This document shows positions 1 to 64,000 of a stretch of 64,000 nucleotides of DNA, piece after piece. Each line of letters opens with the position of its first letter. Positions within the stretch are counted from its first letter, which is position 1. The position numbers and the translations under genes were made by a program. The stretch comes from Halostagnicola sp. A-GB9-2 (GTDB lineage Archaea > Halobacteriota > Halobacteria > Halobacteriales > Natrialbaceae). The stretch covers positions 62,001 to 126,000 of the forward strand of contig NZ_JASJOC010000002.1 in the NCBI RefSeq assembly GCF_030068615.1, given 5' to 3'. The notes beneath the pieces were generated by a model. That model was not told where the DNA came from. It searched no databases and saw only the letters and a program-made list of their open reading frames with translations.

Positions 1-250
1 AACCGGCCCACCGCTCGATCTTCGACGACGAATCCGTCCGCTCCGGGAGCCGCGTTCTGTACACGAGATCCGCAGGGATCGCGACCGGTAAGAGAACGAA
101 CGTGACGAATCCCCAGAGGGATCCGCTCGCACCTCGAGCGCTGGCGTCCACCGCGACGGCGTAGCAGAGACACCAGGCTCCGGCAACGAGAAGGAGCAGG
201 AACGCCAGCAACAGGACCCCTGGAAGATCGATTGACCCGGAAACCATCAT
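1..250 (-). CDS. Membrane protein, 3' part outside window
   Basis: Only the N-terminal 83 or so codons lie in the window; the gene runs off the left edge. Two adjacent ATG codons (245-250) are possible starts, followed by a hydrophobic segment at about residues 9-31 and a second at about 46-60, then a charged stretch rich in Arg, Glu and Ser. Two closely spaced N-terminal membrane helices followed by a soluble part is all that can be said. I do not recognise the family. Confidence 0.55.
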   Translation of the reverse strand, partial: MMVSGSIDLPGVLLLAFLLLLVAGAWCLCYAVAVDASARGASGSLWGFVTFVLLPVAIPADLVYRTRLPERTDSSSKIERWAG

Positions 251-396
251 ATCTAATCTGACAGGTATTCGAATAAGCACTTTCGTTCGGCTGAAAGGTG
301 CTTGGAAGTCGTTCCGGAATTCGCTACTCGACCGCGCGTTTGCGTTATCGATTCGCCCACCGCTCCGTCGAAGCGTTTACAGCTTCGTCGATCGGT

Positions 397-930
397 TTAC
401 AACTCCCGCTTTTCCTTCTCGAGCACTTGCACGTTCTCGATGCCAGTCGCCGGATACTGGCCGTCCTCGTCCTTTTCGACGGCTTTGACCATATCCCAGA
501 CAACGTTGAGCCCGGTCGTGACGCCCTCGAGCGCTTCCATCTCACAGCCCGTCTTCCCGGTCGTCTCGACGGCAACCTCGAGCGCCACGCGGTCGTCCTC
601 GAGCGAAAAGCTGGTGTCGACGTTCGTGATCGGGATCTGGTGGCACATCGGGATCGTCTCCCAGGTGTGTTTAATGGCCTGAATCGCGCCGATTCGGGCG
701 GTGGCGAGCACGTCGCCTTTGCCGATCTGGTCGTCGCGAATCGCCTCGAGGGTCGAGGGCTGGAGTCGGATTTCGCCAGCGGCGACGGCGCGGCGACTGG
801 TGTCCGGTTTGTCGCCGACGTCGACCATCTGCACGTCGCCGTCGTCGGTGGTGTGGGTGAGTTCGTCGGCGTCGGTTTCGTCGGTATCGGCGGACCCCTC
901 CGGAACGTTCGTCGGGTGATCGTCGCTCAT
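397..930 (-). CDS. moaC: Cyclic pyranopterin monophosphate synthase MoaC
   Basis: MoaC works after MoaA to convert the cyclic GTP-derived intermediate to cyclic pyranopterin monophosphate, the first pterin of molybdenum cofactor synthesis, in the cytoplasm. The 177-residue protein has the family blocks MVDVGDK (residues 35-41), PMCHQIP (94-100) and the catalytic region VVWDMVKA, where D146 and K149 match the active-site Asp and Lys. An acidic N-terminal tail of about 33 residues is extra relative to bacterial MoaC and is common in haloarchaea. It lies 3 bp downstream of nnr, so the two are very likely co-transcribed. Confidence 0.96.
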   Translation of the reverse strand: MSDDHPTNVPEGSADTDETDADELTHTTDDGDVQMVDVGDKPDTSRRAVAAGEIRLQPSTLEAIRDDQIGKGDVLATARIGAIQAIKHTWETIPMCHQIPITNVDTSFSLEDDRVALEVAVETTGKTGCEMEALEGVTTGLNVVWDMVKAVEKDEDGQYPATGIENVQVLEKEKREL

Positions 931-933
931 TGG

Positions 934-2394
934 TTACTCGCCCTCGTCGGTCTCGCCCCAAAGCACTGCTGGAATATCCTCGAGCAGGTCGGAGGCGAAG
1001 AATCCCTGTCCCATCCGTTCTGCCCGTAGTTCGCCCGCTCTCCCGTTGACGTAGGCACCCGCCGTCGCGGCCTCGAGCGGCTCCGCGTGCTCGAGCAGTC
1101 CGGCGACGATGCCCGCGAGAAGGTCGCCGGTTCCGCCGACGGCCATTCCGGGTGTCCCGGCTCGACAGATTTGGGTACGTTCGCCGTCGGTCGCCACATC
1201 GTCGACGCCCTTCGCGAGAACGACGTGACCGAGGTCGGCGGCGAACTCCTCGAGTTCGTCCGCGGCGGCCTCGAGGTCGTCCGTCTCCGGTCCACCCATC
1301 CCCGCCAGTTCGCGACGGTTCGGCGTACAGACCAGCGTCGCCTCGGTCTCGAGATCCGGGACGATCTCGAGGGCGTCGGCGTCGACGACCGCCGGACCCG
1401 TGTAGGACTCGAGGAACCGGCGCGCGGCCTCGAGGGTTTCGTCGGCGGTGCCGAGTCCGGGGCCGAGGATCACCACGTCGTCGTAGCGCTCTGCAGTTTC
1501 GACGAGGCCCTCCACCTGCTCCGGAACGAGGCGGTCGCCCTCGTACGGTTGGACGATCAGATCTGCCGCGTAGGACTGGATCTCGCCGCCGACGCCCTCC
1601 GGCGCGGAGACGAACGAGAGCTCCATTCCGCTCCGGAGGGCGGCCTGTGCGGCTAACGCCGGGGCCCCGGTGTACGGACCGCCGCCGATGACGAACGCCC
1701 GTCCCGTTCGCCCGTCGGGTCGCGCGACACGGAGATCGCCCGGTCCGGCGTAGCGCTCTGCGGCCGCCGGAATGCCGATATCTGCCACGGAGACGTCGAC
1801 CGAGAGGTCCTCGAGGCCGGGTTTCTCGTCGTGGAACGTGACGACGCGGTCGGCTTCGACGCCGTTGTCGGCGTGGGCGTCGCGACCTTCGCCATTCGAA
1901 CTCGCCGCCGCGTCGGCGTCGAACCCCGAGGGAACGTCGACCACGATCACGGTCGCGTCGCTCTCGTTGATCGCCCGCGCGGCGGTCGCCTCCGGTTCTC
2001 GGAGTTCGCCGCTGATCCCCGTCCCGAGCATCGCGTCGACGACCACGTCGGCGTCCGGGAGAGTGAACTGACTCGAGTCCGTCACCGTTCGCGTCTCGGC
2101 GTCCGCGTTCTCGAGTGCGTCCCAGTTCTCTCGCGCGATTTCGGTGCCGATCGCCGCCGGTCGACCGAGCAAGATTGTGGTGCAGTCATAGGCCTCGAGA
2201 AAGCGAGCGGCGACGAACGCGTCGCCGCCGTTGTTTCCTCTGCCGGCGACGATCGCCACGCTCGCATCCGGTTCGGCGACCTCCCTAACGGCCCTCGCGA
2301 CGGCGTTCCCGCTCGACTCCATCAGCTGTTTCTGGCTGACGCCCAGCGCGGCCGCGTTCTCGTCGACGGCGGCCATTCGCTCGCCTGTGATCAT
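934..2394 (-). CDS. nnr: Bifunctional NAD(P)HX epimerase/dehydratase
   Basis: This enzyme repairs hydrated NADH and NADPH. An N-terminal YjeF-type domain epimerises R- and S-NAD(P)HX (the block with AGRGNNGGD, then DAMLGTG), and a C-terminal ribokinase-like domain dehydrates S-NAD(P)HX using ADP (FVIGGGPYTGAP, TPNRREL, GGTGDLLAG). The ATG at 2392-2394 (MITGERMAAVDENA) is chosen because it opens the conserved epimerase start; the reading frame stays open 20 codons further upstream with Arg-rich sequence that does not look coding. The protein is 486 residues. It heads an operon with moaC and is divergent from the Lhr helicase gene. Confidence 0.94.
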   Translation of the reverse strand: MITGERMAAVDENAAALGVSQKQLMESSGNAVARAVREVAEPDASVAIVAGRGNNGGDAFVAARFLEAYDCTTILLGRPAAIGTEIARENWDALENADAETRTVTDSSQFTLPDADVVVDAMLGTGISGELREPEATAARAINESDATVIVVDVPSGFDADAAASSNGEGRDAHADNGVEADRVVTFHDEKPGLEDLSVDVSVADIGIPAAAERYAGPGDLRVARPDGRTGRAFVIGGGPYTGAPALAAQAALRSGMELSFVSAPEGVGGEIQSYAADLIVQPYEGDRLVPEQVEGLVETAERYDDVVILGPGLGTADETLEAARRFLESYTGPAVVDADALEIVPDLETEATLVCTPNRRELAGMGGPETDDLEAAADELEEFAADLGHVVLAKGVDDVATDGERTQICRAGTPGMAVGGTGDLLAGIVAGLLEHAEPLEAATAGAYVNGRAGELRAERMGQGFFASDLLEDIPAVLWGETDEGE

Positions 2395-2526
2395 GGTCGG
2401 TCTTCGACGGGCGGTCCGTTGAAGATTGCGGACGGGTCGGTGTTCCGGGGACACCTACCCCGCCGCCGTTTCACTTCCGTTCCGGTGGCCAAACCCTCTT
2501 ACCTACACGGACCGCAGACGCGTATA

Positions 2527-5442
2527 ATGGATGGGAGCGCGCTGCCCGTCGACGACGAGCACCTGCAGTTCGATCCCTCGATGGTCGAACTCGAGGATCA
2601 GGAGGTGTTCGACCTGCTCGAGCCCGCCCTCCAGGAGTGGTGGCTCGAGGAGTTCGGCGAGTACGTTCCCGAGAACGACGGCTTCTTTACGCCGCCACAG
2701 GAGGGCGCGATCCCGAAGATCCACGACGGGACGAACACACTAATCTGTGCGCCGACGGGTTCGGGCAAGACGCTTGCTTCCTTTACCGCGATCATCAACG
2801 AACTCTTCGAGCGCGATCGTGAGGCCGAGGACGGGTTAGAGAACTCCGTCTACTGCCTGTACGTCTCGCCGCTCAAATCCCTCGCCAACGACATCCACCG
2901 GAACCTCGAGGTACCGCTGGCTGGAATCGAGGAAATCGTCGAGGACCGCGGCGAGTCGATGGGCGAGATCCGCCACGCGATCCGCCACGGCGACACGTCC
3001 TCGAACGACCGTCAGAAGATGCTCGAGGAGACGCCCCACATTCTGAATACGACACCCGAGACGCTCGCGATTCTGCTCAACTCGCCGAAATTCCGGGAGA
3101 AGCTTAGGACCGTCGAGTACGTCATCGTCGACGAGATTCACTCGCTGGCGGGAAGCAAGCGCGGCACGCACCTCTCGGTGAGCCTCGAGCGCCTCGAGGC
3201 GATGAGCGAGACGGAGATCACCCGAATCGGCTGCTCGGCGACCATCGAACCGCTGTCTCGCGTCGCAGAGTTTCTTGTCGGTTACGAAGATTCTGAGGGA
3301 CAGGAAGCCGAGCCGAAGGCAGTGGACGATGATTCGAATACAGCAGAAGCCGAGTCGAAGCCAACGGAGGGTGATCCAGACCGATCAGCCAACGAGTCGG
3401 GCGACTCCACCTCGGCGAATCTCGACGCCGAGTCTGACCTCGCGGACGAACGAGAATGGGGACCGCGACCCTACGAGATTATCGACGCCAGATTCGCCCG
3501 CGAATTCGATCTGCAACTCGAGTGTCCGACCGACGATCTGATCAACACGTCTCGAGAGGTCGTCCAGGGCCGGTTCTACGAACAACTCCACGAACACATC
3601 CAGAACCACACCAATACGCTGGTGTTCACCAACACACGGTCCGGCGCGGAACGTGTGCTCCACAACTTGCGCGAGCGGTTCGACGAGTACGACGAGGACA
3701 ACTCCGGCTGTCACCACGGCAGCCTTTCGAAAGGGGTCCGACAGGAGGTCGAAGGGCAGCTCAAAGCGGGCGAACTGGATGTCGTCACCTCCTCGACCAG
3801 CCTCGAGCTGGGGATCGACATGCCCCACGTCGATCTCGTGGTCCAGGTCGGCTCGCCGAAATCCGTCGCCGCGCTCCTCCAGCGAGTCGGTCGCGCGGGC
3901 CACCGCGTCGGCCAGACCGTGACCGGGCGCGTGATCGCGCTGGATCGGGACGAACTCCTCGAGTGTGCGGTGATGTTGAAGAAGGCCGAGGACGGATTCG
4001 TCGACTCAGTGTCGATCCCCGAAAACGCCCAGGACGTCGCCGCCCAGCAGGTCTACGGGATGGCGATCGCCGAAATTCGACCCGAACGCGAGATGCGGAC
4101 GGTCCTCCGCCGGGCCTATCCCTACCGAGACTACTCCGAAGACGAGTACGAGTCCCTGATGAGCTACCTCACGGCCGACTACGCCGGGATGGAGGATCGA
4201 AACGTCTACGCGAAGATCTGGCGGGACGAAAACGACCCGCCCGACGGCGAGCACCACCACGAAGAGTTCCCCGTCGGCGAACCCCTGATCGGCAAACGGG
4301 GGCGGCTCGCTCGAGTCATCTACATGACCAACATCGGGACGATTCCCGACTCCTTTACCTGTAACGTCCACACCAGGGCCAACGACGAGTGGGTCGGCCA
4401 ACTCGATGAGAATTACCTCGACACCCTAGAGAAGGGCGACGTGTTCGTCCTCGGGGGCAATCACTTCGAGTACCAGTACCGACGCGGCTCGAAGGTGTAC
4501 GCCGATCGAACAAGCGCGCGACCGACCGTTCCCTCGTGGTACTCCGAACGCCTGCCGCTCTCTTACGATCTGGGCTGTGAGATCCTCGTGTTCCAACAGG
4601 AACTGCTCGGCCACCACGCCGAGGGCGGTTCGCCGCGAGTCCGCGCGTGGCTCCGTGAATTCCCGCTCGGCGACGACTGCGTTCGGGCGATCGCGCGACT
4701 GTTCGACCACCAGCTTCGGTACGCGGGCCCCGAAAGCGTAAGCACCGAGAGCCGACTCACCATTGAGGTCGAACGCGACCGCAACGAGTACGAGCGCCAC
4801 TACTACGTTCACTCGAATTACGGACGGAAGGTCAACGACGGACTCTCCCGGCTGTTCGCCTACCGCTGTGCCCAGGAGGCGACTGCGAACGTCCGCGTTG
4901 CCGTCGCCGACAACGGCTTCGTCCTCTCGATGCCGCTCAACCGAAAGATCGATCTCAAGGGGATCGTCTCGGATCTCGAGGCCGAGCAGGTTCGCGAGGA
5001 TCTCCGAAACGCCATCTCCGGCACGGACCTGCTCCAGCGGTACTTCCGAATCAACGCTACACGTGCGCTGATGATCCTCAAGCGATACAAGGGCTACGAG
5101 AAATCCGCCAGCGAACAGCAGGTCTCGAGTGAGATGTTGCTGGGCTTTGCGGAGGACCTCGAAGAGTTCGCCGTCATCGAGGAAACCTACCGCGAAATCC
5201 TCGAGGACAAACTCAACGTCGAGGAGATCGAAGGTATCATCTCCCGTATCGACGGCGGCGAGCTGGCCGTCGAACGACAGCTGCTGGATTCGCCCTCGCC
5301 TCGAGCGTTCGGCCTCGCGACGCTTTCGGCGAGCGACGTCGTCCTCGCCGAGGACGAGAGTGCGGCCTTACAGAACTTCCACGAGCACGTACTCGAGGAG
5401 ATCGGCGAGGAGTCGGTTCGGGGTCTCCCGACGGACGACTGA
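2527..5442 (+). CDS. Lhr-type DEXH-box superfamily 2 helicase
   Basis: A large ATP-dependent helicase of 971 residues related to the Lhr family, which acts on branched or RNA-DNA hybrid nucleic acids in archaeal repair and replication. Visible motifs are a Q-motif-like TPPQ (56-59), Walker A with K81 (PTGSGKT), DEIH box (202-205) and SAT (237-239). A second RecA domain follows (NTRSGAERVLHNL; TSSTSLELGID; QRVGRAGHR), then a winged-helix/Lhr C-terminal part. Between the RecA domains at about residues 255-310 is a very acidic, Ser/Thr-rich insertion that looks unstructured. The start at 2527 fits the homologous N terminus; upstream in-frame sequence is the antisense of nnr. A divergent promoter region (2395-2526) is shared with nnr. 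Confidence 0.93.
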   Translation: MDGSALPVDDEHLQFDPSMVELEDQEVFDLLEPALQEWWLEEFGEYVPENDGFFTPPQEGAIPKIHDGTNTLICAPTGSGKTLASFTAIINELFERDREAEDGLENSVYCLYVSPLKSLANDIHRNLEVPLAGIEEIVEDRGESMGEIRHAIRHGDTSSNDRQKMLEETPHILNTTPETLAILLNSPKFREKLRTVEYVIVDEIHSLAGSKRGTHLSVSLERLEAMSETEITRIGCSATIEPLSRVAEFLVGYEDSEGQEAEPKAVDDDSNTAEAESKPTEGDPDRSANESGDSTSANLDAESDLADEREWGPRPYEIIDARFAREFDLQLECPTDDLINTSREVVQGRFYEQLHEHIQNHTNTLVFTNTRSGAERVLHNLRERFDEYDEDNSGCHHGSLSKGVRQEVEGQLKAGELDVVTSSTSLELGIDMPHVDLVVQVGSPKSVAALLQRVGRAGHRVGQTVTGRVIALDRDELLECAVMLKKAEDGFVDSVSIPENAQDVAAQQVYGMAIAEIRPEREMRTVLRRAYPYRDYSEDEYESLMSYLTADYAGMEDRNVYAKIWRDENDPPDGEHHHEEFPVGEPLIGKRGRLARVIYMTNIGTIPDSFTCNVHTRANDEWVGQLDENYLDTLEKGDVFVLGGNHFEYQYRRGSKVYADRTSARPTVPSWYSERLPLSYDLGCEILVFQQELLGHHAEGGSPRVRAWLREFPLGDDCVRAIARLFDHQLRYAGPESVSTESRLTIEVERDRNEYERHYYVHSNYGRKVNDGLSRLFAYRCAQEATANVRVAVADNGFVLSMPLNRKIDLKGIVSDLEAEQVREDLRNAISGTDLLQRYFRINATRALMILKRYKGYEKSASEQQVSSEMLLGFAEDLEEFAVIEETYREILEDKLNVEEIEGIISRIDGGELAVERQLLDSPSPRAFGLATLSASDVVLAEDESAALQNFHEHVLEEIGEESVRGLPTDD

Positions 5443-5654
5443 GTTATCATCAACGGCCAATAGTGCAGTTAGGGATAGTCCAACCAGAGTAGTACCACGA
5501 ACAGCTTCACGGATACTATCAGGACTGGTAGAGCGGACAACACCACGGTAGCAAAGCCGGGGTAACTGGAAAGACCATACAGTTGGAAATACTATTGCAA
5601 TCTCTCGCTCTCGGAATTGTGCTACCACTCATTCTCAAAACACTACTGTAGTTT
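5443..5654. other. Intergenic region, no gene seen
   Basis: This stretch between the helicase gene and the acyl-CoA dehydrogenase is markedly richer in A+T than its surroundings. On the minus strand an 86-codon open frame (5368-5628) overlaps the end of the helicase gene, but it has no recognisable motif, no start signal and ordinary frame statistics. I regard the region as non-coding, possibly the worn remnant of an older insertion. Confidence 0.35.
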
Positions 5655-5700
5655 AACGCAACTAATAAATACCCAAAAATACTTTTCGTTGGAAAGCGTG
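5655..5700 (+). promoter_or_regulatory. Probable TATA promoter of acyl-CoA dehydrogenase
   Basis: An A/T-rich block (TAATAAAT at about 5663-5670, then a short A-run) in otherwise GC-rich DNA lies about 40 bp before the ATG at 5709. That spacing would give a short leader of 10-20 nt, typical of haloarchaeal genes. No transcription data, so this is inference. Confidence 0.45.
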
Positions 5701-5708
5701 TGTGGGGT

Positions 5709-6848
5709 ATGTCCTTTCAACTGACGGACGAACAGCGCGCGATCCGAAACAGCGTCAGGGAATTCGGGAAAGAAGAGATCGAACCGGTCGCTCGAGAGCA
5801 CGACGAGAACGGAAAGTATCCCGCAGAGCTCGTCCAGAAGGCGGCCGAACTGGATCTCGTCGGAACGAGCATTCCGATCGACTACGGCGGCGCGGGGATG
5901 GATCTCCTCTCAGGAGTCGTCGTCACCGAGGAACTCTGGCGCGCTGATCCGGGTATCGGGAGCGCCATCGGGAGCCGAGCGTTCGGCGCGACGATGATCG
6001 ACGAGTTCGGCGACGAGTGGATGAAAGAGGAGTGGCTTCCGGCTATCGCCTCCGGTGAATCCGCCTGTGCGAGCGCGATCAGCGAACCCGCACACGGCTC
6101 GAACGTCGCGGGGATCGAGACGACCGCAGAACGGACCGACGACGGCTTCGTGATCAACGGCAACAAAATGTGGATCACGAACGGCACCGTCGCCGACGTC
6201 GCCGTCGTGATGGTCAAGACAGACCCCGGCGAAGGGCACAAAGGAATCTCCGCGCTGCTCGTGCCGACCGACACGGATGGGTTCGCCGCGGAGAAGATCG
6301 ACAACAAACTGGGCATCCGCGCGTCCGATCTGGCCGAACTCATCTTCGACGACGTCGTCGTCCCCGAGGAAAACGTCGTCGGAACCGAAAACGGCGGTTT
6401 CTACCAGCTCATGGAGTTCTTTGCGTCGGGCCGAATCAACGTCGCGGCCCAGGCGGTCGGCACCGCACAGGCCGCACTCGACGCCGCCCTCGAGTACGCG
6501 GGCGAACGCGAACAGTTCGGTCAACCGATTTCGGAGTTTCAGGCGATCGAACACAAACTCGCGGAGATGGCGACCAACGTCGAGGCGGCCCGCTCGCTCA
6601 CCTATCGGGCGGCCAGCTGTGCGATGGAGGGCGATGAGGAGATGGCGGCGAAGTTCGCGAGCATGGCGAAGCTGTTCGCGAGCGAGCACGCCGTCGAGGT
6701 TGCAGACGAGTCGATTCAGGTCCACGGCGGCTCCGGATACGTCTCCGACTACCCCGCCGAGCGCTACTACCGCGACGCCCGAATTACCAAGATCTACGAG
6801 GGGACCAGCGAGATCCAGAAGAACATCATCGCCGATAACCTGCTGTAG
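5709..6848 (+). CDS. Acyl-CoA dehydrogenase
   Basis: FAD-dependent dehydrogenase of 379 residues that oxidises acyl-CoA to trans-2-enoyl-CoA, passing electrons to ETF. It opens with the typical FQLTDEQRAIR helix, has the FAD-binding ISEPAHGSNVAG and WITNGTVADVAVV blocks, and ends with YEGTSEIQKNIIA, whose Glu is the catalytic base of the short/medium/butyryl class. The ATG at 5709 is preferred over an upstream GTG at 5700, which adds only three codons. The next gene is an Lrp-type regulator on the same strand and a fused second/third-step enzyme lies just beyond on the other strand, so a beta-oxidation role is well supported. Chain-length preference cannot be read from the sequence. Confidence 0.95.
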   Translation: MSFQLTDEQRAIRNSVREFGKEEIEPVAREHDENGKYPAELVQKAAELDLVGTSIPIDYGGAGMDLLSGVVVTEELWRADPGIGSAIGSRAFGATMIDEFGDEWMKEEWLPAIASGESACASAISEPAHGSNVAGIETTAERTDDGFVINGNKMWITNGTVADVAVVMVKTDPGEGHKGISALLVPTDTDGFAAEKIDNKLGIRASDLAELIFDDVVVPEENVVGTENGGFYQLMEFFASGRINVAAQAVGTAQAALDAALEYAGEREQFGQPISEFQAIEHKLAEMATNVEAARSLTYRAASCAMEGDEEMAAKFASMAKLFASEHAVEVADESIQVHGGSGYVSDYPAERYYRDARITKIYEGTSEIQKNIIADNLL

Positions 6849-6945
6849 CGGTCGACTCGAAGAAACCGCTAGAAAATGATGCTGAGATTGACAACTCGAG
6901 TTCCTGATCGAAACGCACAGGTGAGATGACTCGAAACAAGCCGAT

Positions 6946-7461
6946 ATGACTGAAGACGAGCCCCCGAACTGGGACTTCAAAGACCGCGATATCGCAATTC
7001 TCTGTGAACTTGCGGACGACCCGCAACTTTCCTCTCGAGAGTTGACCGACGTTCTGGCATCGGAGTACGATATCGAGGTCTCGCATGTCACCGTCAGCGA
7101 GTCGATCCGTCGAATGCGCGACGAAGGCGTCTTTCGGGAGGCGATCATCCCGAACGAGGAGTACTACATCTTCGCGCTGTTCGAGTTCAAGTTCAACACC
7201 GAACACTTCGCCGACAGCTGGCAGGAGGCAATGGAGTACATCCGCGAGGACAAGCACACGCTGTTTTTCTTCCTCTCGGACGGCGAGTACCAGTGGAAGA
7301 CCGTGATGATGTTCCGGGATCGTCAGGAGGTCTCCCGGTGGATTCACGAGTGTTACAAGGACTACGGCGGCGTCATTGCGAACATCCGGAACTCCGCGGT
7401 CCACAACGTCCTCAAGTTCCGAACCGATCCGCGGATCTACGAGGACCTCCGCGAGGAGTAA
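6946..7461 (+). CDS. Lrp/AsnC-like winged-helix regulator
   Basis: A 171-residue DNA-binding protein. Residues 10-65 form a winged helix (RDIAILCELADDPQLSSREL, then VTVSESIRRMRDEGVF recognition helix) as in Lrp/AsnC regulators. The remainder, with KHTLFFFLSDGEYQWKTV, replaces the usual ligand-binding RAM domain with a halophile-type effector region. It follows the acyl-CoA dehydrogenase by 97 bp on the same strand, and its 3' end faces the fused hydroxyacyl-CoA dehydrogenase gene. By position it could control these fatty-acid genes; that is inference. Confidence 0.85.
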   Translation: MTEDEPPNWDFKDRDIAILCELADDPQLSSRELTDVLASEYDIEVSHVTVSESIRRMRDEGVFREAIIPNEEYYIFALFEFKFNTEHFADSWQEAMEYIREDKHTLFFFLSDGEYQWKTVMMFRDRQEVSRWIHECYKDYGGVIANIRNSAVHNVLKFRTDPRIYEDLREE

Positions 7462-7501
7462 CGACGCGTTCAGAGCCGACGCGAGAGTAACGGCGCGTTC
7501 G

Positions 7502-7517
7502 AAACGGAACCGTTTTT
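7502..7517. terminator. Short inverted repeat plus T-run between convergent genes
   Basis: AACGG-AA-CCGTT (7503-7514) extends by one A/T pair on each side and runs into five T residues on the plus strand. It lies between the convergent stops of the regulator gene (7461) and the fused fatty-acid gene (7532). The loop is tiny, so it may act mainly through the T-run. Confidence 0.4.
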
Positions 7518-7531
7518 GCGCCTGTTTCCGA

Positions 7532-9490
7532 CTACTCTCCTTCGAACTCGGGCTCTCGATCCTCCGCGAAGGCCATCGTCCCTTCCATCACGTCGTCCGT
7601 GCTGATCAGGAGGCCAAAGCCCTGACTCTCCATTGCGAGGGCGGCCTCCATGCTCGCGTCCTCACCCTCGTTCATCACCTTCTTGGCGACCTCGAGACCG
7701 ATCGGCGGGCCGTTTCGCAGGTCGCTCACGAAGTCCTCGACGACGTCGTCGAACGCCTCGCGATCGACTGCGCGGTTGATCAGGCCCCAATCCTGGGCCC
7801 GTTCGGCGTCGATGTGCGAGCCGCGGAAGACGAGTTCCTTCGCTCGAGTCTCCCCGAGGATGCGCATGAGTCGTTGCGTGCCGCCGCCGCCGGGGATCAA
7901 GCCGAGGCCGATTTCAGGTGCCCCGAACGACGACCGTTCGGTCGCAAGGCGCAGGTCGCACGCGAGTGCAAGTTCGAGCCCGCCGCCGAGACAGAAGCCG
8001 TCGATCTTGGCGATGACGGGTCGCGGAAAGTCGTTGACGGTTTCGAATGCCGGCGTCACCTGCATCATATCAGTCGGCTTCGTACTGCTGAATCCGGAGA
8101 TGTCCGCGCCAGCGCTGAAGGCGCGGTCGCCCGCCCCTTCGATCGTTACGCAGCGAACGTCATCGGTGTCGACGCTCGAGAAGAGGTCGTCGATCTCGCC
8201 GAGCAGGTCCTCCGAGAGGGCGTTCATCCGCGACGGACGATCGAGTTCGATCTGCAACACGCCGTCCTCGAGGTCGACGTTGATGTCGTGATACGAATCG
8301 AGGTCGCCCTCGTCGGTATCGTACTCGTAAAAGCCCGCCCAGGCGTCTTCGCCGGTCCGTCCCTCCTCGACGAGTTCCTCGAGATACGGGTGCGGTTCAA
8401 AGCGATTCGAGCCGGTCTCTTCCTGTAAAGTCTCGAGTTTCTCTAGAATGGTGTCGATGCCGATCTTGTCCGCGCGGCGACAGATCCCCTCGGGAAAGCC
8501 GAGTCCGAGTCGGACGCCGATGTCGACTTCCTCGGGCGTCGAGACGTCCTCGCCGACGATGTACGCGGCACGATTAGCGAGACGAGCCTCGATCCGGAGC
8601 GTGTCGAACCCTTCGCCGTCGCCCGGTTCGTAGTCGGCTCCGTTGCCGTCTTCATAGTTGTAAAATCCCTCGCCAGTCTTCTGACCGAGATTCTCGTTTT
8701 CGACCTTCTGCTCGATGATCGGCGGAACGGGGGTTCCCCCTTCCTTTCGGACGTGGTAGCCGACGTCGATGCCGGTCAGGTCGGCGAGTTCGAACGGCCC
8801 CATCGGGTACCCTCGCTGGTGGACCATCGCTGCGTCGGCTTCGCGGATCGTCGCTTCGTCTTCGGAAACCATCCACGCCGCTTCGCCGCCGAAGGGACCG
8901 AGGACGGTGTTGACGACGAAGCCGCGGACGTCTTTCCGAACGTAGATCGGCGTCTTGTCGATCGATTCGACCCACTCGTAGCCGGCTTCGGCGACCTCGT
9001 CGGTCGTCCGTTCGCCGTAGATGACCTCGACGAGGTCCATCTTCACGGGCGGGTTGAAAAAGTGCAGTCCGAGGACTCGCTCCGGCGTTTCGAGGACCTC
9101 CGCGATATCGCTGATCGGCAGACTCGAGGTGTTCGACGCGAGCAGGGTGTCCTCGTCGGTTAACTCCTCGAGATCGGCGAAGATGTCGTGTTTCAACTCG
9201 AGGTTCTCGGGGGCGGCCTCGATGACCAGATCAGCGTCGGAGACGGCCTCGTCGAGGTCGGTGGTCGTCTCGATTCGATCGAGGACGTCCGCCGCGGGCT
9301 CGTTGAGTCGGTCTTTTTCCTCGAGTTTCTCGAGGCTCCACTCGATCTGCTCGTATCCGCCGTCGACGAGGTCATCCTCGATGTCCCGCATGGTGACGTC
9401 GTAGCCGGCCATTGCGGTGACTTCGGTGATCCCGTGACCCATGTTTCCTGCGCCCAAGACGGCGACGCGGTCGATGGTTCCGTATGACAT
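7532..9490 (-). CDS. Fused 3-hydroxyacyl-CoA dehydrogenase / enoyl-CoA hydratase
   Basis: A 652-residue bifunctional beta-oxidation enzyme. The N-terminal half (about 1-385) is an NAD-dependent 3-hydroxyacyl-CoA dehydrogenase: Rossmann motif VLGAGNMGHG near residue 11, the catalytic His in GLHFFNPP, and a 3HCDH C-terminal domain. The C-terminal part (about 400-652) is a crotonase-fold enoyl-CoA hydratase with both catalytic Glu residues (GGGLELALACD and GAPEIGLG) and an oxyanion-hole Gly run. The order dehydrogenase-hydratase is opposite to bacterial FadB/FadJ and is the arrangement known from archaea. It lies in the same block as the acyl-CoA dehydrogenase gene. Confidence 0.95.
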   Translation of the reverse strand: MSYGTIDRVAVLGAGNMGHGITEVTAMAGYDVTMRDIEDDLVDGGYEQIEWSLEKLEEKDRLNEPAADVLDRIETTTDLDEAVSDADLVIEAAPENLELKHDIFADLEELTDEDTLLASNTSSLPISDIAEVLETPERVLGLHFFNPPVKMDLVEVIYGERTTDEVAEAGYEWVESIDKTPIYVRKDVRGFVVNTVLGPFGGEAAWMVSEDEATIREADAAMVHQRGYPMGPFELADLTGIDVGYHVRKEGGTPVPPIIEQKVENENLGQKTGEGFYNYEDGNGADYEPGDGEGFDTLRIEARLANRAAYIVGEDVSTPEEVDIGVRLGLGFPEGICRRADKIGIDTILEKLETLQEETGSNRFEPHPYLEELVEEGRTGEDAWAGFYEYDTDEGDLDSYHDINVDLEDGVLQIELDRPSRMNALSEDLLGEIDDLFSSVDTDDVRCVTIEGAGDRAFSAGADISGFSSTKPTDMMQVTPAFETVNDFPRPVIAKIDGFCLGGGLELALACDLRLATERSSFGAPEIGLGLIPGGGGTQRLMRILGETRAKELVFRGSHIDAERAQDWGLINRAVDREAFDDVVEDFVSDLRNGPPIGLEVAKKVMNEGEDASMEAALAMESQGFGLLISTDDVMEGTMAFAEDREPEFEGE

Positions 9491-9631
9491 AGTTATCGTG
9501 TCGGTCGATACTCCCTTAATTCCTCCGAACGTTCCTTACCAATGTTAAGGCGTGTTCGAATATCGCTACAGATCGTATTCGGCCACGAAAAATGAACGAA
9601 CGTCGTAATAAATTAGTGAACTGTGGCCCCG

Positions 9632-10693
9632 CTACAGCGGCTCCTCTCCGTTGATGATCCGTTTGGCTCGAGCGGCCAGCGCCGGGACCCGATCCTCCAT
9701 CTTCGGATACATCGGATCGTCGCTGTTGCCCTCGAGGTAGCGCCGGAAGAACATCTCGCCGAGACCAGCGAGTTTGTAAACTGCGAGTGCACGATAGAAC
9801 CGATCGTTCGCGAAGCTGTAGCCGGTCTGGGACTCCCAGCGATCGACCAGTTCGCGGCGACTCGAGTACCCCTCGCGTTCCATAAAGCGAGTCGTCAGCT
9901 CCGGAATGGACGGCTTGGGATCCTTCGAATCGCGCCAGTACGAAAGCATCCAGCCCAGATCCGCGCGCGGATCGCCGAGGGTTGCCATCTCCCAGTCGAA
10001 GACGCCGACCAGCTCGGGCGTTTCGCCCGGACCGAACATCACGTTATCGAGCTTGTAGTCGCCGTGGACGAGCGTGTGCGGGTGTTCCCCAGGAACGTTC
10101 TCCTGAAGCCACTCGCCGACGTCGTACAGGTCCGGCACCTCGCGTTCCTCGGCGGTCACGTCGAAGGCCCACATAAGTTGCTGGCCCCAGCGATCGACCT
10201 GTCGCTGGGTGTAGCCGGCTGGCCGTCCGAACTCGCCGAGACCAACCGATTTGTACTCCAGGTTGTGGATCGTCGCCAGCGTGTCGACGAGTTCCTCGCC
10301 GATCCGGGCTCGAGCGTCGAGGTTCGCAAAGCGCTCGGGTTCGTCCTCCCGAAGGACGTCACCCTCGAGACGTTCCATTACGTAGAAGTCGCTTCCGATG
10401 ATGTCGTGATCTTCGCACGCGAAAAGCGGCTCCGGAACGGGAATATCGGTGTAGGCGACGGCGTTCGTCACCTGATACTCCCGGAGCACGTCGTGGGCCG
10501 TATCCGCGGTTTCGCCCGGCGGCGGCCGCCGGATGACCAGTTCCCGCTCGCCCCACGTGACGAACAGCGTCTCGTTCGAGTGGCCCTCGCGGTGTCGGCG
10601 GACCTCGTACTCCTCGACCGACTCGAGATTGTCGTCCAGAAACGCCGCCAGCGCATCCTCGTCGACGAGGCGTTCGTAGTACTCGTCGCTCAT
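9632..10693 (-). CDS. APH/ChoK-fold phosphotransferase family protein (ACAD10/11-type)
   Basis: A 353-residue kinase-like protein of the aminoglycoside/choline phosphotransferase fold. It has the Brenner-type catalytic loop HGDYKLDN and the metal-binding DWEMATLGDP, and an N-terminal lobe with ELVIRRPPPG. This subgroup resembles the N-terminal kinase domain of human ACAD10/ACAD11, which phosphorylates hydroxyacyl-CoA during catabolism of 4-hydroxy acids. Its location among acyl-CoA dehydrogenase and hydratase genes fits such a role, but the substrate is inferred. The ATG at 10693 is preceded by a TATA-like GATAAAAGG and a cluster of palindromic half-sites. Confidence 0.88.
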   Translation of the reverse strand: MSDEYYERLVDEDALAAFLDDNLESVEEYEVRRHREGHSNETLFVTWGERELVIRRPPPGETADTAHDVLREYQVTNAVAYTDIPVPEPLFACEDHDIIGSDFYVMERLEGDVLREDEPERFANLDARARIGEELVDTLATIHNLEYKSVGLGEFGRPAGYTQRQVDRWGQQLMWAFDVTAEEREVPDLYDVGEWLQENVPGEHPHTLVHGDYKLDNVMFGPGETPELVGVFDWEMATLGDPRADLGWMLSYWRDSKDPKPSIPELTTRFMEREGYSSRRELVDRWESQTGYSFANDRFYRALAVYKLAGLGEMFFRRYLEGNSDDPMYPKMEDRVPALAARAKRIINGEEPL

Positions 10694-10718
10694 GGCCTCC
10701 CGCCGGTCCTTTTATCGC

Positions 10719-10760
10719 CGTTCGTAGACGAACGCTCGTCGTTCGCTTCGATCCCGTTCG
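10719..10760 (-). promoter_or_regulatory. Array of CGTTCG/CGAACG half-sites upstream of the phosphotransferase
   Basis: Four six-base half-sites occur in 42 bp on the plus strand: CGTTCG 10719-10724, CGAACG 10729-10734, CGTTCG 10740-10745 and CGTTCG 10755-10760. The first two form a perfect palindrome with a 4-bp spacer, and the second and third a further one with 5 bp. The array sits 26-67 bp before the ATG, immediately upstream of a TATA-like element, where an operator or activator site would be expected. Confidence 0.45.
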
Positions 10761-10909
10761 ACATAGGTGTGTTCGCTACTGTTTGTCTGGTTAACGAAAA
10801 TAGTTTCGACGAGAGTAATATCTTACAATGTTTTGGAATGTGGGTCTGTGAGGGACCTAACGCCGTCACGATACGTACTGTTGACACGGCTCGAGAGGAT
10901 CGAAAGTGT

Positions 10910-11635
10910 TCACGCACCATCGACGATATCAAGCACCTCCAGGGGGTCTTCGATCCGGTACGAGACGGCGGGGCCCTCGTCCGCGCCGAACGCGACGCCG
11001 TGCAGTCCCGCCTCGGCGGCCCCCTTTACGTCGTGTTCGTACCGATCGCCGATCATGAGCGACCGTTCGGGAGAAACGCTGGCTTTCTCGAGCGCGGTCT
11101 CGAACATGGCCGGATCGGGTTTGGTCCGGCCGACCCCCTCCGAGGTCGTGATCGAATCGAACTGCGACCGAACGCCGAAGCGCTCGAGCATCCGTTTCCC
11201 TTCGGCGTCGTCGACATCGCTGATGACGCCGACGTGGAGATCCCGCTCGGCGAGTCGCTCGATGGCCTCAGGAGCGCCGGGAACCGGCTCGATGGACTCG
11301 CTCACAGCCGCTTCGAAGGTCGGCTTCCACTCGTCTCGAGGAACGTCCTCGCCGACGAGTTCCTCGACAGCGCGGGCGTAGCCCTCCCGAGCCGAGCGAA
11401 ACGCCGTCCCGTCTCGGTCGCGGAAGTAGTCTCCGACGGTCGTCCGCCACGTCTCGAGTGCCCGTTCTCGTCCCATCTCGAGATCGTACCGGTCGACGAG
11501 GGCGGCGACGAACGAGGCGTGGGCCGCCTGCACCGACTCGAGGTCGAGGATCACGCCGCCGATGTCCCAGAAGACGGCGCCCCACTCCGTCGGCGCTCGT
11601 TCCGGATCGGCGTCTCGATCGTCGACGCCGCTCAT
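10910..11635 (-). CDS. HAD-superfamily hydrolase
   Basis: A 241-residue haloacid dehalogenase-fold phosphatase. The nucleophile motif is FWDIGGVILD, a helical cap follows, motif II is GVISDVDD, and motifs III/IV are KPDPAMFETAL with MIGDRYEHDVKGA. The substrate cannot be told from the sequence; the closest general types are phosphoglycolate-phosphatase-like or 2-haloacid-dehalogenase-like. I chose the ATG at 11635; a GTG at 11650 would add five residues. It follows the hydroxy-acid oxidase gene by about 31 bp and is probably transcribed with it. Confidence 0.85.
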   Translation of the reverse strand: MSGVDDRDADPERAPTEWGAVFWDIGGVILDLESVQAAHASFVAALVDRYDLEMGRERALETWRTTVGDYFRDRDGTAFRSAREGYARAVEELVGEDVPRDEWKPTFEAAVSESIEPVPGAPEAIERLAERDLHVGVISDVDDAEGKRMLERFGVRSQFDSITTSEGVGRTKPDPAMFETALEKASVSPERSLMIGDRYEHDVKGAAEAGLHGVAFGADEGPAVSYRIEDPLEVLDIVDGA

Positions 11636-11666
11636 CTCGAGACCGCTCACGACCGGTCACATCCGT

Positions 11667-12875
11667 TCATCGTCGACCCCGTTCACGTCGTCGAATCGTC
11701 GAGCGGTCGATCTCCTCGAGCGTTCGACAGCCGGCGAGTCCGACGGTGAGGTCCAGATCCGCGAGAAAATTCCCGAGCACCGACCGGACGCCGTCCTCGC
11801 CACCGATCGCGAGTCCGTAGGCGTAGGGTCGTCCGAGGAGTACGGCGTCGGCACCCAGCGCGAGCGCGCGAAACGCGTCGCTTCCACGCCGAATCCCGCT
11901 GTCGAAGAGGATCGGAACCGTTCCGTCGACGGCCTCGACGACCTCCGGAAGCGCCTCGAGGGCGGGAATCGCGCCATCGATCTGGCGACCGCCGTGGTTC
12001 GAGACGACGATGCCGTCGACGCCGCGAGCGACGGCCTCGCGCGCGTCGTCCGGGTGGAGAATCCCCTTGAGGATGATTGGGAGATCCGTCTTCTCCCGGA
12101 TGAACTCGAGGTCGTCCCACGTCAACGATGGGTTGCCGAAGCAGTCGGTAAAGGACTCGAGCGCCTCGACGAGGTTGTGTTCGGGCTCGCCATCGATCCG
12201 GTCGCAAAACGCGGGATCCTCGAAGTAGTTCGTGACGCCTTCGCCCTCGAGGAAGGGGAGGTAGCCGAGTTCGATGTCGCGCTCGCGCCAGCCCATCTTG
12301 GGCGTGTCGAGCGTGACGACGACGGCCTCGTAGCCCGCGTCTTCGGCCCGCTCTATGAAGCTCGCGGCGACGTTTCTGTCGGAGCTCCAGTAGAGCTGGA
12401 ACCAGCCCGGCGAGTCGCCGAGTTCGTCTGCGATTGCTTCGAACGTGTGAGAAGCGACGGAGCTACAGACGAGGGGGATATCGAACTCGCTGGCCGCGCG
12501 TGCAACGGCGAGTTCGGCCTCGTCGTGTAAGATTCCCTGGACGCCGATGGGCGCGAGCAAGACCGGTGCGGGAAGCTCCGTGTCGAACAGCTCGAGCGAG
12601 AGGTCCCAGTCGGAGATATCCCTGAGCATTCGGGGAACGATCCGCCACTCGTCGAATGCCCGGTCGTTGGCCTCCATCGTCGACTCCGAGCCCGCGCCGC
12701 CGGCGACGTATGCGGCCGCTTCGTCGTCGAGTTCCTCGAGGGCCCGTTGCTCTAAGTCCCCGAAGGAGACCGGATACTCCGGTAACTCGTTTCGGAGCAT
12801 CCCGCTCCGATAGATCGCTTCCTGTCGGTCCGGTCCGTACTGCGTCTGATCCGTTGGTGTTCTGTCGTCTGACAT
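11667..12875 (-). CDS. FMN-dependent alpha-hydroxy-acid oxidase/dehydrogenase
   Basis: A 402-residue TIM-barrel flavoprotein of the lactate oxidase / lactate monooxygenase / glycolate oxidase family, which oxidises 2-hydroxy acids to 2-keto acids. Visible family features are LAPIGVQGILHDEAEL, QLYWSSDR, VVTLDTPKMGWRERD, the catalytic His and Arg in VSNHGGRQIDG, and the FMN phosphate site LFDSGIRRGSDAFRALALGA. TPKMGWRERD and the overall length favour a lactate 2-monooxygenase-like subgroup, but the substrate is not certain. It is the first gene of a minus-strand unit with the HAD phosphatase and faces a repeat-bearing control region. Confidence 0.92.
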   Translation of the reverse strand: MSDDRTPTDQTQYGPDRQEAIYRSGMLRNELPEYPVSFGDLEQRALEELDDEAAAYVAGGAGSESTMEANDRAFDEWRIVPRMLRDISDWDLSLELFDTELPAPVLLAPIGVQGILHDEAELAVARAASEFDIPLVCSSVASHTFEAIADELGDSPGWFQLYWSSDRNVAASFIERAEDAGYEAVVVTLDTPKMGWRERDIELGYLPFLEGEGVTNYFEDPAFCDRIDGEPEHNLVEALESFTDCFGNPSLTWDDLEFIREKTDLPIILKGILHPDDAREAVARGVDGIVVSNHGGRQIDGAIPALEALPEVVEAVDGTVPILFDSGIRRGSDAFRALALGADAVLLGRPYAYGLAIGGEDGVRSVLGNFLADLDLTVGLAGCRTLEEIDRSTIRRRERGRR

Positions 12876-12910
12876 GTGTTCCTCCTGTGGGCGAGAGCTG
12901 GACTGAGTTG

Positions 12911-12999
12911 TGTGGCTGTTTCAGGTCGTGTGGGTTGTTTCGGGTCGTAAGTGGGTTGCTTCGGGCCGTGTGGACTGTTCGCGCCATGTGGGTTTGGTA
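12911..12999. repeat. Imperfect tandem repeats, about five units of 18-21 bp
   Basis: Successive units begin at 12911, 12929, 12948, 12969 and 12987 and share the pattern TGTGG(G)-TGTTTCGGGTCG with a few changes; the last is partial. They lie 36 bp or more before the hydroxy-acid oxidase start, in the space between two divergent genes. Unit length drifts, so these are not CRISPR repeats. They could be regulator-binding sites or simple slippage products. Confidence 0.7.
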
Positions 13000-13213
13000 T
13001 CCGAGTGCGCCCGATCCGGCTCTTGACCCGTCGTTTCCACCCATCTCGATGGACGGGCCTCCGCGTATGCGTGACTGTGACAAGGGAAGTGATGTACTTA
13101 ACGATAGGGAATCCATCCTCATCTTTATTAACAGTGTCTTCGTATTTCATCCCGATGCTAACAATGGTAATAACACAGACACAGACAGTACTGACTCGTG
13201 AAGGTGAGCACCG
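13000..13213 (+). promoter_or_regulatory. Rest of divergent control region, with RBS for the SDR gene
   Basis: The 338-bp space 12876-13213 separates the hydroxy-acid oxidase (minus) from the SDR (plus). Beyond the tandem repeats it contains an A/T-rich block with TTTATTAAC at about 13125-13133 that may be the TATA region for the SDR, and GGTGAG at 13203-13208, a good Shine-Dalgarno match 5 bp before the ATG at 13214. I see no gene in it. Confidence 0.4.
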
Positions 13214-13990
13214 ATGAGTACCGACCAGTTCAGCGTCGATGGCGACGTTGCGATCGTGACGGGTGCCTCGAGCGGGATCGGGAAGGCGATCGCGGAATCG
13301 TTCGCGGCCGACGGCGTCGACGTCGTGATCTGCTCGCGCGAACAGGACAACGTCGATCCGGTCGCCGAGGGAATCATCGACAGCGATCGGCCGGGCGACG
13401 CGGTCGCCGTCGAGTGTGACGTGACCGACCGCGACGCCGTCGAGGCGCTCGTCGAGACGACCGTCGAGGAGTTCGGCGGACTCGACGTGCTGGTGAACAA
13501 CGCCGGGGCATCGTTCATGGCCGGCTTCGACGACATCAGCCCGAACGGCTGGGAGACCATCGTCGACATCAACATCAACGGAACCTACCACTGCACCCAC
13601 GCCGCCGCCGCACACCTCAAAGAGGGCGGCGGCTCGGTCATCAACCTCGCGAGCGTCGCGGGCCAGAAGGGGTCGGCGTACATGAGCCACTACGGCGCGG
13701 CCAAGGCGGCCGTCATCAACCTGACGACGTCGCTGTCCGCCGAGTGGGCCGGCGACGACGTTCGGGTCAACTGTATCGCACCCGGCTTCGTCGCCACGCC
13801 CGGCGTCGAGAGCCAGATGGGCGTCTCCGCGGACTCGATCGAACGCTCTGAGGTCGACCGGCAGATCGGAACCGTCGAGGAAATCGCCGACGTCGCGCAG
13901 TTCCTCGCGAGCCCGGCGGCGTCGTACCTCGTCGGCGAGACGCTGACCGTGAAAGGCGTTCCGAGAGTCGAGGAATCGCCGGACGTATGA
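13214..13990 (+). CDS. Short-chain dehydrogenase/reductase (SDR)
   Basis: Classical SDR oxidoreductase of 258 residues. The cofactor motif TGASSGIGKAIAESF lies near residue 16, NNAG at about 95, and the catalytic triad/tetrad is Ser in NLASVAG with YGAAK (Tyr-x-x-x-Lys). The C terminus is of the 3-oxoacyl reductase / glucose dehydrogenase type; the substrate is unknown. Its stop codon overlaps the start of the F420-dependent oxidoreductase (ATGA at 13987-13990), so the pair is translationally coupled. Confidence 0.93.
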   Translation: MSTDQFSVDGDVAIVTGASSGIGKAIAESFAADGVDVVICSREQDNVDPVAEGIIDSDRPGDAVAVECDVTDRDAVEALVETTVEEFGGLDVLVNNAGASFMAGFDDISPNGWETIVDININGTYHCTHAAAAHLKEGGGSVINLASVAGQKGSAYMSHYGAAKAAVINLTTSLSAEWAGDDVRVNCIAPGFVATPGVESQMGVSADSIERSEVDRQIGTVEEIADVAQFLASPAASYLVGETLTVKGVPRVEESPDV

Positions 13991-15024
13991 GCTCCCGAGT
14001 GGGACGTCGAACGATGACCGCTCGAGACGTTCACCTCCCGGTGGCGGCACAGCCGAGCGTCGACTCGCTCGTCGAATACGCACAACTGGCCGAAGACGGC
14101 GGCTACGACTGCGCGTGGTTACCCGAGACGTGGGGACGCGACGCGGTGACGGTGCTCACATCGATCGCCGAACGAACTGAGACCATCGATCTCGGCTCGA
14201 GCATTGTCAACACCTACTCGCGCTCGCCCGCACTTCTGGGACAGACCGCGGCCACGTTACAGGAGGTTTCGGACGGCCGATTCCGGCTCGGAATCGGTCC
14301 GAGCGGCCCGATCGTCATCGAGAACTGGCACGGCGTCGAGTTCGACGAGCCGCTTCGGCGCACTCGAGAGTACGTCGACGTGATCCGGCAGGTGCTCTCG
14401 GGGGACCCGGTCGAGTACGACGGCGAGTGTTTCTCGCTGTCGGGGTTCAAACTTCGAAGCGAGCCCCCGGAGCGAACGCCGCCGGTCGAAGTGACCGGCA
14501 TGGGTCCGAAAGCCGTCGAACTCGCCGGCCGGTTCGCTGACGGCTGGCACGCGATCATGTTCACGGCGAGTGGCATGGACGACAGAATCGAGGACCTCGA
14601 ACGCGGCGTCGACCTCGGCGACCGCTCGCTCGAGGACGTACGGGTGACGGTCGGCGTGACCTGCTGTGTCCTCGACGATGCTGAGCGGGCGCGGGAACTT
14701 GCCCGTCAGCACGCCGCCTTCTACGTCGGCGGCATGGGAACATACTATCGGGACTCGCTCGCTCGACAGGGCTACGATCAGGCCGAGACGATCCACGATG
14801 CGTGGCAGGAAGGCGACCGCGAGCGCGCGACAGCGGCGCTCGACGACGGCCTGCTCGACGACCTCTGTGCCGCGGGCGACCGCGAGACGGCCCGAGATAA
14901 CCTGGCGGCGTTCGAGTCGCTCGAGGGCGTCGACTCCGTCGCAGTGAGTTTTCCCCGCGGCGCGAGCGAAGACGACGTTCGCGAGACGATGTCAGCGCTC
15001 GCCCCCGAAGAGCGTTCGAACTGA
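13987..15024 (+). CDS. F420-dependent luciferase-like oxidoreductase
   Basis: A 345-residue LLM-class TIM-barrel flavin/F420 oxidoreductase of a haloarchaeal type. Evidence is RDVHLPVAAQPS at the N terminus, DCAWLPETWGRDAVTVLTSIA, LGIGPSGP and VTGMGPKAVELAGRFADGW, all blocks of F420-dependent dehydrogenases and reductases. Hydride transfer with coenzyme F420 is known for the family; the substrate is unknown. The ATG at 13987 overlaps the SDR stop; a second ATG at 14014 (MTARDVHLPV) may be the true start, because conservation begins there. Being paired with an SDR suggests two steps on one carbonyl/alcohol substrate. Confidence 0.88.
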   Translation: MSSRVGRRTMTARDVHLPVAAQPSVDSLVEYAQLAEDGGYDCAWLPETWGRDAVTVLTSIAERTETIDLGSSIVNTYSRSPALLGQTAATLQEVSDGRFRLGIGPSGPIVIENWHGVEFDEPLRRTREYVDVIRQVLSGDPVEYDGECFSLSGFKLRSEPPERTPPVEVTGMGPKAVELAGRFADGWHAIMFTASGMDDRIEDLERGVDLGDRSLEDVRVTVGVTCCVLDDAERARELARQHAAFYVGGMGTYYRDSLARQGYDQAETIHDAWQEGDRERATAALDDGLLDDLCAAGDRETARDNLAAFESLEGVDSVAVSFPRGASEDDVRETMSALAPEERSN

Positions 15025-15155
15025 GGCCCGCGTTCGATCTCGACCTCCTTCTCGGCTCGGCTCGTCTCGCATTGCGAACGAATCGAACCCCGCCCCGACC
15101 GCTCTCCTCCGCCCCACGTTTAACACGCCGATCGGTGTAGGGTGCTCCGATTCAC

Positions 15156-15332
15156 ATGGACATCACAGTCGAGGATGCGCAGGTCGTCGTCGATCACGAG
15201 GGGACAGATTACCGATTCGACGTGATCGGCGAGAACGAACTCGAGTTCGCCTCCTCGAGCGGGGAAGACGTTGCAGCACCCGAAGGCGTGATCGAGTCGC
15301 TCGAGACGAGCGGGTACATCGTTCATCCCTGA
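15156..15332 (+). CDS. Small acidic protein, 58 aa, unknown
   Basis: ATG at 15156 to TGA at 15332 encodes an acidic protein of 58 residues, beginning MDITVEDAQVVVDHEGTD and ending GYIVHP. The alternation of charged and hydrophobic residues suggests a small beta-rich fold. A TATA-like TTTAACAC lies about 35 bp upstream. Codon usage and acidity match neighbouring genes, which is why I consider it real. I do not recognise the family. Confidence 0.6.
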   Translation: MDITVEDAQVVVDHEGTDYRFDVIGENELEFASSSGEDVAAPEGVIESLETSGYIVHP

Positions 15333-15400
15333 ACGAACCGCCGCGCCAGTGCTTCGAGTTCGGAGAGGTCTTCCGACAAAAATCGTGCTCCGGACGAGTG

Positions 15401-16003
15401 CTATTCGAACTGTTCGACGGCTTGCTCGTAACGATCGGACGGCTCCTCCCAGTCGACGACTTCGAAGAAGTTCTCGACGAAGTCGCCGCGCGCTGGGCCG
15501 TAATCGTGGTAGTAGGAGTGCTCCCAGACGTCGAGCGCGAGGATCGGGTGGCTTCCCCAGAGCGCTCCCTGATCGTGCTTGTCGACGACGACGTTGCGAA
15601 GCTGATTCGAGAAGCTGTCGTAGACGAGCAACGCCCAGCCGCCAGCTGCGGACGCGGCGGCTTCGAATTCCCCCTTCCAGGCGTCGTAGGAACCGAAATC
15701 GTCGGCGATACGGTCTGCGAGTTCTCCGGTCGGCTCGTCGCCGCCCTCGGGCGACATATTCTGCCAGAACAGGTCGTGAAGGACGTGGCCGGAGCCGTTG
15801 TGGGTCACGTTCCGGAGCGCGCCGGCCGACGAGGAGAAGTCGCCATCTTCGCGGTTCGCCTCGAGGGTTTCCTCGGCGCTGTTCCAGCCGTTGACGTAGC
15901 CCTGATGGTGGGTGTCGTGATGCCACGTGAGGACCTGTTCGGAGAGGTGCGGTTCGAGCGCGTCATAGTCGTACGGAAGCGGATCGAGTTCGTAGTCAGT
16001 CAT
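15401..16003 (-). CDS. sod: Superoxide dismutase (Mn/Fe type)
   Basis: Cytoplasmic superoxide dismutase of 200 residues that converts superoxide to oxygen and hydrogen peroxide. The metal ligands align as H28 (WHHDTHH), H76 (VLHDLFW), D158 and H162 (LDVWEHSYYHDYGP). Haloarchaeal enzymes of this type use manganese; metal choice is inferred. The gene stands alone, with an A/T-containing promoter region in 16004-16080 and no cotranscribed partner. Confidence 0.97.
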   Translation of the reverse strand: MTDYELDPLPYDYDALEPHLSEQVLTWHHDTHHQGYVNGWNSAEETLEANREDGDFSSSAGALRNVTHNGSGHVLHDLFWQNMSPEGGDEPTGELADRIADDFGSYDAWKGEFEAAASAAGGWALLVYDSFSNQLRNVVVDKHDQGALWGSHPILALDVWEHSYYHDYGPARGDFVENFFEVVDWEEPSDRYEQAVEQFE

Positions 16004-16142
16004 CGGTTGTTACCAGCTGTTCGAAGGGACGAACTCGAGATAAGGATTCCCTGAAATTCGTTTTTGTAAGCTCGATGTCGCTCCTGCAGTGAGCGGTCTA
16101 CAACTCCGCAAAAAATCTCCCTTGAGCGTGTCTGAATCGCTA

Positions 16143-16754
16143 TTATCGCTCGAGAGCGTACAGGGCGAAGAACGCGATTGCAGCGCCGGTTTCTGCGACC
16201 TTCGTCAAAAGTGCGGTCACGTCCTCTCGCAGGTGATCGATCACGACCTCGTGGGCGGCGCCGTCGTGATCGTCTCCATTGTGGTCGTGACCGTCGTCGC
16301 CGTTGTGGTCGTGACCATCCCCGTCGTGGTCATGGCTGTGATCGTCTCCATTATGGTCGTGACCGTCCCCGTTATGGTCGTGACCGTCCCCGTCGTGACT
16401 GTGGTCGTCGCCGTTGTGATCATGGCCGTCACCGCCCCCGTGATCGTGCATGTCGACACCGGTCGCCGTCTCGAAGTACCCTAACGCGTGGACATCGGCG
16501 TAGGCGAACAGATGCAAGACCATGAGCACGCCGCCCGCCAGATAGACCGTCGGCGGGGCGAGCGTCCCTCGAGCGAGGGAAACGAGGAGAGCGACGACGA
16601 GCACGGCGCTGACGATGAACAGTATCGGAACGACGCTCAGTGCGCCGTCGGCGACCGATCCGAGGAGGCCTTCGAATCCGATAATGAGATGTGCAAATGC
16701 CGAAAAGCCGGCGAGCACGACCGCAGCGCCGAGAAGTACCGATCGTCGTTCCAT
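16143..16754 (-). CDS. Membrane protein with His/Asp-rich metal-binding repeat
   Basis: A 203-residue integral membrane protein. Three or four hydrophobic segments lie at about residues 7-30, 40-62 and 68-88, with another at the C terminus (about 183-200). Between them, residues 101-168 consist almost wholly of repeats such as GDGHDHNGDDHSHD, which can bind Zn, Ni, Co or Cu. A membrane protein with an exposed His-rich linker is a pattern known from metal permeases and metal stores, but I do not recognise the family. The repeat is also visible at DNA level (16290-16440). It is divergent from a membrane protein/HTH pair that starts at 16849. Confidence 0.8.
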   Translation of the reverse strand: MERRSVLLGAAVVLAGFSAFAHLIIGFEGLLGSVADGALSVVPILFIVSAVLVVALLVSLARGTLAPPTVYLAGGVLMVLHLFAYADVHALGYFETATGVDMHDHGGGDGHDHNGDDHSHDGDGHDHNGDGHDHNGDDHSHDHDGDGHDHNGDDGHDHNGDDHDGAAHEVVIDHLREDVTALLTKVAETGAAIAFFALYALER

Positions 16755-16848
16755 TGTACCGATAGCACATAGTCAGCGAGTAAGCCGGTTTTGGTACGAA
16801 CGCCGAAAAAGCGAGAGCGAAAAGACCCCTCCCTCGTAACGGTGGTGT

Positions 16849-17352
16849 ATGCAACCGGTTTCGGACGTGGCTGTCCCCTCGTCCACTCATTTGGCTCGAT
16901 CGGTCTTCGCCGAGTCGAGCCGCTGGATCTTGGACGGCTCGAGCCTTCCGTCGATAGGTGGCCGGGATCCGGAGCCGGCCCGTTCCGTTCGTCTGGAAAC
17001 GGTCGTCCTCGAGAGTTCGATCGGATCGGGCGAGGTCGACTGGCATCTGGCGCTGTTGCTTGCAATTTCTGCGATCGGTGCGTTGATCGTGTTCGCGTTG
17101 GCCGCGACGGCGTTTCGCCGCCGGAAGTCGCTTCCGTACCTGTTAATCACGGCCGCGTTAGGGGCGCTCGTCTTGCGCCCGATCGTGGGTGCCGGGACGG
17201 TTCTCGGCCACGTTCCGATGGGGCACCATCACACGATCGAGCACTTGCTCGACGTCGTTATTGCGGGATTCTTGATCGCCGCGGTGCTTTCCGTCGGCAC
17301 CCTCGAGACGGAGTCGAACGCTGAGAGGAAACCACCGAACAAGGACAAATGA
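16849..17352 (+). CDS. Haloarchaeal membrane protein upstream of HTH regulator
   Basis: A 167-residue protein with a polar N terminus of about 62 residues and three predicted membrane helices (about 65-88, 95-112 and 130-148). Between helices two and three is GHVPMGHHHTIEHL, a His cluster that could bind a metal ion. Its final codons overlap the start of the HTH gene (ATGA, 17349-17352), so the two products are made together, the usual arrangement for a membrane-bound sensor partner and its regulator. Function not known. Confidence 0.7.
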   Translation: MQPVSDVAVPSSTHLARSVFAESSRWILDGSSLPSIGGRDPEPARSVRLETVVLESSIGSGEVDWHLALLLAISAIGALIVFALAATAFRRRKSLPYLLITAALGALVLRPIVGAGTVLGHVPMGHHHTIEHLLDVVIAGFLIAAVLSVGTLETESNAERKPPNKDK

Positions 17353-17864
17353 ACGAAACTAGAGTACGAATCGAGGACGAAATCGGAACTAGCCCAGGTA
17401 TCCACTTCAATGCCCTCGTGCGTGATCTCTCGCTCGCACCGGGACAGATCCAGTATCACGTTCGGCGACTGATCGACGACGACCGAGTGGTTCGACACGA
17501 GCGGTTCGGTCGAACGCACTATTACCCGCCCGAGTACGACGAGTGGGAACGCGACGCCGTCGCCATCCTCCGACGGGAGACCGCCGGTGCCGTTGCCACG
17601 ACGCTCTATTCTCGAGAAACCGCCAGACCAGGAGAACTGACCGACGCGCTCGATATTCCGCGAAGCACGCTCGAGCACCACCTCTCTCATTTAGAAGATT
17701 GCGGCGTCGTCGAGCGCGAGTACGTCCGCGGTAATCGGGTTTCGCTCTCGCTGGCACGTCCCTCGGAGACGGCGGCCCTGCTCGAGGCGATTTCACCGGC
17801 GCCCGGCACGCGACTGGTCGACCGCTTCGAGCGACTGGTTGACTCCTTGCTCGATGAGGAGTGA
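17349..17864 (+). CDS. Tandem winged-helix transcriptional regulator
   Basis: A 171-residue regulator with two winged helices of the ArsR/MarR type: residues 5-60 (PGIHFNALVRDLSLAPGQIQ, YHVRRLIDDDRVVRHE, then the wing GRTHYYP) and residues 75-135 (RPGELTDALDIPRSTLEHHL, LEDCGVVEREYVRG). No Cys-rich metal site is present. It is translationally coupled to the membrane protein before it, and the whole unit is divergent from the His-rich membrane protein. It probably controls one or both transcription units; that is inference. Confidence 0.85.
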   Translation: MNETRVRIEDEIGTSPGIHFNALVRDLSLAPGQIQYHVRRLIDDDRVVRHERFGRTHYYPPEYDEWERDAVAILRRETAGAVATTLYSRETARPGELTDALDIPRSTLEHHLSHLEDCGVVEREYVRGNRVSLSLARPSETAALLEAISPAPGTRLVDRFERLVDSLLDEE

Positions 17865-18033
17865 GACGACCCGCTGTAACGATTTACCGGTACAACTGTG
17901 ACTATCCTGCGGTTGCACCGAAAATGACCTTCTGAAGTTAGTCTTCTGATAGGCACTCGTTTCCGTGGCCCAGTCGGACGGATCCGCGTTCGGAGCCGAC
18001 AGCTACAAACCGCCGATAGACCCAGACGTAGGT

Positions 18034-19011
18034 ATGCCCGGGAAAGTAAGTCCGTCAGATCTGCTCGAGCACGTCTTCGATCGGACGGGCGCGGCCGACG
18101 AGACCGTCACGCAGGGGCCCGCCGACGGCGAAGACGCCGCCGCGATCGACTGGCCGGGCGGCACCCTCGTCGTGAGCTCCGATCCGATTTCGCTCGCGGC
18201 CTCACAGGTTGGCACGCTTGGCGTTCACGTCGCGTGCAACGACGTCGCGGCCTCCGGTGCCGATCCGCGGTGGCTCACCGCGGTCGTCATGCTCCCCGAG
18301 GAAACCGATCTCGAGCCGATCAGTCGCGATCTCGATGTGGCGGCCCAGGCGGTCGGCGCGTCGATCGTCGGCGGCCACTCCGAGTACGTCGACGCGCTGG
18401 ATCGCCCGCTCGTCTCGCTCACCGCGATGGGATCGACCGAGGCGTTCATCCCAACGGGCGGGGCGGAACCCGGCGATAGGGTCGTCTTGACGAAGGCGGC
18501 GGGGCTCGAGGGAACGGCGATTCTCGCCGCCGATTTCGGCGACGACCTCGAGGTGGACGCGGCCGCCTGCGAGCGAGCCGAGGCGTTTCTCGAGGAGATT
18601 AGCGTCGTTCCGGACGCCAGGCTCGTCCGCGAGTACGCGACGGCCATGCACGATCCGACCGAAGGCGGCGTCGCGGCCGGACTGCTCGAGGTTGCGAGAG
18701 CGTCGGAGTGTCGGCTCGATATCGACCGCGACGCCGTCCCGGTCCGCGAGGAGACGGCCGCCCTCTGTGCGGCCGCGGGCGTCGACCCGCTCCGGATCTT
18801 CGGATCGGGAGCGTTGGTCGCGACGGTTCCCGACGACGACCTCGAGGCCTGTCTCGATGCGCTGTCGGGCGCGGGGATCGAGGCCGCGGTGATCGGGACC
18901 GTGCGGGAGGCAGTCGATCGACCCGAACTCCGCCTCGGCGACGAGACGATCACGAACCCCGTCGAAGACGATCTCTATCCGCTGTGGTCGGCCGTCGACA
19001 CGGCGGAGTGA
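18034..19011 (+). CDS. AIR synthase-related protein (PurM/HypE/ThiL/SelD superfamily)
   Basis: A 325-residue ATP-binding protein of the PurM-like superfamily, whose members phosphorylate or dehydrate amidated, carbamoyl or seleno substrates. Recognisable parts are GPADGEDAAAIDW with SSDPISLA (metal/ATP site), VACNDVAASGADPRW, the central HDPTEGGVAAGLLEVA and the C-terminal FGSGALVATVP. The last two resemble HypE most, yet no hydrogenase genes are in the window. The ATG at 18034 is used because homology begins at MPGKVSPSDLLEH; a GTG at 17965 would add 23 non-conserved residues. Its 3' end overlaps the convergent channel gene by 37 bp. The specific reaction is unknown. Confidence 0.8.
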   Translation: MPGKVSPSDLLEHVFDRTGAADETVTQGPADGEDAAAIDWPGGTLVVSSDPISLAASQVGTLGVHVACNDVAASGADPRWLTAVVMLPEETDLEPISRDLDVAAQAVGASIVGGHSEYVDALDRPLVSLTAMGSTEAFIPTGGAEPGDRVVLTKAAGLEGTAILAADFGDDLEVDAAACERAEAFLEEISVVPDARLVREYATAMHDPTEGGVAAGLLEVARASECRLDIDRDAVPVREETAALCAAAGVDPLRIFGSGALVATVPDDDLEACLDALSGAGIEAAVIGTVREAVDRPELRLGDETITNPVEDDLYPLWSAVDTAE

Positions 19012-20123
19012 TCGGCGTGCGAACTCGAGCGGGCCGCGTCGCCGACGATGGCGTTCGCCAGTAGTTCTCCGGGATCGACGACAACGTCGGCGCCGGCTTT
19101 CTCGAGAGCGTTCGGATTTCCGTCCTCGGTGCAGACGACGATCCGAGCGTCGGTTAGCTCCCTCGCGGTGATCACGGCGTAACTGTTCTGGGCGTCGTCC
19201 GCCGTCGCGACCAGGAGAGCGGTCGCCTCGGCTACGTTCGCCCGCTCGAGTGCCGCTTCGTCCGCCGGATCGCCGGCGACGACGCCGATGGATCGGTTCC
19301 CGAACTTGCCCGTGACCGCCTCGTCGGTGCTAACGACGCAGACGTCCGCATGATTCTCGAGCCCGTCGACGAGGGATTCGGTCAGATCGTCGTACCCCAG
19401 GACGACGATTCTGTCGTGTCCGTCACCTCGATTCGGTGCTTTCGCTCGACGGCCGGTTCTCGAGAGCCGGTTTTCGATTTCGGGGCCGATCAGGGAGCCG
19501 ACGGTCAACCCGACGGTCGTCGGTCCGAGGACGATGAGCGAGATGGCGAACAGCCGCGCACCCTCGGTCAACGGGTGGATGTCCCCGTAGCCGACCGTAC
19601 TCGAGGTGACGAACGTGAAGTAGACGGCGTCGAGTACGGTGTTTAACTCGTCGAACTGGGCGCGAAGCGCGTACGACCCGGCGGTTCCGTACGAGAACAC
19701 GCCGATGATGGCGATCAGCGTTCCGAGTTGAGTCGCGCCAAGCGACGTCGAGCGGGTAAACCGACTGCTCGTGAGGACGAGGACGATCAGCCCACCCAGC
19801 GAGAGGACGACGAGCGGGACCGAGAGGAGCCGGGATTGGGCGATCCCGTGAACCGCGGCGAGGAGGACGAGCGCCCCGGCCGCGACGTAGGCGAGCCGAT
19901 AGCCGCGGTACATTCCCCAGGCCGTGACCAGCAGGGCGAACCCAAGGACGGTTCCGCTGAACTCCGAAATCGCCTGCAGGTCGCCCCAGAACCCGCTCGC
20001 TTGGACGGTCGGGGCGGTGATGATTGCGACGACGCCGGTCGCGATCGAGAGCAACGCGATGGCCGTGACGAGCCAGACGGCGACACGGCCCTGCGGCCGA
20101 TGTGAACGGATTCGCTCGAGCAT
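18975..20123 (-). CDS. Two-pore-type potassium channel with TrkA-N-like domain
   Basis: A 382-residue membrane protein. Six or so N-terminal hydrophobic segments (about 15-135) precede a pore region containing the K+ selectivity filter TVGYGDI (about residue 190), then a final helix. A cytoplasmic RCK/TrkA-N-like domain follows from about residue 235. In that domain the nucleotide-binding glycine signature is replaced by VVLGYDDLTESL, so classical NAD binding may be lost. ATG at 20123 is preferred to a GTG at 20138. The 3' end overlaps the AIR-synthase-like gene on the other strand by 37 bp. Confidence 0.85.
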   Translation of the reverse strand: MLERIRSHRPQGRVAVWLVTAIALLSIATGVVAIITAPTVQASGFWGDLQAISEFSGTVLGFALLVTAWGMYRGYRLAYVAAGALVLLAAVHGIAQSRLLSVPLVVLSLGGLIVLVLTSSRFTRSTSLGATQLGTLIAIIGVFSYGTAGSYALRAQFDELNTVLDAVYFTFVTSSTVGYGDIHPLTEGARLFAISLIVLGPTTVGLTVGSLIGPEIENRLSRTGRRAKAPNRGDGHDRIVVLGYDDLTESLVDGLENHADVCVVSTDEAVTGKFGNRSIGVVAGDPADEAALERANVAEATALLVATADDAQNSYAVITARELTDARIVVCTEDGNPNALEKAGADVVVDPGELLANAIVGDAARSSSHADHSAVSTADHSG

Positions 20124-20197
20124 GGGCGTTTCCACCACGCCCGTGGCGATAAAACGGGAGCGGCACTCGCCGCTTGCAATGACCCCACCTACCTCGG

Positions 20198-20220
20198 GGC
20201 GCTCGCTCGTTCGGAGCGCC
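20198..20220 (-). terminator. Hairpin after the larA gene
   Basis: GGCGCTC (20198-20204) pairs perfectly with GAGCGCC (20214-20220) across a 9-nt loop. It lies just 3 bp beyond the larA stop codon on the minus strand and upstream of the channel gene. There is no T-run, so termination activity is uncertain. Confidence 0.35.
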
Positions 20221-20223
20221 GAA

Positions 20224-21447
20224 CTACCCCTCGACGAGCAGCGTGTTCAACGCGTCGGGGACGACGAGCACGTCGCTGCCGGGTTCGACGGCATCGGCTA
20301 CGTCCGCTCGAGCGCTCATCAGACAGTCCTCGACGACCGCCGGAGAGGTGCTGTTCGCTACGGTGATGTCGTGCTCGCGGAGCACTCGAGCGACCACGAA
20401 CGCTCGCTGCGCCCCGGGCTGATAGCCCCGTCGCATCTCCTCGTACAACGTTTCCGCGTCGGGTGCAGTCCGAAGCCGTCGATAGAACCGCTTTTCGCCG
20501 TCACCCGCTCCCACGCCTTCCGGAAGTTCGGCGGGGATAACCAGTTTCCCGCCGGGTCGCAGGGGATTCCGATCGCCCAGCGCGACGTAGGTGGCGGCTC
20601 GGGTCGCCTGGTAGAGGTTCGCGTCCTTCGGCGCGCCGACGCCGCAGACGACGGCGTCGAACTCGTCATCGACGGGAACGGAGAGAGCGTCGCGAGCGAC
20701 GGTTGCGAGTTCCCGCACGATCGCCCGGTGATCGCCGGCCGCAACGCCAAGGACACCGTTCGGGCCGTGGGTCAGGTTGAGACAGAAGTCGATTTCGGCG
20801 AGGTCGCCCGCGCGGTCGAGCGCGTTTCGGAACGGGTTCCCGTCGATCCGTCCGAGCCGAACGCCGTCTCGGGCGAGCATCTCGGGACCGTGCGTGTAGC
20901 GGATCAGCGACTCACTTCCGGCACCGATCGCGACGGTTTTTGCGCCGCCGCTAAACCCCGCGTACTGGTGGGGTTCGACGACGCCCGTCGAGAGGATCGA
21001 GTCTGCCTTCGCGACCGGCGTGCCGATTTCGATCGGACAGCCGTCGACGGCTCCGACCGTCACGATGTCGTCCGGATCGTGGTTCACCGCGAGGTCGGCG
21101 TGCGGACCGAGCATCGCATCGATCTCCGCCTCGGTCATCGGCCGGTGGAGCCCGAGACCGACGACGACGGTAACCCGTTCTCGAGCGACGCCGTGATCTG
21201 CCAGTCGCTCGAGAAGGGCAGAGAGAAGCACGTCGTCGGGGACCGTTCGAGTGCCGTCGGTAACGACGATCGCGACGTCGTCGTCGGGAGCGACGCGCGA
21301 CTCGAGTGGTGCGCCGTGTGGGTTTTGGAGCGCCCGCTCTGCGGCCGTACGAACGTCGACAGTGTCGATTCCGGACGGCGTGGCGACCGAGACGTCACAC
21401 TCGGGCAGTCGGAGCTCGATCGTCTCTGTTCCGAGCGGGAGGTTCAT
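20224..21447 (-). CDS. larA: LarA-family nickel-pincer racemase
   Basis: A 407-residue protein of the lactate racemase family, which interconverts 2-hydroxy-acid enantiomers using a nickel-pincer nucleotide covalently bound to a Lys. All key residues are visible: H101 in GLHRPMTE, H160 in EPHQYAGFSGGAK, the cofactor-binding K170 in the same block, and H186 in RYTHGPEM. The 10- and 16-residue spacings match the characterised enzyme. The cofactor synthesis genes larB, larC and larE are not in the window. Divergent from bioF; not in an operon here. The family includes racemases of other hydroxy acids, so lactate is only the default substrate. Confidence 0.9.
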   Translation of the reverse strand: MNLPLGTETIELRLPECDVSVATPSGIDTVDVRTAAERALQNPHGAPLESRVAPDDDVAIVVTDGTRTVPDDVLLSALLERLADHGVARERVTVVVGLGLHRPMTEAEIDAMLGPHADLAVNHDPDDIVTVGAVDGCPIEIGTPVAKADSILSTGVVEPHQYAGFSGGAKTVAIGAGSESLIRYTHGPEMLARDGVRLGRIDGNPFRNALDRAGDLAEIDFCLNLTHGPNGVLGVAAGDHRAIVRELATVARDALSVPVDDEFDAVVCGVGAPKDANLYQATRAATYVALGDRNPLRPGGKLVIPAELPEGVGAGDGEKRFYRRLRTAPDAETLYEEMRRGYQPGAQRAFVVARVLREHDITVANSTSPAVVEDCLMSARADVADAVEPGSDVLVVPDALNTLLVEG

Positions 21448-21570
21448 AATCTTCTTTCAAACGCCGTCAAAGAAAGTCGCTGTGGTCCGCAGGCCTGCAA
21501 ATCGCCACGAACTGGTTTGGCGGCGTCGAACCGTGAAAGTAAAACCGTGGGGCGGTCACCATCCACGTAG

Positions 21571-22812
21571 ATGGTAGACCGTGGGTTCGAGTTGGAAACA
21601 CGCCTCCGTCAACGCGAGGCGAACGACTTGAAGCGGGCGCTTTCACCCGTCGATAGAGTCGCGGAGCGAGGGTACTTTGCAGAACCCTCGGGCGGCAACC
21701 TCCCGGTACTCGAGTCCGAGGAGGCGCTGGTGTTCGCGTCGAACAACTATCTCGGACTCACCGACGATCAGCGCGTGCAGGACGCGGCGAGACAGGCCGC
21801 GGCGACCGTCGGCACCGGAGCGGGTGCCAGCCGACTCGTGACCGGCGATACGCTCGTTCACCACGACCTCGAGCGGTTGCTCGCAGAAACCAAACGAACG
21901 GAACGTGCGCTGACCTTTTCGTCGGGCTACGCCGCGAACGTCGGAACGATTACAGCGCTCGAACCCGACGTGATTTTCTCCGACGAGTTGAACCACGCCA
22001 GTATTATCGACGCGAGTCGCCTCTCCGACGCCGAGGTCGTAATCTACGACCACTGCGACGCTGGCGACCTGCGGGCGAAGCTGACGGCTCGATCCGAGCG
22101 AGCCTCGGAGTCAGCGCCGTCAGCAGAAGCCGGCTCGCCCGCGGCGGACGAATCCTGGCTGATTGTCACGGATTCGGTCTTCAGTATGGACGGAACCGTC
22201 GCCCCGCTCGAGGCGATCTGTAGCGCCGCCGAGCGGTTCGGTGCGTGGGTGATGGTCGACGAAGCACACGCGACAGGACTGTACGCCGACGGCGGCGGAA
22301 TCGTCCAGTCGGAGTCGCTCGAGAATCGCGTCCACGTCCAGATGGGGACGCTCTCGAAGGCCCTCGCGAGTCAGGGCGGCTACGTCGCCGGAAGCAACGA
22401 GTTGATCGAGTTGCTGGTCAACGATGCGCGCTCGTTCGTCTTCTCAACGGGGTTGACCCCGCCGGCGGCCGCGACCGCGAGCGAGGCCCTGCACGTCTCT
22501 CGCCACAGCGACGCTCGCGAAAAGCTCTGGGAGAACGTCGCCCACCTCCGGGACGGACTGGAAGCCCTCGGTCTCGATATCCTCGGCGATTCGCAGATCC
22601 TGCCCGTGATCATCGGCGACCGTCGAGACGCACTCGACCTCGCCGCCGGCCTCCGCGAGCGCGAGATCGTTGCGCCGGCGATCCGGCCGCCGACCGTTCC
22701 CGAAGGAACGAGCCGGATTCGTATCGTTCCGACAGCGGCACACGACGAAGCCGATATCGTCACCTGTCTCGAGGCGTTCCAGACCGTCGGTAACGAAGTT
22801 GGATTGTTATGA
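21571..22812 (+). CDS. bioF: 8-amino-7-oxononanoate synthase (biotin synthesis)
   Basis: PLP-dependent alpha-oxoamine synthase of 413 residues that condenses pimeloyl thioester with alanine in biotin synthesis. The fold is clear: FASNNYLGL, GTGAGASRLVTG, VMVDEAHATG (D230, H233) and the PLP lysine K263 in MGTLSKALASQGGY. An Ala/Ser/Glu-rich insertion at about residues 172-194 is absent from most homologues. The closely related Kbl (glycine C-acetyltransferase) is the alternative, but bioD downstream on the same strand makes BioF the better call. No bioA, bioB or bioW is present in the window. Confidence 0.92.
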   Translation: MVDRGFELETRLRQREANDLKRALSPVDRVAERGYFAEPSGGNLPVLESEEALVFASNNYLGLTDDQRVQDAARQAAATVGTGAGASRLVTGDTLVHHDLERLLAETKRTERALTFSSGYAANVGTITALEPDVIFSDELNHASIIDASRLSDAEVVIYDHCDAGDLRAKLTARSERASESAPSAEAGSPAADESWLIVTDSVFSMDGTVAPLEAICSAAERFGAWVMVDEAHATGLYADGGGIVQSESLENRVHVQMGTLSKALASQGGYVAGSNELIELLVNDARSFVFSTGLTPPAAATASEALHVSRHSDAREKLWENVAHLRDGLEALGLDILGDSQILPVIIGDRRDALDLAAGLREREIVAPAIRPPTVPEGTSRIRIVPTAAHDEADIVTCLEAFQTVGNEVGLL

Positions 22813-22920
22813 GCGAGCCGCGATTGTCCGGACGAACGCAGATGACCGATCAGCGCGGATGATCGACCGGGATCCTCGAACGCGACTACTGACGTACGAT
22901 TTCGAGCACACTACTGACAC

Positions 22921-23610
22921 ATGATCCTCGAACACGACGACGAACGGATCGCGGTCGTCGGCACGGATACCGGTGTCGGAAAGACGGTGATTACGGCCGG
23001 CGTGACGGCAACGCTTCGCGACGACGGAATCGACGCTCGAGCGGTCAAGCCCGTCCAGACCGGCTACCCGCCCGACGACGACGCCGGGTTCGTCGCGGAC
23101 GCGTGCGACGACTCCGACGCGGCGAGCTGTTTTAAATACCTCGAGGAACCGCTCGCGCCGCGAGTCGCCGCCGAACGTGCGGGCATCGACCTGTCCGATG
23201 GTGAAATCCGGAAGCGGTGTGATTCTGCCCTCGAGTCGGCCGAGGTCGGCGTTCTCGAGGGAGTCGGCGGACTCCACGTCCCACTCGCCGAGGGGTACGA
23301 GGTGATCGACCTCGTGACGGATCTCGAGTGCCCGGCCGTCGTCGTCACCCGGTCGGGTCTCGGAACGTTGAACCACACGACACTGACAGTCGAGGCGCTC
23401 GAGCACCGCGGTGTCGATGTGCGCTCGATCATCTGTAACGAGTATCGCGGCGAGACGGTCGCCGAACGGACGAACGTCGGGGAACTCGAGCGGATGACCG
23501 GCCACCCCGTGGAGACGGTTCCGCCGCTCGAAGGTGAAACGCCTCGAGAGCTGGCTCTCGGCGTCCGCCGGTCGATTTCAGGGCCGGTCCGATCGGATGC
23601 CGACAAGTAG
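22921..23610 (+). CDS. bioD: ATP-dependent dethiobiotin synthetase
   Basis: A 229-residue P-loop enzyme that closes the ureido ring of dethiobiotin from diaminopelargonic acid, CO2 and ATP. It has GTDTGVGKT (Walker A, K21), KPVQTG, the catalytic block EGVGGLHVPL, and VVVTRSGLGTLNHT. The start ATG overlaps the end of a short open frame (ATGA at 22921). The 108 bp between bioF and bioD hold two tiny frames (17 codons from 22809; about 20 codons from 22861) without recognisable content. Likely in one operon with bioF. Confidence 0.93.
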   Translation: MILEHDDERIAVVGTDTGVGKTVITAGVTATLRDDGIDARAVKPVQTGYPPDDDAGFVADACDDSDAASCFKYLEEPLAPRVAAERAGIDLSDGEIRKRCDSALESAEVGVLEGVGGLHVPLAEGYEVIDLVTDLECPAVVVTRSGLGTLNHTTLTVEALEHRGVDVRSIICNEYRGETVAERTNVGELERMTGHPVETVPPLEGETPRELALGVRRSISGPVRSDADK

Positions 23611-23656
23611 AGAGGGGCCAAGAGACGTAGCCGAGAGAAAACCCGTCGAACTCCTC

Positions 23657-23854
23657 TCAGAGGGGCGGCGTCGGACGGGTATCTGTGTGCGTTCCGTTCT
23701 CCGGCTCAGTGACTGATTCGGACGAGGTCGCCTGATCGTCGACGAGATATGTCACGAGTTCGGACTTTCTGTGTTCGACCTCGAGGTGGACGGTAAGCCT
23801 CCTTTCGTTCTCGAACGCGTCGGTACAGAGTGGACAGGGGTGTCTTGATGTCAT
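23657..23854 (-). CDS. Small C2H2 zinc-finger protein
   Basis: A 65-residue protein with one C2H2 finger: CPLC near residue 6 and HLEVEH near residue 22, with conserved aromatic and Leu spacing. The C-terminal part is polar, acidic and Pro/Thr-rich. The ATG at 23854 is taken, although the frame is open a further 11 codons. Such single-finger proteins are common in haloarchaea and often lack a known function; regulation or protein binding is possible. It sits downstream of rfcL on the same strand, 60 bp away. Confidence 0.7.
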   Translation of the reverse strand: MTSRHPCPLCTDAFENERRLTVHLEVEHRKSELVTYLVDDQATSSESVTEPENGTHTDTRPTPPL

Positions 23855-23914
23855 GGGACTCACTCGAGACGAGTTCACACCAAGCACGAACGTAACTGTA
23901 CGGATCGTTCGCTT

Positions 23915-25480
23915 CTAGAAAAACTCGTTGAGGCCTGACTGATCGTCGTCGGTCTCGGTTTCGTCAATCGTCTCGCGGGCGTCGTCCTCGTCGGATTCGG
24001 TCACGTCCGATCTGGCAGTTTGGGCGCTCGAGTCGGTGAGCGTCGCTTGATTGTCGGATCCTCCGCCGGAGCCGTTCGATCCGTTAATCCCGTCGGATCG
24101 ATCGCCAGTACTTCCGGCGGCTTCGTCGCCACCGGTTTCGCCCTCAGCGTCATTATCCGACGAACGGACCGCGTTCTCGAAGGCGGTTCCGGAGTGCTCG
24201 ACGGCGACCTCTGCCGTCCGTTCTTCGGCGTCCTCGACGATGGACTCGACCTTGTTCGTGTCCGCGCCGCTACCAGTGATGAACGAGATTTCGTCGGCGT
24301 CCAGCTCGTAGGCCGCCGCCATCGTTACGGTCAGGTCGCGAGGCTTGCAGTGGTGAGTCATCGACTCGAGAAACGGGACGATTTCCCGGCGGGCGGTTCC
24401 GACGCTCGTTCCCTCGCGTTCGGCGATTCGCTCGGCGATCGAATCACGGGTGTCTCGAGCGCCGCGGGTTCGGCCGAGCTTCGACCAGTAGCTCGGCGGG
24501 CCATAGCGGGTCCAGCCGCCTTTCGATCCCCGTCTCGAGGCGGCGACGCCTGCGGTCATGTTGTCCGAGGCGTACCGCCAGTAGGAGTAGTCTTGAGTGG
24601 CTCGGACGCGTCCGAGCCAGCGGTCGGCGTTGGCGAGGAACTCGTAGGCGTCGGCGAGTTCGTCGCCCTCGTAATCTTTCGGAACGTTGTCCTCGATCCA
24701 GTTGATAAGATCGTCCGGCGTCTCATCGACGTCGTACGATGATTTGAGTGCACCTTCCGCGTCTTCCTCTTTGATCAGCGCGTCGAGGTAGTCAAAGATC
24801 CCTTCCGTCGTATCCCGTTCGCCGGTAACCACGTCCTCGACGGTGAGCCGATCCGTCTCCTCGGCGACGGCCTGAAGATCGTTGACCGCAGAGCGCAGGT
24901 CGCCGCTGGTCGAGTCAGCGATCGCTTTCAGCGCGTCCTCGTCGAAATCGATCCCCTCTCGGCGACAGATATCTCGCAGAACTGGAACGATCGAGCGCGT
25001 CGAGACGTCCCGGAACTCGATCGTCTCACAGGAGTTGCGAAGCGACTGGCTCATCTCGTAGAACTCGTTGGCCACGAGGACGATCGGCTGCTCGGCGTCC
25101 TTGACGACTCGAGTAACCTCTCGAGAGCCGCCGTAGTCCGCGTTGCCATGGAAGTTGTCGGCCTCGTCCAAAATGACGAGCCGCCGCCCCGTCTCGCCGG
25201 CCGTGAGCGTCCCGCTTTTGGCCGCTTCACCGGCGATCCGTTCGATGACGTCGGCCTGTCTGTCGTCGCTCGCGTTGAGTTCCATCACCGGCCAGCCCAT
25301 ATCGTTGGCCAGCGCGTGTGCCGCGGAGGTCTTGCCGACGCCGGGACTGCCGTGGACGATAACGGCGTCGCGGTGGTCGTCCCACGTTTCGGCCCACTCC
25401 TCGAGTTGGTCGCGAGCCTTGTTGTTCCCACGTACCTCCGAAAGCGTCGTCGGCCGGTACGTTTCGGTCCAATCACTCAT
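23915..25480 (-). CDS. rfcL: Replication factor C large subunit
   Basis: The large clamp-loader subunit that, with RFC small subunits, loads PCNA onto primed DNA. The 521-residue protein has Walker A HGSPGVGKT (K50), Walker B LVILDEADN, sensor regions (RNSCETIEFRDVS) and the collar domain. Residues about 420-510 are an acidic, Ser/Gly-rich linker, and the extreme C terminus QSGLNEFF is a textbook PCNA-interacting (PIP) motif. A full-length gene with its own promoter region at 25481-25522. Confidence 0.96.
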   Translation of the reverse strand: MSDWTETYRPTTLSEVRGNNKARDQLEEWAETWDDHRDAVIVHGSPGVGKTSAAHALANDMGWPVMELNASDDRQADVIERIAGEAAKSGTLTAGETGRRLVILDEADNFHGNADYGGSREVTRVVKDAEQPIVLVANEFYEMSQSLRNSCETIEFRDVSTRSIVPVLRDICRREGIDFDEDALKAIADSTSGDLRSAVNDLQAVAEETDRLTVEDVVTGERDTTEGIFDYLDALIKEEDAEGALKSSYDVDETPDDLINWIEDNVPKDYEGDELADAYEFLANADRWLGRVRATQDYSYWRYASDNMTAGVAASRRGSKGGWTRYGPPSYWSKLGRTRGARDTRDSIAERIAEREGTSVGTARREIVPFLESMTHHCKPRDLTVTMAAAYELDADEISFITGSGADTNKVESIVEDAEERTAEVAVEHSGTAFENAVRSSDNDAEGETGGDEAAGSTGDRSDGINGSNGSGGGSDNQATLTDSSAQTARSDVTESDEDDARETIDETETDDDQSGLNEFF

Positions 25481-25522
25481 TGGTCGTGATAGGAGTGAGC
25501 CGCGTTTAGTGGTTGCGGAGCG

Positions 25523-25636
25523 TCACTCCTCGAGGACTGTTTTCAGGTCGAAGCGGAAGATGTCTTCGTCCACATCCTCGCTGAGGACGATTCTATCGCT
25601 GTCAACGAGAGCGATCCGTCCACTCCGAAACGACAT
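25523..25636 (-). CDS. Possible 37-aa acidic small protein
   Basis: ATG at 25636 to TGA at 25523 encodes 37 residues, beginning MSFRSGRIALVDSDRIVLSE. An A/T-rich region with TATTATTGTAA lies directly upstream. Acidity and codon use fit the genome, but with so short a frame the call rests on that alone. Confidence 0.35.
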   Translation of the reverse strand: MSFRSGRIALVDSDRIVLSEDVDEDIFRFDLKTVLEE

Positions 25637-25742
25637 TCTCTCCTCTATTATTGTAACAAGTGTCTATATTTCAACACTCCGATTGGCTTTTATACGATGA
25701 GTCAGTACGAACAATTGGACAATCGAACGAGCAGATATCGAA

Positions 25743-26093
25743 ATGCAAACGGAAGTACATACCTCAGACGAGGCGAGCGAGATCCAGTACGACCAGACGA
25801 ACGATCGGTACGTATTCGAGTACGACACCGACGGTAGTGCGACGCTGACGGCGACGGTTGTTCACGCACTCGCGTCGATCGCAGATACCGACGTTTCACA
25901 GGGCGAGTTCTCACTGTACGATAGCGTCGATCCCGACGCACTAGAACGGCTCTTCGCGTCGAAGGCGGACGGCAGCGATCGAACGGGCGGCCACGTCGCG
26001 TTTACCGCCCTCGAACACGAAGTCTACGTCTACGCTAACGGAGATATTATCGTCTACCCACCCAGATCCCAGCGCCGCCGGCCCCCGAACTGA
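25743..26093 (+). CDS. HalOD1 output-domain protein
   Basis: A 116-residue stand-alone HalOD1 domain, a haloarchaeal module usually found at the end of signal-transduction proteins or on its own. Residues 24-100 carry the typical core: RYVFEYDTDG, LTATVVHALASIADTD, FSLYDSVDPDALERLF and a terminal VYVYANGDIIVY. It has no sensor or receiver domain. An A/T-rich tract (25640-25700) upstream is a likely promoter. Role presumed regulatory. Confidence 0.88.
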   Translation: MQTEVHTSDEASEIQYDQTNDRYVFEYDTDGSATLTATVVHALASIADTDVSQGEFSLYDSVDPDALERLFASKADGSDRTGGHVAFTALEHEVYVYANGDIIVYPPRSQRRRPPN

Positions 26094-26193
26094 CGCGTTC
26101 GGCCCTCTTAACCGTCGCTGTTGGCCTGTTTTCTCTGCCCGATCACTCCCGATAGAGGAACGGATTTAGGGACGTCGCCCGTTGTTCGAACCG

Positions 26194-26508
26194 ATGACCG
26201 TCATTGGCTTTCTGAGTACGGCACCAGTCATCGAAGACAGCATGTCCGGCGAGGTCGCGAAAGCCGTGGATGCACTCGAGGAGTACGACGTCGAGTACGA
26301 AACGGGCCCGATGGGGACGACGATCGAAGCGGAGACGACCGACGAACTCTTCGCCGCGGCCCAGGCCGCCCACGACGCGATCGACGCCGATCGAGTCAGC
26401 ACGGTGTTCAAAATCGACGACAAGCGGACGAGCGATCAGACTGCGAGCGACAAGGTCGACGCTGTCGAATCGCATCTCGGACGAGCGCCGAAAACCGGCG
26501 GAGAGTAG
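26194..26508 (+). CDS. MTH1187/YkoF-type thiamine-binding protein
   Basis: A 104-residue ferredoxin-like protein of the MTH1187 family, members of which bind thiamine or related pyrimidines. It shows the conserved opening MTVIGFLSTAPV and the blocks VAKAVDALEEYDVEYETGP, MGTTIE and AAQAAHDAI. I chose the ATG at 26194 at the start of the homology rather than one four codons upstream. Possible role in thiamine sensing or salvage; no thiamine genes are next to it. Confidence 0.85.
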   Translation: MTVIGFLSTAPVIEDSMSGEVAKAVDALEEYDVEYETGPMGTTIEAETTDELFAAAQAAHDAIDADRVSTVFKIDDKRTSDQTASDKVDAVESHLGRAPKTGGE

Positions 26509-26585
26509 GGTTCGAAGCCCGCGCCTTTCGTTCAAGCAGGGCAGTGACCTCTATCGAACGAAGGGAGTCGGTCGACCTTCGTGGC

Positions 26586-27026
26586 TCAGTTCGGAACGAC
26601 CATCACCGGCCGATCGCTGTTCAGGATGATCTTCTGGCTGACGCTGCCGAAGATCGCTTTTCCGGCGGGCGTTCGCCGGCGAGCGCCGAGGACGAGCGTG
26701 TCGGAATCGAACTGGTCGGCGACGTTGAGGATCCCGGAAGTCGTGTTGCCGGCGATGGTATGAAAGGCAGTCTCGACCCCCGCCTCGGCCAACAGATCGC
26801 GGATCAGGGGTGCGGTCTCGGGGAGTTCCTCGAGCGAGTCGCGATCTTCTTTGAGTTCACCGATCTCGGGCTCCTCTCCGTCGCCGTCGAAGATTTCGAT
26901 ATCGGTCTCGACGTGGAGCACATCGACCCGAATAGCCGAGTCAGCATCCGGTAACTCGAGCACTGCTTCGGCCTGTGAACGGACGCGATCATCGCGGTCG
27001 TCGATCGGAACTAGCACGCGATACAT
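26586..27026 (-). CDS. Universal stress protein (UspA family)
   Basis: A 146-residue cytoplasmic USP-fold protein. The start MYRVLVPIDDRDDRVRSQAE and the nucleotide-binding end LVLGARRRTPAGKAIFGSVSQKII (a G-x2-G-x9-G-S/T-like signature) are clear, so ATP binding is possible. An acidic loop spans about residues 45-65. A TATA-like TTTAATATG at about 27050-27058 (minus strand) lies some 25-30 bp before the start, which is consistent with a short leader. Confidence 0.93.
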   Translation of the reverse strand: MYRVLVPIDDRDDRVRSQAEAVLELPDADSAIRVDVLHVETDIEIFDGDGEEPEIGELKEDRDSLEELPETAPLIRDLLAEAGVETAFHTIAGNTTSGILNVADQFDSDTLVLGARRRTPAGKAIFGSVSQKIILNSDRPVMVVPN

Positions 27027-27105
27027 GTCTAGTACAAGACAGTGATCACATATTAAATCGATCCCTCAAAGACGCTCGAGGCGATCGGTGATCGGGCCTT
27101 CGTTC

Positions 27106-27210
27106 GTATTCCACTACCACCACTACCACTATCACCCTCACCGCTACCACCTCATCCTCACCACTACCACCCTCACTACCCTCACCGCTACCACCCCATC
27201 CTCACCACTA
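27106..27210. repeat. Pyrimidine/A-only low-complexity tract with a 33-bp direct repeat
   Basis: About 105 bp in which almost every base is C, A or T, built from CCACTACCAC-like words. A 33-bp segment at 27134-27166 recurs at 27178-27210 with one mismatch, 44 bp apart. It lies between the USP gene and the metal chaperone gene. Such strand asymmetry is exceptional in this window. Confidence 0.8.
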
Positions 27211-27262
27211 TGCAGACAGCCGGGAGGGCAAGGCTCACCTTGTCGGAGCCGAATACGCACAT

Positions 27263-27472
27263 ATGGAACAGACGACGCTCGAGGTCACCGGCATGAGCTG
27301 TACTGGCTGCGAACAGAACGTTGTCGAGGCCCTCGAGGGGCTCGATGGCGTCTCGGAGGCGACCGCGGACCACGAGTCGGACGAGGTTCGCGTCGAACAC
27401 AATCCGGCTCTCGCGGACGCCGCATCGATCGGCGGTGCGGTCGAGCAGGCAGGATACACGGTTTCAGCGTAA
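27263..27472 (+). CDS. Heavy-metal-associated (CopZ-like) chaperone
   Basis: A 69-residue HMA-domain protein with ferredoxin-like fold. The metal site is GMSCTGC (C13, C16), as in copper chaperones, followed by VEALEGLDGVSEATADHESDEVRV and the closing AGYTV. It probably carries Cu(I) to a P-type ATPase, which is not in this window. A glutaredoxin-like gene lies next to it on the other strand. Confidence 0.92.
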   Translation: MEQTTLEVTGMSCTGCEQNVVEALEGLDGVSEATADHESDEVRVEHNPALADAASIGGAVEQAGYTVSA

Positions 27473-27610
27473 GGGTTTCCCGACGGGCCCACAAATTCGA
27501 TTCCGGGAGCAGTAACAACTCTTTTCTCCTGGATATAGCCCGAAAAGTTGTGTGAGTACCGTCGAGTTGACCGGCAGACTTCCGACCGAGCGGTCTCGAG
27601 CTCTTGATTC

Positions 27611-27856
27611 CTAGTTGTACGTCTCTTCGAGATACGCGACGATGTCGTCGCTTTCGTGCATGCCGTCGACGTCGTGGGCCTCGTCGACGATGACGGGAAC
27701 GCCCGTCTGTCCGCTGAGTTCCTCGACTTCGGTGCGCTCGCCGTGGGATCGTGGCACTTCGACGGAATCGTACTCGAGTTCGAGCTCCTCGAGTTTCGTT
27801 CGGACTTTCGCACAGAACGGACAGCCTGGCAGTTCGTAAAACGTGATGTCAGCCAT
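27611..27856 (-). CDS. Glutaredoxin-like protein
   Basis: An 81-residue thioredoxin-fold protein with active-site CPFC (C12, C15) and the cis-Pro block GVPVIVD, as in glutaredoxins and the N-terminal part of glutathione S-transferases. Haloarchaea use gamma-glutamylcysteine rather than glutathione, so the physiological thiol partner is probably that. ATG at 27856 opens MADITFYELPGCPFC; the upstream extension is not conserved-looking. Confidence 0.92.
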   Translation of the reverse strand: MADITFYELPGCPFCAKVRTKLEELELEYDSVEVPRSHGERTEVEELSGQTGVPVIVDEAHDVDGMHESDDIVAYLEETYN

Positions 27857-27943
27857 GGATGAGTGTTGTCCGCCCTCCCGTATGAGTACGTTGGTTGCCA
27901 TGTACGGCGGCGAAAACGGGTCGGTACCGGAACGAGCGACCGA

Positions 27944-29425
27944 TCAGAACGTGATCGCGCCGGCTTCGACGGCGAAGTAGGCGATGAAGTAGACGATGAA
28001 CGACAGCGCGAGCAGCCACTGTCCGAGCGAGACGTCTCGGCGCTCGCCCATCGCAGATTTGACGAGCGGATAGCTGATAATCCCCGCCGCGAGACCGTTC
28101 GCGATCGAGGTCGTCAGCGGCATGATCGTGATCGTCAGGCCGCCCGAAATCGCCCATGCGGGGTGTTCCCAGTCGATGTCGGCGACTCCCTGGAGCATGA
28201 TGATTCCGACGACGACCAGCGCGAGGTAGGTCGCATACTGGGGAATCGCGGACATCAGCGGCACGAAGAGCAGAGAGAGCGCGAAGAAGCCACCGACGAC
28301 GAGCGCGGTGAATCCGGTTCGCCCGCCCTCCTCGAGGCCCGTCGAGGACTCGATGAACGTCGTCACCGTCGAGGTTCCGATCATCGAGCCGACGGTCGTG
28401 CCGACCGCGTCGGCCATGAGCGGTTTCTCGGCCTCAGGCAGATCGCCGTCTTCGTCGAGGAAGCCGCCGATCTGGGAGACACCGATGAGCGTCCCCGCGG
28501 TGTCGAAGAAGTCCACAAAGAAGAACGTAAAGACGACCAGCAGGAAGACGAGCGGTTCGTCGGTGATCATCCCCAGCCCGTCGACGAATCCCCAGAACAG
28601 GGGCGTGAAGTCGTACTGAACCGACACGAGCATCGAGAGGATCCCGTCGTTGGTGACTTGCTCGTAGGATCCCTCGGGCGTGAGAACGTCGGGTTCGAAG
28701 ACGCCGGCGAGGGTCAACGCCCAGCCGGCGACCGCGGTCGTGATAATGCCGATAACGATCGACCCCTTGACGCCTCGAGCGTACAGTAAAAGCATGAGAA
28801 CCAGTCCGACCAGAGAGAGTCCCGCAACGGGGCTCTGGAGGACGTTCCCGAGCGTGATGAGGGTACCGTCGTAGGGGACGACCAGTTGAATCTCCTGCAG
28901 TCCGAGAAACAGCAAGTAGACGCCAATACCGGCCCCCACGGCGAATTTGACTGGTTCGGGGAACAACTCGAGAACGTATTTCCGTGCGCCGACAGCCGTC
29001 AGCGCGATGAAGATGATTCCTTCCACGAACACCGCTGCGAGGGCAAGTTCCCACGGGACGCCGAGGATGACGACGACCGTGTAGGTGAAAAAGGCGTTCA
29101 GCCCCATCCCGGGTGCAAGTCCGAACGGGCGGTTCGCGTACAGTGCCATTACCAGAATAGCCACGATCGAGGCCAGTATCGTGACCACGGCGAGCATCTG
29201 GAAAATCTCGCCCGACGTGTATTCGACGCCGTTGATCATCGTGGTCTCCTGGAACTCCCCGGCGTCGTGATCGTAGAGGATCGCGTCGCTGAGAATCGCC
29301 GGGTTCACGACGATGATGTACGCCATGGCCAGAAACGTCGTGAGTCCCGCCAGTGTCTCCGTTCTGAAATCGGTCCCGTGCTCGTCGAAGTCAAAAAACT
29401 CCGCGATCGTCTCACGTGCCCCCAT
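27944..29425 (-). CDS. NCS2-family purine permease (AzgA type)
   Basis: A 493-residue transporter with about 12-14 membrane helices. The opening FFDFDEHGTDFRTETLAGLTTFLAMAYIIVVNP is diagnostic of the AzgA-like adenine/guanine/hypoxanthine:H+ symporters, and GMGLNAFFTY and STGLEEGGRTG are the substrate-site blocks. It imports purine bases. A TATA-like TTAAATT around 29452-29460 lies upstream. The divergent space to trkA is 256 bp. Confidence 0.94.
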   Translation of the reverse strand: MGARETIAEFFDFDEHGTDFRTETLAGLTTFLAMAYIIVVNPAILSDAILYDHDAGEFQETTMINGVEYTSGEIFQMLAVVTILASIVAILVMALYANRPFGLAPGMGLNAFFTYTVVVILGVPWELALAAVFVEGIIFIALTAVGARKYVLELFPEPVKFAVGAGIGVYLLFLGLQEIQLVVPYDGTLITLGNVLQSPVAGLSLVGLVLMLLLYARGVKGSIVIGIITTAVAGWALTLAGVFEPDVLTPEGSYEQVTNDGILSMLVSVQYDFTPLFWGFVDGLGMITDEPLVFLLVVFTFFFVDFFDTAGTLIGVSQIGGFLDEDGDLPEAEKPLMADAVGTTVGSMIGTSTVTTFIESSTGLEEGGRTGFTALVVGGFFALSLLFVPLMSAIPQYATYLALVVVGIIMLQGVADIDWEHPAWAISGGLTITIMPLTTSIANGLAAGIISYPLVKSAMGERRDVSLGQWLLALSFIVYFIAYFAVEAGAITF

Positions 29426-29681
29426 GTTGGATGAACGAGCATAGCGACACCGGCAATTTAACCCTTCCTGTCTCGCCTAACGAAATTTTATGCAAGTTCG
29501 CGTGTATCTGTCCGGAAAACGAATCGAGAATGGGACTCGAACGGTGGCGGTCTGGCTCTCGATGTTGGACCGCACGGTCCGTTGCTTTCGGAATTCCTTA
29601 CGCTCGAGTCTCGAGCGGGGACGACCGTCTCGCTCGTCGACGGGACCAACGTATTTGACCGTCCGCCACGTACCCAGATCT

Positions 29682-30344
29682 ATGAGGTTTGTTATCGTGG
29701 GATACGGTCGTGTCGGATCACGGACGACGAGGGTTCTCGCGGAAGAGGGACACGACGTCATCGTCGTCGACAACGATTCGGACCGGGTCGACCGAGCGGC
29801 AGAGAACGGGTTCGAAACCCTCCGCGGCGACGGCGCGGACGAGGCCGCGTTGCTGGAGGCGGGAATCGATACCGCCGACGCGATCGGGGCGTTCACGCCG
29901 GACCTGAACGTCAACTTCGCGGCGTGTATGGTTGGTTCCCACCACGGCTGTCGGACCGTTCTCCGAATCGACGAAGACTATCGCCAGGACATCTACGAGA
30001 AGTACGCCGAGGACGTCGACGAAATCATCTACCCCGAACGACTCGGCGCGGCGGGCGCGAAGACCGCCCTCCTCGGCGGTGATTTCAACGTCGTCGCGGA
30101 CCTGACCGCGAACCTCCAGCTCACGGTCGTCGAAATTACGGACGACTCCCCGGCCGTTGGCAAACGGATCAGCGAACTCGAGTTACCGGGCAACGCTCGA
30201 ATCTACGCCCACGGACACGACCTCGAGCCGCTGACCATCCCGCTCCCCGGAACCAAGCTGTCGGTGGGAGACGAGGTTGCTATCATTACGGAAACCAACG
30301 TCGCAGACGACGTACACACGACGTTGTCGCCTGCTTCGAGTTGA
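29682..30344 (+). CDS. trkA: TrkA family potassium uptake regulator
   Basis: A 220-residue RCK protein. The N-terminal Rossmann domain has intact GYGRVG, DNDSDRV and RGDGADEAALLEAG; the C-terminal TrkA-C domain (about 140-210) ends in GTKLSVGDEVAIITE. It gates Trk/Ktr-type K+ channels on binding NAD(H) or nucleotides. The ATG at 29682 is the start of the homology; an open frame continues 64 codons upstream without resemblance to the family. No membrane subunit gene is adjacent. Confidence 0.93.
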   Translation: MRFVIVGYGRVGSRTTRVLAEEGHDVIVVDNDSDRVDRAAENGFETLRGDGADEAALLEAGIDTADAIGAFTPDLNVNFAACMVGSHHGCRTVLRIDEDYRQDIYEKYAEDVDEIIYPERLGAAGAKTALLGGDFNVVADLTANLQLTVVEITDDSPAVGKRISELELPGNARIYAHGHDLEPLTIPLPGTKLSVGDEVAIITETNVADDVHTTLSPASS

Positions 30345-30635
30345 GTTGCCGACTCGTCGATGGGATTCGTTCGACTTATTCTCGATAGTTCTCGCTCGAG
30401 CGTTTCGATCCGAGGTCGACTGCCGGTAGAATGCGAGTGGAGGATGGTGTGAAAAGTGGGGAGCGAATGGGGGGAGGCGCGCTGACGGGAGGATGGGGGG
30501 AGTTGGTACCCGTCACGCGGTGCGCGCCTGTTTGATTCGTCGGCACGATATATGATAAAACTGTGTCAGACGATTGCGTGACGATCGTCAGACGGTGAGG
30601 AAATGTGCTTCAATCGCCCAGTCTTTAGATAGTGG
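30345..30635. other. Intergenic region with G-run cluster
   Basis: No gene is seen in these 291 bp. Between 30458 and 30500 the plus strand has four G-runs (4, 6, 3 and 6 G) with loops of 7, 12 and 5 nt, which could form a G-quadruplex. A T/A-rich stretch with GATATATGATAAAA follows at about 30547-30561, and a repeated GTCAGACG occurs at about 30567 and 30590. Confidence 0.55.
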
Positions 30636-31772
30636 TCACTCCTCCCGGTCGGGTCGAAAGACGAGCACGTTCTGGTGGACCATCGACGGAACGAACGAGA
30701 ACGGATAGCCGTAGACGTGGAGGTCTTTGGACGGGTCGTACCAGATCAGATTGGCGACCAGCCGAACGGGTGCGGCCGACTCGATCGCTCGAGCGAGATC
30801 GGCCGAAAGGAACTCGTAGGACTGGTCGCGGTACATGTCTCCGATGAAGACGACGAGGTGGCCGTCCGGATCGACGGCTCTGGAAAACCGGGCGAACTTC
30901 TCGGCCATATCCTCGAGCCATGCCGTTTTCGTCCGGCCGACCGGCTCCCCGTCGCCGTCGTCGGGTGCCTCTTCGACGGAAGTCTCGCTATCGTCGACAC
31001 TCCCTTCGTCGGTAGTCTCGCTATCGTCGATTCCGCCTTCGGCGATGGGACCGCTTTCGCCCTCCCCTGTCGATCCCCCGTCGAACGAACCCAGTTTGCT
31101 CTCTCGAGTCGCCCGTTCGTTCCGGGTTTGCTCGAGTTCGTCCATGTGCCAGTAAGGGACGTCGGTGAGCAGGAGGTCGACGGAGTCGTCCGGTATCTCC
31201 TCGATTAGTGACGAACAATCCCCGTGACGGACGTCCTGTTCGGCGAGTGGCGAATCGCCTCGCTCCCGGCGCTCAGCGTTCTCCTGCGCTAAGACTTCTT
31301 CGTAGATGTCGATCCACCGCTTGTTTCGCTCGAAGCCGATGGCCTCGCGAAGCCCCGTTCCCTCGTGCTCGCAGAAACTCGCGCCGAGCAAGGTACCGCC
31401 GACGCCGGCGAACGGATCGAGCACCGTATCGCCCGCCTTGCTAAAGCGCCCGATTAACTCCGCGCAGAGTCGCGGCGGTTTCTGTCCGCCGTGTTCGCTT
31501 CGCAGGTCGTGCTGGACATCGGGCGGGTATCCCTCGGCAAGCACCGATTTCGTTGCGTACTTCCACTCTCGGCCGGTCAGGTCGTTCACCCGATTCCGTT
31601 CGTCGTAGATCCCTCTTCCCTCGAGGTACTGCTGGTGGTCGGAGAGGTCGTCGGTGTCGACCACCTCGCCGTCCTCGACGGGCAAGGACTCGTCTCGAGC
31701 GCGGTCGGCGTCGAACGTCCCGTCGTCGTCGGTAAAGAGGCGGCTCTGACGGTGGCGCTCATCCTCGGTCAT
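30636..31772 (-). CDS. Site-specific DNA methyltransferase-like protein (orphan)
   Basis: A 378-residue SAM-dependent methyltransferase. The SAM motif VLDPFAGVGGTLLGA (about residues 116-130) comes before the catalytic-type motif TDVPYWHMDEL (about 205-215), and a final block DPSKDLHVYGYPFSFVP closes the fold. Motif IV is D-V-P-Y rather than the normal D-P-P-Y of amino-methyltransferases. Residues about 228-272 are an acidic low-complexity insertion. No restriction gene or specificity subunit is near, so it is an orphan DNA methylase or an RNA methylase of similar fold. Confidence 0.75.
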   Translation of the reverse strand: MTEDERHRQSRLFTDDDGTFDADRARDESLPVEDGEVVDTDDLSDHQQYLEGRGIYDERNRVNDLTGREWKYATKSVLAEGYPPDVQHDLRSEHGGQKPPRLCAELIGRFSKAGDTVLDPFAGVGGTLLGASFCEHEGTGLREAIGFERNKRWIDIYEEVLAQENAERRERGDSPLAEQDVRHGDCSSLIEEIPDDSVDLLLTDVPYWHMDELEQTRNERATRESKLGSFDGGSTGEGESGPIAEGGIDDSETTDEGSVDDSETSVEEAPDDGDGEPVGRTKTAWLEDMAEKFARFSRAVDPDGHLVVFIGDMYRDQSYEFLSADLARAIESAAPVRLVANLIWYDPSKDLHVYGYPFSFVPSMVHQNVLVFRPDREE

Positions 31773-31802
31773 ATGCGGAGTGGTCGTCGATCCGGCTTAA
31801 AG

Positions 31803-32582
31803 CTACTCGAGAACGTCGACGAGCGGATCGTCGGCGATCATCTGTGCCAGGACGACCCGATCGACGTGATCGGACCGCTCGAGCAGTTCCGTCGCGATTT
31901 CGACTCCCGCGTCGCGAAGCGCTTCGTCGTCGACTTTGTTGAGCAACGGAACGACCGTCGCGTCCTCGGAAACGTCTTTCACGCCGCCCTGCTCGCTCGC
32001 GAGCACGGCCGCCACGTCGGCCGGTCGGATCTCCTCACCCAGTTCGAGTCCGGTGATGTCGGCGACGAGTTCTGGTCGGTGGACGAGCTCCGTCGACAGC
32101 GGTTCGCCGACGACGTGGGTGCTCGCGATCGGAATCACGGTATCAGTGCACTGGGGGAGCTGGGGCTCGTGATCGTCCGGTGCCTTGAAATCCCGCATTC
32201 GCGCCCCGTCGGCTTTGACGAGAACGAGATCGGCTTCCCCCGACGCGTCGATCTCGTCGATGATCTCGTTGTCGTAGCCGCCGTACCGTTCCTCGTCTGC
32301 GCGTTCGGGAACGAGACCAAGCGGCCAGTCTCCGTTCGCGTCGCTCGTTCCCGTTCCGCCGTCCGCTCGCTCCTCGAGAGCCGAAACTGGCTCCTCGGTC
32401 ACGTCGACCCGCTCGACGTGCGAGTCGAAGAACGGAATCCGAACGCTGGCCGTGACGACGGTTCTGGGTGCGACGTCCTCGGTCGCATGCGAGGCGAGCG
32501 TGTAGAGTGTCGTTTTCTTCCCGCCCGCACCCACCGTACAGACGGTTCCCGACTCGGCTCGAAGGGCCTCGAGAATGTTCAT
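31803..32582 (-). CDS. yqeC: YqeC-like P-loop protein
   Basis: A 259-residue P-loop NTPase-fold protein. It begins with CTVGAGGKKTTLY (Walker A-like) and has VKADGARMRDFKAP, STHVVGEPL and VPLLNKVDD, the blocks of YqeC, which is found with selenium-dependent molybdenum hydroxylases in bacteria. In haloarchaea it may instead serve molybdenum enzyme maturation; no hydroxylase is in the window. It lies 30 bp downstream-to-upstream of the methyltransferase gene on the same strand and is probably in one transcript with it. Confidence 0.8.
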   Translation of the reverse strand: MNILEALRAESGTVCTVGAGGKKTTLYTLASHATEDVAPRTVVTASVRIPFFDSHVERVDVTEEPVSALEERADGGTGTSDANGDWPLGLVPERADEERYGGYDNEIIDEIDASGEADLVLVKADGARMRDFKAPDDHEPQLPQCTDTVIPIASTHVVGEPLSTELVHRPELVADITGLELGEEIRPADVAAVLASEQGGVKDVSEDATVVPLLNKVDDEALRDAGVEIATELLERSDHVDRVVLAQMIADDPLVDVLE

Positions 32583-32722
32583 ACGAATACGTTAGGCGGG
32601 CTAGCCAAATCAGTTTGGCGAGACGCCTTCGGAGTCGTCGACTGCCTCGAGGCTCACCGCTGACGAGGGCGATCACGGGCGAGTCCACTACACTGATTTG
32701 CCCACCACTCCATGTCAGCAGT

Positions 32723-33892
32723 ATGTCCCTACTACCTTCTGATTTTCTGGACCATCAGGAGATCCACCCTTCCCTGCGGGAGAAACTCGAGCGCTACGGC
32801 GATCAGGGTGGACTCCTCGGTATTCTGGTCTACGTATTCACGTATCTGGAATCCGAAGATGAACAACTCGCGGGCACTGCCGCCGAAATTCCTCCGCTCT
32901 TGTTCGTCTCGAGCAGTCTCCACGACGACGCAATCGACGAGACGGCTCTCGACTCCGCAGTAGAACGCGCTGGCGAGTCCTCGACGAGACTGACCACCAG
33001 ACAGTTCCTGAACCAGCACGTGACGATCGGTGATCTGGTGTTTACGCACCTGATCGACCGTCTCGATGACCTCCCAGACGGATTCGAGACGGGGAAGGTC
33101 GCTTCCAGCATCCGCACCATCGGTACCGGGCAACTCGACGAAGACGGGTTCGGCTCTTCCGAGGCGTCGAAAGCCGACGCGGTTAGACGGCTCGACCAGC
33201 GAGGCTCGGTCTGGGGGGACCTGGTCGCAACCGTCGTCGGCGCGTCCGGCTCCTATTCCGACGACCAGCTCGAGCGGCTCACGACCGTCTCGCAGAACCT
33301 CCTGTTCGTCTACACGATTTTCGACGACGTCGAGGATCTCCCCGAAGACATCGAAAACGGCGTCGCCAACGCTCCGGTCATGCTTCTCGAGGAGGGTGCC
33401 GTCGACGACGCCGACTCGAGTGAGGCAGTCGTCGACGCCGTCCTCGAGTCGGACGTTCCTGATCAGCTTGACGCCCTCGTCGAGGCGCGTGAGGCAGAAG
33501 TCGAGGCCGCAGTTCGTCGGTTCCACGAGGACGGGGACTACTCGAACGAAGCGATTCTCGAGGCGACGTCGCGGGCGCTCGAATGGTACGCTGAATCCGT
33601 CTGCTCGAGGCCGCTCGAGGAGTCGGTCTCCGAAGCGTCACAACGAACGATCCGCGAGCAACTCACGGGCGACGACGCGACGAAACGCGAGTATATCGAC
33701 TCCATTATACAGGACGCTCCGCTTTACGGCGTTCCAGCCGACGAAATCGGCCGCGAAGCGGCGACGCTGTCCGGCCGGCGACTCGCGCCTGCGATCACCC
33801 ATCTGGTGCACGTCCAGACGCTCGCTGCCGCGACGATGCCGATGCATCTCGAGGATGCCTTCTCCAGACTTCGGGAGAAAAACGCGGCCTGA
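32723..33892 (+). CDS. Divergent polyprenyl-synthetase-like protein
   Basis: A 389-residue all-helical protein resembling trans-isoprenyl diphosphate synthases. Two aspartate-rich motifs are present with the right spacing: DDAID at residues 68-72 and DDVED at 201-205, the second followed by the usual PEDIENG--AP-MLLEEGA arrangement. The GGK-R-RP motif near the N terminus and the Arg pair after the first motif are missing, so normal diphosphate binding is doubtful. Start at 32723 follows ATG; upstream is antisense to other genes. Next to the TFS gene, convergent. May be an isoprenoid enzyme with an altered substrate or a non-catalytic relative. Confidence 0.65.
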   Translation: MSLLPSDFLDHQEIHPSLREKLERYGDQGGLLGILVYVFTYLESEDEQLAGTAAEIPPLLFVSSSLHDDAIDETALDSAVERAGESSTRLTTRQFLNQHVTIGDLVFTHLIDRLDDLPDGFETGKVASSIRTIGTGQLDEDGFGSSEASKADAVRRLDQRGSVWGDLVATVVGASGSYSDDQLERLTTVSQNLLFVYTIFDDVEDLPEDIENGVANAPVMLLEEGAVDDADSSEAVVDAVLESDVPDQLDALVEAREAEVEAAVRRFHEDGDYSNEAILEATSRALEWYAESVCSRPLEESVSEASQRTIREQLTGDDATKREYIDSIIQDAPLYGVPADEIGREAATLSGRRLAPAITHLVHVQTLAAATMPMHLEDAFSRLREKNAA

Positions 33893-33899
33893 GCCGCCG

Positions 33900-34229
33900 T
33901 CAGTTGTAGCCCCGCCACCGGTAGCCACATTCGGTACACTTGAAGAACCGCGTCGGGGGTTCATCAGCAGAGGCGGTCTGTTTGAGTTCGTACCACGCTT
34001 CCTGATTTCCACAGTCGTCGCAGATGATATCCGTCGCGATGGGTTTCCCTTCGAAGTTCGCTTCCTCGCTGGATTCGATCACCTCGTTGTCGGTCTGGGC
34101 CTCCGTGGTGACGAACGCCGATTCGCGCTCTCGATCCCGGTCGCTCGAGAGCCCGCAGTCGTCGTTCGTACAGACCATCTGCTCACCGTCGGCTTTCATC
34201 ATCGAACCGCACTCGTCGCAAAACTGCAT
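33900..34229 (-). CDS. tfs: Transcription factor S (TFS)
   Basis: A 109-residue RNA-polymerase-associated factor related to TFIIS and Rpb9, which stimulates transcript cleavage in backtracked complexes. The N-terminal zinc ribbon uses C4, C7, C20 and C25. The C-terminal ribbon uses C70, C73, C98 and C101, and the cleavage-inducing acidic pair D89-E90 is intact in ASADEPPTRFFKC. This intact DE pair marks an active cleavage factor rather than an inhibitory paralogue. Confidence 0.96.
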   Translation of the reverse strand: MQFCDECGSMMKADGEQMVCTNDDCGLSSDRDRERESAFVTTEAQTDNEVIESSEEANFEGKPIATDIICDDCGNQEAWYELKQTASADEPPTRFFKCTECGYRWRGYN

Positions 34230-34295
34230 ACCACCCGTTGGGAGTCGACGCGCAAAAACCCTAAGGATAGCTCCGTTCGGTTTCCGGGTTCGTCG

Positions 34296-34364
34296 TTGTG
34301 TCTGTCCGGTATTTTCCTTGTGCCTGTCCCTTGTGTCTGTCCAATTCTGTCGTTGTTCCTGTCC
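34296..34364. repeat. Four 12-bp TTGTGTCTGTCC-type repeats
   Basis: TTGTGTCTGTCC occurs at 34296-34307 and 34331-34342; TTGTGCCTGTCC at 34318-34329; TTGTTCCTGTCC at 34353-34364. Start-to-start spacings are 22, 13 and 22 bp. They lie in the 294-bp space between TFS (minus) and the AhpD-like gene (plus), which otherwise holds a perfect palindrome GGGGTACCCC at 34386-34395 and no gene. Confidence 0.75.
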
Positions 34365-34510
34365 GAATACCCTCTAGAAATACGAGGGGTACCCCCGAAG
34401 AAGAGCGTGTTAGCTTCATTTCCTTGTGACACGTACGAAGAGACGGGTCTCTTGACGTCGTCTCGGCACTCAGCCTACCGCCGAACGCGATCGCGGCGAG
34501 ATCCAGAACT

Positions 34511-34520
34511 GAGGAGGAGG
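34511..34520 (+). promoter_or_regulatory. Strong purine-rich ribosome binding site
   Basis: GAGGAGGAGG ends 3 bp before the ATG at 34524 and fixes the start of the AhpD-like gene. Such an extended Shine-Dalgarno sequence is rare in this window, where most genes have short leaders. Confidence 0.6.
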
Positions 34521-34523
34521 AAA

Positions 34524-34928
34524 ATGGTATCGAAAGAGACAGAAACAGAAATAACGGAGTATTTTGGGCAGGTTCCAGGCTGGATCGAAGCGCTTCCTGA
34601 GTCCGCGGCGGATCACAGTTGGGAAGTCGTCCGGGATCTCCAGCTCGGAGAAACCGAACTCACACAGCGCGAAAAGGCTCTCGTCGCACTCAGTGCGGCA
34701 TCCGCCATACAGTGTCCATACTGCATCCACTTCCACAGGGAAGAAGCGAAACTCGAGGAGGTAACCGACGACGAGATAGACGAAACGGTCGCCGTCGCCG
34801 GCGACGTTCGATACTTCTCGACAGTCTTACACGGAGCGGAGATGGACTACGACGAGTTCGTAACCGAAACCGGAGCGATCGTCGACCACATCAAAGAACA
34901 GCAGGCACCGGCTCCCGGCGACGACTGA
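34524..34928 (+). CDS. AhpD/carboxymuconolactone decarboxylase-like protein
   Basis: A 134-residue all-helical protein of the CMD/AhpD family. The redox-active motif is CPYCIHFH (C64, C67, H71) within the typical helix EKALVALSAASAIQCPYC. The CxxC with the following His is that of AhpD-like peroxidase partners rather than of the ring-opening decarboxylase. It may reduce peroxides with a thioredoxin-like partner. Transcribed from its own region with an unusually strong RBS. Confidence 0.88.
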   Translation: MVSKETETEITEYFGQVPGWIEALPESAADHSWEVVRDLQLGETELTQREKALVALSAASAIQCPYCIHFHREEAKLEEVTDDEIDETVAVAGDVRYFSTVLHGAEMDYDEFVTETGAIVDHIKEQQAPAPGDD

Positions 34929-35089
34929 GCCGCTGTGTCTGAAATTATTTTGTCTCCGACGTCGCACGTATTCTTGGCGCATCGGGGACGAAGTTCTCGG
35001 CGCTTTCGGACGACTCGAGAGCAGTCTCCGGTCGAGAACCGATTGCCAGAATCGAAGTCTCTATTCAGGTTCGACTGGTACCTTCGAAC

Positions 35090-35629
35090 GTGACCGAGTA
35101 CGACGCGGTTGTGTACGATCTAGACGGGACGTTAGTCGACCTCGCCGTCGACTGGAAAGCCGTCGCTATCGACGTGCTCGCCGTCTACTCATACGATGGG
35201 GTCGAACCCCCAAGCACCGAACTCTGGGATATGCTCGACGCCTCGAGCTCCGTCGGGCTGGCCAGCGAAATCGAAGAGACGATCGCCGACCACGAACGCG
35301 AGGGAGCTCGACGCTCCGAGCGGCTCGCTCATGCGGATGACCTCCTCGAGCGCGAGGTTCCGGTTGGCGTCTGCTCGCTCAATTGCGAAGCGGCTTGCCG
35401 GATCGCACTCGAGGAACACGGGCTCGCGGATGCAGTCGGGGCCGTCGTCGGTCGTGATACGATGCCGATGAGAAAGCCCGATCCCGAGCCGTTGATCGAG
35501 ACCATTCGGTCGCTCTCCGTGAACCCGACGACGACGCTGTTTGTCGGTGACTCCGAACGGGACGAACTGGCCGCAGAACGGGCGGGTATCGACTTCGAGT
35601 ACGTCGACGGTCGGAAGCCGAGCTATTAA
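35090..35629 (+). CDS. HAD-superfamily phosphatase
   Basis: A 179-residue HAD hydrolase starting with GTG at 35090 (no ATG is available before the motif). Motif I is VVYDLDGTLVD, motif II VCSLNCEAA, motif III RKPDPEPLIE, and motif IV LFVGDSERDELAAERAG, all in the expected order. A small cap of about 70 residues lies between motifs I and II. It resembles phosphoglycolate phosphatases, but the substrate is not known. Confidence 0.88.
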   Translation: MTEYDAVVYDLDGTLVDLAVDWKAVAIDVLAVYSYDGVEPPSTELWDMLDASSSVGLASEIEETIADHEREGARRSERLAHADDLLEREVPVGVCSLNCEAACRIALEEHGLADAVGAVVGRDTMPMRKPDPEPLIETIRSLSVNPTTTLFVGDSERDELAAERAGIDFEYVDGRKPSY

Positions 35630-35733
35630 CCGGCGGTCGGATGTCGGATTGCTAATCGGCGAACGGAGCCGATCCCTGTCGGTACCGCTTGAGGGTATGT
35701 GACCGCGAGAACGACGGTTGTCCCACTTAAGCG

Positions 35734-35967
35734 CTATTTTTGCTGACGTTTCGCATACAGAAATACCGATAGCGCGGTGATGATCCAGATGACTGCCCCG
35801 ACGCGGATAGCGAACTCTACGCGAGCACCCCAGCTCGGAAGATCGACGGGAACCGATAGGAGCGCGACAATTGGTGCTCCAACGGCGATGGTCGCGACGA
35901 ACGTAACCTGCATCACCCATCCGAAATCGACGCCGTCGGGTGAACTGGTTTCGACGGGTTCTGGCAC
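35734..35967 (-). CDS. Small haloarchaeal membrane protein
   Basis: A 77-residue protein starting at the GTG at 35967 (V-P-E-P-V-E-T-S). The frame is open 18 codons further, but that part is Arg-rich and unlike its relatives. Two membrane helices lie at about residues 20-38 and 52-70, with a short positive tail. The family is widespread in haloarchaea with unknown function. Divergent from panB. Confidence 0.72.
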   Translation of the reverse strand: MPEPVETSSPDGVDFGWVMQVTFVATIAVGAPIVALLSVPVDLPSWGARVEFAIRVGAVIWIITALSVFLYAKRQQK

Positions 35968-36099
35968 GAGTACGAGTTGACCTCGCCGTGCAGTCCTAAT
36001 AAGTGCCGCGGGACGAGCCAAATACGTCCCGGAGAAGGGGTCGTCGCGGGCGTGCTCGAAGAACGATGCTGTTTACTGATCGGGTACGAAGGTGTGTGT

Positions 36100-36912
36100 A
36101 TGGTAACCGTACGCGACCTCAGAGAGCAGATGGGTGAGAACCCTATCACGGTGCTGACCGCCTACGACGCACCCACAGCCGAAATCGTCGACGAGGCGGG
36201 CGTCGACGTCGTTCTCGTCGGCGACAGCCTCGGAAACACCACGCTCGGGTACGAGACGACGGTCCCGGTGACCGTCGACGAAATGGCCAGCCACACCGGT
36301 GCCGTCGCTCGAGCGACCGACGATGCGCTGGTCGTTGCGGACATGCCGTTTCTCTCCTTCGGCGTCGACGAGGCGACGACCATCGAAAACGCCGGCCGGA
36401 TGCTCAAAGCGGAGGGAGCGTCGGCGGTCAAACTCGAGAGCGGCCAGCACACGGTCGATATCACGGAGAAGATGGTCCAGCTCGGAATCCCGGTCATGGC
36501 CCACCTCGGGTTGACCCCCCAGCACGTCAACCAGTACGGCGGCTATCCCCGGCAGGGTACGGATCAGAAGGCCGCGGACCGAATGCTCGACCTGGCGAAA
36601 GCCCACGCGGATGCGGGTGCGTTCTCACTGGTCCTCGAGCACGTGCCCTCGAATCTCGCCCGGACGATAACCGAAGCGATCGATATCCCGACGATCGGGA
36701 TCGGTGCGGGACCCCACTGCGACGGACAGGTACTCGTTTTCGACGACGCCGTCGGTCTGAGCGAGTGGACGCCGTCGTTTTCGAAACAGTTCGGCGATGT
36801 CCGCTCGGAGATGGAGTCGGCGGTCGACGAATATATTTCAGCGGTCGAGGAGCGCGAGTTCCCGGCTGAGGAACACAGTCACGAAGAGAGCGACCTCGAG
36901 GACATTTACTGA
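36100..36912 (+). CDS. panB: 3-methyl-2-oxobutanoate hydroxymethyltransferase
   Basis: Ketopantoate-forming enzyme of 270 residues in the pantothenate/CoA pathway, using methylenetetrahydrofolate or a pterin analogue. It begins with the characteristic VRDLREQMGENPITVLTAYD and includes GDSLGNTTLGYETTVPVT, HLGLTPQHVNQYGGY and IGIGAGPHCDGQ. The ATG at 36100 is the first consistent with the homologous start. Haloarchaea are known to retain PanB while using archaeal steps for later reactions. A single gene; no panC/panE neighbours. Confidence 0.96.
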   Translation: MVTVRDLREQMGENPITVLTAYDAPTAEIVDEAGVDVVLVGDSLGNTTLGYETTVPVTVDEMASHTGAVARATDDALVVADMPFLSFGVDEATTIENAGRMLKAEGASAVKLESGQHTVDITEKMVQLGIPVMAHLGLTPQHVNQYGGYPRQGTDQKAADRMLDLAKAHADAGAFSLVLEHVPSNLARTITEAIDIPTIGIGAGPHCDGQVLVFDDAVGLSEWTPSFSKQFGDVRSEMESAVDEYISAVEEREFPAEEHSHEESDLEDIY

Positions 36913-36970
36913 TCGCGCGGCGACGAAGATTTTCGCGGATCGGACGAAGACACTCCCTCGGCTCGGGACG

Positions 36971-37741
36971 CTACCGGGACTCGAGGAACTCAGCTATCGT
37001 CTTGTTGAAGGCGTCGGGTTGTTCGACCATCGGAAAATGCGCTGCCTGTTGGATTTCGACTATTGCTCCGTTGGGGATCTCGTCGGCGAGATACTCGTGG
37101 TACCACGGCGGTGTAAGCTGATCGTACTCGCCGTAGACTGTGAGCGTCGGAACCTCGACTCTGTGCAGTTCGTTTCGAACGTCGAACCGGTGGCAGGTGA
37201 GGAAGTCGCGATACGTGACCGCCTGTCCGCACTCGAGCATTCGTTCGCGCGACGCCGCGAGCAGTTCCGGATCGGGATCGTGAAAGATCCTGTTCGGCTC
37301 GTGGAGGAACTCGACGGCCCGCTCGAAATCCGACTTGAGCCAGGCGAGGAGATCGTCGAGCACGCCCATTCGGGCACCCGTCCCGGTCAGAATCGCCGCC
37401 TCGGCTTCGAACGACCGCTCGAGGAGGATGTGGAGGACAACAGCACCGCCGAGCGAGTTCCCGACGAGGGCGGTCGAATCCGTTTCCTCGACGACCGCGA
37501 GCACATCGTCGGCGTACGCCGACAGTGCGGTGTAGCCGGAGTTCGCCTGAATATCGTCGGATTCGCCGTGTCCACTCAGGTCGAGTGCGACGATCTCGTA
37601 GCGATCCGACAGCGATTCTTGAAAGCGCCAAACCGCGTGTGAACCGCCGCTGCCGTGCACGAAACAAACCGTTTCGCTGGACGTTTCTCCCTCGGTCACA
37701 GTGTATGCCGTCTCCCGTCCGTGGTGGGCGAGCGTTCTCAT
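36971..37741 (-). CDS. Alpha/beta-hydrolase
   Basis: A 256-residue alpha/beta-hydrolase with oxyanion motif VHGSGGS, nucleophile elbow GNSLGGA, acid region VYGEYDQLTPP and the catalytic His in AAHFPMVEQP. Cap-domain residues 120-190 are helical. The substrate (ester, epoxide, C-C bond) is not determinable. A -27-type promoter may lie in the 230-bp gap to the Hsp20-like gene. Confidence 0.88.
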   Translation of the reverse strand: MRTLAHHGRETAYTVTEGETSSETVCFVHGSGGSHAVWRFQESLSDRYEIVALDLSGHGESDDIQANSGYTALSAYADDVLAVVEETDSTALVGNSLGGAVVLHILLERSFEAEAAILTGTGARMGVLDDLLAWLKSDFERAVEFLHEPNRIFHDPDPELLAASRERMLECGQAVTYRDFLTCHRFDVRNELHRVEVPTLTVYGEYDQLTPPWYHEYLADEIPNGAIVEIQQAAHFPMVEQPDAFNKTIAEFLESR

Positions 37742-37930
37742 ACGTTGCTAAAGGATAACAGCCCGCATAAATACCCGAGTCAGCTTCGCGGCTCTGCGCG
37801 TCGACTATCCTGATGGGGCTGATCGCCAAGACAGGGGCGACCGCTGATGGAGACGAAGTTGCAAAGATAGCGTGGAACTGCGTTCAAGCTCTTCTTCTCT
37901 ATCCCTTCGCCCTCTGTGGGTTTGCCTGCG

Positions 37931-37972
37931 ACAGATATAAGTACTAGAAGCCCTAACTTAGGGTTAGTCACA
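37931..37972 (+). promoter_or_regulatory. TATA promoter with overlapping palindromes before the Hsp20-like/cdc48 operon
   Basis: ATATAAG at 37935-37941 is a strong archaeal TATA core, 30-odd bp before the ATG at 37973. Directly downstream, CCCTAA-C-TTAGGG (37951-37963) and CTAAC-TTAGG-GTTAG (37953-37967) are overlapping perfect inverted repeats. They lie between TATA box and expected transcript start, which is a typical repressor position. Confidence 0.6.
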
Positions 37973-38215
37973 ATGAACTCTGAGCAATTCACGAGCGATC
38001 AACTCGCTCGCAAATACGAGTACGAGGACGGGTCAGTCATCGCGATCGACCTCGGCACGAGCGTGCCGGAGCCGTCAGTCGATCTCGTCGATGGAACGGT
38101 CATTATCGTCAGCGGCGACGAACAGTACGAGTTCGATCTTCCAGTCGAAGAGAACGACGCGGACACGTTTATCAGAAACGGCGTGCTCACTATCGAACTG
38201 GAGGACAACGTATGA
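37973..38215 (+). CDS. Small Hsp20-like protein upstream of cdc48
   Basis: An 80-residue acidic protein. The second half ([19 protein letters not shown], then TIEL) matches the C-terminal beta-sandwich strand pattern of alpha-crystallin/Hsp20 domains, but the N-terminal half is short and lacks the usual Hsp20 arm. The start codon follows the promoter closely. Its stop overlaps the start of the cdc48 gene (ATGA at 38212-38215), so the two are translationally coupled. A co-chaperone or adapter role for the AAA ATPase is inference from this arrangement. Confidence 0.8.
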
Positions 38216-40476
38216 AACTCACCGTCAAACCCCTCAAGCAAAAAGACGCAGGTCGCGGACTCGCAGCGATCGATCGCGTCTCGATGAGCGAGCTCGGCCT
38301 CGAGAACGGGGATTACATCACAATCGAGGGCAAAGGTGACGGACAGTCCGTTGCCCGAGTCTGGCCCGGCTATCCCGAAGACGAGGGACGAAACGTCGTC
38401 CGAATCGACGGTCGTCTCCGACAGGAGGCAAACGTCGGGATCGACGACAGCGTCTCCGTCGAGAAGGCCGATGTCAAACCGGCAACGGCCGTCACCGTCG
38501 CGCTCCCGCAAAACCTTCGTATTCGGGGCGATATCGGCCCGCTCGTCCGCGATAAGTTGAGCGGACAGGCCGTCACCGAGGGCCAGACGGTTCCGTTTTC
38601 GCTCTCGTTCGGTCCGATGGCCAGCTCCGGCCAGTCGGTTCCGCTGAAAATCGCGAGCACCTCGCCGTCGGGAACGGTCGTCATCACCGACTCGACCGAT
38701 ATCGAAATCTCAGAGACGCCAGCCGAGCAGATCAGCTCCGGCCCCGGTGGAGCGTCCGAAGGCATCCCGGATGTCACCTACGAGGATATCGGCGGTCTCG
38801 ACGACGAACTCGATCAAGTCCGCGAGATGATCGAGCTGCCGATGCGCCACCCCGAGCTGTTCCAGCAACTCGGCATCGAACCGCCGAAGGGCGTCCTCTT
38901 GCACGGACCACCCGGTACCGGGAAGACGCTGATGGCGAAAGCGGTCGCAAACGAGATCGACGCCTACTTCGAGACCATCTCCGGACCGGAGATCATGTCG
39001 AAGTACTACGGCGAATCCGAGGAACAACTCCGCGAGGTCTTCGAGGAAGCCGAGGAGAACTCCCCGGCGATCATCTTCATCGACGAACTCGACTCGATCG
39101 CCGCAAAGCGCGAGGAAGCTGGCGGTGACGTCGAACGTCGCGTCGTCGCGCAGCTGCTCTCGCTGATGGACGGCTTAGAGGAGCGCGGTCGCGTCACGGT
39201 CATCGCGGCGACCAACCGGATCGACGATATCGATCCCGCACTTCGTCGCGGCGGTCGGTTCGATCGCGAGATTGAAATTGGCGTTCCCGACAAGCAGGGA
39301 CGCAAGGAGATTCTGCAGGTCCACACCCGCGGAATGCCCCTTTCGGACTCCGTCGACGTCGAACACTACGCGTCGAACACTCACGGCTTCGTCGGTGCGG
39401 ACCTCGAGAGTCTCGCACGCGAAAGCGCGATGAACGCGCTCCGACGGATCCGGCCCGAACTGGACCTCGAGTCCGACGAGATCGACGCGGACGTTCTCGA
39501 GAGTCTCCAGGTAACCGAGCGGGACTTCAAGGAGGCACTCAAGGGCATCCAGCCCTCGGCGCTTCGGGAGGTCTTCGTCGAAGTTCCGGACATCACCTGG
39601 AACGATGTCGGCGGGCTCGGCGATACAAAAGAGCGGCTTCGCGAGACCATCCAGTGGCCGCTTGACTACCCCGACGTGTTCGAGGCGATGGACATGCAGG
39701 CCGCCAAGGGCGTCCTCATGTTCGGGCCACCGGGGACCGGGAAGACCCTGCTCGCGAAGGCGGTCGCCAACGAGGCCGAATCGAACTTCATCTCGATCAA
39801 AGGCCCCGAACTGCTCAACAAGTACGTCGGCGAATCCGAGAAGGGCGTCCGCGAGGTCTTCGAGAAGGCTCGGTCGAACGCACCGACCGTGATCTTCTTC
39901 GACGAGATCGACTCCATCGCCGGCGAACGCGGCGGGAACACCACCGACTCCGGCGTCGGCGAACGGGTCGTCAGCCAGCTGCTGACCGAACTTGACGGCC
40001 TCGAGGAGCTTGAGGACGTGGTCGTCATCGCGACGACGAACCGACCGGACCTGATCGACAGCGCCCTGCTCCGTCCAGGCCGACTCGACAGACACGTTCA
40101 CGTCCCCGTGCCGGACGAGGAAGGCCGCGAACGCATCTTCGAGGTCCACACGCGTAACAAACCGCTCGCAGACGCCGTCGACCTCGAGTGGCTCGCCGCC
40201 GAAACGGAGGGCTACGTCGGTGCCGACATCGAAGCTGTCTGTCGTGAGGCCTCGATGGCGGCCAGCCGCGAGTTCATCAACTCGGTCGACCCCGAGGAGA
40301 TGGGAGACAGCATCGGCAACGTTCGAATCAGCCGCGAGCACTTCGAATACGCCCTCGAGGAGGTCCAGCCGAGCGTGACCCCCGAAACTCGAGAGCAGTA
40401 CGAAGAGATGGAAGAGCAGTTCCAGCAGGCAGAGCCAAGCGGTGAGAGCGACCAGCTGGGTCGAACCTTCCAGTAA
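38212..40476 (+). CDS. CDC48/VAT AAA+ ATPase
   Basis: A 754-residue double-ring AAA ATPase that unfolds proteins for the proteasome. It has an N-domain (about 1-185: double-psi barrel opening [19 protein letters not shown]), D1 with [17 protein letters not shown] and [11 protein letters not shown], and D2 with [17 protein letters not shown] and [15 protein letters not shown], both with arginine-finger regions [14 protein letters not shown]. The C-terminal tail is acidic. Co-transcribed with the Hsp20-like protein under a TATA promoter with a palindrome. Confidence 0.97.
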
Positions 40477-40744
40477 GTCGCTTGAGGCGTTCTGACTTTT
40501 TCGATCTGCGGTTCTCTCGGATACGACTCAACTCGAGGAGTGTCGATTGTCGAGTCGATGATCGTGTACTCGTCGGATTGTCAACCGGATAGTACAATAG
40601 AACGATATATTTCACGATAGCGTAGATACCGATCCAGAATATGAGAGCGGTGTTGATCGGAATCTTCGCCCTTTAGCTAACGGAAATTGCAAGAGTAAGT
40701 GCCATCATCAACGGGATGGCACCGGACGGACTCGAGAGGCACGC

Positions 40745-42037
40745 TCAGTCGTCTGGCGCGGTCGCCGAATCGGTCGATCGAGTTTCTCGCGGTGCCGGTC
40801 CAACCAGCAACTTCACCGAAATGCCCGCACCGACCAGTGCGATCGACGAGAGCGTGACGAAAAACGTCGCCATCGTCGCGTGATCGAGGAGAAAGCCGCC
40901 GAGGGCGATGCTCGCCGAGCCGAGGCCGAACATGCCGAGGTAAGTGTAGCCGTAGGAGAGCCCGCGCGTTTCCGGCGGGGTGTAGACGGCGACGGCCTCC
41001 TGATAGAAGGGTTCGATCGCGAATAGGGCAAAGCCGAGGACGCCGCAGTAGAGCAGAATCACGACGAGGCCCATCGACGAAACGGGGACGAACGCGACGG
41101 CGAGGATTGCGAGTCCGACAAAGGCCACGATCAACCCCCGAGCGACGGGCACGCGGCTTGTCAACTTGCCGGCGACGTACTGACCCGCCATCCCCGCGAC
41201 GAGCAGACCGACGTAGAAGTAATCGCCCAGCGAGAGTTCCTCGAGGCTGCTCGGCGGTTCGATCCCCTCCATCGCCGGGAGGTTGTTCAACAGTTCCGGC
41301 AGATAGGTGAGGACGCCGCGGTAGTAGAGGCCGACGAACGTGACGACGGCGAAGACCAGCAGGAACGAACTGGCAAACAGCGTCCGAGAGTTCGAGGCGA
41401 ACTCGCGAGCGGAGAGCGATCCCGTCGAAGCGCTTGCGTCGTCGCCGCCGTCGCTGTCGTCCGAATCTCCCAGAGCGGCGGCGGGATCGAACTGCGCTCG
41501 GAGCCCGTAGGCGGTCGCGAGTATCCCGGGAACGGCCAGCGCGACGGCGACGAGTCGCCACTCGAGGACGAGCAACATCGTCGCGGTGGCGAACGGGCCG
41601 AGCGCAATGCCGACGTTGCCCGCGATGCCGTGCCAGGCAAAAACCGTTCCTCGGCTCTCGACGCCGGTGCTGATCAGCGCCAGCCCGGCGGGGTGGTAGA
41701 TGCTCGCGACGATTCCCCAGCACAGCAGGCTGGCCGCGACGGCGTAGATCGAGTTCGCGAAGGCGAGGGTCACAAAGGTGACGCTCATGCCGGCCAGACA
41801 GACGAGGACGAGTCGCTTCGGGCCGTACCGATCGGCCAACAGTCCTGCGGGTAACGCGCCCAGGCCGAAGGGCGCGTACCCGAGCGCGACGATGAGGCCG
41901 ACGAGCGCGACGCTCACGTCGAACGCGTCGAGCCAGACGACAAGAAAGATCGGGATCGCCAACTCGAACCAGTGGACGATCGCGTGGGCTAACATCGTGA
42001 ACGCCGCGATCGACCGGTCGTTATCGCTGAGTGCCAT
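40745..42037 (-). CDS. MFS transporter
   Basis: A 430-residue major facilitator with 12 predicted membrane helices and the loop motif GLLADRYGPKRL between helices two and three, typical of the family. A central acidic Ser/Asp-rich loop (about residues 192-212) joins the two halves. The substrate is not determinable. It has a slender intergenic space of 143 bp to the next gene (bcp), on the same strand. Confidence 0.9.
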   Translation of the reverse strand: MALSDNDRSIAAFTMLAHAIVHWFELAIPIFLVVWLDAFDVSVALVGLIVALGYAPFGLGALPAGLLADRYGPKRLVLVCLAGMSVTFVTLAFANSIYAVAASLLCWGIVASIYHPAGLALISTGVESRGTVFAWHGIAGNVGIALGPFATATMLLVLEWRLVAVALAVPGILATAYGLRAQFDPAAALGDSDDSDGGDDASASTGSLSAREFASNSRTLFASSFLLVFAVVTFVGLYYRGVLTYLPELLNNLPAMEGIEPPSSLEELSLGDYFYVGLLVAGMAGQYVAGKLTSRVPVARGLIVAFVGLAILAVAFVPVSSMGLVVILLYCGVLGFALFAIEPFYQEAVAVYTPPETRGLSYGYTYLGMFGLGSASIALGGFLLDHATMATFFVTLSSIALVGAGISVKLLVGPAPRETRSTDSATAPDD

Positions 42038-42180
42038 TTCGCTGTCGATATTGGGTGGTACCGGGCAGACTACTTAGAGAACTCGGAACCCCTCGTCGCT
42101 TGCGCGACGCACTCGAGTGTGCTCGCGCAGTACGGAGCACTCGTCAAATCACCCGTCGCAAATTCGACGGGCGCGACGAC

Positions 42181-42660
42181 CTACGGCAACGCTTCCGCCG
42201 GTTCGTCCTCGAGATCCGAGAGGACCTCCTCGGCGTGACCCTCGGGGGTCACGTTTTCGTAAACCGCCTGGATGGCTCCGTCGGGACCGACGACGTAGGT
42301 GTTCCGGAAGACGCCGTCGAACGTGTTGCCGAACAGTTGCTTTTCGCCGTAGGATTCGTACAGCGTCGACACCTCACCCATCTCGTCGGCGAGGAGGTCG
42401 AACTCGAGGTCGTACTCCCCAGCGAATTTCTCGAGGTCGGACACCGAGTCGTCGCTGATCCCGATGACGGCGGTATCGAGGTCCTCGAGTGCGGCGAGTG
42501 TGTCGTTGAAGCCACACGCTTCGGTCGTACAGCCGTCGGTGTTCGCCCGCGGATAGAAGTAGATGACAAGCCGTTGGCCGTCAAAATCTGTTTTGCGAAC
42601 GGTCTCTCCGTGCTGATTCTGTAGTTCGAACTGTGGTGCGTCGTCGCCAACCTCGAGCAT
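42181..42660 (-). CDS. bcp: Bcp-type thioredoxin-dependent peroxiredoxin
   Basis: A 159-residue peroxiredoxin Q protein that reduces peroxides. The peroxidatic C44 and the resolving C49 form the atypical five-residue spacing in TDGCTTEACGF, preceded by YFYPRAN. ATG at 42660 (MLEVGDDAPQFEL) is the family start; a longer open frame at 42726 is rejected. It lies 62 bp downstream of the GINS gene on the same strand. Confidence 0.95.
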   Translation of the reverse strand: MLEVGDDAPQFELQNQHGETVRKTDFDGQRLVIYFYPRANTDGCTTEACGFNDTLAALEDLDTAVIGISDDSVSDLEKFAGEYDLEFDLLADEMGEVSTLYESYGEKQLFGNTFDGVFRNTYVVGPDGAIQAVYENVTPEGHAEEVLSDLEDEPAEALP

Positions 42661-42722
42661 AGAAGCGTCTTCGAGAGCGTCGTTGTATGTATTGTGATTC
42701 GACCGAATCACCCAATAACCGT

Positions 42723-43685
42723 TCACTCGAGTTGTTCGGCGGCCTCGCGCTCGACCAGCGGCGTCGCGTTCTGTTCGGGCAGCGTGACGACGTCGTCGGC
42801 CGCGAGCGTATACTCCCGGTCGTCGACGCCCAGAATCGAACCGACATCCTCGGTGATCTTGACGGTAAGGCGCTCGAGTGAAGCCCCGTCGTTCGTGTCA
42901 CCTTCGGTACCGGTCGACGGCGTAGTCGAGTCCGCCCCTTCGTCACCGTCGGGAGCCGGTGGCTTCGGCGGGGCTTCCGGCTCTGGCTCCGCCGGATCCG
43001 TCCCGGACGACTCCGCTGGTTCCGGCGGATCGCCACCCATCACGTCCGCGGCAGTGACGGTGCTCGAGTCCGGGGACGAATCCGACGCGTCGGATACCGA
43101 TTCGTTCGCGTTGGCACTCTCCGGCTGTGACTCGGGTGGTGCGGGCGAGGTCCGATCTTCGGGCTCGATAGCTGACCCGCCGATCGCCTCCTCGCCGGTT
43201 TCGGCCGATGCCGTCGGTGAGCCAGTTCGTTCTGACGCCGTCGGCTCGCCCTCGCCCTCGAGCGCTTCGGTCTCGGCTTGTGTTCCCGCTTCGGCGTCGA
43301 CGCCCTCAAGCACGTCGAGCACTCGATTTTTGTTCGACTGGATGCGGTCGATGAGGTCGTCAAAGAGATCGGCTTCCTCGGCCGTGAGTCCCTCGTCGTT
43401 CGCCGCCATGCCGGCCGCAGAGAGGCTCGCCTGCTTGACGAGTTTCCCCATTCGGCGTTCGTAGATCGCCTCGACGACGTCTTTAGCGGTCTCGATCTCG
43501 TCGGTGAGCTGGCTCACTTCCGGTGAGGCAAACGGATCGTCCGTGGCTTCCGCGACGCGATCGCGCTCGTCCTCGAGGTCTGCAATATACTCGCCGACTT
43601 CCTGATAGAACGAGGGGCGCAGATTCTGGAGGCTATCCTTCTGGCGCTCCTTGCTCTGGACCGAGCGTAGTTCGTCGAGATTCAT
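42723..43685 (-). CDS. GINS subunit (Gins51/Gins15 type)
   Basis: A 320-residue DNA replication protein of the GINS complex, which holds MCM helicase and the GAN/Cdc45-like nuclease together at the fork. The N-terminal A-domain is residues 1-138 (MNLDELRSVQSKER, FYQEVGEYIADLEDE), and the B-domain is at the C terminus (about 268-320, LTVKITEDVGSILGVDDREY). Between them is an exceptionally long acidic, Pro/Ser-rich linker of roughly 120 residues. The start overlaps the end of priS by 4 bp, the conserved archaeal priS-gins pairing. Confidence 0.93.
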   Translation of the reverse strand: MNLDELRSVQSKERQKDSLQNLRPSFYQEVGEYIADLEDERDRVAEATDDPFASPEVSQLTDEIETAKDVVEAIYERRMGKLVKQASLSAAGMAANDEGLTAEEADLFDDLIDRIQSNKNRVLDVLEGVDAEAGTQAETEALEGEGEPTASERTGSPTASAETGEEAIGGSAIEPEDRTSPAPPESQPESANANESVSDASDSSPDSSTVTAADVMGGDPPEPAESSGTDPAEPEPEAPPKPPAPDGDEGADSTTPSTGTEGDTNDGASLERLTVKITEDVGSILGVDDREYTLAADDVVTLPEQNATPLVEREAAEQLE

Positions 43686-44857
43686 TCTTTTTCCTTTTCG
43701 GCGCGGCCACGCGCCATGAGAAACATGGCGACGTACTCCGGTAGTGACTGGTCACCCTCCTGGACTGTAAAGATATCGCCCCCAAGTTCGACCTCGCCGC
43801 CGCGGTCGACATTGATCGCCACTTCGTGGCTAGTAAACGTCTCCGGAACGGCGTCGACGATCGGATCGAACGCCTCGAGGTCCTCGGGAGCGATCCGCTG
43901 TGTCGTCAAGGCGCTCCCGCCGTGGAGGCTCCCCGGCAGTCGGATGAGCCGATTCGTGTCGGTCGTCACCGGTTCGTCGATCGGGGCGTTGTCGCGTTCG
44001 ACCGCCGTCGACGCGAACCGTTCGGCCAACTGCGCGATGGCAGTGTGAACGGTCACGTTGCCCGCCTCGAGGCCCTCGCGGTTGTTCCGGGCGGCCGAGA
44101 GCGTCGCTTCGGCTTTTCCCTCGCCGATGCCGTCGAACTCCTGCAATCGCTCGAGCGCGTCTTCTTCGTCCATCTCGAGCAAATCCTCGATGAAGGCCAT
44201 GAAGTGCTCGTGAATTCGGGACCCCCAGCCGCCGTCGACTCGCAGGTTTCGCCGTTCAGTCGGCGTCTTTCGACCGAGTCCGGCGACCGTCTCAGTTTCG
44301 ATCAGCTCCTCGAAGTCGAGACCGATCCCGCGAACGTAGTCGACGATCTCGCGGCGGTGTTCCCGGTCGAGGTGTTTGACGTTTTCGTCGCGAACGTGGA
44401 CGTGGTAGCCCCGCCCGCCGGAGAAGACGATCTCGATGTTTTCGAAGGCGAAATCGTCCTCGAGAAACTCGAGCAAGCGAAGGAGGGCGTCCTTACACTT
44501 GCTGAGCATCTCCGCGTACGAATCCTCGCCGAGGGTAACTCTCGGCAGGTGATCGGCGTCGAGATCGAAGACCAGATCCGACGAGCGCCACTCCTTTTCG
44601 GTCATCGAGCCCGCACCGGGGTCGCGATAGCGTCCCGCAGAAAAGTAGACGTGTTGGGGCCGTTTGCGGACGAGAAACTCCTCGATGTCGCCGAGCTCGA
44701 GGAGCGATCGGTGTCTGACCATCGTCGTTCCCGGCCCCTCGGTCCACGGGATGAACCCCCACTCGCGCTCGTTAGCCTCGGGCGGGAGCGTGATCTCCGT
44801 CCGACGGTAGTGATCACGGAACCGGCCTCGAAGATACGCTCTCGTTCGCTCCTCCAT
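43682..44857 (-). CDS. priS: DNA primase catalytic small subunit
   Basis: The archaeo-eukaryotic primase small subunit (391 residues) that makes RNA/DNA primers with PriL. The catalytic Asp pair D98/D100 is in VFDLDADHL, and IVFSGGRGYHVHV is the second core motif. The C-terminal part with RIIHEHF-like helical segments and VDRGGEVELGG is intact. It is the first gene of the priS-gins operon; its TATA lies 27-35 bp upstream within an inverted repeat. Confidence 0.95.
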   Translation of the reverse strand: MEERTRAYLRGRFRDHYRRTEITLPPEANEREWGFIPWTEGPGTTMVRHRSLLELGDIEEFLVRKRPQHVYFSAGRYRDPGAGSMTEKEWRSSDLVFDLDADHLPRVTLGEDSYAEMLSKCKDALLRLLEFLEDDFAFENIEIVFSGGRGYHVHVRDENVKHLDREHRREIVDYVRGIGLDFEELIETETVAGLGRKTPTERRNLRVDGGWGSRIHEHFMAFIEDLLEMDEEDALERLQEFDGIGEGKAEATLSAARNNREGLEAGNVTVHTAIAQLAERFASTAVERDNAPIDEPVTTDTNRLIRLPGSLHGGSALTTQRIAPEDLEAFDPIVDAVPETFTSHEVAINVDRGGEVELGGDIFTVQEGDQSLPEYVAMFLMARGRAEKEKE

Positions 44858-44872
44858 TCGTCCACGGTATCT

Positions 44873-44905
44873 GAGACGGGAGACTATAATCTTCCCGAAA
44901 GTCTC
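44873..44905 (-). promoter_or_regulatory. priS promoter within an inverted repeat
   Basis: On the minus strand a GATTATAGT TATA-like element lies about 27-35 bp before the priS ATG. It is flanked by CGGGA (44877-44881) and TCCCG (44893-44897), and further out by GAGAC (44873-44877) and GTCTC (44901-44905). A protein bound here would cover the TATA box. Confidence 0.4.
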
Positions 44906-45099
44906 GAACGCTCGAAAGACAGCGAACGGGAGGACTCACCGCGAATGATATAAAGACGCACTATATGCAGGTGACGGTAGCGTGTCGATTTCGTGACGTT
45001 ACGGTTGTGCGATAATCTCGAGAAGATTGTAGCTGGTGCGTTTATAGCGAAGAGTGTGACTCGAGCGGTGGAAAACAACTGACATGCGACCGTTCGCGG

Positions 45100-45576
45100 C
45101 TACCGGCGCATCAGTTCGGAAATCTTGTCCGTAATACCGCTGCTCGAGCCGAGTTTGAGGTAATAGGCGTCGCCGCCGTCTTCGTAGTAGTTGTCGATCC
45201 GACGGTTGATCTCGAAGCCAAGGTGTTCGTAGAATCGAAGCGCATCCTCGTTGGTCGTTCGAGCGTGACAGGTGATCGTGTCGTATTCCTCTGCGACGCG
45301 TGCGACGAGACGCTTGCCGATCCCTTCGCCCTGATAGTCGGGCGAGACCGCCAGAAAGAGAATGTAGCCGTCCCGTCGAACGGCCGCAAAGCCGATCAGT
45401 TCCTCGTCTTGCAGATAGATGTGAACGGTCGAGCGGCGATAAGCGTCGGTGAAGAAACTATGTCGCTGTTTGAGAACACCAACACGGTCGTTGATCTCCT
45501 CTTTGAGTTGCCAGGCTTCGTCGACATAATCGTCACTACCCGAGGTGACGACGCGACTGTCGATGTTGACGCTCAC
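45100..45576 (-). CDS. GNAT-family N-acetyltransferase
   Basis: A 158-residue GNAT protein that moves acetyl from acetyl-CoA to an amine. The acetyl-CoA loop is LAVSPDYQGEGIGKRLVARV, followed by TNEDALRFYEHLGFEI, the usual RimI/ArgA-like pattern. The target is not known. It lies divergent from the archease gene across a 198-bp space with A/T-rich promoter-like segments (around 45600-45660). Confidence 0.85.
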   Translation of the reverse strand: MSVNIDSRVVTSGSDDYVDEAWQLKEEINDRVGVLKQRHSFFTDAYRRSTVHIYLQDEELIGFAAVRRDGYILFLAVSPDYQGEGIGKRLVARVAEEYDTITCHARTTNEDALRFYEHLGFEINRRIDNYYEDGGDAYYLKLGSSSGITDKISELMRR

Positions 45577-45774
45577 TGCTGTCTTCTAACAGTCTCGTCA
45601 ATATAATTCCACCGGCATGCGAACTCGTGAAGGGATCATCATAACTTTGATATATTCGGCTGAGAAGGCGATTTTCGAACTGTTGGCGACCCGGGCAATC
45701 AGACATGCTAAATCGAATGTGTCCGGGCCGTGGAACCGACGGCCATACGGTCCTCGCCGATAAACCGGGAACCG

Positions 45775-46230
45775 ATGGGTTTCGAACTCCGAGAACACAC
45801 TGCCGATATCGCGGTTGGGGCAACTGGGGACAGTCTCGAGTCGGTTTTCGGCGCAGTCGCGGACGGACTCGCCGCGGCCTCGACCGAGGACATCCCCCAA
45901 ACTGGCGGAGACCGGTTCTCGCTCACGGTGAGTGCGGAAAATCTCGAGGCGCTGCTTTTCGATTACATCGATGAACTGATTTACCTCCGCGACGTTCGCC
46001 TCGAGCTTCCCGTCGATAATCGGGTCGAGAAACTCGAAATTGCCGAACTCGGTGAATCGCGAACCAAAGACGACTCGGCTGACGAGACAGCCTATTCGAT
46101 CGAGGCCACTGCACGCGGCGTTCCGTTATCCGAAATCACCGCACGAGAGATCAAAGCGGTCACGTACTCGGAGATGCGCCTCGAGGAGACCGACGACGGC
46201 TGGGAGGCGTACGTCGTGTTCGACGTTTGA
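45775..46230 (+). CDS. Archease
   Basis: A 151-residue cofactor that accelerates guanylation and turnover of the RNA ligase RtcB. The opening MGFELREHTADIAVGATGDSL and the metal-binding Asp/Glu pattern, ending in ITAREIKAVTYSEMRLE, are diagnostic. ATG at 45775 is the family start. RtcB follows 1.3 kb downstream in the same direction, with one membrane protein gene in between. Confidence 0.95.
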   Translation: MGFELREHTADIAVGATGDSLESVFGAVADGLAAASTEDIPQTGGDRFSLTVSAENLEALLFDYIDELIYLRDVRLELPVDNRVEKLEIAELGESRTKDDSADETAYSIEATARGVPLSEITAREIKAVTYSEMRLEETDDGWEAYVVFDV

Positions 46231-46318
46231 GTGTTAGGTGCCCCGTTACCGGGTTGGACGGCCGCGAAAAGTAGATCGTAGCCACGTCGTTTTTACCGCC
46301 GTCCTCATATCACTAGGT

Positions 46319-47416
46319 ATGTTTCGAAGATTCGACGTTCGACCGAGCCGGATCGGTGTCTGGCTCACAATTGCCGCCTGCTGGTTCGGCGCGACAGTCG
46401 GTTCGGTCAGTGCTCACGAGGAGTATGTCGTCGACGGGGAGCAGGGCGTTCCGGTCGACGAATTTCTCGCCGATGCGCTCACCGATCCGATGGTCGTCGG
46501 CCCGTTGCTGGCCGGGGGACTCGTCGTTCTCGGCATCGTAACTCTCTACCTCTGGATCCAGCCGTTCCAGCGGGATCTTGGCGCGTTCAGCCACGCGATG
46601 GACGAGTACGTCGACTACGTTCCATGGCTGTTGCGGATCTCCTTTGGCATCCCATTGATCGGTGCCGGTTTCGGCGGCTACTTCATTAGCCCCGCCCTCG
46701 AGGTCGAGCTTCGGATTCTGCAGGTCGGGCTCGGCTTTTTGTTGTTGTTCGGGTTCGCAACTCGAGTCGTTGCGCTCGCAACGTTGGCGGTCTATCTCGT
46801 CGGGGTGGTAATCTGGCCGACGCTTCTCTTACAATTCGAGTTCGTCGGCGGCCTGCTCGCCATCGCGTTGATCGGGAGCGGGAAGCCGAGTGCCGATCAC
46901 GTTCTCCAGCGAGTTGCCGGCACTCCGGGGACCGTCTACAGGCGGTTCGATCCGATCTACGATAGCGCACGTTCGTTTCAGGACCGAACGGCTCCCTACA
47001 GACGGTATCTTCCGACAGTCGTTCGATTCGGCCTCGGGACGACGTTCATCTATCTCGGTGCGACACAGAAGATCCTCCGGCCCGGACTGGCTCTTGAGGT
47101 CGTCGATCAGTACGATCTCACGGCGGTCGTCCCGGTCGCGCCCGAGCTCTGGGTTCTGGGTGCCGGACTCGCCGAGATCGCGCTCGGAACCGCCCTTATT
47201 CTCGGGCTGTTCACCCGAGCCAGTGCGGCGACGGCGATCGGGATATTTACGCTCACGCTGTTCGCGCTGCCGGACGATCCCGTCCTCGCCCACGTGGCTC
47301 TGTTCGGGATGGCCTCGGTCTTGCTTATCACCGGTAGCGGTCCGTACGCGCTCGACAATCGCACCGAACGGGTCGAAGAGGAACTCGAGGAGGCGGCTCC
47401 CGTTGCGAACCAGTAG
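46319..47416 (+). CDS. DoxX-like membrane protein with signal peptide
   Basis: A 365-residue membrane protein. Residues 1-33 look like a signal sequence or first membrane helix (RIGVWLTIAACWFGATVGSVSA). After an exported HEEYVVDGEQG stretch come about eight further helices; the second part has DoxX-like features (FGLGTTFIYLGATQKILRPGLA, GLAEIALGTALILGLFTRASA). Function unknown; DoxX relatives are linked to quinone or thiosulfate redox reactions. Its position between archease and rtcB, 88 bp after the former and 94 bp before the latter, is notable. Confidence 0.75.
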   Translation: MFRRFDVRPSRIGVWLTIAACWFGATVGSVSAHEEYVVDGEQGVPVDEFLADALTDPMVVGPLLAGGLVVLGIVTLYLWIQPFQRDLGAFSHAMDEYVDYVPWLLRISFGIPLIGAGFGGYFISPALEVELRILQVGLGFLLLFGFATRVVALATLAVYLVGVVIWPTLLLQFEFVGGLLAIALIGSGKPSADHVLQRVAGTPGTVYRRFDPIYDSARSFQDRTAPYRRYLPTVVRFGLGTTFIYLGATQKILRPGLALEVVDQYDLTAVVPVAPELWVLGAGLAEIALGTALILGLFTRASAATAIGIFTLTLFALPDDPVLAHVALFGMASVLLITGSGPYALDNRTERVEEELEEAAPVANQ

Positions 47417-47510
47417 CGCGTCGCATCGGGAACTGCGTAACTGATCGAGAGGTGCTATTCGGCGGCCAAAGAGACGAACACCTTTCACCGTCGGCGTCCG
47501 ATTTTCGGGT

Positions 47511-48995
47511 ATGACTACGTTCGACGCGGACGGCGTTACGCTCGAGCAGATTCGAGAGTACGTCTGGGAAGTAAAGCCAGAGGGAGAGATGAGAACGCCC
47601 GCGCGGGTCCTCGCGAGCGAAGCGCTCCTCGAGGAGATCAGCCAGGACAAGACCCTAGAGCAGTTACAGAACGCGACGCACCTGCCGGGGATGACCGACT
47701 ACGCGATCTGTATGCCCGACGGCCATCAGGGCTACGGCTTCCCGGTCGGCGGCGTCGGCGCGCTCGACGCCGAAGACGGCTGTATTTCGCCGGGAGCCGT
47801 CGGCTACGACATCAATTGCGGGGTCCGCATGATGCGGACGAACCTGACCTACGAGGAGGTCAAGGGCCGGGAGGAGGAACTCGTCGACTCGCTCTTTGCG
47901 AACGTTCCGTCGGGGCTCGGCGGCGGCGGCATCGTTGAATCGGGAATCGACGACGTCGAGGAAATTCTCGCTCGCGGCGTCGACTGGGCGCTCGAGAACG
48001 GCCACGCCGTCGAGGAGGATCTGCTCCACTGCGAGGACGAGGGGATGCGCGAGGGAGCGGATCCGTCGAAGGTTTCCCAGAAGGCCAAAGACCGCGGGAA
48101 GAATCAGATCGGTTCGCTCGGATCTGGGAACCATTTCCTCGAGGTCCAGCGCGTCACCGATGTCTTCGATGACAAGGTCGGCGAGGCGTTCGGACTCTCC
48201 GAAGACCAGATCGTCGTCCTGATCCACTGTGGCTCTCGAGGGCTCGGCCACCAGACGTGCAACGACTACCTGCGAAAGATCGAACAGCAACATCAGGGAA
48301 TGCTCGAGCAGTTGCCGGACAAAGAGCTGGCGGCGGCACCCGCCGGATCCCAGCTCGCCGAGGACTACTACGGCGCGATGAACGCCGCGATCAACTTCGC
48401 GTGGGTCAACCGTCAGCTGATCATGCACCGCACCCGGAAGGTCTTCGAGCGCGTCTTCGAGCGCTCCTGGGAGGAGATGGAGATGGACCTGCTCTACGAC
48501 GTGGCCCACAATATCGCGAAAAAGGAGACCCACACCGTCGGGTCGGCAGGAGACGGGAGCGACGTTCGGGAGGAACGAGAACTCTACGTCCACCGCAAGG
48601 GGGCGACTCGAGCGTTCCCGAAGGGCCATCCGGAAGTACCTGCGGCCTACCGCGACGTCGGTCAGCCGGTGATCATCCCCGGAAGCATGGGCGCGGGAAG
48701 CTACGTCCTTCGTGGCGGCGAAGCCTCGATGGATCTCACCTTCGGTTCGACGGCCCACGGCGCGGGACGCCTGATGAGCCGCACGCAGGCGAAAAACGAC
48801 TACTGGGGCGGCGACGTACAGCAGGAACTCGAGGACCAGGAGCAGATCTACGTGAAGGCCCAGTCCGGAGCCACCATCGCCGAGGAAGCGCCGGGCGTCT
48901 ACAAGGATGTCGACGAGGTCGTCAAAGTCTCCGACGAGTTGGGAATCGGGGACAAGGTCGCCCGGACGTTCCCGGTGTGTAACATCAAGGGATAG
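47511..48995 (+). CDS. rtcB: RNA-splicing ligase RtcB
   Basis: A 494-residue GTP-dependent RNA ligase that joins 2',3'-cyclic phosphate and 5'-OH ends of tRNA halves after intron removal. Metal ligands D100 and C103 lie in GYDINCGVRMM, with HCGSRGLGHQ and the guanylated His in GSTAHGAGRLMSR. There is no intein, unlike many archaeal RtcB genes. Archease is encoded just upstream. Confidence 0.97.
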   Translation: MTTFDADGVTLEQIREYVWEVKPEGEMRTPARVLASEALLEEISQDKTLEQLQNATHLPGMTDYAICMPDGHQGYGFPVGGVGALDAEDGCISPGAVGYDINCGVRMMRTNLTYEEVKGREEELVDSLFANVPSGLGGGGIVESGIDDVEEILARGVDWALENGHAVEEDLLHCEDEGMREGADPSKVSQKAKDRGKNQIGSLGSGNHFLEVQRVTDVFDDKVGEAFGLSEDQIVVLIHCGSRGLGHQTCNDYLRKIEQQHQGMLEQLPDKELAAAPAGSQLAEDYYGAMNAAINFAWVNRQLIMHRTRKVFERVFERSWEEMEMDLLYDVAHNIAKKETHTVGSAGDGSDVREERELYVHRKGATRAFPKGHPEVPAAYRDVGQPVIIPGSMGAGSYVLRGGEASMDLTFGSTAHGAGRLMSRTQAKNDYWGGDVQQELEDQEQIYVKAQSGATIAEEAPGVYKDVDEVVKVSDELGIGDKVARTFPVCNIKG

Positions 48996-49100
48996 ATTCG
49001 GCTCGAGACTCGTCTGAACGTTCCTCCGAAATTGTATCGTTCGGTTTCATCGAACTGAACCCCTATTTTGCAGATATGTCAGGATAGTCTTCACTCGTAC

Positions 49101-49120
49101 TGTTAGGGATTTCCCTTACA
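49101..49120. terminator. Near-perfect 20-bp inverted repeat between convergent genes
   Basis: TGTTAGGGATTTCCCTTACA pairs with itself except at one position and the centre. It lies between the stops of rtcB (48995) and the DUF2182 gene (49164), where a bidirectional terminator is expected. A further GC-rich symmetric element follows at 49121-49140. Confidence 0.4.
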
Positions 49121-49163
49121 GCGCGTTACGTATAGCGCGCATACTCTCATCATCCTCGGTACG

Positions 49164-49955
49164 TTACACCATCATGACCGCGATGAAAAGGACCCCGGAA
49201 ACCCCAGCGACGATGCCGACTGCTTTAGCCAATTGTGGGCCCCACGAAACCGTTCGTTCGAGCGAAAGCACGAGCGCAATGATCGCCATCCAGAGGATGT
49301 TCATCGAGCCGGCAACGACCATGAACGCGAACAATGCCCAACAGCACCCCACACAGAAGAGGCTAAAGCGCAAACCCATACTCGCGGCACCGCGAATCCC
49401 GGACCGATGGTAGGTCATCAGAAACCCGAACGGTGATCGACATTTATCGAGGCACTGGTATTTGTACGGCGATAGTTGGTATCCTCCGAGCAGTAGGAGT
49501 ACGCCTCCGATGAGGAGCGGCCCGTGATTGCTTACTAGCGATACGAGTGGGACCAGCGCGTTGACTGCCAGTGGAATGAGGCCGGTGAGCGTCCAGACGA
49601 GTGTATACACCCCGAGCAACGCGCTCAGCCTTGCGGCTTTTGCGGGTCTGGAGAGATCCTGCAGTGTCCCGTTGTACAGCCGGAACAACGGCACCGTCGA
49701 GGGATACATCATGGCGACCATCATCGTCCCCCACATGAGCAGATAGAGCACGACGCCGATAGGACCCTGTCCAATCGCCATCGCTTCGGGGACGCCGGGG
49801 TCAGACATCCGCATGTCCATCTTGCCTCCCGGCATTGGGACCCATCGCCAGAGGATTGCAATCCATGCACCGAGCGCGAGCACGTACATGACGATGGCGA
49901 TAAGCGGAAGTTGGCGTATGGTGAGGATCTGCTGTTCGGTCTTTCGTGTGGTCAT
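49164..49955 (-). CDS. DUF2182 integral membrane protein
   Basis: A 263-residue membrane protein of the uncharacterised DUF2182 family, often annotated as metal-binding. About seven helices are predicted, starting at residues 15-35. Family signatures are YKYQCLDKCRSPFGF (two Cys) with FCVGCCWAL and GSMNILWM further on; MMVAMMYPS is the Met-rich segment after the first helix. It is 25 bp downstream of the DUF1326 gene on the same strand, an association also known outside archaea. The biochemical role is not established; transport or handling of a soft metal through Cys/Met is inference. Confidence 0.88.
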   Translation of the reverse strand: MTTRKTEQQILTIRQLPLIAIVMYVLALGAWIAILWRWVPMPGGKMDMRMSDPGVPEAMAIGQGPIGVVLYLLMWGTMMVAMMYPSTVPLFRLYNGTLQDLSRPAKAARLSALLGVYTLVWTLTGLIPLAVNALVPLVSLVSNHGPLLIGGVLLLLGGYQLSPYKYQCLDKCRSPFGFLMTYHRSGIRGAASMGLRFSLFCVGCCWALFAFMVVAGSMNILWMAIIALVLSLERTVSWGPQLAKAVGIVAGVSGVLFIAVMMV

Positions 49956-49980
49956 ACCTGGAAAGAATTATGTGGAGAAC

Positions 49981-50586
49981 TCAGGTATTCGCCATTTCGA
50001 ACTCACCGAAGTACGAGTTATTGCCTCCGACGTCCCACGAAAAGTCGTCATCGAAGGCAACGGTCGCTTCGGTCGTCTTGCCAATGTTCGCTGTTTCGTC
50101 CGGCTGAATGAACGGGTGGGGGTATGCTGACCCCTGGCTATCGCCGAAGCCGACGCTTTTGTCGGTCTCGATCGAGACGATATCGCCCGCACTGAACGAG
50201 AGGTGGCCGTCCCCCGTTGAGTAGGATATCGGCACCACAACACTATCTTCGACGGTGTCGATCAGCGGCGCGGCGGCTTCAAACAACCCGCCTGCCTGGC
50301 CGGAGAAGATGGTTTCGAGTGCCTCCGCTTGCGCTTCATCAGCAGCCTCGTCGATCACGAGGACGACGTGCCACCCGCCGTCGAGAAGGATGCCGTCCTC
50401 CCAAACGAGCATCCCTGCTCCGAGCCTGTCTAGGGACACATCCCCGTACGCCCCTTCTTGGATATTCCAGAATCCGGCGAACGTACATTTGTCGTCGTCT
50501 GCTGGTTCGTACCACAGACACTGGCACGGGACCGAACAGTTGCACGCCTCGATGAAGTCGCCTTTGAGGTTCCAGTCTTGTGTCAT
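49981..50586 (-). CDS. DUF1326 family protein
   Basis: A 201-residue cytoplasmic protein of the DUF1326 family. The N terminus has the signature ACNCSVPCQCLW with C15, C17, C21, C23 and another Cys at 34, an obvious metal or cofactor site. The rest is acidic and beta-rich (FAGFWNIQEGAYGDV, VVLVIDEAADEAQAEAL, HPFIQPDETANIGKTTEATVA). It is first in a two-gene unit with DUF2182 and divergent from an HTH regulator. Function unknown. Confidence 0.9.
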   Translation of the reverse strand: MTQDWNLKGDFIEACNCSVPCQCLWYEPADDDKCTFAGFWNIQEGAYGDVSLDRLGAGMLVWEDGILLDGGWHVVLVIDEAADEAQAEALETIFSGQAGGLFEAAAPLIDTVEDSVVVPISYSTGDGHLSFSAGDIVSIETDKSVGFGDSQGSAYPHPFIQPDETANIGKTTEATVAFDDDFSWDVGGNNSYFGEFEMANT

Positions 50587-50956
50587 TGGTATGCTCCTCG
50601 ACCCCCGTCACAATCTTCTTCAAAGCGAATTAGTCTCGTTGAGGGTCGGATGTGAGAATTCAATAAATAATTGCAAGTAGTTAACCAACGACGATCTGGC
50701 AGTCGCTGACGTTCGCGCAATCACTGAAGCGAGAAATTCAGCCTTCCGGAGGTACTGTTCAATCGACCCGTCCAATCGAATGTCCATTTTAGCTCGCTAC
50801 AACACGCTGGCGAGCGTTGGTTGGGACAGGCAATCGATGACAGTCGAAAAACTCCGAAACCGTCGCTTAGGCCAGTTCTTGGACTGTTTCTACCAACCGT
50901 AGTATCGTCGTGTAAGAGCCCCCAATAGTTTTCGTGTTCCTTTGCGTACTCTAGAC
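50587..50956. promoter_or_regulatory. Divergent control region DUF1326 / HTH regulator
   Basis: These 370 bp are clearly lower in GC than their neighbours. An A/T-rich block (CAATAAATAATTGCAAG, about 50660-50676) lies upstream of the DUF1326 start and may be its promoter. A minus-strand frame of 55 codons (50620-50787) has no recognisable content. Otherwise no gene is seen. The bases around 50700-50880 could be a worn insertion remnant. Confidence 0.35.
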
Positions 50957-51781
50957 ATGAACCTTGATAGCATGGGACACCGCACTCCAGACTCACCGAT
51001 CGGCGACGTCGCGTATCTCGCCCGGTCAGAACACCGAATCCCGACACTCGTTGCGCTCACAGAGCGTCCACGGAGTCGCTCCGAACTCTGCGAGGTGACT
51101 GGTGTTTCCTCGTCCACGGTACGGCGGACGTTGAACGAGTTCGAAGAACGGCTCTGGATCCGCAAAGACGGCTACCAGTACGTAGCAACCCGGCTAGGAG
51201 AGGCGATCGCATCCGGAATGGAATACCTGCTCGACCGGGTCGAAACCGAGCGAAAGTTGCGTGACGTCTGGCACTGGCTCCCGAACGAGGTCAGCGAGTT
51301 CCCGATCGAGATCTGGTCGGAACTGACTGTAACTGTTGCCAACCCCGATGTCCCATACGATCCGGTAAAGCGATTCGAGTCGCTTCTCAAAAAGACGACC
51401 ACGTTACGATATCTCCGTCCAGATATTGCTTTGATGGACCCCTGTTTTGACGTTCTCTGTCAACAGATCGATAACGGTGTAGACGTAACGGTGATCGACC
51501 GACCGAACAGCCACATGTACTTTATTTCGACGTATCCGGAGCGCAGTTCCGAGTTGTTTCAACAAGACAACTTCACGGTGCTCGAACACGACGAATTATC
51601 GCCATATGGAATCGGTCTGCTTGACGAGCGCGTCACCATTAGCTGCTACGAGCAGGACAGTGGGGGGGTTCAGGCAGTGATCGATACCGACGTACCGGCG
51701 GTACGCGAATGGGCGCTGTCGGTCTACGAACGCTACCGATCCGATGCTCGGCCGATTGAACCCCAGCAGTTCGTCGAATAA
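50957..51781 (+). CDS. Haloarchaeal winged-helix transcriptional regulator
   Basis: A 274-residue regulator. The N-terminal winged helix (about 25-72) is RPRSRSELCEVTGVSSSTVRR, then LNEFEERLWIRKDGYQYV. A long C-terminal effector domain (about 90-255) has the YLRPDIALMDPCFDVLCQQI and VIDRPNSHMYFISTYPERS blocks of a haloarchaea-specific regulator group. ATG at 50957 is used; another at 50972 is possible. It is divergent from DUF1326/DUF2182 and followed by OsmC and a methyltransferase gene; it likely controls both directions. Confidence 0.82.
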   Translation: MNLDSMGHRTPDSPIGDVAYLARSEHRIPTLVALTERPRSRSELCEVTGVSSSTVRRTLNEFEERLWIRKDGYQYVATRLGEAIASGMEYLLDRVETERKLRDVWHWLPNEVSEFPIEIWSELTVTVANPDVPYDPVKRFESLLKKTTTLRYLRPDIALMDPCFDVLCQQIDNGVDVTVIDRPNSHMYFISTYPERSSELFQQDNFTVLEHDELSPYGIGLLDERVTISCYEQDSGGVQAVIDTDVPAVREWALSVYERYRSDARPIEPQQFVE

Positions 51782-51975
51782 CGCTCCAAGTCCAACTTTT
51801 GACCTGATCGTGACGTGGAGTATGGAACGAGAAGCGGTTCGGTGACGACCAACTCCAGATTGCAGTTGGTGAACCGTTTTCAGGGTCTGCAGGAACGCGA
51901 GGAACTGCCGAAACACCACAAAATAACCACTTTATCTTCGCCTTCGTAGCGTCTCTTGCCAGGAGGCAACATAAC

Positions 51976-52581
51976 ATGACTGACGACCAGCAAATCGCAC
52001 ACGGCATCGATCTCGAAACACTCGACGGGTTTGCCGAACACGCAGCCGGCCATCCTGAGGAGGTCCAGTTCGGCCTCCGAGCGTCCGCAACCTACGAGGG
52101 AACGGCCGCACACAGCCTGGCGAAGATCGACAGCTACGACCTCGGCGGCGAGACGATCACGCGTGAAACGCGCGAGTACACCCTTCCGTACGGCGGGTGG
52201 AAAGAAGTCCTCGACGCTGGTGGATGGGTCGGCGCGACCGACCGGATGGAACCGATTGAAGTCGCACTGTCTGCGCTCGCTGCCTGTATCAACGTTGGTA
52301 TTACCATCAACGCCGCCGCGAACGGTGTCGATATCGACCACCTTCGGACGCACGTCCGGACCGACTTCGATCCAGCGGTCCTCTTTAGTCTCGAGGAACT
52401 CAAAGAGTCCGACTCCGTCTTCGAGAATCTGACTGCCGAGATCGAAATCGATGGTGCGGACCTCGACGAGGATCTGATCGACGAGTGGGCGCGCCGAGCG
52501 CCCGTCTATACGCTCGTCTCGCTCGATCAAGAAGTTGATATGACCGTCAACACGCCCGCGGAGGTGGCGGGCGACGACTAA
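51976..52581 (+). CDS. OsmC-family protein with a single cysteine
   Basis: A 201-residue OsmC/Ohr-fold protein. The core helix EVALSALAACINVGITINAAANG holds C104, the only Cys in the protein. The second redox Cys of peroxide-reducing OsmC/Ohr proteins is replaced in RRAPVYTLVSL, so peroxidase activity is doubtful. A GGAGG box lies about 9 bp before the ATG. 12 bp separate it from the methyltransferase gene, so they share a transcript. Confidence 0.88.
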   Translation: MTDDQQIAHGIDLETLDGFAEHAAGHPEEVQFGLRASATYEGTAAHSLAKIDSYDLGGETITRETREYTLPYGGWKEVLDAGGWVGATDRMEPIEVALSALAACINVGITINAAANGVDIDHLRTHVRTDFDPAVLFSLEELKESDSVFENLTAEIEIDGADLDEDLIDEWARRAPVYTLVSLDQEVDMTVNTPAEVAGDD

Positions 52582-52593
52582 CGGTGAGCAACA

Positions 52594-53364
52594 ATGAGTG
52601 ATTCACTCGACACGGAGAAACTCGAACGCGAGGTCAAGTCGATGTACCAGGATGTCGCGGTGTCTACTGACGCCGAGTTTCACTTCGAGACGGGCCGTAC
52701 CCTCACCGAGCGGCTCGGCTACGATCCGGACATTCTTACCTACGTTCCCGACGAGGCGATCGATTCGTTCGCAGGCGTCGGCTACTACTTCGACATGGCG
52801 GATCTCGAACCGCGCGAGAAGGTTCTTGACCTCGGTAGCGGGTCGGGGATGGATGCCTTCTACGCTGCGATGAACGTCACCGAGACCGGGTCGGTCACGG
52901 GCGTGGACATGACTCCCGAGCAAGTTCAAAAAGCGAACGACCTCGCTGCGGACAGCGGCTTCCACAACGTTACCTTCAGCGAGGGATACATCGAGGACCT
53001 CCCGTTCGAGGACGCGTCGTTCGACGCAGTGATTTCGAACGGCGTGATCAACCTCTCTGCGGAGAAGAGGCGTGTCTTCGAAGAAGTACACCGGGTACTC
53101 AAATCGGGCGGACGGTTGGCCTTGTCCGACATCATCAGCGAACGACAGTTGCCAGAGAGCATCAAGACCGATGCGGATCTCTGGGCGGCGTGTATCGGGG
53201 GCGCCGAACAGGCCGATGACTACACGGGATTGATCGAAACTGCCGGATTTGAGGTACTGGAACTCCAGGAGAATACACAGTACGAGTTCGTCTCGGATCA
53301 GGCGGCGAACGCCTGCCAGAAATACGGTGTCAAGAGCATCTCGCTCAACGCCCGCAAACACTAA
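52594..53364 (+). CDS. SAM-dependent methyltransferase, ArsM-like
   Basis: A 256-residue class I methyltransferase. The SAM motif is VLDLGSGSGMDAFYAA (about 77-92), followed by VTGVDMTPEQVQKA and the ISNGVINLSAEK and VLKSGGRLALSDI blocks of arsenite methyltransferases. Of the three arsenic-binding Cys of ArsM, C200 (AACIGGAEQ) and perhaps C241 are present, but the first is Val (SFAGVGYY). Arsenic itself may therefore not be the substrate, or only the methylated form is. The transcript includes OsmC upstream. Confidence 0.85.
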   Translation: MSDSLDTEKLEREVKSMYQDVAVSTDAEFHFETGRTLTERLGYDPDILTYVPDEAIDSFAGVGYYFDMADLEPREKVLDLGSGSGMDAFYAAMNVTETGSVTGVDMTPEQVQKANDLAADSGFHNVTFSEGYIEDLPFEDASFDAVISNGVINLSAEKRRVFEEVHRVLKSGGRLALSDIISERQLPESIKTDADLWAACIGGAEQADDYTGLIETAGFEVLELQENTQYEFVSDQAANACQKYGVKSISLNARKH

Positions 53365-53373
53365 TGAGAGACC

Positions 53374-53632
53374 ATGACTGACGAAACCAGCTTGGTCGAC
53401 GAGATATCGCGGCGAACAGCATTGCAAGCCAGCGCTGGCGGCCTCGGTGTGGGTCGGCCTGTCCGGAGCTGCCACCGCTCACGATGACGAGAACAACGAT
53501 GTAAATGACGACCGTGACGAGGACGATCCCGAAGTTGACGAACAACCCGAGAGTATCCGCGAACTCGTACGCGCCGTCGATCGACACCCGCCGGAGGTCC
53601 TCGATAACGTCAACGAACCCGCTGAGTACTAA
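53374..53632 (+). pseudogene. Frameshifted gene for a Tat-exported acidic peptide
   Basis: An ATG at 53374, 9 bp after the methyltransferase stop, opens a frame with SRRTALQASAGGLG, a twin-arginine signal. That frame ends at TGA 53487. The continuing hydrophobic segment VWVGLSGAATA and an acidic mature part (HDDENNDVNDDRDEDDPEVD...) lie in the next frame from about 53447 to TAA at 53632. A one-base change near 53446-53452 would restore a product of about 85 residues. A sequence error, decay or programmed shift are all possible. A hairpin follows the stop. Confidence 0.6.
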
Positions 53633-53649
53633 CTGATTCAACTCGAACG

Positions 53650-53678
53650 AGAGGGGCGGTCGAAACGACCGGTCCTCT
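53650..53678 (+). terminator. Strong hairpin after the frameshifted gene
   Basis: AGAGG (53650-53654) pairs with CCTCT (53674-53678), and CGGTCG (53657-53662) with CGACCG (53666-53671) across an AAA loop, with a 2-nt internal bulge on each side. It starts 18 nt after the TAA and suggests the end of the HTH-OsmC-methyltransferase transcript. Confidence 0.55.
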
Positions 53679-53814
53679 GGTACGACGAGATCGATGTCGA
53701 TCTCCCACTTACCAGATCGAGTGGCAGCTGAGACAAGGCAAACGCTTGACCGGTGTGCCAACTACCTAATTCCTGATCCGACGACAGACGAATCTCCATA
53801 CGCTGCAGTCGCTG

Positions 53815-53840
53815 GGCGGCCGACTACGTGACCGGCCGCC
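53815..53840 (+). promoter_or_regulatory. Perfect 8-bp hairpin just before a start codon
   Basis: GGCGGCCG (53815-53822) pairs with CGGCCGCC (53833-53840) across a 10-nt loop and ends 12 nt before the ATG at 53853. It could be a late terminator or a leader structure that affects translation of the small protein. Confidence 0.4.
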
Positions 53841-53852
53841 GTACCACGACCC

Positions 53853-54134
53853 ATGCCGGATCAACACAGTTCCACCGAGGTCGGAACGGCGACGATCGTC
53901 TACGAAACGCCTGAAGACGGCCAGGAATCCGTCACGGTCGACAACGACCGCATCGCCTACTTTCAGGACCACTGGCTGTTCGCCTACGGAACCGACGAGG
54001 ACGGCAACGACATGGTTCGTCGGGTCCCTCACGGACGGGTTCACTATGTCGAACGATCCGTCGAAGAAATAGAGGAGACGTTCGAATCAACGCTCGAGAA
54101 AGCCAAAGACAAGATCGAGGACGTTCGGAGCTAA
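53853..54134 (+). CDS. Small acidic haloarchaeal protein, unknown
   Basis: A 93-residue protein. The middle part alternates strands (TATIVYETPEDGQESVTVDND, YFQDHWLFAYGTDEDG, MVRRVPHGRVHYVE), and the C-terminal 25 residues form a charged helix (EEIEETFESTLEKAKDKIEDV). A widespread kind of small haloarchaeal protein with no known role. It lies directly before dinB on the same strand, with 70 bp between. Confidence 0.75.
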   Translation: MPDQHSSTEVGTATIVYETPEDGQESVTVDNDRIAYFQDHWLFAYGTDEDGNDMVRRVPHGRVHYVERSVEEIEETFESTLEKAKDKIEDVRS

Positions 54135-54204
54135 GAGCGGTCACCCGTTGACAGTCGACCGGTCGGAACGTTCACAACCGCGCAGACGAACCGATTGATA
54201 ACGG

Positions 54205-55710
54205 ATGAACGACGGGCCACGGCTGCCGGGGGTCGAAACCGTCGACGAGGAGGATCGAATCGTCCTGCACGTCGACGCGGACTGTTTTTACGCGTCCTGC
54301 GAGCGACTCAAAGAGCCCGAACTCGAGGGCGAACCCGTCGTCGTCGGCATGGGCTACGAAGCCGGCGAAACCATCGGTGCCGTCGCGACCGCGAGCTACG
54401 AAGCTCGCGAGTTCGGTGTCGAAAGCGCACAGGCGATCTCGACCGCGCTCGAGAAGCTTCCGCGGCGGGCTCCACTCGAGGACGATTCGAATGTCGGTGA
54501 GAATTCGGATGGGGATGCGGATGACGATACGGGTTCGGATGGCGAGGCGACTTCGAATGACAATGCCGACTCGAGCATGGCAGCGGAACTCGAGGTCGAA
54601 GACACCGGCTACTACCGGCAGGTCGACATGGACTACTACGAGTCCGTCGCCTCGGAAGTTCGGGAGATCCTCCACGATTGTGCCGACGTGGTCCGCGAGG
54701 TGAGCATCGACGAAGCCTACCTCGACGTGACCGACAGAACCGCCTGGGAAGTCGCCGACGGCTTCGCCCGTCACGTTAAGGGACGCATCGAACGCGAGGT
54801 CGGCGTCACCGTCAGCATTGGCGTCGCGCCGACGATGAGCGCCGCCAAGATCGCCAGCGACTTCGACAAGCCCGACGGGTTGACCGTCGTTCGACCCGGC
54901 GAGATTGAGTCGTTCTTGGCCCCACTTGAGGTCGAGTTGCTCCACGGCGTCGGTCCCGTGACGGCTCGCGAGCTTCGCAGTATGGGCCTCGAGACGGCCG
55001 GCGAGGTCGCGGCAACTGACCCGGGCCCGCTCGAGGAGCGCTTCGGCGAGCGCGGTCGGGAGCTCTACGAACGCGCTCGGGGCGACGACGACAGGCGCGT
55101 TGAACCTCGAGGTGAGCCGAAGAGCTTCTCTCGAGAGTCGGCGTTCGCCGAGGCGGTCGAGGAGCCGGAGCCGAAGTACGAGTTGATCGAGACGCTCGCG
55201 GCCGCGGTCGCGGACCGGGCGACTCGAGAGGGTGCGCTCTACCGAACTGTCGGAGTGAAAGCGGTTCTCCCGCCGTTCGACGTGAACACGCGCGAGCGGT
55301 CGCTTTCCGGACCCGTCGACGACCCGGAACTCGTCGACCGGATCGCACGGGACCTGTTCACCGAGTTCGAAACCGAGCCGGTTCGAAAGCTCGGCGTTCG
55401 CGTCGCGAACCTCGAGTTCACGGGGGCCGACCAGGCGAGTCTGGACGGATGGGATGACGTGGCGGGCGGCGGGTCGACGGAACCGGCTGACGATTCGATG
55501 AACGCAGATAGCGAATCGGCGGAACCGAAGAACAATAACGCAGCTGACGACGAATCTGGACTCGAGCACTCAAGCGAGCCGACGGCGATTACTGATGAGT
55601 GGCAAGCGGACGGTGAAACCGACGAATCAGCTGACGCTCTCGAGTCTTCGTCGGAACCCGACGGCCTGCCGGCGGGACAGTCGTCGCTCAGCGATTTTGG
55701 TTCGCGGTAG
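54205..55710 (+). CDS. dinB: Y-family DNA polymerase IV
   Basis: A 501-residue translesion polymerase. Catalytic acidic residues lie in HVDADCFYASCE and EVSIDEAYLDVTD; the palm, fingers and a little-finger domain (SFSRESAFAE, AVADRATREGALYRTVGVKA) follow. Two low-complexity acidic insertions are present, at about residues 91-133 and at the C-terminal linker (about 415-485). The extreme C terminus QSSLSDFGSR is a PCNA-binding motif. Role in lesion bypass, for example of UV damage. Confidence 0.95.
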   Translation: MNDGPRLPGVETVDEEDRIVLHVDADCFYASCERLKEPELEGEPVVVGMGYEAGETIGAVATASYEAREFGVESAQAISTALEKLPRRAPLEDDSNVGENSDGDADDDTGSDGEATSNDNADSSMAAELEVEDTGYYRQVDMDYYESVASEVREILHDCADVVREVSIDEAYLDVTDRTAWEVADGFARHVKGRIEREVGVTVSIGVAPTMSAAKIASDFDKPDGLTVVRPGEIESFLAPLEVELLHGVGPVTARELRSMGLETAGEVAATDPGPLEERFGERGRELYERARGDDDRRVEPRGEPKSFSRESAFAEAVEEPEPKYELIETLAAAVADRATREGALYRTVGVKAVLPPFDVNTRERSLSGPVDDPELVDRIARDLFTEFETEPVRKLGVRVANLEFTGADQASLDGWDDVAGGGSTEPADDSMNADSESAEPKNNNAADDESGLEHSSEPTAITDEWQADGETDESADALESSSEPDGLPAGQSSLSDFGSR

Positions 55711-55832
55711 CAGGGTCGGCGACAGAAGGTACCGAACCGCGACCCGGCGAGCGCGCTTTCGTCGCGAGTCCGACGTCGGTCGATGACCGTTCTTCACAAA
55801 CTCTTTGCTGTTGGATGTAAAATACGTTTGTA

Positions 55833-56027
55833 ATGAACGCCCGAACGTGGACTCCGCAGGGAGGGGCTCTGCTCAAGGCCCTCGCGATTCTGGTCGGGGC
55901 GCTCGTTCTTGTTCCGGCAGTCGGATTTACCCTCGGAGCACCGCCCGGGACCGACGGAACGATGTCCTACTTCCTCTCGAGGGGGCTGTGGTGGGGCGGC
56001 GTCAGCGCGTTTTTCTATAAAAGATAG
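55833..56027 (+). CDS. Small membrane protein, 64 aa
   Basis: A 64-residue protein with one clear membrane helix (about 14-35, LLKALAILVGALVLVPAVGF) and a second weaker one near the C terminus. An A/T-rich stretch with TGTAAAATACG upstream looks like a promoter. Unrecognised. Confidence 0.6.
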   Translation: MNARTWTPQGGALLKALAILVGALVLVPAVGFTLGAPPGTDGTMSYFLSRGLWWGGVSAFFYKR

Positions 56028-56038
56028 CAGCGCGAGTA

Positions 56039-56703
56039 CCACGGGCCACCGTGCCCGTGGGTGAAGCACGTCACAACACGAACTTTTAACAAGAATCGAA
56101 CCATACCGAAATATCGTGCAGTCATCTAAACTCACCCACACTCTGTCGTTCGGATTAGACATTGAAACGGGGAGTGGCGATGACCTGCAAAACGGCTGTC
56201 TCGAAGCCCGTCGCATCCGCAACGAAACGAATCGTCTCGATAGGCATGGATGGGATTGGGACGGAATCAAGGCAACAGTTGTTGATAACGCCGATCACGT
56301 CAAAAACACCAGCCAACTCATCGTTGACAAAGCACTCAGTGAAATCGAAACGTATCACGACAACAAAGATGACGGGTGGGGGCGACCCTACCCATACATT
56401 GATGAGTCGTACCCGATGGTGATGAACCACGGGGAAGGCTACCGCTTGTTCCGTGAAGTTGGTTTGACGAACAAAATGAGAATGTGCCGTCTCTCGAAAC
56501 CCTTCCACGAGTAAAGAAGGTGAGACAGGCGGCATCGGGTCGTGGTGGAGCGATCGACTCTCACGGAGCATGTTTCGCTTCGGGTGTTCACCGACACGGA
56601 ACGTCGGGGCAAGACTCTCCGAGTCAAGCGCGAGAGGAATTAAACTCCGTTGCCTCAGCAGTGCGGGAGTAAACACGGATGCCCCGCGCCACCGTTCGCG
56701 GGG
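56039..56703 (+). mobile_element. Internally deleted IS200/IS605-type (TnpB) element
   Basis: A perfect 8-bp hairpin at 56039-56060 and a 7-bp hairpin at 56682-56703 both have loops containing CACCGT, a strong sign of matched left and right subterminal hairpins of an IS200/IS605-family element. Between them lies the N-terminal part of an OrfB/TnpB gene (56116-56514) and then about 170 bp without a recognisable frame. Full-length haloarchaeal elements of this type are about 1.3-1.9 kb, so most of tnpB is missing. No TnpA is present. Confidence 0.75.
56116..56514 (+). pseudogene. tnpB: Truncated TnpB (OrfB) N-terminal fragment
   Basis: The 132-codon frame (LEARRIRNETNRLDRHGWDWD, VDNADHVKNTSQLIVDKALSE, DGWGRPYPYIDE) closely matches the start of haloarchaeal IS1341-type TnpB proteins, the RNA-guided nuclease relatives of Cas12. 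It lacks all of the RuvC nuclease domain and the zinc finger. The last 20 residues (REVGLTNKMRMC...) look out of frame, pointing to a deletion junction near 56455. Confidence 0.75.
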
Positions 56704-56848
56704 TACTTCACTACGTGTTCGCGACAAAAGAATCGTCCGCTGACGGCTCGTAGTCGTCCTCGATTCTCCAGGTGGCGGCCGATATAACGCAGGTGCTGTG
56801 CGATCGAATCCAGCAAGCTATTTCAGCGTCCGGCGGTCGGTATTGGGT

Positions 56849-59656
56849 ATGAACTCGGCCTGTGGCCCGCCACCGGAAATGGCCGAACAGCGCGAGGAGT
56901 TGACGCCCATGATGGGCCAGTATCACGACCTCTGTGCGCGCTATGACGACGCCATCGTGCTCTTTCAGGTCGGCGATTTCTACGAAACGTTCTGCGGTGC
57001 CGCCGAGCGAACCGCCCGCCTTCTCGAGTTGACGCTTACGAGCCGCGAGGACTCGACGGGGGAGTATCCAATGACGGGGATTCCCGTCGACAACGCGGCC
57101 TCCTACATCGACGAACTACTCGAGACCGGCTACCGTGTCGCGATCGCAGATCAGGTCGAAGAGCCCGGGGAGTCTCCCGGCGTGGTCGAACGCGCCGTCA
57201 CGCGGGTTATCACGCCCGGGACGCTCACCGAGGACGAACTGCTCGCGAGCGATGACAACAACTTCGTCGCCGCGCTCGCTCGAGACGCGGACGCCATCGG
57301 ACTCGCTCTCCTCGATGTCTCGACGGGGGATTTCCTCGCGACGGGTTCGACCTCGAGCGACGCCATCGCGGACGAGATCAGCCGGTTCGATCCCGCCGAA
57401 GCCATCGTCGGCCCGGCGGTCGACGGGACGCTCACGCCGGACGAGTGTATGGTCACTCCCTTCGACGAATCGGCGTTCGGACGCGAACGCGCCGCGGAGA
57501 TGCTTTCGGAGTATTTCGGCGATCCGGATTCGTTGCTCGCCGGCGACGTCGAAGTTCGGGCCTGTGGAGCACTGCTCGCCTACGCGGAGTACGCTCGAGG
57601 CGGCGTCGAAGAGGACGAATCGGCCGATACGGGAGAAACGGGATCCACCGACGGTGCGAGTCAGGATGCGACCACGCGAATGCTCGAGAACGGAAGCGCA
57701 ACGACGCGCCTCGAGTACCTCACCCACCTCACGCGGTACGATCCGCGGGAGTACCTCCTGCTCGACGCCGTCGCGCTCCGGAGCCTCGAGCTGTTCGAAC
57801 CGAGAGCAGTCTACGGCAGGGACGAAGCCACGCTGTTCGGCGTCCTCGACGAGACCTCAAGCGCCCTCGGCGGGCGGAAACTTCGAGATTGGCTTCGGCG
57901 ACCGCTGCTCGAGCCGGCCCAGATCGAGGCTCGCCTTGACGCAGTCGAGGAGCTGACCGGTGCGGTCCAGACCAGAGAGGAACTACAGGATCTGCTTCGG
58001 GACGTCTACGACCTCGAGCGACTCATCGGTCGGATCTCTCGCGAACGGGCCAATGCGCGGGATCTGCGCTCGCTTCGGGACACACTCGCAGTGGTCCCGG
58101 AAATCCGCGACCGGCTCGAGGCCGCCGAGGCGGACTGTGATCGGCTACAGACACTGCAGGAGAACCTCGATCCGCTCGCCGACGTTCGAAAGCTGATCGA
58201 AAACGGGATCGTCGCCGATCCGCCGATCGAGATCACCGAAGGTGGGGTCATCGCCGAAGGATACGACGAGGACCTCGATCAGCTTCGGGATACCGCTCGA
58301 GACGGGAAGCAGTGGATCGACGACCTCGAAGAATCCGAACGCGAACGGACCGGGATCGATTCGCTGTCGGTCGGTTACAACTCGGTTCACGGCTACTACA
58401 TCGAGGTTACGAACCCGAACCTCGAGGCGGTGCCGGAGAACTACCAGCGACGACAGACGCTGAAGAACTCTGAGCGGTTCGTCACGCCGGAGTTAAAGCA
58501 ACGGGAGGACGAGATCGTCGGCGCGGAAGAGCGCGCGGACGAGCGTGAGTACGAACTGTTCTGCGAGATCCGGCGGGACATCGCGAACGAGGTTGAACGT
58601 GTTCAGGGGCTCGCGGAGGCCGTCGCAACCCTCGATGCGCTCGTCTCGCTCGCGACCGTCGCGGCCCAGTACGACTACTGTCGGCCGGAACTCCTCGAGC
58701 GAGGCGACGATCAGGTGCTCGACATCGAAGGGGGGAGACACCCCGTCGTCGAGCGCACACAGGAGTCGTTCGTCCCGAACGAGGCTCGCTTCTCGAGCGA
58801 GCGACGACTCGGGATCATCACGGGGCCGAACATGTCCGGCAAGTCGACGTATATGCGTCAGGTCGCCCAGATCGCCTTGCTCGCGCAGGTCGGGAGCTTC
58901 GTCCCCGCGCGATCCGTTCGGCTCACGCCGCTCGAGCGGATCTTCACCCGCGTCGGTGCGAGCGACGACATCGCTGGCGGGCGCTCGACATTCATGGTCG
59001 AGATGGACGAACTCGCGACGATCCTCGAGGAGGCCGACGAGTGCTCGCTGGTCCTGCTCGACGAAGTCGGCCGCGGCACCTCGACGGCCGACGGACTCGC
59101 CATCGCGCAGGCGATCACCGAGCACCTCCACGACGAGGTCGGCGCGACGACGCTATTTGCGACTCACCACCACCCACTGACCGAACTCGCCGACGACCTT
59201 GAGGCCGCGTTCACGCTCCACTTCGAGACGAGCCAGGAGGACGACGAGGTCGTCTTCCACCACGATATCGCCCCCGGCGCGGCCGACGGCTCCTACGGCG
59301 TCGAGGTCGCGACCGCAGCGGGCGTCCCCGAAGACGTGGTCGAGCGCTCGAGGGAACTCGTTGCGAAAGCGGAGGCCGGCGAGGACACCGACGCTGACGG
59401 AGCAACCGACAGCGTTGATGGGACCCCGGACCTCGAGGCTGGATCCGGAACGTCCGAACCCGCCGCGACGGCGACCACGGATGGCGGCGAACACTCGGCC
59501 AACGCCCGGTCCGAGGCGGCACCGGCCCTCGAGTCAGCGAACGGGGACGGTTCCGACGAACTCGCGGCGGAACTCCGAGAACTCGACCTCGCCCATCTTA
59601 CCCCCGTGCAAGCGCTGACCGAACTGGACCGACTGAAACGGCTCCTCGAGGAGTAA
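56849..59656 (+). CDS. mutS: DNA mismatch repair protein MutS
   Basis: A 935-residue MutS of the mismatch-recognising type. The N-terminal domain has the Phe-x-Glu motif in QVGDFYETF, the connector and lever domains follow, and the ATPase has [13 protein letters not shown] and [14 protein letters not shown]. An acidic Ala/Gly/Thr-rich insertion lies near the C terminus (about 830-905), before the terminal helix [15 protein letters not shown] at 56849 opens the consistent frame; homology begins near [15 protein letters not shown] at residue 11. No mutL follows; the next gene is on the other strand, 1 bp away. Confidence 0.96.
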
Positions 59657-59657
59657 C

Positions 59658-61616
59658 CTACCGATCGGGCGCTTCGACAGCGGGAAGCGTAAACGAGAAG
59701 GTAGCCCCTTCACCGGGTTCGGAGTCGGCCCATATTTCGCCGCCGTGGCGCTCGACAATGCGTTGGGCGAGTGCAAGTCCGATTCCGGTGCCCGCGTGTT
59801 CCTTGCGGCTGTGCAACCGTTCGAACACCTCGAAGATACGGTTCGTCTCGTCGGGATCGATTCCGATCCCCTCGTCCGCGACGGAAATGGTCCACATCGA
59901 ATCAGACCGTTCCGCGGAGATGCGAACCCGCGGCGGCTCGTCGCCGCTGTACTGAATCGCGTTCGACAGGAGGTTCTGAAGGAGCTGGCGCAACTGTTCG
60001 GGATCGCCCTTGACTCGAGGTAACTCGCCGACGCTGATCTCGGCATCGTTGTCCTCGATCTGGAGCTGGAGATCGTCGAGGACGTCCTCGGTAACGCGTT
60101 CGAAATCGACGTCTTCGAGCGGTTCGCCCCGGGTTTCGATCCTCGAGTACTCGAGTAAACTTTGTATCATCGCGCGCATCCGTTCGGCCCCGTCGATGGC
60201 GAACTCGAGGAACTCCTCGCCGTCCTCGTCGAGTACGTCTCGGTACCGGTGCTCGATCAACTGTAGGTAACTCGAGACCATTCGTAACGGCTCCTGGAGG
60301 TCGTGAGAAGCGGAGTACGCGAACTGCTCGAGGCGTTCGTTCGACCGCTTGAGCGCCCGTTCGCGTCGGACCCGGTCACTGATATCTCGGAAGTAGACCG
60401 AAATCCCGGTCTCGGACGGGTAGAGATTCGCTTCGACCCAGAACTCGAGCGTATCGTAATAGAGTTCGTAACTGGTCGGCACCTGCTCGTCTCGCGCCGT
60501 CTGGAAGGCGTCCCAGACCTCGTCGATTTCGGCCGCGGAGGGGAACACGTTCCAGAGGATCTCGCCGAGCAGTTCCTCCTCCGAGTGCTGGAGGAGTTCT
60601 TCGGCGCGTTCGTTGACGTGAGTGAAGCGGAACTCGTCGTCGAGAGCGTAGAACGCGTCGGATACCCGCCCTAACATTTCCGTGAACTCGGTCTCGAGGC
60701 GCTTTTGTTCGGTGATGTCGGTAAAGGCGAAAACGGCGCTTCCGTCGTCGTCAATTCGCAACGGCGAGCCGTTGACGGATATCCAGACGCGTTTCCCGTC
60801 GGGTTGGCGCAACCCGAGTTCCATATCGAAGATCGATTCTCCTGTCGCCAGTACCTGCTCGAAGGGAGTTTCGTCCTTCGAGAGCGGCTTTCCGTGCGTA
60901 TCGACGAGATCCCAGCGAGAATCGTCGTGGGAGTACGCCTCGAGTTCTTCTCGACCCCGACCGTAGATTTCCTCCGCACGCTCGTTAGCGAACTGAAGAG
61001 TTCCATCAGCACCGACGACGACGATGCCCACCGGACTGGTCTCGACGAGTTGCTCTCTGATCCGCTTTTCAGTTTCGAGTCGTTGTTCGGTCTCCCTGTT
61101 GTCGATTGTCGAGGCGAGAATGTTCGAAACGTTTCGGACGAAGTTACTATCGTGTTCGGTGAACGCTCGCCGCTCCGTCGTATACACTCCCAGCACTCCC
61201 CACGGGTTGTCGGATGAACCGATGACGACGCTCATCCCGCTGACGACGTCGTGGTTGACGAGCAAGTCGGGTCCGGAAAACCGTTTGTCGGTAGAGAGGC
61301 CATCCACGACGACCGGTTCGTCGGTCCGAAGCGTATACCCGGCCTGCGAACCGGTTCCCGTCGGTACCGTCGCGGTGCCGACGAGTCCCTCCTCCCAACC
61401 GACCCCGTGGCGCAACAGGAGTTCGGTTCCTCCCGGACGCAACTCGAGGACCTTGCAGTACTCCGCGTCGAGCGTTTCGGCGACGACATCCGTCGCGTCC
61501 TGTAATAGTCGGTCGAGTTCGTCGGTCTCGAGGGCTTGTTGTCCGAGTTCGACAACCACTTCCTGTTGGTGAATTCGATCGTGAAGTTCAGCATCTGCTT
61601 CGGAAGTCGAACCCAT
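59658..61616 (-). CDS. GAF-PAS-PAS sensor histidine kinase
   Basis: A 652-residue cytoplasmic two-component kinase with no membrane segment. Order: a GAF domain (about 20-185), PAS (about 195-310), PAS (about 315-430), a HisKA dimer with the phospho-acceptor in YSASHDLQEPLRM, and an HATPase domain (N-box LLSNAIQYSGDE, G1 DEGIGIDPDE, G2 GTGIGLALAQRIVERHGG). ATG at 61616 (MGSTSEADAELHDRIHQ) is preferred. No receiver or partner regulator is adjacent. Ligand unknown; haloarchaeal kinases of this type often sense light or redox. Confidence 0.93.
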   Translation of the reverse strand: MGSTSEADAELHDRIHQQEVVVELGQQALETDELDRLLQDATDVVAETLDAEYCKVLELRPGGTELLLRHGVGWEEGLVGTATVPTGTGSQAGYTLRTDEPVVVDGLSTDKRFSGPDLLVNHDVVSGMSVVIGSSDNPWGVLGVYTTERRAFTEHDSNFVRNVSNILASTIDNRETEQRLETEKRIREQLVETSPVGIVVVGADGTLQFANERAEEIYGRGREELEAYSHDDSRWDLVDTHGKPLSKDETPFEQVLATGESIFDMELGLRQPDGKRVWISVNGSPLRIDDDGSAVFAFTDITEQKRLETEFTEMLGRVSDAFYALDDEFRFTHVNERAEELLQHSEEELLGEILWNVFPSAAEIDEVWDAFQTARDEQVPTSYELYYDTLEFWVEANLYPSETGISVYFRDISDRVRRERALKRSNERLEQFAYSASHDLQEPLRMVSSYLQLIEHRYRDVLDEDGEEFLEFAIDGAERMRAMIQSLLEYSRIETRGEPLEDVDFERVTEDVLDDLQLQIEDNDAEISVGELPRVKGDPEQLRQLLQNLLSNAIQYSGDEPPRVRISAERSDSMWTISVADEGIGIDPDETNRIFEVFERLHSRKEHAGTGIGLALAQRIVERHGGEIWADSEPGEGATFSFTLPAVEAPDR

Positions 61617-61746
61617 TCTGAAACAGCTAACAGCGAGGGACGTGTAAACCCTTTTGTTGCTGAATCCTCGACTCGGTTGCACTTACCGTTTGATGGAAGA
61701 GTAGCTGTGCAAACGAGTTTTCCACCTTCGGTTCGTACGACCTTGC

Positions 61747-62115
61747 ATGCCCGAACTCGCAGAAGAGGAGTGTGTTGCCTGTACCAGCGACGACGACCCA
61801 CTCACCGGCGAGGGAATCGAGGAACTGTACGGTCGGATAGACACCGATGTCTGGACAGTTGTCGACGAACACCACCTTGAGGGAACGTACGAACTCGAAG
61901 ACTTTCGCGACGCCCTCGAGTTTACCTACGATATCGGTGAACTCGCCGAGGAGGAGTGGCACCATCCAGATATCGAACTCTCGTGGGGCGAAGTGGTCGT
62001 CGAGATGTGGACGCACAAGATCGACGGCCTTCACAAGACCGACTTCGTGATGGCCGCGCGGATGGATCGGATCCACGAGGAGTACGCGCCGACCGACGAC
62101 TCCGACGACGAGTAA
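61747..62115 (+). CDS. phhB: Pterin-4a-carbinolamine dehydratase
   Basis: A 122-residue PCD/DCoH-fold enzyme that dehydrates 4a-hydroxytetrahydropterin after aromatic amino acid hydroxylation. The signature EEEWHHPDIELSWGEVVVEMWTHKIDGLHKTDF has the expected His residues and the final Gly-Leu-x3-Asp spacing. The gene is divergent from the histidine kinase, with 130 bp between. In haloarchaea its hydroxylase partner is often uncertain; none is in the window. Confidence 0.9.
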   Translation: MPELAEEECVACTSDDDPLTGEGIEELYGRIDTDVWTVVDEHHLEGTYELEDFRDALEFTYDIGELAEEEWHHPDIELSWGEVVVEMWTHKIDGLHKTDFVMAARMDRIHEEYAPTDDSDDE

Positions 62116-62502
62116 TTTCGCAGCTGCGTTCCGTTCGATTCAGTCGCCCAATTCTTCTGTTTGTATTTTGGAACTGAGAGGGACCACGTAGAAATCATTG
62201 CACCGTTCGAACAAACAACATGCAGTGGCGCGCGCCGTATCGCGGTGAGCTATGCGAGCGGGAGCGAAGCGATCCGTGAGCCGCTGGCGACCGCGATTCA
62301 ACATTGTGCGAGGTCTTCGGTCACCTCGTGACCGACTGGCTTGGAAGTCGCGAAGCGTCTTCCAGTGGATGGGGGAAGGAACGAAGCGACTGAACGAATC
62401 GGTCGGGGAGGGTGTGGAAATCCGTGTTGCCGGCGAGACGTGGTATACTTCTCGAGACCCCGACGATTCGGTACATCGGTCGAGGATTGTACTGGTAGAA
62501 CG
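62116..62502. other. Intergenic region with stem-loops, no gene
   Basis: No convincing coding frame exists in these 387 bp. Three pairings can be drawn in 62239-62364: ATCGCGG (62239-62245) with CCGCGAT (62291-62297); TCGGTCAC (62317-62324) with GTGACCGA (62328-62335); TGGAAG (62342-62347) with CTTCCA (62359-62364). The middle is a perfect 8-bp stem with a 3-nt loop. It could be a structured RNA or a repeat of the kind seen in haloarchaeal intergenic DNA. Confidence 0.4.
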
Positions 62503-63246
62503 TCACGCAGTACTAGTCGGCTCGAGCGAAACGAACTCGAGTCCGTGTTCGGCGAGCAACCCCTCGGCTCGATCGGTCACCGACGGAGCGACCAGAACCC
62601 CCCGGATCGAGGCGTCGGCATGTAAATCACGCTCGAGCGCGTCGACGTAGCGTCGCAACTGGCTCACGGCGTCGGGGCCGACCCTGCGTCGTTTGAGTTC
62701 CACGACGACCGCGCGCCCGACCGAGTCCTCGCCGTAGATGTCGATCGCACCCGCGGGGGTGTCGCGCTCGGTCGCCAGCGGTCGAAAGCCGGGCTCGAGC
62801 AGGCCCGGATCCTCGAGGATTCGCTCTCGGAGGTCCTCCTCGGTGCCGACGAGCGTGAGTTCGCTCGAGTCGGAGACGAGGAATACCGACACCTGAAGCA
62901 CGCTCTCGAACGCGACCAGAAGCCGCTCTTCGGGCGTCGATCGGTAACTCTCGAGCCGTAGCTCCTCGCTCTCGCAGAACACCTCGTGCGTACAGCCCGG
63001 CGGCTGCCAGTTGACCGGCTGCTGGCCTTCGTCGGTGTGGACCAGCATCGTTCCGTCGGGTTTGCACATGACGTGTCGATCCCCGGCGTCGAGTCGGCTC
63101 GAGGCTCGGCCGTCGTACTCGACGGTACACCGACCGAAGATAGTCACGAGAGCGTCTCGAGCGACCCCGTCCGAGATCGTCTCGCACGCGGTTTCGAAAG
63201 CGGGCTGCTCGAGCGTCATCGGGACTGTGTGATCGGAGGCGGTCAC
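62503..63246 (-). CDS. nucS: Endonuclease NucS (EndoMS)
   Basis: A 247-residue nuclease that cuts mismatched double-stranded DNA and binds PCNA in archaea; in actinobacteria it gives a MutS-independent mismatch repair. The N-terminal half binds DNA (GRCTVEYDGRASS, VMCKPDGTMLVHTDEGQQPVNW), and the C-terminal half has the PD-(D/E)xK site AIDIYGEDSVGRAVVVELKRRRVGPDAVSQLRRYVDAL. The GTG at 63246 (V-T-A-S-D-H) gives the homologous start; an ATG at 63219 is the alternative. It lies 2.8 kb beyond mutS. Confidence 0.94.
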   Translation of the reverse strand: MTASDHTVPMTLEQPAFETACETISDGVARDALVTIFGRCTVEYDGRASSRLDAGDRHVMCKPDGTMLVHTDEGQQPVNWQPPGCTHEVFCESEELRLESYRSTPEERLLVAFESVLQVSVFLVSDSSELTLVGTEEDLRERILEDPGLLEPGFRPLATERDTPAGAIDIYGEDSVGRAVVVELKRRRVGPDAVSQLRRYVDALERDLHADASIRGVLVAPSVTDRAEGLLAEHGLEFVSLEPTSTA

Positions 63247-63380
63247 TGTACTCAGATAGCGTCCAATCGGACAAAAACAACTCGACACGAGTGTGGCTCG
63301 AACGAGAGTGCGGATCAGGCCGATATGTGTTTCGTCGATGGAGAACGCTTATACGGATTTGGACCCGCGAGCTAGTACTT

Positions 63381-63947
63381 ATGCCAGCCGATCAGAACCG
63401 TCGTCGGTTTCTCCAACTCACTGGAACGGGTCTTACGGCGTCCACCGCCGGTTGTTCTGGCGCGTTTTCGATCGGAAGCGACGAGGAGGGCGACGGATAC
63501 GTTACGGCGATCGTCCAGCCGTCTCAAGAGGAGTTCGAGGCCGCGATAGACGAAGAGATGAGCCAGGAAGAGCTCATCCAGCAAGAACGCGAACTCTTCG
63601 AAGAAGCCGTCGAAGGGTTCGAATCTCGAGTCGACGACTCCACGATAACCGTCGAAGAGTCATCAGAAGATATCGGTCTCTTTCTGATCGACGGCGCGCC
63701 CGAAGCGATTCTCGACGGCCTCGTGAACGGGAACGTCTTTACGTTGTACGACGGCGGTGCGTACGAGATCCTCTTAGCACAGAATCAGGGCGGGCAACAG
63801 GAGCCGCCGACCGAGGAAGATCTCGAGGGCGGTGAAGACGACGATGGAGACGAGGACAGTGAAGACGACGGGGATGGCGAATCGGACGGAGACGATGAAG
63901 ACAGCGGGGACGACGAACCTGAGGACGGCGACGAAAGCGACGAGTGA
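63381..63947 (+). CDS. Tat-exported lipoprotein with acidic tail
   Basis: A 188-residue exported protein. The N terminus NRRRFLQLTGTGLTASTAGC is a twin-arginine signal ending in a lipobox, with C25 as the likely lipid anchor. Residues 40-140 form a charged helical/beta domain (QEEFEAAIDEEMSQEELIQQ, LFLIDGAPEAILDGLV). The last 45 residues are almost all Asp, Glu, Gly and Ser. Unrecognised; a cell-surface role is suggested by the signal only. Confidence 0.82.
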   Translation: MPADQNRRRFLQLTGTGLTASTAGCSGAFSIGSDEEGDGYVTAIVQPSQEEFEAAIDEEMSQEELIQQERELFEEAVEGFESRVDDSTITVEESSEDIGLFLIDGAPEAILDGLVNGNVFTLYDGGAYEILLAQNQGGQQEPPTEEDLEGGEDDDGDEDSEDDGDGESDGDDEDSGDDEPEDGDESDE

Positions 63948-64000
63948 CGGATTCACCCACACGACTACAGTCGTGGGATTTCTCCTGTACTTCGTGTAAA

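Follow-up and report, generated by a model that had tools for sequence, protein, structure and literature searches.

A divergent membrane-protein locus of Halostagnicola suggests a regulon for copper supply in haloarchaea, with a predicted operator

Introduction

In Halostagnicola sp. A-GB9-2, the gene for a His-rich membrane protein stands divergent from a gene pair for a DUF7471 membrane protein and a winged-helix regulator, an arrangement that suggests a regulon for copper supply in haloarchaea, for which an operator sequence can be predicted. The window analysed here is a stretch of 64,000 nucleotides (contig NZ_JASJOC010000002.1, positions 62,001 to 126,000) from a genome of 4.68 Mb. It probably belongs to a circuit for copper supply that has so far gone undescribed; copper is the most probable metal in view of the company that relatives of its genes keep with SCO1, NosL and NosDFY in other loci. 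We hold with moderate confidence that it forms a copper-supply, or cuproenzyme-maturation, unit served by one predicted bidirectional operator.

The supply of copper to many haloarchaeal cuproenzymes, as well as the regulation of this supply, is largely undescribed. In the literature library searched for HVO_0163, DUF7471 and haloarchaeal copper regulons, neither the motif presented below nor any involvement of these families with copper was described. The locus provides a predicted operator, three promoters within its own genome, two membrane proteins that are candidates for handling copper and a candidate for their regulator; in addition, it helps to explain the occurrence of NosDFY/NosL genes without nosZ.

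Organization of the Locus

The first-pass annotation of the window had described a membrane protein with about 68 residues of His-Asp repeats, divergent across a 94-bp gap from a second membrane protein that is coupled by an ATGA overlap to a double winged-helix regulator. All three genes and the other elements of this anatomy are in place (Table 1). The gap between HISRICH and DUF7471 spans 16755-16848 and indeed measures 94 bp, the stop codon of DUF7471 overlaps the start of the regulator as ATGA at 17349-17352, the repeat region comprises residues 101-168 of HISRICH, and the regulator combines PF24266 with an ArsR-like HTH. The sequence GHHHTIEH, which had been placed between helices, is present at residues 125-132 of DUF7471, but begins the third membrane helix of the structure model (H124-158) and does not form a free loop. 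The codon-model scores of P0002 and P0003 are low (0.062 and 0.129 per amino acid, against a gene mean of 0.32 with SD 0.08); both are nonetheless taken as real genes because their family matches exceed the cut-off.

Table 1. Features of the divergent locus, in window coordinates.
Feature	Positions	Strand	Remarks
HISRICH, membrane protein with His-Asp-Gly loop (predicted extracytoplasmic)	16143..16754	-	ORF of 203 aa
His-Asp-Gly region codons of HISRICH, residues 101-168	16251..16454	-	
Predicted operator, 19-bp imperfect palindromic element TGGTACGAACGCCGAAAAA	16792..16810	none	
DUF7471 (PF24283), three-helix membrane protein	16849..17352	+	Pfam E 2.3e-25, 88.9 bits
DUF7471 codons 127-135, HHxxxHxxD, predicted metal ligands	17227..17253	+	invariant in 60 aligned sequences
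HVO_0163-family tandem winged-helix regulator	17349..17864	+	PF24266 E 1.8e-36
AIR-synthase (HypE-like) gene	17965..19011	+	recurrent neighbour

No nos gene was found at the locus within a 14-kb stretch (L068). The AIR-synthase gene is HypE/ThiL-like and falls under the cut-off for every named equivalog. On the other flank, HISRICH is followed on its own strand, at a distance of 139 bp, by a haloarchaeal Mn superoxide dismutase (NF041312; 15401-16003, minus strand). This gene does not adjoin HISRICH in the genus mates examined and was rejected as a member of the unit, the best SOD match at the HISRICH locus of genomes G057, G020, G104 and G248 having an E value of 0.14.

Three Protein Families

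The hydrophobicity profile of HISRICH shows three clear helices and a C-terminal hydrophobic stretch. Its 68-residue loop (residues 101-168) holds 19 His, 23 Asp and 16 Gly, and the underlying codons form an imperfect 21-bp tandem array of 7.8 copies with a score of 116, for which reason the repeat is not attributed to chance. Searches of Pfam and NCBIfam gave zero matches, and we call HISRICH a new family here. Across 14 aligned members, H22, H89, H143, H174, K185 and E188 are invariant; the long His-Asp loop is confined to the nearer relatives, and distant members do without it. As a single query, HISRICH matched 32 of 194 class genomes at a threshold of E 0.001; roughly nine of these matches were strong and full. 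A profile built from the 14 members matched 204 of 391 class genomes. Assignment to the ZIP transporters (PF02535) was rejected: the window protein is unmatched, and PF02535 weakly matches 3 of the 14 members (best 1.1e-4), possibly via the His region. A sequence search of the PDB with HISRICH returned merely His-rich stretches at E values of at least 0.22.

The second membrane protein passes the Pfam threshold for PF24283 (cut-off 27 bits) and carries every residue that is invariant in 60 DUF7471 sequences, namely R92, L107, R110, H127, H128, H132 and D135, the last four of which make up the HHxxxHxxD motif. Helices at residues 65-92, 95-119 and 124-158 are predicted by its structure model (mean pLDDT 81.9), and the motif lies at the start of the last one, on a side that would face outside if the RRRK following helix 1 is read according to the positive-inside rule. 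DUF7471 was detected in 162/194 class genomes. In a sample of the phylum it was present in 36/246 genomes, all of which belong to the same genus, family or order as the window's genome or are that genome itself, and because no match of this sample reaches beyond the order, the family looks restricted to Halobacteria. Within the PDB, a fold search gave no match at E of 0.001 or below and the best sequence match had an E value of 0.74.

The regulator scores 124.5 bits against a cut-off of 31 for the N-terminal HTH_HVO_0163_N domain (PF24266), which is followed by a second winged helix, and its structure model shows a tandem winged helix with a pLDDT of 90.1. The NCBIfam model for ArsR/SmtB metalloregulators (NF033788) was missed, at 44.8 bits against 55. 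Among 51 family sequences no Cys column exceeds 30%, and the invariant His residues 19, 37, 57 and 111 are all situated within the HTH motifs. In its own genome the window regulator stands alone as a strong representative of the family (E 2e-75, followed by 1.5e-21). Of 17 HISRICH-bearing genomes tested, 16 encode such a regulator with an E value of 1e-70 or lower; only G195, with 2e-26, does not. Since its genome has no other strong family member and since the family accompanies HISRICH in these 16 genomes, the regulator is the natural candidate for the protein predicted to bind the gap. The HVO_0163 protein is reported in PMC10294847 to increase under hypochlorite.

A Palindromic Element at the Centre of the Gap

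A weight matrix derived from the aligned gaps of relatives defines a 19-bp element whose centre (16801) nearly coincides with that of the gap (16801.5), and which is separated from the start codons of HISRICH and DUF7471 by 37 and 38 bp, respectively. It is kept, at fixed spacing, in 11/11 loci of the HISRICH/DUF7471-HTH clade (the window plus ten), where HTH denotes the regulator gene; leave-one-out scores range from 14.2 to 28.9. The ten relatives retain it whether HISRICH, DUF7471 or both are present. Read from the gene side, the element is TTCG-N5-CGNACCA.

A second palindrome, CGTTCYC-N7-GRGAACG, occupies divergent HTH|DUF7471 gaps of relatives, for example L084, L110 and L173. Its core GTTC-N11-GAAC is found in 33/68 nonredundant gaps of this kind, compared with a maximum of 8 across 20 Markov controls, and about one exact copy exists per genome, at the HTH|DUF7471 locus; off-locus matches in other genomes (six loci inspected) fall mostly within coding sequences, dnaK and purK among them, as named by reading the sequence. 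This palindrome is the probable autoregulatory operator of HVO_0163-type regulators. A GTTC-N11-GAAC operator is absent from both the window gap and the rest of its genome. The two elements share GTTC/GAAC half-sites, with spacings of 7 and 11.

The Motif Before Other Genes

The exact motif TTCGN5CGNACCA recurs 25-50 bp before possible starts of NOSD (39/78), SCO (25/52), NOSL (21/85), CCDA (9/38) and HISRICH genes (14/57, with five of these 14 sites stemming from loci that served to define the motif). In the same test it preceded 1/209 DUF7471 ORFs, 0/188 HTH ORFs, 0/100 NOSF, 0/71 NOSY and 0/13 TLPA genes, and 20/2005 unlabelled called genes taken as a control, counts on called genes being approximate since the gene caller misses low-bias genes. 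Kinship inflates these counts, so that the distinct strings number 10 for NOSD, 11 for SCO, 14 for HISRICH, 11 for NOSL and 4 for CCDA, and the sites counted for NOSD and for NOSL overlap in genes that fuse the two proteins. Motif-to-start distances cluster at 34-37 bp. Under a spacing rule of 33-38 bp, 57/124, 20/80 and 8/40 loci carry the motif (71, 29 and 8 sites), against none for four scrambled patterns.

The window's genome contains the motif 17 times and the reversed pattern twice. Three of its motif sites have an ORF-opening ATG at the 34-37 bp that delimit the proposed regulon: those before HISRICH (37 bp), SCO1 (35 bp) and NosL (34 bp). This SCO1 is His-rich and opens a SCO1-TlpA-DUF7471 operon, while the NosL is a lipoprotein scoring 44.4 bits against a cut-off of 24. 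The corresponding genes are NosL (34 bp; named by likeness to the NosL of the window's genome, not by a scan) and HISRICH (37 bp) in G057, and HISRICH (34 bp) in G104. Raw counts taken irrespective of spacing amount to 12 motif versus 5 reversed matches in G057 and to 11 versus 11 in G104, in both cases not clearly above the control. The majority of distant HISRICH relatives are without the motif and lie next to housekeeping genes.

Eight of the 20 motif-bearing control genes were scanned; three encode DUF7350 + Iron_transport proteins, two encode DUF7405 proteins and three gave no match or one below the cut-off. The motif also stands 34-36 bp before TAT-type proteins located beside DUF7471-HTH pairs (L172, L182, L186, L187, L189, L190, L195, L197 and L202). 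Several of these are DUF7405 or DUF7350/Iron_transport proteins, which hints at a wider regulon of exported metal proteins.

Genomic Neighbourhoods

In order to survey DUF7471, 140 stretches were fetched, 124 of which contained the gene, and neighbours within 7 kb were named via Pfam. These 124 haloarchaeal loci include HTH (109), NosF-like (52), NosD (48), NosY (46), NosL (46), SCO1 (30) and CcdA (23) genes. Eighty named loci collected by another route, which share species with the former sample, gave HTH 74, NosF-like 30, NosD 24, NosL 22, NosY 21, SCO1 16 and CcdA 13. Plasmid pHH400 of Haloarcula hispanica is one example, with an annotated hypothetical-NosL-HTH series facing permease, ATPase and NosD. 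The second DUF7471 of the window's own genome belongs to the SCO1-TlpA-DUF7471 operon.

The nitrous oxide reductase gene nosZ (PF18764) was present in 61/194 genomes and was not found in that of the window. Among 45 genomes with NosD and NosY at a DUF7471 locus, 27 have nosZ and 18 lack it; likewise, nosFY without nosZ is noted for H. volcanii in PMC9240420.

HISRICH has partly different company. Its 55 loci, including the window, bring together SCO1 (6), TlpA (5), AIR-synthase (5), DUF7471 (4) and HTH (3), and NosD or NosY at none of the 55. Three genomes of group f9 place HISRICH opposite a ccdA-like gene (judged from its sequence, a Pfam match being absent), TlpA and SCO1. In G312 it is divergent from an ATPase above the cut-off for copper-translocating P-type ATPases, and G120 and G338 share one mobile stretch that lies close to a heavy-metal ATPase and holds HISRICH, SCO1, TlpA and DUF7471 (L096 and L225, counted as one event). 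Many distant relatives lie amid housekeeping genes (gatB, topA, hisB and hisA, named by reading the sequence), a setting that says nothing about copper. No recurrent Zn, Ni or Co transporter cluster appeared among the neighbour clusters inspected.

Arrangement Across Relatives

The exact three-gene arrangement is rare, and the order HISRICH, DUF7471, HTH, AIR-synthase was found in the window alone. An AIR-synthase gene adjoins a DUF7471-HTH pair lacking HISRICH in six other loci (G045, G046, G047 and three named ones) and adjoins HISRICH in four others, including G020, G104 and G248, where the pair is not adjacent; this recurrence is perhaps merely synteny. In G057, HISRICH is divergent from a regulator 86.6% identical to that of the window (tblastn), and DUF7471 is shrunk to a 38-codon ORF that retains the ATGA overlap with the regulator (L089, 7124-7245; by eye), which is a gene-loss intermediate.

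The first-pass annotation had expected the two sides of the gap to stay paired in relatives. DUF7471 or the regulator occurs within 5 kb at 4 of 54 other HISRICH loci, so this expectation holds in part. A Natronomonas MAG contig found separately (L275) does keep all three genes adjacent in another order, with HTH and HISRICH in tandem and divergent from DUF7471, and its HISRICH again has His-Asp repeats.

A Proposed Copper-Supply Circuit

Our model assigns complementary tasks to the proteins of the locus. The His-Asp loop of HISRICH would lie outside the membrane and loosely collect copper ions; DUF7471 would bind copper in the membrane via HHxxxHxxD, where its last helix would reach the outside, and help it on to the exported chaperones SCO1, NosL and NosDFY. 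The co-translated HVO_0163-type regulator, or else another copper regulator of the cell, would bind the palindrome at 16792-16810. Such binding would act on both divergent units and, together with them, on the unlinked nosL and the SCO1-TlpA-DUF7471 operon, all of which bear the same motif. We infer that the trigger would be copper shortage or demand and not excess, because the targets are delivery proteins and not efflux proteins, and because a SCO operon of H. mediterranei is strongly induced in denitrification, with a log2FC of up to 7.56 reported in PMC11218638.

The metal-homeostasis switch of the first-pass annotation is upheld in part by comparative evidence in the form of the gap element, the shared motif and the copper-gene neighbourhoods, and its idea of a shared promoter gap controlling a metal-supply unit is supported by the element at the gap centre and by the motif before SCO1, nosD, nosL and ccdA; binding of the regulator to the gap stays a prediction. 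Some findings count against a copper unit: the pair occurs without HISRICH in G045-G047, HISRICH occurs without an adjacent pair in G020, G104 and G248, the regulator is devoid of a conserved Cys, and its genome is devoid of nosZ. A bolder version, in which a membrane metal sensor (DUF7471) and a Cys-less regulator (the HVO_0163-type protein) are paired as the copper-supply master switch of Halobacteria, controlling NosL, NosDFY, SCO1 and the His-loop collector via TTCG-N5-CGNACCA even where nitrous oxide reductase is missing, appears to us somewhat unlikely.

The identity of the element-binding protein is where the proposal meets its strongest competitor. Since TTCGN5CGNACCA is nearly absent at HTH and DUF7471 ORFs (0/188 for the former), it may belong to another factor, and a copper regulon whose element is bound by, for example, a TRASH-domain Lrp-type protein like VNG1179C is a real possibility, although we lean against it. 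The regulator would then control its own pair only, from a different operator, in line with the CGTTCYC-N7-GRGAACG palindrome in its own gaps in relatives, present in 33/68 nonredundant gaps and nearly once per genome; moreover, one haloarchaeal copper regulator already known is VNG1179C (PMC3551603), for which PMC4236453 gives a DNA motif of its own. On the other hand, the element lies within the promoter of the DUF7471-HTH unit in the window's clade, and the two palindromes have GTTC/GAAC half-sites in common.

Two further readings concern the metal and the grouping itself. As Iron_transport-type and other TAT lipoproteins bear the motif, an iron or broader role is possible. His-rich loops, moreover, are known to bind several metals. 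The locus could thus serve the general maturation of exported metal and redox proteins, with an oxidant-responsive regulon that extends to iron-transport-like lipoproteins, and with HISRICH binding Zn, Ni or Co, which is common for His-Asp loops. The DUF7350 + Iron_transport and DUF7405 proteins among the scanned controls and the rise of HVO_0163 under hypochlorite (PMC10294847) would fit this scenario; we still regard it as unlikely, given that the recurrent named neighbours are SCO1, NosL, NosDFY and a copper P-type ATPase and that Zn, Ni and Co transporter clusters do not recur among those inspected. That HISRICH and the DUF7471-HTH pair were inserted at an AIR-synthase hot spot and have no joint function would agree with the uniqueness of the window's full gene order and with the occurrence of either half alone beside the AIR-synthase gene in relatives. 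Such a chance neighbourhood seems improbable to us in view of G057, where HISRICH is still divergent from a closely similar regulator despite the shrunken DUF7471, and of the rearranged Natronomonas MAG, both of which derived states retain the element.

Relation to Known Systems

The proposed copper-supply unit shares features with several described systems. It resembles NosL/NosDFY, which serve the copper maturation of nitrous oxide reductase, in that DUF7471 and HVO_0163-type regulators recur in nos clusters and a common motif precedes nosD and nosL; unlike these, the locus described here contains no nos gene, and nosZ is absent from its genome. The SCO1/SenC-TlpA system, which delivers copper to cytochrome oxidase, is linked to it by the motif before the SCO1-TlpA-DUF7471 operon of the same genome and by the adjacency of HISRICH to SCO1/TlpA in other genomes, yet both HISRICH and DUF7471 are integral to the membrane and are not thioredoxin-fold chaperones. 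The second winged helix of the regulator resembles ArsR/SmtB proteins (CmtR, SmtB, CzrA, CadC) in sequence (2jsc, E 1.3e-4) and in fold (8qkf, 1r1u), but the protein differs from them by its additional N-terminal HVO_0163 winged helix, its sub-cut-off NCBIfam score and its lack of conserved Cys.

Within the haloarchaea, the Lrp-TRASH protein VNG1179C of Halobacterium is a copper regulator, described in PMC3551603 as controlling a P1 ATPase and chaperones; it belongs to another protein family and governs efflux under excess copper. The denitrification motif CGAAYATDKTYG of H. mediterranei presented in PMC11218638 is also a palindrome in the promoters of haloarchaeal nos genes, but its CGAA-N4-TTCG has the reverse polarity and another spacing compared with TTCG-N5-CGAA. 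A survey of H. mediterranei (PMC9240420) links its candidate metal-responsive regulators to metals other than copper.

Elsewhere in the window, a PpoB2 'copper chaperone' gene (PF09948) and a DUF1326 gene (PF07040) are adjacent on the minus strand at 49164-50586, and a CopZ-like heavy-metal-associated protein of 69 aa (HMA, PF00403) is encoded on the plus strand at 27263-27472.
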